Below are positions 1-13,218 of a DNA stretch of 13,218 nt, in pieces. The DNA lies in contig JAJYGM010000781.1 in NCBI GenBank assembly GCA_021785095.1, positions 1 to 13,218 of the forward strand, in the 5' to 3' direction. The position numbers were made by a program, and so were the translations under genes. Source of the DNA: Actinomycetes bacterium (lineage in GTDB: Bacteria > Actinomycetota > Acidimicrobiia > Acidimicrobiales > Bog-793). Within the stretch, counting starts at the first letter, position 1. The number at the start of each line of letters is the position of its first letter. The notes beneath the pieces are model-generated. The model worked only from the letters and a program-made list of their open reading frames with translations, was not told where the DNA came from and made no database searches.

Positions 1-402
1 GCGTACATCTGGACGGACGGGACGCCGCGGGCCGTACCCATCTGGTTCCACTGGAATGGCCGAGAGATCGTTCTCGGCACCCCGGGCACGGCGCCGAAGG
101 TGAAGGCGTTCGAAGCCCGTCCCGAGGTCGCGCTCACCATCGACACCAACACGTGGCCCTACCACGCGCTCATCGTCCGCGGGGTAGCCAAGATGGAGCA
201 CATGTCGAACGTGGTGCCGGAGTACGCGCTGGCGGCTGAGCGCTACCTCGGCCCCGAGCAGGGATCGGCGTGGGTAGACCAGGCGAGTGGCTTGATCAAG
301 GATTGGGCCAGGGTCGTCGTCACCCCCACCGATGTGCGGATCATCGACTTCGAGACCCGATGGCCGAGCGCCATCGCGAAAGCGATGGCCGGCCAGGGGT
401 GA
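1..402 (+). CDS. PPOX-class (pyridoxamine 5'-phosphate oxidase-like) flavin/F420-binding protein, 3' part
   Basis: The reading frame is open from base 1 to a TGA at 400-402, so the gene starts upstream of the window and 133 residues are visible. The visible part resembles the split-barrel PPOX fold: an early strand pair (AYIWTDGTPRAVPIWFHWNG), a segment typical of flavin or F420 phosphate contacts (GTAPKVKAFEARPEVALTID), then NTWPYHALIVRGVAKM and a C-terminal strand VVVTPTDVRIIDFETRW. Members of this superfamily bind FMN or, in actinobacteria, coenzyme F420, and reduce small substrates or act as heme or biliverdin enzymes; the substrate cannot be read here. The family match is a judgement from motif pattern and length (usually about 130-150 residues). 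It is convergent with the tRNA-Gly gene. Confidence 0.8.
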   Translation, partial: AYIWTDGTPRAVPIWFHWNGREIVLGTPGTAPKVKAFEARPEVALTIDTNTWPYHALIVRGVAKMEHMSNVVPEYALAAERYLGPEQGSAWVDQASGLIKDWARVVVTPTDVRIIDFETRWPSAIAKAMAGQG

Positions 403-447
403 CGGCGAAGCGGGGGGCCTGCTGCACGCATCGCGTAGGAAAGAGGA

Positions 448-463
448 TCGAGGGAGGTCTCGA
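448..463. terminator. Weak hairpin between PPOX gene and tRNA-Gly
   Basis: TCGAG (448-452) pairs with CTCGA (459-463) around a 6-nt loop. It lies between two convergent transcription units and has no T-tract. With only 5 bp it is weak alone, but it fits the pattern seen at the other convergent junctions. Confidence 0.25.
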
Positions 464-498
464 CAGGCCGCGTGACTCTTCTGCCAGGAAGACGGGAG

Positions 499-569
499 AG
501 CGGCCGACGAGGATCGAACTCGCATCATCAGCTTGGAAGGCTGAGGTTCTGCCATTGAACTACGGCCGC
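499..569 (-). tRNA. tRNA-Gly (anticodon TCC)
   Basis: Read on the minus strand, the sequence folds into a complete cloverleaf. The acceptor stem GCGGCCG/CGGCCGC has 7 perfect pairs. The D arm is GTTC/GAAC. The anticodon stem TCAGC/GCTGA encloses the loop CTTCCAA with anticodon TCC. The variable loop has 4 nt, and the T stem GCGAG/CTCGT closes the loop TTCGATC. The discriminator base is T, as usual for bacterial tRNA-Gly, and CCA is not encoded. A possible -10 box TACACT lies at 603-608 on the minus strand, about 34 nt before the mature 5' end, but no clear -35 was found. This tRNA decodes GGA/GGG. Confidence 0.96.
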
Positions 570-638
570 AGAACGACGCGCCGCCACGGTCGCGCCCGCA
601 AGAGTGTAAGCGCTCCGGCGTGCTCGCTCCCTCGCACG

Positions 639-674
639 TGCCGGACCTGAGCCATGGCGTCTACCGTCCCCTCC
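639..674 (+). promoter_or_regulatory. Candidate leaderless promoter of the truncated hemoglobin gene
   Basis: A TAnnnT box (TACCGT, 662-667) stands exactly 7 nt before the ATG at 675, so transcription would start on or next to the A of the start codon. Seventeen nt upstream of the box is TGCCGG (639-644), the same hexamer at the same spacing as upstream of the MFS gene at 4379. No Shine-Dalgarno sequence is visible. It supports ATG 675 over the upstream ATG at 654. Confidence 0.5.
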
Positions 675-1061
675 ATGGCTTCGACGATGTACGAGCGAGT
701 CGGCGGCGAGGCGTTCTTCGAGGCGCTCGTGGACCGCTTCTACGAGGGGGTCGCGTCCGACCCCGTGCTCCGCCCGCTGTACCCCGGCGACCTGGCGGTG
801 CCCAACGAGCACCTGCGGCTGTTCCTCGTCCAGTACTGGGGCGGGCCGCGTTCCTACGACGAGCGTCGTGGGCATCCTCGATTGCGGTTGCGGCACGCGC
901 CGTTCGCCATCGGGCTCGCCGAGCGCGATGCGTGGCTCCGCCTCATGCTCGCTGCGCTGGCCGAGCGGGGGATCGACCCAGGGGACGAGGCCGAGATGGC
1001 CGAGTACTTCCGGGGCGCGGCGACCCAGCTCATCAACCAGGCGGGCCGGCGCCCTCGTTGA
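675..1061 (+). CDS. glbO: Group II truncated hemoglobin (trHbO-like)
   Basis: A 128-residue heme protein, the usual size of trHbO. These cytoplasmic 2-over-2 globins bind O2 tightly and are linked to oxygen, peroxide or NO chemistry and interaction with the respiratory chain. Visible key residues, numbered from the ATG at 675, are Tyr23 (B10, in DRFYEGV), Tyr36 (CD1, in PLYPGD), the proximal His74 (F8, in LRLRHAPF) and Trp87 (G8, in ERDAWL), the group II signature. The segment QYWGGPRSYDERRGHPRLRLRH is characteristic. An upstream ATG at 654 would add 7 residues (MASTVPS), but 675 is preceded by TACCGT at the leaderless spacing and gives a Tyr23/Tyr36 register matching mycobacterial trHbO. The gene stands alone and is convergent with the YbjQ operon. 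Confidence 0.93.
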   Translation: MASTMYERVGGEAFFEALVDRFYEGVASDPVLRPLYPGDLAVPNEHLRLFLVQYWGGPRSYDERRGHPRLRLRHAPFAIGLAERDAWLRLMLAALAERGIDPGDEAEMAEYFRGAATQLINQAGRRPR

Positions 1062-1100
1062 GCCACGTTCGATCCACGGCTCGAGACCCGCGAACCCGGT

Positions 1101-1113
1101 GGGCCCTCGGCCC
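1101..1113. terminator. Hairpin between convergent glbO and YbjQ operon
   Basis: GGGCC (1101-1105) pairs with GGCCC (1109-1113) around a CTC loop; a bulged extension is possible. It lies in the 67-bp spacer between two convergent stop codons and has no T-tract. Confidence 0.35.
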
Positions 1114-1128
1114 CGGAGTCGAACCGGC

Positions 1129-1998
1129 TCAGGTCCGTTCAGGACCGCCGCCGGACCGTCTCCCGGCGGGCGCGCGGCGGAGGCCCTTCACGTCGAACGC
1201 CCGGACCTGCTCGTCCAGCGGGACCACCAGCTCCGGGGACACGGTCCTGTGCGCGGATGTCCGCAGGTGGACGCCCGTGCCGATCGCGACGAACTGGATC
1301 ACCCGTGCGCTCGAGCTCGCCCGGCCCTCGCGCAGCTTGACCGCGACGATGCCCTCCGCCTTCAACGCGGTGCCCGACTGCTGCATGCGCTCCATCGCAC
1401 GCTCACGCGCCAGGTAGAGCGCCTGGGTGAGGTTCGGCAGCTCGACGTTCTGTCCCTGCTGGGCGGCCCATTCTCTGGCGGTCCGGCGGGGGGCGATCAC
1501 GAAGCTTGCGCCGGCGGCCAGGCCGAGGGGCCACCACCCGGCGCGGGTGAGGAGGACGAAGTCACGAGCAGAGAGGTCCGAGACGAACTCGAAGCGGTGG
1601 GAGTCCGCCCCCGTTCGGCGCACCGCGGTGCCCGTCAGCTCGATGGAGACGTGGTGCGACGACACCCGCACGCCCACCTCGACGCCCAGCACCCCTGAGC
1701 CGCCCGACTGCTCGCAAGACTGGCGGAGCTGCTTCGCGGCGTGGTCCACCGCCCCGGTGAACGCCGTCGAGGCCTCCTGCACCTCTCCGGTGGTCCACTG
1801 CCACACCCCCCAGGGGATCGACCACCACGAGATGCCGTAGACGAGGTCGACCGGTTCCCACCCAGCCGAGTGCAGGAGGAGCGTCTCGTCGATCGTGAGA
1901 TCCGAGGTGGTCCCTTTGGCCCCGCCCGCGCCGCCCGCATGAGGTGCGGGGGACCCGACTGCAGCGACCGCCTGGCGGACCTCGTCGCGAAGCGTCAT
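1129..1998 (-). CDS. Tandem YbjQ/DUF74-like ('heavy-metal-binding' fold) protein, third paralogue
   Basis: A 289-residue protein with two divergent copies of the YbjQ (UPF0145/DUF74) domain. Copy 1 is at about residues 32-126 (TSDLTIDETLLLHSAGWEPV ... TGTAV). Copy 2, at about 137-243, is better preserved: EFVSDLSARDFVLLTRAGWWPLG, then ELPNLTQALYLARERAMERM and FVAIGTGV. The recurring pattern is sDLs-x-x-e(f/t)-x-L-x-x-x-G-w-x-P-l-g, the helix ALY-x-ARE-x-A-x-x-R-M, and a final strand ending GTaV. YbjQ proteins are soluble and of unproven function; the heavy-metal name is an old annotation. The N-terminus is Ala/Gly-rich and the C-terminus basic (RRAPAGRRSGGGPERT). The start at 1998 overlaps the stop of the micro-ORF (ATGA), with a weak GGAAG upstream. 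It is the last gene of the operon. Confidence 0.85.
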   Translation of the reverse strand: MTLRDEVRQAVAAVGSPAPHAGGAGGAKGTTSDLTIDETLLLHSAGWEPVDLVYGISWWSIPWGVWQWTTGEVQEASTAFTGAVDHAAKQLRQSCEQSGGSGVLGVEVGVRVSSHHVSIELTGTAVRRTGADSHRFEFVSDLSARDFVLLTRAGWWPLGLAAGASFVIAPRRTAREWAAQQGQNVELPNLTQALYLARERAMERMQQSGTALKAEGIVAVKLREGRASSSARVIQFVAIGTGVHLRTSAHRTVSPELVVPLDEQVRAFDVKGLRRAPAGRRSGGGPERT

Positions 1999-2072
1999 GA
2001 CCGCGACTTCCGGGCTTCGCCGGACACGCCGGTCGGGCCGGTCTCGCCGTTCACGCCAGCCGGACCCGTCAT
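1995..2072 (-). CDS. Candidate collagen-like micro-ORF (six Gly-X-Y triplets)
   Basis: A 25-codon reading frame in the 70-nt gap between two YbjQ-paralogue genes. Its ATG (2070-2072) overlaps the upstream TGA in an ATGA, and its TGA (1995-1997) overlaps the downstream ATG in a second ATGA. After Met-Thr it encodes six uninterrupted Gly-X-Y triplets (GPA GVN GET GPT GVS GEA), then a basic tail RKSRS. Gly-X-Y runs are typical of collagen-like triple helices, although six triplets is short for stable trimers. Alternatives are a relic of a C-terminal extension of the upstream protein or an N-terminal extension of the downstream one, separated by frameshift, or a chance frame in GC-rich DNA that serves only to reinitiate ribosomes. 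It has no Shine-Dalgarno site of its own. Confidence 0.45.
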   Translation of the reverse strand: MTGPAGVNGETGPTGVSGEARKSRS

Positions 2073-3013
2073 GCCAGCCGGACGACCGGGGTCGCGTCGG
2101 GCAGGGGGTCGAAATCCTTGAACCGGCGGACCCGGGTCCCCTTCAGCGTGCACTGGATCGACAGGTCGCCTTCTCCGATCTCACGTTCCGAGGTCTCCAA
2201 CGCCGCTCCGTGCAGGACGTCTGCGCCCAGCTGGGCCCGGACGCGCTCACGGGCGAGGCGCCGGGCCGCGGCTTGGGCCCGGTTGACCTGGTCCACCGGG
2301 CCGACCCCCGACACCCCGCCGGCGCCCGAGCCGTACCAGGTGCCGGCGGTGCTGCCCGCGAGCTGGTAGTGGGTGATGCAGTAGCCCAGCATGCGGACGG
2401 CGCTCAGCGTGGCGACGACGGCGACCGGTGCGAACCCGGCCTCGATGAGCTTGGCGAGGCGCTGCCCCGAGAGGTACGTGCTGAAGGGGGTCGCGGGGCG
2501 GGGCGCACCGGGGACCACGACCGCGGTGCCGCTCGCGCGGAACTCGACGGTGGTCCCGCCCACGAGCGGGCGCATGGCGTCGACGACGCCGACGACTCCC
2601 GTCGCCCCGAGCTCCTTGGCCTCGTCGACCATCCGGCCGGTCGCGAGCCCCCACCCTGACGCCCAGCTGTCCTCCAGCCATGTGAGCTCGTAGTTGGCGC
2701 CGTACATGCGGTGCTCGGCGCTCACGAAGCCGTGCGGGCACTGCCACTGCTCGACGTACTGCCCGCCGCGCTGCGGCGTGACCCCCCATCCGCCGGCCAC
2801 GCCCAACCGCCCGCCCATGCCCATGCCGAACCCGCCTGTGGCCATGAACCAGCTCCACTGCAGGACCGCGTAGCCCTGGACGTAGCCCACGGGCTCCATC
2901 CCCATGTCGAGGCACGACGCGAAATCCGAGACGGAGAGCCCCGACGACCACGCGCCCCCGGCGAGGCGACGCGTCGCCGCTTCGGGGAGCCCGTCGCCGG
3001 CTGCCGCGGCCAT
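2069..3013 (-). CDS. Divergent tandem YbjQ/DUF74-like protein with Gly/Met/Trp-rich insertion, second paralogue
   Basis: A 314-residue protein. The first YbjQ-like copy (about residues 24-166) starts SGLSVSDFASCLDMGMEPVGYVQG and ends with TTVEFRASGTAVVV. It is interrupted at about residues 58-105 by an insertion rich in Gly, Met and Trp (TGGFGMGMGGRLGVAGGWG) with one Cys and His residues. The second copy (about 176-296) starts PFSTYLSGQRLAKLIEAGFAPV and has a Gly/Ser-rich loop (about 218-240) before the helix QAAARRLARERVRAQLGADV. The longer open frame runs back to 3484 inside the upstream gene; the true start is ATG 3013, which shares its A with the upstream stop (TGATG). Copies here are weaker matches than in the first paralogue, but spacing of the conserved motifs is kept. 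The function is unknown. Confidence 0.83.
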   Translation of the reverse strand: MAAAAGDGLPEAATRRLAGGAWSSGLSVSDFASCLDMGMEPVGYVQGYAVLQWSWFMATGGFGMGMGGRLGVAGGWGVTPQRGGQYVEQWQCPHGFVSAEHRMYGANYELTWLEDSWASGWGLATGRMVDEAKELGATGVVGVVDAMRPLVGGTTVEFRASGTAVVVPGAPRPATPFSTYLSGQRLAKLIEAGFAPVAVVATLSAVRMLGYCITHYQLAGSTAGTWYGSGAGGVSGVGPVDQVNRAQAAARRLARERVRAQLGADVLHGAALETSEREIGEGDLSIQCTLKGTRVRRFKDFDPLPDATPVVRLA

Positions 3014-3915
3014 CAGCCGTCGAGCGAGATGATCGTCTTCGGCTGGGGGATCGTGTGGTCTCCCTCCTGGCGCGCCACCGCGGTCCCGAGGGAGAGGAAC
3101 TCGATCGTGTGGTCGCCCCACATGTGGCTCTTCTCCTCGAGGCGCACCCCGACGATCCCGGTGGCGCCGAGCTCGTTCGCCTCGTCCTGCATGCGGGTCA
3201 TCGCGAGCTCGCGGGCCTCGTAGAGGGCCTGGGTGAAGTTCGGCAGCTCGACGTTCCGCCCGGTGCTGCGCAGCGTCTGGCCGATCCCGCGGTGGGCGAT
3301 GTGGTACACGCACGTCCCCATCACGAGCCCGAGCGGGACGTGGCCCGTCTGCATCAGGATCCAGAAGTCCTGCCCCGACAGATCGGACGTGAAGGGCTTG
3401 CCGTGCCGGTTCCGGTAGGAGCGGCCGTCCTCCGACTTGACCGCGGTGCCCACCGCGATGAACTCCGCGGTGTCCGAGCCCCACTCGTAGTAGTTGACGT
3501 CGAGACGGACGCCCACGACGCCGTCCGCCCCGAGCTCCGTGGCCTCGGCGTCCATCCGGTCCATCGCGAGCTCACGCGCCTGGTACATCGCCTCGGTGAG
3601 CTTCGACAGCTCCTGGCTCTGGGACCACTTCCTCGTCTGGATGCCGAGGTGGTAGATCGAGCTTCCCATGACGAAGCCGAGGGGATGGAAGCCCACCTCC
3701 TTTATCAGGAGGAACTCGCTCACGGAGAGGTCCGAGGTGAACATCCCCTTGTGCCCGGGGCGGTCCTCCAGCGCGGCGAGCCGTCGGCTGGCGTCCCGGG
3801 GGAGGCCGTCGGGGAGGAGCGCGCCGTCCGCCCCGTCGGGCTGCGAGAGGGGCGCGCCGTCCACCCCGTCGGGCTGCGAGAGGGCCGCTCCGGCCTCGCC
3901 CGGTCGCTCGGTCAT
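3013..3915 (-). CDS. Tandem YbjQ/DUF74-like ('heavy-metal-binding domain') protein, first paralogue
   Basis: A 300-residue protein made of two well-preserved YbjQ-like domains. Domain 1 is at about residues 60-160 (TSDLSVSEFLLIKEVGFHPLG ... EAMYQARELAMDRM ... ELGADGVVGVRLDV ... EFIAVGTAV). Domain 2 is at about 176-284 (TSDLSGQDFWILMQTGHVPLG ... QALYEARELAMTRM ... ELGATGIVGVRLEE ... EFLSLGTAV). The N-terminal 57 residues are a low-complexity acidic tail with an 11-residue repeat (SQPDGVDGAPL, SQPDGADGALL). Only one Cys is visible, so the 'heavy-metal' label is not supported by obvious ligands. The open frame extends to 4074, but ATG 3915 is preferred because it forms an ATGA overlap with the upstream stop and the upstream part is shadow sequence. 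Known YbjQ proteins are about 105 residues and oligomeric; fusing two copies suggests a pseudo-symmetric assembly (inference). Confidence 0.9.
   Translation of the reverse strand: MTERPGEAGAALSQPDGVDGAPLSQPDGADGALLPDGLPRDASRRLAALEDRPGHKGMFTSDLSVSEFLLIKEVGFHPLGFVMGSSIYHLGIQTRKWSQSQELSKLTEAMYQARELAMDRMDAEATELGADGVVGVRLDVNYYEWGSDTAEFIAVGTAVKSEDGRSYRNRHGKPFTSDLSGQDFWILMQTGHVPLGLVMGTCVYHIAHRGIGQTLRSTGRNVELPNFTQALYEARELAMTRMQDEANELGATGIVGVRLEEKSHMWGDHTIEFLSLGTAVARQEGDHTIPQPKTIISLDG
3821..3886. repeat. 33-bp tandem duplication in the N-terminal tail of the first YbjQ paralogue
   Basis: Two copies with a 33-nt period (3821-3853 and 3854-3886), differing at only a few positions, share the core GCGCCGTCC(G/A)CCCCGTCGGG. 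They encode the 11-residue repeat SQPDG(V/A)DGA(P/L)L. The in-frame period keeps the gene open, so copy number could vary without frameshift. Confidence 0.8.
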
Positions 3916-4319
3916 GGGCCGTTTCCTATCACAAGCGACTCGAGGGCGAGCCTCGTGGCCTCGGTCGTCTGGGCTTCCGCGCTGAGGGCACCCAGGAGCC
4001 GACGAAGCCACTCGTCGACGCTCACGCGGCTCGATCGGATGCGGATCCCCCCGCTGCTCCTGCTGACGGTGCATTCCAGGCTGCCTCGATCGACCAGCGC
4101 GTCGAACTGGTCGTCCCCGAGGCGGATGGAGAGCTGGCGGATCTCCTCGCCCTTGCGGAACCGTCCGGCGCGCTCGACCGCCAGCCGTGCGCCCAGCGCG
4201 TCGGAGAGCCTCGTGACCAGCGCTCGGAGCAGGACGCGCACGTCGCTGTCGTCAGCGTGCAGGGAGGATGCGAGGAGGTCGAGGTCGAGGTCCCCAGAGC
4301 CCCCTGCGTCTGTCGTCAC
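3912..4319 (-). CDS. Conserved-looking small protein of unknown function, first gene of the YbjQ operon
   Basis: A 135-residue soluble protein with an acidic, Leu-rich N-terminus (SGDLDLDLLASSLHADD). A central basic stretch (AVERAGRFRKGEEIRQLSIRLGDDQF) is followed by an IRIRSSRVSVDEWLRRLLGAL segment, and the C-terminal helix is EAQTTEATRLALESLVIG. I do not recognise a catalytic motif. My recollection, not checked here, is that similar small proteins accompany YbjQ-like genes in other actinobacteria. A GTG at 4397 gives a 161-residue version, but GTG 4319 is preceded by TAGCCT at exactly the leaderless 7-nt spacing, and translation from it removes a low-information Arg/Gly N-terminus. Its TGA overlaps the ATG of the first YbjQ paralogue (ATGA), so it is the lead gene of the operon and may assist or regulate the YbjQ assembly. 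Confidence 0.8.
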   Translation of the reverse strand: MTTDAGGSGDLDLDLLASSLHADDSDVRVLLRALVTRLSDALGARLAVERAGRFRKGEEIRQLSIRLGDDQFDALVDRGSLECTVSRSSGGIRIRSSRVSVDEWLRRLLGALSAEAQTTEATRLALESLVIGNGP

Positions 4320-4326
4320 ACCGAGC

Positions 4327-4332
4327 AGGCTA
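4327..4332 (-). promoter_or_regulatory. Candidate leaderless -10 box of the YbjQ operon
   Basis: On the minus strand TAGCCT (4327-4332) is followed by 7 nt and the GTG start at 4319. No convincing -35 hexamer is visible 17-18 nt upstream. It lies in the 95-bp divergent spacer shared with the MFS promoter. Confidence 0.45.
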
Positions 4333-4378
4333 TCGCCGGTCCTCCTCGGACGCTGCCCCGCCGCGACGTCCCGGGCGG

Positions 4379-4414
4379 TGCCGGAATCCGAGCACACCCG
4401 TTAAGGTTGGCTGC
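4379..4414 (+). promoter_or_regulatory. Candidate leaderless promoter of the MFS gene
   Basis: TGCCGG (4379-4384), a 17-nt spacer, TAAGGT (4402-4407), 7 nt, then ATG 4415. The TAAGGT box with 7-nt spacing recurs at the SDR gene (7993), and the upstream hexamer and spacing recur at glbO (639). There is no Shine-Dalgarno sequence. Confidence 0.5.
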
Positions 4415-6289
4415 ATGTCCCTTCGGCGAACGGCCCCGTCGCGTCCCGGAGAGGGCAGCGAACTCGTCGGACGGGCTCCCGTCCCGCCGCCCGGCGCCCA
4501 CAGGGAGGACCGCTACAAGTGGGTCGTCCTCACGAACACGACGCTCGGCATGATGATGGCCACGATCGACACGTCGATCATGCTGATCGCGCTCCCCGAC
4601 GTCTTCCGGGGGATCGGGATCGATCCGCTGAAAGCGGGGAACAGCTTCTATCTCTTGTGGATGATCCTCGGCTTCATGGTCGTGACGAGCGTCCTCGTCG
4701 TCAGCCTCGGCCGCCTGGGCGACATGTACGGCCGCGTGCGGATGTACAACCTGGGCTTCGCGGTGTACACGTTCTTCTCGCTCGTCCTCGGCGTGACCTG
4801 GATGCACGGCACGTCGGGGGCGATCTGGCTGGTCGTCATGCGGCTCTTCCAGGGAGTCGGCGCGGCGTTCCTCATCGCGAACTCCTCGGCGATCCTGACG
4901 GACGCGTTCCCGGCGGGACAGCGCGGGATGGCGCTCGGCATCAACCAGATCACCGGCATCGCAGGGACCTTCATCGGTCTCGTCCTCGGCGGCGTGCTCG
5001 GACCGATCGACTGGCACCTCATCTTCTACGTGTCGGTGCCCGTGGGCCTCTTCTGCACGGTCTGGGCGTACACGAGGCTGCGCGAGGTGCCCCGGCGCGA
5101 GCACGCCCGGGTGGACTGGATCGGGAACGTCACCTTCTCGTTGGGCCTTGTCTCGCTCATGGTCGGCATCAGCTACGGGATCCAGCCCTACGGCGGGCAG
5201 CCCATGGGTTGGGAGAGCCCGTTCGTCGACGCCTGCCTCGGCGGGGGCGTCCTTCTGATCGCCGTGTTCGCGCTCGTCGAGAAGCGGGTCGCCGACCCCA
5301 TGTTCCGCTTGCGGCTCTTCCGCATCCGCGCCTTCACCGCCGGCAGCCTGTCGTCCTTCCTCTCGTCGGTGGGCCGGGGTGGCCTGATGTTCATGCTGAT
5401 CATCTGGCTGCAGGGGATCTGGCTCCCGCTGCACGGCTACAGCTTCACCCGGACCCCGCTCTGGGCGGGGATCTACATGCTGCCGCTCACCGGCGGCTTC
5501 CTCCTCGCCGGCCCGGTCTCGGGGATCCTCTCGGACCGGTTCGGGTCGAGGCCGTTCGCGTCGGGGGGGATGCTCGCCGCCGCGGTGACCTTCGTGCTGC
5601 TCGAGGCGCTGCCCGTCGACTTCTCCTACCCGACGTTCGCGCTGCTCCTGCTCCTGAACGGCATGGCCATGGGAGCCTTCGCAGCGCCCAATCGCGCAGG
5701 CGTGATGAACAGCCTGCCGCCCCAGCACAGGGGCGTGGGATCCGGGATGAACTCCACGTTCCAGAACTCCGCGCAGGTGCTCTCGATCGGGATCTTCTTC
5801 ACCCTCATGATCGTGGGCCTCTCCTCGTCGCTGCCGAGCGCGCTGGAGCACGGGCTGGTCGCGCACGGCGTGCCGGCCGCGGCGGCGGTGAAGGTCTCCA
5901 AGCTCCCTCCCGTCTCTGTCCTCTTCGCCGCCTTCCTCGGGTACAGCCCCATCCAGCACCTGCTCGGAAGCTCGGTCCTGGCGCGCCTTCCTGCCGCCAG
6001 CGCGCAAGCGCTCACGAACAGGTCCTTCTTCCCCCATCTGATCGCCGGCTCGTTCACGAGCGGGCTGCACGCGGCGCTCGACTTCGCCATCGCCGCCTGC
6101 CTGGTCGCGGCCGGCGCGTCGTGGCTACGCGGAGGGAAGTACGTGTACGTCGAGAGAAATGCGAGCGGTGCCGCCCGTGCGGCCGGCTCGGCTACGGACG
6201 GCGGCACTGGCACGGACGGCGGCACTGGCACGGACGGCGGCGAGCTCGACGGAAGAAGGGCCCTCGGGACCTCGGCGCGGCACCGCTGA
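4415..6289 (+). CDS. MFS transporter, 14-TM DHA2 (EmrB/QacA-like) drug or metabolite exporter
   Basis: A 624-residue integral membrane protein with about 14 hydrophobic segments, the layout of the proton-coupled DHA2 antiporter family that exports drugs, toxins or metabolites. TM1 carries an acidic residue in ATIDTSIMLIAL (Asp52). The loop after TM2 has the MFS motif A (LGRLGDMYGRVRM, residues 98-110), and a second-half version is GILSDRFGSRP. The Gly-rich GIAGTFIGLVLGGVLG is at the motif C position in TM5. The insertion between TM13 and TM14 is long. The cytoplasmic C-terminal tail ends in a Thr/Asp/Gly repeat. ATG 4415 is chosen over an upstream open frame from 4268 because of the TAAGGT box 7 nt before it. 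The substrate is unknown. It is divergent from the YbjQ operon and convergent with the CxxC protein gene. Confidence 0.93.
   Translation: MSLRRTAPSRPGEGSELVGRAPVPPPGAHREDRYKWVVLTNTTLGMMMATIDTSIMLIALPDVFRGIGIDPLKAGNSFYLLWMILGFMVVTSVLVVSLGRLGDMYGRVRMYNLGFAVYTFFSLVLGVTWMHGTSGAIWLVVMRLFQGVGAAFLIANSSAILTDAFPAGQRGMALGINQITGIAGTFIGLVLGGVLGPIDWHLIFYVSVPVGLFCTVWAYTRLREVPRREHARVDWIGNVTFSLGLVSLMVGISYGIQPYGGQPMGWESPFVDACLGGGVLLIAVFALVEKRVADPMFRLRLFRIRAFTAGSLSSFLSSVGRGGLMFMLIIWLQGIWLPLHGYSFTRTPLWAGIYMLPLTGGFLLAGPVSGILSDRFGSRPFASGGMLAAAVTFVLLEALPVDFSYPTFALLLLLNGMAMGAFAAPNRAGVMNSLPPQHRGVGSGMNSTFQNSAQVLSIGIFFTLMIVGLSSSLPSALEHGLVAHGVPAAAAVKVSKLPPVSVLFAAFLGYSPIQHLLGSSVLARLPAASAQALTNRSFFPHLIAGSFTSGLHAALDFAIAACLVAAGASWLRGGKYVYVERNASGAARAAGSATDGGTGTDGGTGTDGGELDGRRALGTSARHR
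6194..6241. repeat. 18-bp tandem repeat in the MFS C-terminal tail
   Basis: Two full copies of ACGGACGGCGGCACTGGC (6194-6211 and 6212-6229) and a 12-nt partial copy (6230-6241). In frame they encode TDGGTG repeats in the predicted cytoplasmic tail. The copies are identical, which suggests recent slippage. Confidence 0.9.
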
Positions 6290-6295
6290 GGTTCG

Positions 6296-6311
6296 GGGCC
6301 GAAGACGGCCC
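6296..6311. terminator. Hairpin at the convergent MFS / CxxC-protein junction
   Basis: GGGCCG (6296-6301) pairs perfectly with CGGCCC (6306-6311) around an AAGA loop, 6 nt after the MFS stop codon and 25 nt past the stop of the opposing gene. There is no T-tract. It could act in both directions. Confidence 0.5.
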
Positions 6312-6316
6312 GTATG

Positions 6317-6340
6317 CGGCGGATCAGGCGGCGGATCAGG
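6317..6340. repeat. 12-bp tandem duplication creating tandem stop codons
   Basis: CGGCGGATCAGG occurs twice head to tail (6317-6328, 6329-6340). The second copy contains the TGA of the minus-strand CxxC gene (6336-6338), and the first copy supplies a second in-frame TGA 12 nt later. Confidence 0.85.
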
Positions 6341-6554
6341 CGTCGGAGTCCCCGGCGCGTCCTCCGATCCGGCCCATGTGCCATCCCTTGCAGAACGCGC
6401 ACTCGTAGACGCCGAGCTCCGTGCCCGACTCCTTCGATCGCTCGTCCGCGGCGAGAAGAGCGTCGGATCGATTCGAGTACCGCACCTTGGGCTGGCCGTC
6501 CCGGCGCCAGTGCGACGCGTCGATCGCAAGGGGGCGGTGCAAGGGACGCGGCAC
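6336..6554 (-). CDS. Small CxxC...GWH protein (putative zinc-ribbon-like fragment)
   Basis: A 72-residue protein. The C-terminal half has YECAFCKGWHMGR: Cys52-x2-Cys55, then Gly-Trp-His59, a pattern found in short metal-binding-looking proteins of actinobacteria and phages. Two Cys and one or two His could bind Zn with a partner or in a dimer (inference). The N-terminal half is basic (MPRPLHRPLAIDASHWRRDG) and the middle helical (SDALLAADERSKESG). The frame is open back to 6725, but that region is Arg/Pro-rich and holds inverted repeats. GTG 6554 is chosen because the protein then begins at the recognisable module and CAGACT, a poor -10 box, lies 6 nt before it. The function is unknown. Confidence 0.65.
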   Translation of the reverse strand: MPRPLHRPLAIDASHWRRDGQPKVRYSNRSDALLAADERSKESGTELGVYECAFCKGWHMGRIGGRAGDSDA

Positions 6555-6578
6555 GCGACCAGTCTGCCTGCTCGCCGC

Positions 6579-6659
6579 TTGACGCTCGCCGGCGGCGAGC
6601 GTCGACAGGCGTTCCGGGAACCTTCGCCGTGGCGGCGAACGCGTTGGCATTGCGATCGC
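6579..6659. promoter_or_regulatory. Cluster of inverted repeats in the divergent spacer upstream of the Rpf-like gene
   Basis: Four dyads lie in 81 bp. GACGCTCGCC/GGCGAGCGTC has 10 perfect bp with a 3-nt loop (6581-6603, extendable by 2 pairs including one wobble). The others are GTTCCGGGAAC (6611-6621), TTCGCC-N5-GGCGAA (6623-6639) and GCGATCGC (6652-6659). They lie between the start of the CxxC gene (6554) and the -35 box of the Rpf-like gene (6696), where operators would be expected. Confidence 0.5.
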
Positions 6660-6695
6660 GTGAAGATGCGGGCACGTCGAATTGCGTTCTCCCGT

Positions 6696-6724
6696 TTGAC
6701 GAAGGCGCGAACTCTCGCTAGACA
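6696..6724 (+). promoter_or_regulatory. Sigma70-like promoter of the Rpf-like gene
   Basis: TTGACG (6696-6701), a 17-nt spacer and TAGACA (6719-6724) give a near-consensus promoter. The GTG start at 6734 follows after only 9 nt, so the transcript would have almost no leader. This fixes the start codon. Confidence 0.65.
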
Positions 6725-6733
6725 AGGGTTCCC

Positions 6734-7915
6734 GTGACCGTCTTCAGGCGTGGCTTCGCGGCCGGTTCGGAGTCGGCGCGACGGGGCTCGGTGTCGCCGG
6801 CGAGAGCCGCGACGCCCGCTCTGTGCAGCCTGGGAGCGGCAGCGTTGCTCGTCGCGACGCTGTGCTCTGTCGGCGCGCCCGCAGGTGCCGACGTCCCGGC
6901 GAACCTGAAAGAGCAGGCGGCGGCGCTCTCGCGCCAGATGCTGCTCGAGCAGCTCCAGATCGGCGGGTTCCAGCAGCAGCGTGCCGCGGACATGAAGGGC
7001 GTCGCGGCGGACGAGGTACGCCTGCAGGGACTGAAGGCGCGGCTCCTCGCACTGCAGCACCGGATCGGCACAGACCGCGCGCAGCTGCGCAGTGCCGCCG
7101 TCAAAGCGTACGTGGAGGGCGGGACGCAGGTCGACGGCATGAACGCGCTCTTCGCCGACACTCCCTCTGACAATGCAAGCGCCGTCTACGACCAGGTGAT
7201 GAGCGCGGACCTCGGCTCGTCGCTCGTCCGGCTCCAGTCCGACGTGCGAGCGCTGCACGCAGAAGCCGTCGTGGAGCAACAGGTCTCGGCAGCGGCCCGG
7301 CGGCACCTGAGCGGCGCGGACGCGGCGCTGGCGGCGGCCCGCACGACCGACTGGCAGCTCGCGCAGCAGCGCGCCAGCGTGGCCGGCAAGCTTGCGATCG
7401 CGCAGCAGCAGGCGCTGATCGCTGCGCGCGAAGCGGCGGCGGCGTCGGCGCCGGCGCCGGCGACGACTGCCGGGCAGGACGTTCGGGCCTCCGCGGCCTC
7501 CAAGACCTCCAAGGCCTCCAAGGCGTCGACCGGCTCGGTGTCGACCGCGGCGACGACCGCAGCGCCGGCGACGACCGCAGCCTCGTCGGCCCCCGCAGCC
7601 TCGTCGGCCCCCCCGGCCCCCTCGGCCTCCCCGACATCGGTGACGGGTGCGCTGCCCACGCTGAACACGTTCCTCAGCTGCGTGGTTCGGGTCGAGTCGG
7701 GCGGGAACTACCAGGCGGTCTCACCGACAGGCCTGTACATGGGTGCGTTCCAGTTCGCTCAGCAGACGTGGAACATCGCCGCGGGGCTGGCGGGGATGCC
7801 GGCACTCGTCGGCGTCCCGCCCTCCCAGGCGTCCGTGAGGGACCAGGACCTGCTTGCGATCGCGCTCTACAACGCCGACGGCGAGCAGCCCTGGTACGAC
7901 CCCTGCAGGTACTGA
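6734..7915 (+). CDS. Secreted coiled-coil protein with C-terminal Rpf-like transglycosylase domain
   Basis: A 393-residue exported protein. Residues 28-52 are a signal sequence after a basic n-region (ATPALCSLGAAALLVATLC, cleavage near GAPAGA). Residues 55-240 are Gln/Ala/Leu-rich helices likely to form a coiled coil, resembling the N-terminal region of NlpC/P60 peptidoglycan hydrolases. Residues 240-308 are an Ala/Ser/Thr/Pro linker. Residues 312-393 are a resuscitation-promoting-factor/transglycosylase-like domain. It has the likely catalytic Glu321 in RVESGGNY, then SPTGLYMGAFQFAQQTWN, and the C-terminal ALYNADGEQPWYDPC. Cys316 and Cys391 are placed to form a disulfide. Rpf domains cleave peptidoglycan glycan strands and promote regrowth. 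Rpf proteins with long N-terminal coiled coils are less usual than those with LysM or G5 domains. Confidence 0.88.
   Translation: MTVFRRGFAAGSESARRGSVSPARAATPALCSLGAAALLVATLCSVGAPAGADVPANLKEQAAALSRQMLLEQLQIGGFQQQRAADMKGVAADEVRLQGLKARLLALQHRIGTDRAQLRSAAVKAYVEGGTQVDGMNALFADTPSDNASAVYDQVMSADLGSSLVRLQSDVRALHAEAVVEQQVSAAARRHLSGADAALAAARTTDWQLAQQRASVAGKLAIAQQQALIAAREAAAASAPAPATTAGQDVRASAASKTSKASKASTGSVSTAATTAAPATTAASSAPAASSAPPAPSASPTSVTGALPTLNTFLSCVVRVESGGNYQAVSPTGLYMGAFQFAQQTWNIAAGLAGMPALVGVPPSQASVRDQDLLAIALYNADGEQPWYDPCRY
7485..7635. repeat. Low-complexity linker-coding region of the Rpf-like gene
   Basis: Imperfect short repeats: TCCAAGGCC-type 9-mers (about 7499-7526) and GCAGCCTCGTCGGCCCC twice (about 7577-7612). 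They encode the Ala/Ser/Thr/Lys/Pro-rich spacer between coiled coil and catalytic domain. Confidence 0.7.
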
Positions 7916-7930
7916 GCGCGGCTGTCTCGT

Positions 7931-7952
7931 GCGCGCCCGCGGCCCGGCGCGC
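7931..7952. terminator. Possible GC hairpin after the Rpf-like gene
   Basis: GCGCGC at 7931-7936 and again at 7947-7952 can pair around a 10-nt GC-rich loop, 16 nt after the stop. There is no T-tract; weak call. Confidence 0.3.
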
Positions 7953-7992
7953 CTTCGACGGGACGGAGTGCGTCGGCATCCTTCCCATCGCG

Positions 7993-7998
7993 TAAGGT
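7993..7998 (+). promoter_or_regulatory. Candidate leaderless -10 box of the SDR / hydroxyacid dehydrogenase operon
   Basis: TAAGGT followed by 7 nt and the GTG at 8006; the same hexamer and spacing occur upstream of the MFS start. It selects GTG 8006 over the in-frame GTG at 7997, which lies inside the box. No clear -35. Confidence 0.5.
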
Positions 7999-8005
7999 GC
8001 CGCAC

Positions 8006-8773
8006 GTGGCGACGGCCGGAGTGACGCGCGACGCGGCGGGTGTGGCCGTCGTGACGGGGGCGTCGAGCGGCATCGGCGAGGCCACGGCGCGCCGGCTCGC
8101 AGCACTCGGGTTCGACGTGGTGATCGGCGCGCGCCGCGAGGACCGGCTCCGTGCGGTCGCGGGCGACATCGGAGCCCGCTACGCCGTGCTGGACGTCACC
8201 GACGCGTCGTCGGTCGACCGGTTCTGCGCGGGCATCGACGCGTGCCGGGTCCTCGTCAACAACGCCGGGGGTGCGCTCGGGCTCGACCGGATCGAGGTCG
8301 CCGACGAGGGCGAATGGCGGGCCATGTACGACACGAACGTCCTCGGCACCCTCCGTATGACGCAGCGGCTCCTCCCGTTGCTCGAAGCGAGCGGGAACGG
8401 GCACGTGGTCATGGTCGGGTCCGTCGCCGGCTACGAGCCCTACGCCGGCGGTGCGGGCTACAACGCGGCGAAGTTCGCTGAGCGCGCGTTCTCCGGCGTG
8501 TTGCGCAAGGAGCTCCTCGGCCGCCCGGTCAGGGTGTCGGAGATCGATCCGGGCATGGTCAGGACGGAGTTCAGCACGGTCCGCTTCAGCGGCGACGAGG
8601 CACGCGCCGAGTCGGTCTACCGCGGGATGACACCCCTCAGCGCAGAAGACGTCGCCGACTGCATCGCGTTCGTGGTGACCAGACCGCCGCACGTGAACAT
8701 CGACACGCTCGTCGTGCTGGCGCGCGACCAGTCCGGGGCGACGACCGTCCACCGTCGCGAGGCAAGCACGTGA
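8006..8773 (+). CDS. Short-chain dehydrogenase/reductase, YdfG-like (hydroxy acid / 3-hydroxy amino acid type)
   Basis: A 255-residue classical SDR. It has the Rossmann motif TGASSGIG (residues 17-24), Arg43-Arg44 after beta-2 suggesting NADP(H), NNAG (85-88), and the catalytic Asn111, Ser139, Tyr152 and Lys156 (YNAAK). The C-terminal part (DPGMVRTEFSTVRFSGDE and RPPHVNIDTLVV) matches the YdfG clade, whose members oxidise L-allo-threonine or serine at C3 or reduce malonic semialdehyde. The exact substrate is not determined. Its TGA overlaps the GTG start of the FMN-dependent dehydrogenase gene (GTGA), so the two are an operon, possibly acting on successive hydroxy/oxo intermediates. The start at 8006 follows a TAAGGT box at the leaderless spacing. 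Confidence 0.92.
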   Translation: MATAGVTRDAAGVAVVTGASSGIGEATARRLAALGFDVVIGARREDRLRAVAGDIGARYAVLDVTDASSVDRFCAGIDACRVLVNNAGGALGLDRIEVADEGEWRAMYDTNVLGTLRMTQRLLPLLEASGNGHVVMVGSVAGYEPYAGGAGYNAAKFAERAFSGVLRKELLGRPVRVSEIDPGMVRTEFSTVRFSGDEARAESVYRGMTPLSAEDVADCIAFVVTRPPHVNIDTLVVLARDQSGATTVHRREAST

Positions 8774-9951
8774 GCGTGCTCGACGACCTTCTCGCGCGCG
8801 CAGACGCTCGTTCGGCCCAGCGCCTGCACAGCGTGCGTGACGCCCGGCGCACGGCGCGCAGGAAGCTGCCGGCCGTGGTGTTCGACTACGTGGACGGCGC
8901 GGCCGACGACGAGGTGACGATGCGCCGGAACGAGGACGCGTTCGGATCGGTGGCGTTCCGGCCGAGGATGGCGTCAGGGCTCGTCGAGCCGCGTCTCGGC
9001 GTCACGGTGCTGGGGAAGGAGATCGACTTCCCCGTGTTGCTCGCACCCTGCGGCCTGGTCAGGCTCCTCCACGCCGACGGCCCGGCAGGGGTGGCCCGAG
9101 CGGCGGCGTCCAGAGGCACCGTGTCGGTCCTGAGCACCGTGGCCGGCAGCCCGGTGGAGGCGGTCGCAAGCGAGTCGAAGGCGCCGCTGTGGTTCCAGCT
9201 GTACTCGGCGGCCGGCCTTCGGGAGGCGGACTCGCTGTGCGACCGGGCGGCCGCCGCGGGCGTCGACGTCCTCATGGTCACCGTCGACACGCCGACGCTC
9301 GGCAACCGCGAGCGCGACGTCCGCCACGGGGTGGCACCGCCGCTCCGCGTCGATGCGCACAACGCGGTGCCGCTCGGAGTGCAGGTCCTGGCGCGCCCGC
9401 GCTGGGCGGCGCAGCTCGCGTCGACCGGCATCCGGCTCTCGAGCAGGGGAGCCGGGCCGGCGGGGCACGGCAGCGGGCTGCTCAGCTCCGTCGCGTCGCC
9501 GTTCTCCTGGGACGACGTGGCGCACCTGCGCAGCCGCTGGGAGGGCCGGCTCGTCGTGAAGGGCGTCCTCTCGGGGGCGGACGCTCGCCAGGCGGTCGGC
9601 GCGGGGGCGGACGCCGTCGTCGTGTCGAACCACGGCGGGCGTCAGCTGGACGGTGCGCCGGCGACCCTCCAGGCGCTCCCCGGCGTCGTCGCCGCCGTCG
9701 GCGGCGACGCGGAGGTGCTGATCGACGGCGGGATCCGCAGGGGGTCGCACGTGGTCGCGGCGCTCGCGCTGGGTGCCCGCGCCGTGCTGATCGGGCGCCC
9801 GTACCTCTTCGGGCTGGCCTCCGCGGGCGAGCTGGGGGTGGAGCGAGTCCTCGACATCCTCCGCGCGGAGATGCGCCGGACGATGGTCCTCATGGGCTGT
9901 CCCTCCGTGGACCAGTTGGGCCCGGACTGGCTGGAGGTCCCCCGGTCCTGA
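8770..9951 (+). CDS. FMN-dependent 2-hydroxyacid dehydrogenase/oxidase (LldD/glycolate oxidase family)
   Basis: A 393-residue TIM-barrel flavoprotein that oxidises an L-2-hydroxyacid (lactate, glycolate, mandelate or similar) to the 2-oxoacid. The family residues are visible: Tyr40 in FDYVDGAADDE, Gln143 and Tyr145 in WFQLYS, TVDTP with Thr171 and Asp173, and Arg180. The FMN lysine Lys264 is in LVVKGVLSGADA, and the catalytic base His288 and substrate Arg291 are in SNHGGRQLDG. The phosphate-binding DGGIRRGSHV and IGRPYLFGLA follow. It has the full family length and starts at GTG 8770 within the SDR stop codon, so translation is coupled. It is not MftD, because the MftD-type N-terminus is absent. 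No lactate permease or LldR-type regulator is nearby, so the natural substrate is open. Confidence 0.93.
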   Translation: MSVLDDLLARADARSAQRLHSVRDARRTARRKLPAVVFDYVDGAADDEVTMRRNEDAFGSVAFRPRMASGLVEPRLGVTVLGKEIDFPVLLAPCGLVRLLHADGPAGVARAAASRGTVSVLSTVAGSPVEAVASESKAPLWFQLYSAAGLREADSLCDRAAAAGVDVLMVTVDTPTLGNRERDVRHGVAPPLRVDAHNAVPLGVQVLARPRWAAQLASTGIRLSSRGAGPAGHGSGLLSSVASPFSWDDVAHLRSRWEGRLVVKGVLSGADARQAVGAGADAVVVSNHGGRQLDGAPATLQALPGVVAAVGGDAEVLIDGGIRRGSHVVAALALGARAVLIGRPYLFGLASAGELGVERVLDILRAEMRRTMVLMGCPSVDQLGPDWLEVPRS

Positions 9952-9953
9952 GC

Positions 9954-9971
9954 GCGACGGCGTGACGTCGC
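9954..9971. terminator. Hairpin at the convergent junction after the hydroxyacid dehydrogenase gene
   Basis: GCGACG (9954-9959) pairs perfectly with CGTCGC (9966-9971) around a 6-nt loop, 2 nt after the stop codon and inside the 30-bp gap to the opposing stop at 9982. No T-tract. Confidence 0.5.
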
Positions 9972-9981
9972 TCCATTCGCC

Positions 9982-10893
9982 CTACCCGTACGAGAAGGCG
10001 AGCGCGTTCGATCTCCCGCTCTCGGTGAACAGCCTCAGGTACGTCGATCCCGGGCGGCTGCCGAGATCGGGCACCGTCACCGTGCAGACCGTCATCGACG
10101 GGCAACTCGTCGGTGCGACGGTTCCCCCGAAATACGCCTCGATGGAGCCGTTCCTGCTGAAAAATCCCGAGCCGCGGACCACGACGCGCTGACCTGCGCT
10201 TCCCGAGACAGGTGAGACGGCCGTCAGCAGCGGCCCGGCCGCCGCGCCGATCGGTGCCGCCGCGCCGGTAGGTGCCGCGCGGGCTGCGGCCGTCGTCGTC
10301 GACGTCGTCGTTTGCGAGGGCTGGGGTGCCGCCGCCGGCGTGGTCAGGCCCGGCGCGGGGTGCGAGCTCGGGGGGCCGTGGGTGGAGCGGCTGGGCGTCC
10401 GCGGCCGCTCGACCGTAACGGGGCTGCTTTCCGTGGGCCTCGAAGCGGGCGGCGTGACGTGCGCGGGGGACCGGAGCGCCAGCACCAGCCCAAGCCCGGC
10501 GGCGGCGAGCACGACCACGCCGGCAGCGCCCATGAGCAGCGCCGGCGGCGGCGGGCGCCCGGTGAGGACCCGTCGCTCGAGCCCCCATCCCTGGCGCCGG
10601 CTGCCTGACGCCCGATCCAAGGTGGCAGGCACGTGTGTGGCACCTGGCGTGGAGGCTGACGTCCGGGGCGGGACCGGCCCGGCGTAGTTCGCCCGCAACG
10701 GTCGGCCGCTCGCCGTCGCTCGCGAGACGAGACGCCGTGGCCCGGTCTCCTCGTCCCCTTCGTCCCGGCCGGTCTCGCCGTCGTAGGTGCGGGCCCGTCT
10801 GGCCGCGCTCTCCATTGCGGCGAGCGCCCGCAGGCTCGGCTCCCCAGGCGAGGGAGCACGTGGCCCACGCTGTGTCCCCGAGCCGCGGCCCAT
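9982..10893 (-). CDS. Single-pass membrane protein with extracytoplasmic IPT/TIG domain
   Basis: A 303-residue protein. The N-terminal 115 residues are hydrophilic, rich in Arg, Gly and Pro, and probably cytoplasmic. One transmembrane segment follows at about 118-140 (ALLMGAAGVVVLAAAGLGLVLAL). A Pro/Thr/Ser/Ala linker of about 80 residues leads to a C-terminal IPT/TIG-like immunoglobulin fold (about 224-303): LLTAVSPVSGSAGQRVVVRG, then FFGG-like YFGGTVAP, and VTVPDLG. Cys264 and Cys270 could form a disulfide outside the cell. IPT/TIG domains occur in surface receptors and adhesins. A GTG at 10929 would add 12 residues; ATG 10893 is preferred because AAAGCT, a partial -10 box, lies 7 nt before it. 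The role is unknown; a surface or wall-associated anchor is plausible. Confidence 0.75.
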   Translation of the reverse strand: MGRGSGTQRGPRAPSPGEPSLRALAAMESAARRARTYDGETGRDEGDEETGPRRLVSRATASGRPLRANYAGPVPPRTSASTPGATHVPATLDRASGSRRQGWGLERRVLTGRPPPPALLMGAAGVVVLAAAGLGLVLALRSPAHVTPPASRPTESSPVTVERPRTPSRSTHGPPSSHPAPGLTTPAAAPQPSQTTTSTTTAAARAAPTGAAAPIGAAAGPLLTAVSPVSGSAGQRVVVRGSGFFSRNGSIEAYFGGTVAPTSCPSMTVCTVTVPDLGSRPGSTYLRLFTESGRSNALAFSYG

Positions 10894-11088
10894 GCCGGGT
10901 AGCTTTCCCCGGGGACGCCGATCCCTCACACGACCATGATGGGCCCAGTCGAGGCGGAGGTGTCAGCAGGCAGGCCGAGACGTCGACGTCGGTGCGCGCA
11001 GGGAGCCATCGCGGGCCTCAGGAAGTGCCCGGGGCGCCCTCGGGCCGCCGCGCCCGGGGCCCACCGAGTCCGACGGGCACCCTGGTGC
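10894..11088. other. 195-bp spacer without a recognisable gene
   Basis: No convincing reading frame was seen. Near the nitroreductase stop it holds GC-rich self-complementary sequence: CCCGGG at 11028-11033 and 11053-11058 can pair, which may act as a terminator for the nitroreductase gene. The promoter of the IPT protein should lie at the left end. Confidence 0.4.
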
Positions 11089-11604
11089 CTACCAGCGGTC
11101 CCAGTGCACCACGTCCTCGAAACGGCGTCGGTCCGGGTGCTCGATCGGTCGGAGCGGCCGGTCCGCCGGGTGGCCGAGCGCGATGAGGTAGAGGCAGGAA
11201 TAGCCCTCAGGGAAGCCGAGAACCCGCTTGGCCTCACCCTGGTCACTGACCGCCGCGTGCCCGGAAGAGATTCCCAGGTCGGCGCCCGCGAGCATCATGT
11301 ACGCAGTCGCCTGCCCGAGGTCGTACTGCAGCAATCGGGCATGCACGTCGTCCTCCGGATCGGCTGCCACGAGTGCGATGGTCGCGGCGGATGCGGCGAC
11401 GTGCCCCGCACCGCGCCAGACGGTCGCGAGCTCGCCGAGCTGCTGACGGTCAGTGACCACGACGAAGTGCCACGGCTGCCAGTTCGTCGACGACGGCGCG
11501 CGCCGTCCGGCTTCGAGGATCCGCTCGAGCTCTGCTCTCGTCACGGGCTGGTCGGTGTACTGGCGGACGTTGCGCCGTGCCCTGATGGCGTCCCAAGTCT
11601 CCAT
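11089..11604 (-). CDS. Nitroreductase-family FMN oxidoreductase
   Basis: A 171-residue protein of the nitroreductase superfamily, which uses FMN and NAD(P)H to reduce nitro compounds, quinones or enones, or acts in dehalogenation or cofactor synthesis. It shows the FMN-binding N-terminus WDAIRARRNVRQYTDQPV (Arg10, Arg11, Arg14), the APSSTNWQPWHFVVV segment with Asn41 and Gln43, and the dimer-helix region LGQATAYMMLAGADLGISSGH. The C-terminus LYLIALGHPADRP is typical of the cofactor-binding end. It is at the short end of the family (often 180-220). ATG 11604 follows TAGACC by 6 nt on the minus strand, with AGGACG 17 nt further upstream. It is divergent from the radical SAM homologue; a shared function is possible but not shown. 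Confidence 0.9.
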   Translation of the reverse strand: METWDAIRARRNVRQYTDQPVTRAELERILEAGRRAPSSTNWQPWHFVVVTDRQQLGELATVWRGAGHVAASAATIALVAADPEDDVHARLLQYDLGQATAYMMLAGADLGISSGHAAVSDQGEAKRVLGFPEGYSCLYLIALGHPADRPLRPIEHPDRRRFEDVVHWDRW

Positions 11605-11610
11605 GGTGAA

Positions 11611-11639
11611 GGTCTACCAGCCCTGGGCCGGCTCGTCCT
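11611..11639 (-). promoter_or_regulatory. Candidate near-leaderless promoter of the nitroreductase gene
   Basis: On the minus strand AGGACG (11634-11639), a 17-nt spacer and TAGACC (11611-11616), then 6 nt to ATG 11604. It resembles the TTGACG-N17-TAGACA promoter of the Rpf-like gene. Confidence 0.4.
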
Positions 11640-11672
11640 CGCCGATACCCTCGGGGCGCCGGCCGTCGCTCA

Positions 11673-12956
11673 GTGTCCGTTCGACCGTGGAATCTCCTCG
11701 TGCGTCCGCACCGGCCCTCCGAGCTGCGGTTGAGACCTTCGGCCCTGGCCGCTTCCGTCGCCGCGGCTCATCGTGAGAACGTGGCGACCGTCGCGCGGAT
11801 CGCATCGTCGACAGTCCGACAGTCCTGCGTCGGCTCTGCCGCCCGGCCGTTCCTGGTCGACGTCGCGCTGATGAACTGCGGCTTCGCAGGTCGGCGCGGC
11901 CGGACCGATACCGTTCCGGGCCAAGGTCCGCACGCGCTCTCGACGGGAGAGGTCGAGGCCGTTCTCGACGATCTCTCGGCGATCGGCGCCCCGAGGCCGC
12001 GTGTGGTCTTCTCCGGGGGTGATCCGCTTCGGCGACCCGACCTCCAGACGCTCGTCGTCCACGCCGCGGGGGCCGGACTGCCCGTCGGGGTCTCGGTCAC
12101 AAGCACGCCGCGTGCGACCGCGTCGAGCCTCGCAACGCTTCGGCTGTGCGGAGCGACTGCGGTCTCGTTCTCCATCGACGGCGCCAGCGCGGCGACGCAC
12201 GACGGGATCCGGGGCGTGGACGGATCGTTCGGCTCGACCATCGACGCGTGCCGAGCTGCCGTCAGGGTGGGTCTGAGGCTGCAGGTGAACACGACCGTTC
12301 GCGCGTCGACGGTGTTCGAGCTGCCGGGCATCGCGCGCCTGGTCGACGCGGTCCGCGCGGCGATGTGGAACCTCTTCTTCGAGGTGCCGACCGAGTGCGC
12401 CCCGACCAGCGAGGCGCTCTCGGCTGCCGAGACGGAGGACGTCCTTGCCTTCCTGTTCGACCTCGCTCCGCAACTGCCGCTCGAGACGACCGAGGCCCCT
12501 TCGTTCAGGCGCCTGCTCGTGCACGGTGACCAAGGTGCGCCGGAACGCACCCCGGGCGCGCTGTACCGGAGACTACGCGCCCGGCTCGCCGACGAATGGC
12601 CGCTTGCCGAGAGGAGGGCGGGCTCTTGGCCGGCACCTGAAGGCGGCCACGGGCGGGCGCCGCTCGCGGCCGGTGACGGTCGCGGCGGAGTGTTCGTCTC
12701 CCACATCGGGGAGGTCCAGCCAAGCAGGTTCCTGCCGCTCGTCGTGGGAAATGTGCGGGACACGCCCCTGTCGGAGCTCTACGCCAACGCTCCGCTGCTG
12801 AAGGCCCTGCGAGACCCGGCTGCGCACCACGGGAGGTGCGGACGTTGCGAGCTCAATGAGATCTGCGGCGGATCGCGCGCTCAGGCATACGCACGGTCGG
12901 GCGATCCGCTGGCGGAAGACCCGACGTGCGACTACCGGCCGGCGGGGGAGGGTTGA
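11673..12956 (+). CDS. Radical SAM/SPASM-like protein with degenerate cluster motif (putative pseudo-enzyme)
   Basis: Up to 427 residues, with the architecture of the radical SAM/SPASM family related to heme-modifying NirJ/AhbD-type and TIGR04053-like proteins. Visible are ARPFLV before the cluster loop, VVFSGGDPLRRPDL (the SAM-contacting GGD, residues 115-117), SFSIDGASAATHDGIRG, LQVNTTVRAS, and VFVSHIGEVQPSRFLPLVVGN. The SPASM end has Cys389-x2-Cys392-x5-Cys398, then GGSRAQAYARSGDPLAEDPTC with Cys419. The CxxxCxxC motif that binds the catalytic [4Fe-4S] cluster reads C69-GFA-G73-RR-G76, so two of the three cysteines are glycine. The frame is otherwise intact. The start is uncertain: GTG 11673, 11700 and 11781 are possible; the last leaves 20 residues before ARPFLV. 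Without the cluster it is unlikely to do radical chemistry and may instead bind a substrate or partner. Confidence 0.82.
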   Translation: MSVRPWNLLVRPHRPSELRLRPSALAASVAAAHRENVATVARIASSTVRQSCVGSAARPFLVDVALMNCGFAGRRGRTDTVPGQGPHALSTGEVEAVLDDLSAIGAPRPRVVFSGGDPLRRPDLQTLVVHAAGAGLPVGVSVTSTPRATASSLATLRLCGATAVSFSIDGASAATHDGIRGVDGSFGSTIDACRAAVRVGLRLQVNTTVRASTVFELPGIARLVDAVRAAMWNLFFEVPTECAPTSEALSAAETEDVLAFLFDLAPQLPLETTEAPSFRRLLVHGDQGAPERTPGALYRRLRARLADEWPLAERRAGSWPAPEGGHGRAPLAAGDGRGGVFVSHIGEVQPSRFLPLVVGNVRDTPLSELYANAPLLKALRDPAAHHGRCGRCELNEICGGSRAQAYARSGDPLAEDPTCDYRPAGEG

Positions 12957-12969
12957 GCGGTCGCCGCTC
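12955..12969. terminator. Hairpin at the convergent junction after the radical SAM homologue
   Basis: GAGCGG (12955-12960) pairs with CCGCTC (12964-12969) around a TCG loop. The stem starts within the TGA of the gene, and an outer TT/AA pairing is possible with one bulge. The gap to the opposing stop is only 31 bp. No T-tract. Confidence 0.5.
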
Positions 12970-12987
12970 GAACTCGCACCGCACGAG

Positions 12988-13218
12988 TCATCCGCGTGTG
13001 CTCTTCCCCGCAGGGCGGTCTGGTCGTTGGCTTCGGAACACGACGACGGAGCGCTCAGGATGGTCGGGGTCGAGATGGACCGCGAACGGCTTGTCCGTAT
13101 CGGGCTGCGAGCCCCCGTCGACCACGATCACGACCTCATTGTCATTTCGACCGTAAATGGCGTTCGCCATCCCGAGCATCGCTTGCCCGAGCACCGATCC
13201 TCCGGATGAGCGGGCGAT
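12988..13218 (-). CDS. Unrecognised protein, C-terminal part (cut by window end)
   Basis: The minus-strand frame is open from base 13218 to a TAG/TGA-type stop at 12988-12990, giving at least 76 residues. A GTG at 13194 could be a start, but the frame continues to the window edge, so I call it partial. The sequence reads SVLGQAMLGMANAIYGRNDN, then a strand EVVIVVDGGSQPD, an acidic turn HLDPDHPERS, the strand VVVFRSQ and a basic tail. Codon use is typical for the window, and the alternation of strands and turns looks like a real folded domain. I do not recognise the family and assign no function. It is convergent with the radical SAM homologue. Confidence 0.65.
   Translation of the reverse strand: MARSSGGSVLGQAMLGMANAIYGRNDNEVVIVVDGGSQPDTDKPFAVHLDPDHPERSVVVFRSQRPDRPAGKSTRG

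Follow-up and report, generated by a model that had tools for sequence, protein, structure and literature searches.

A degenerate TIGR04053-like radical SAM/SPASM gene, probably maintained as a pseudoenzyme, within one actinobacterial genus

The last long gene of the window (the whole 13,218-nucleotide stretch of DNA that was analyzed), a 427-codon open reading frame (ORF) at 11,673–12,956 on the forward strand, encodes a degenerate TIGR04053-like radical SAM/SPASM protein whose catalytic residues have been lost and the remainder of which is under purifying selection, and it is probably a pseudoenzyme of recent origin that is maintained within the TIGR04053 lineage, in a few uncultured actinobacteria. 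The constraint on it is looser than that on its intact relatives (dN/dS, hereafter omega, of 0.17 vs. 0.05), which leaves slow decay some probability.

The top family for the gene is NCBIfam TIGR04053, one of those against which the preliminary description of this DNA had suggested aligning it, at 330.6 bits, i.e., below the curated cut-off of 395, which is also missed by the copies P0001, P0002, P0003 and P0005 and those of the genomes G009 and G010 (320–352 bits), as well as by P0004 (358 bits), the intact P0006, P0007 and P0016 scoring above it (P denotes related proteins, and G genomes of the same genus). The next-best NCBIfam matches are AhbD (201.8 bits, cut-off 500), NirJ2, NirJ and TIGR04347 (113.1 bits, cut-off 525), and within Pfam, Radical_SAM (PF04055) is matched above threshold at 33.2 bits and SPASM just below threshold. 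Descent from TIGR04053 and an orthologous locus are indicated by trees and synteny, respectively. The frame had been described as intact over more than 400 codons, which is true of the open frame, but the part that is likely to be coding is shorter: as ORF codons 20–55 look unconstrained (pairwise omega of about 2 within the clade described below), GTG at 11,781, near which several relatives of similar length also start, is the likeliest start, and the protein is probably about 391 aa long, its exact start being uncertain.

A radical SAM partial barrel (PF04055) spans positions 11,832–12,488 (+), and the former cluster loop (11,844–11,924, +), a CX3CX2C motif without cysteines 2 and 3, reads C-GFA-G-RR-G-R at 11,877–11,903 in the open frame, with the first cysteine at 11,877 and glycines at positions 2 and 3. 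Both losses, as proposed in the preliminary description, are confirmed by the frame and by the alignment; the supposed residue-for-residue fit of the loop to the family motif does not hold, as the window is one residue short before the first cysteine in comparison with intact relatives and the G010 copy. The claim that each glycine codon lies one base from a cysteine codon stands for the third position when close relatives are compared, but not for the second, when it is set against the intact relatives compared, and the second-position codon is common to the window, G009 and G010. Similarly, the W-E-x-T residues said to be gone are indeed changed (V-A-L-M in the window), but what close relatives have there is F-E-L-T. 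The GGD motif (SAM-binding; 12,015–12,023, +) and all four cysteines of the AuxII-type motif CX2CX5CX20C at the SPASM/twitch end (12,837–12,929, +) were correctly reported as remaining.

An identical protein is found in G001, the nearest of the genomes compared, the gene of which shows three synonymous differences from that of the window over 1284 bases, and a read error is therefore unlikely. C-G-C loops are found in two further genomes of the genus, G009 (93%) and G010 (86%), and the protein search, following the suggestion that relatives with the same loop be sought, returned P0001 (98%), with the same C-G-G, along with P0002 (93%, F-G-C) and P0003 (79%, S-D-C), in which other losses are seen, as they are in G009 and G010. 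A sequencing or assembly error as the source of the missing cysteines is hardly credible in view of the protein-identical second copy, set apart by synonymous differences only, and of these related yet different losses. In P0005 (73%; C-C-R), the third cysteine has been lost on its own. In a 56-row tree (45 of 120 proteins and 11 DNA-derived rows, the window included; other loci were left out), one clade (100/100) unites the window with P0001, P0002, P0003 and the copies of G009 and G010, and its sister consists of P0004, with three cysteines, and P0005; both groups survive the removal of loop and GGD columns (100/99 and 99/98 in a 28-row tree of 19 proteins and 9 DNA-derived rows). Cysteine 2 is absent from all six clade members. 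A profile search with the degenerate clade showed no further close members among the best 120 of 1502 matches, and the 14 new proteins found among these (P0121–P0134) all have three cysteines.

In a 132-row family alignment (131 of the 134 proteins; P0113, P0115 and P0116 were left out), the three loop cysteines are present in 127 rows, the exceptions being the window, P0001, P0002, P0003 and P0005, and of the AuxII cysteines three occur in every row, the fourth being missing only from one row that is gapped there (131 of 132). It might be argued that the protein is a still-working radical SAM enzyme whose cluster relies on other ligands or on a smaller number of cysteines, which would be in keeping with the intact GGD of the window and with a cysteine gained at residue 206 in six of six clade members; such an enzyme is, however, improbable, given that the loop cysteines vary (the first is lost in P0002 and P0003, the third in the window and P0001), that GGD has become GCD in P0001 and P0002 and GSD in P0003 (as it has in P0005), and that the loop is about unconstrained.

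The changes reach beyond the cysteines. The 126 intact rows, among which neither P0004 nor the degenerate rows were counted, have 99 conserved columns, and the window is changed at 17 of these: eight of the 12 loop columns, none of the six around GGD, three of the 33 barrel columns, four of the 18 middle columns and two of the 30 at the SPASM end. P0004 has all three cysteines, yet 12 of the 99 columns are changed in it, and its changes overlap those of the clade at P106, G108, S197, V297, V303 and G316; six other rows show none (P0007, P0010, P0012, P0013), one (P0016) or two (P0006). For this comparison, G009 and G010 were added at fixed alignment length, and the gaps that they show at R13 and C33 are alignment/trimming effects. 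We infer from this one sister pair that other conserved residues were altered first and the cluster was lost second. A structure predicted from the 132-row alignment has a pLDDT of 87.7, falling below 50 at residues 35–43; its fold, in which the partial barrel is present, is partly imposed, because the alignment supplied to the model consists mostly of intact relatives. An 8-sequence prediction was discarded for its low quality (pLDDT 49).

Orthologues at the same locus in G002, G006, G007 and G013 have three cysteines and all score above the TIGR04053 cut-off, and the neighbors common to them are, in window coordinates, a short-chain dehydrogenase (7997–8773, +; PF00106), an FMN-dependent dehydrogenase (8770–9951, +; PF01070), both serving as syntenic markers, and a divergent nitroreductase-family protein (11,089–11,604, −; PF00881; pairwise omega 0.09–0.28), which adjoins the gene at intact and degenerate orthologous loci alike. 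The top NCBIfam match of the FMN-dependent dehydrogenase is the mycofactocin enzyme MftD (301 bits vs. a cut-off of 471). The nitroreductase was considered as a functional partner and set aside: it is syntenic, but G011 has it and not the gene, and no copy of the gene was found at the stretches that carry it in G004, G005 and G008. As G011 has the locus neighbors and no related gene was found there, the gene looks dispensable.

Exactly one TIGR04053 copy above the cut-off is present in 11 of the 13 genus genomes, and G001, G009 and G010 each have one such copy plus one degenerate copy below the cut-off, so that an intact paralogue, for which the preliminary description had suggested looking elsewhere in the genome, is present in these three. 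The three loop cysteines are present in all ten above-cut-off copies read, the G005 copy being the eleventh and outside that count. The intact second copies of G009 and G010 lie in matching surroundings, and coexistence is secure for both. That of G001 sits on a 9.1 kb contig (C48), 6202 bases of which match G008 at 99.98% identity (one mismatch), and is on account of this identity either a recent transfer or a binning contaminant; a G009-type intact second copy was not found in G001.

Selection after the loss could be followed, since the loss of cysteine 2 is common to G001, G009 and G010 and their divergence therefore postdates it. A codon model was fitted to nine sequences, three of them degenerate DNA sequences, in which the window was represented by G001 (P0001, P0002, P0003 and P0005 are protein-only, and thus outside this test). 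It gave omega values of 0.17 for the degenerate crown, 0.08 for its stem and 0.05 for the background; a crown omega of 1 was rejected (LRT 93.5), as was equality with the background (LRT 30.4), and without the loop the crown value was 0.15. By region, it was 0.13 in the barrel core (ORF codons 88–236), 0.22 in the middle and 0.06 in the SPASM part (codons 346–424), an omega of 1 being rejected in each (LRT 49, 21 and 29, respectively). Within the loop (codons 62–84), the three pairs show 7, 8.3 and 5.3 nonsynonymous changes vs. 5.4, 9.6 and 9.3 expected from the synonymous rate of the rest of the gene, with no pair clearly off neutrality (the lowest P, 0.098, was that of G009–G010), whereas two intact pairs show 1 and 1 vs. 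14 and 18 expected. The idea of a maintained pseudo-enzyme, for which the preliminary description had advised computing dN/dS among relatives, is accordingly upheld by purifying selection outside the loop, roughly neutral change inside it and the open frames of the relatives, the G001, G009 and G010 copies having no stops inside the match, contrary to the stop-ridden relatives that had been named as the mark of an ordinary decaying pseudogene.

An early pseudogene, i.e., an old copy that decays slowly, active-site loop first, after an intact second copy took over, is the rival that has to be weighed most seriously. It would explain why omega is relaxed against the background, it draws on the presence of intact second copies in genomes that also carry the degenerate one and on the absence of the gene from the locus in G011, and it would not be troubled by the open frame, which in neutral simulation stayed free of stops in 23% and 5% of runs and is for that reason weak evidence when taken alone. 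The amino-acid identity kept is, on the other hand, far beyond that of the neutral simulation, the barrel and the SPASM part are constrained after the loss, with neutrality rejected for the gene, and the erosion is focused on the loop rather than spread. Furthermore, the omega of the degenerate copy between G009 and G010 (0.265) is near the values for the intact second copy (0.280) and the nitroreductase (0.277). The FMN-dependent dehydrogenase (0.164) and the short-chain dehydrogenase (0.108) are more constrained in this pair, which speaks against a maintained pseudoenzyme. On balance, an early pseudogene seems rather unlikely, and a maintained pseudoenzyme is preferred.

As for how such a maintained pseudoenzyme might have arisen, the sequences show that several otherwise conserved residues have changed in one clade of a single actinobacterial genus, as they have in its sister P0004, that cysteine 2 has been lost and that the other loop cysteines have gone in differing ways, selection being kept on the barrel, the SPASM end and the AuxII cysteines. 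Living relatives would still display a stepwise route, with conserved residues going first (P0004), then the cysteines one after another in different lineages. Judging by established radical SAM chemistry, the resulting protein should be unable to hold the SAM-cleaving [4Fe-4S] cluster, and no 5'-deoxyadenosyl radical would then be formed. It would presumably still fold and still bind one AuxII [4Fe-4S] cluster, and might act by binding (a substrate, a partner or electrons), without radical chemistry, the intact paralogue carrying out the catalysis. The retention of the AuxII motif, together with constraint on the barrel and its lack in the loop, suggests a ligand- or partner-binding protein, the partner being perhaps the intact paralogue, and a non-catalytic AuxII protein beside an intact paralogue is favored. 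More tentatively, and with somewhat less than even chances, it may be an AuxII-only protein that has taken on a new job within one genus, e.g., as a substrate- or electron-handling partner or a regulator of the intact TIGR04053 paralogue.

Among the known systems, TIGR04053 itself is the closest, being the best match, sharing the AuxII motif and having orthologues above its cut-off at the same locus, from which the window differs in its sub-threshold score and in the missing CX3CX2C. The nearest named precedent is TIGR04347, the "pseudo-SAM/SPASM protein" (pseudo_SAM_Halo), the name of which points to a SPASM protein with no functional radical SAM site and suggests that its members are without the cluster cysteines. 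The window, however, scores below the TIGR04347 cut-off, and its nearest kin are intact TIGR04053 rows, which makes a separate origin likely; an above-cut-off match to TIGR04347 was found in none of three genomes. A possible link to heme is a tentative lead, drawn from the position of the gene's family next to AhbD/NirJ in score. PF17805, which we take to represent the AhbA/AhbB type, is matched in none of the 13 genus genomes, and PF06778, presumably the ChdC type, in all 13. In Haloferax volcanii, according to PMC8305020, AhbD is the anaerobic and ChdC the aerobic enzyme, and a split of this kind would allow for a second enzyme here, one independent of oxygen. With AhbD (TIGR04545), the cut-off of which it misses, the window shares the AuxII motif, given as CX2CX5CX20-38C in PMC10452713, where most AhbDs of non-methanogenic archaea are described as having no AuxI cysteines and keeping AuxII. 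Of the solved structures, PqqE (PDB 6c8v; 18–23% identity) is the nearest in both sequence profile and fold; it is catalytic and, according to PMC10452713, carries the auxiliary clusters AuxI and AuxII. A literature search with most subscription journals outside its scope returned no paper mentioning TIGR04053 and, among the matches listed, no description of this degenerate clade or of cysteine loss inside this family.

Pseudo-radical-SAM/SPASM proteins are already a named kind, TIGR04347 being one by its NCBIfam name, and the value of the present clade lies rather in its graded losses and internal controls: intact orthologues, the altered three-cysteine P0004, C-G-C and C-G-G loops form a series found partly within one genus and at one locus, which, together with the intact second copy as an internal control, makes a role of the SPASM cluster without radical chemistry testable. 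The clade thereby bears on the role of AuxII in AhbD, which is called enigmatic in PMC10452713, a variant without AuxII having retained heme synthase activity. Radical SAM proteins are, moreover, readily annotated as enzymes by family resemblance, as seen in P0003 (a "radical SAM protein" in the source annotation) and P0005 (an "AdoMet-dependent heme synthase"), both without some of the cluster cysteines.

Several minor observations concern the surroundings of these genes. The near-identical stretch shared by the second-copy contigs of G001 (C48, L041) and G008 (C163, L061) is found even though, e.g., the nitroreductases of the two genomes are far less alike. Around the intact second copies, contigs that are otherwise diverged carry short repeats (76–105 bases, 92–97% identical; L041:4882–4986 and 2939–3017, also in L059 and L060), to which weaker matches exist at other places in the genomes. 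A short alanyl-tRNA synthetase-like gene (626–628 aa) adjoins the nitroreductase at four intact loci (G002:C45, L047:9594–11,474; L044, L045 and L046) and is absent from the window, L040, L042 and L043; the short form occurs in 8 of the 13 genus genomes, G001, G009, G010, G011 and G012 having the longer form only, and in several of the others the short form provides the only alanyl-tRNA synthetase match. The three degenerate genomes are without the short form, no reason for a functional link was found, and this candidate was dropped. Solute-binding protein and ABC permease genes (L047:5595–7666) lie beside the intact G002 orthologue, and a MerR-TOBE gene with what appears by eye to be an ABC ATPase (L041:7264–9113) lies beside the G001 second copy; an oxyanion-uptake link of the TIGR04053 family is possible, and no solute-binding protein, ABC permease or TOBE-type genes were found near the degenerate gene of the window. 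Positions 10,800–13,218 of the window are 92–96% identical to G009 in 300-base steps, vs. 67–94% (mostly 80–92%) over the remaining shared stretch, and dS there is 0.11–0.15 vs. 0.30–0.36 for the upstream dehydrogenases; the segment with the nitroreductase and the degenerate gene has likely been exchanged between lineages. Elsewhere in the window, two predicted proteins on the reverse strand (1129–1998 and 3013–4074) fall into one BLAST cluster and seem partly alike.
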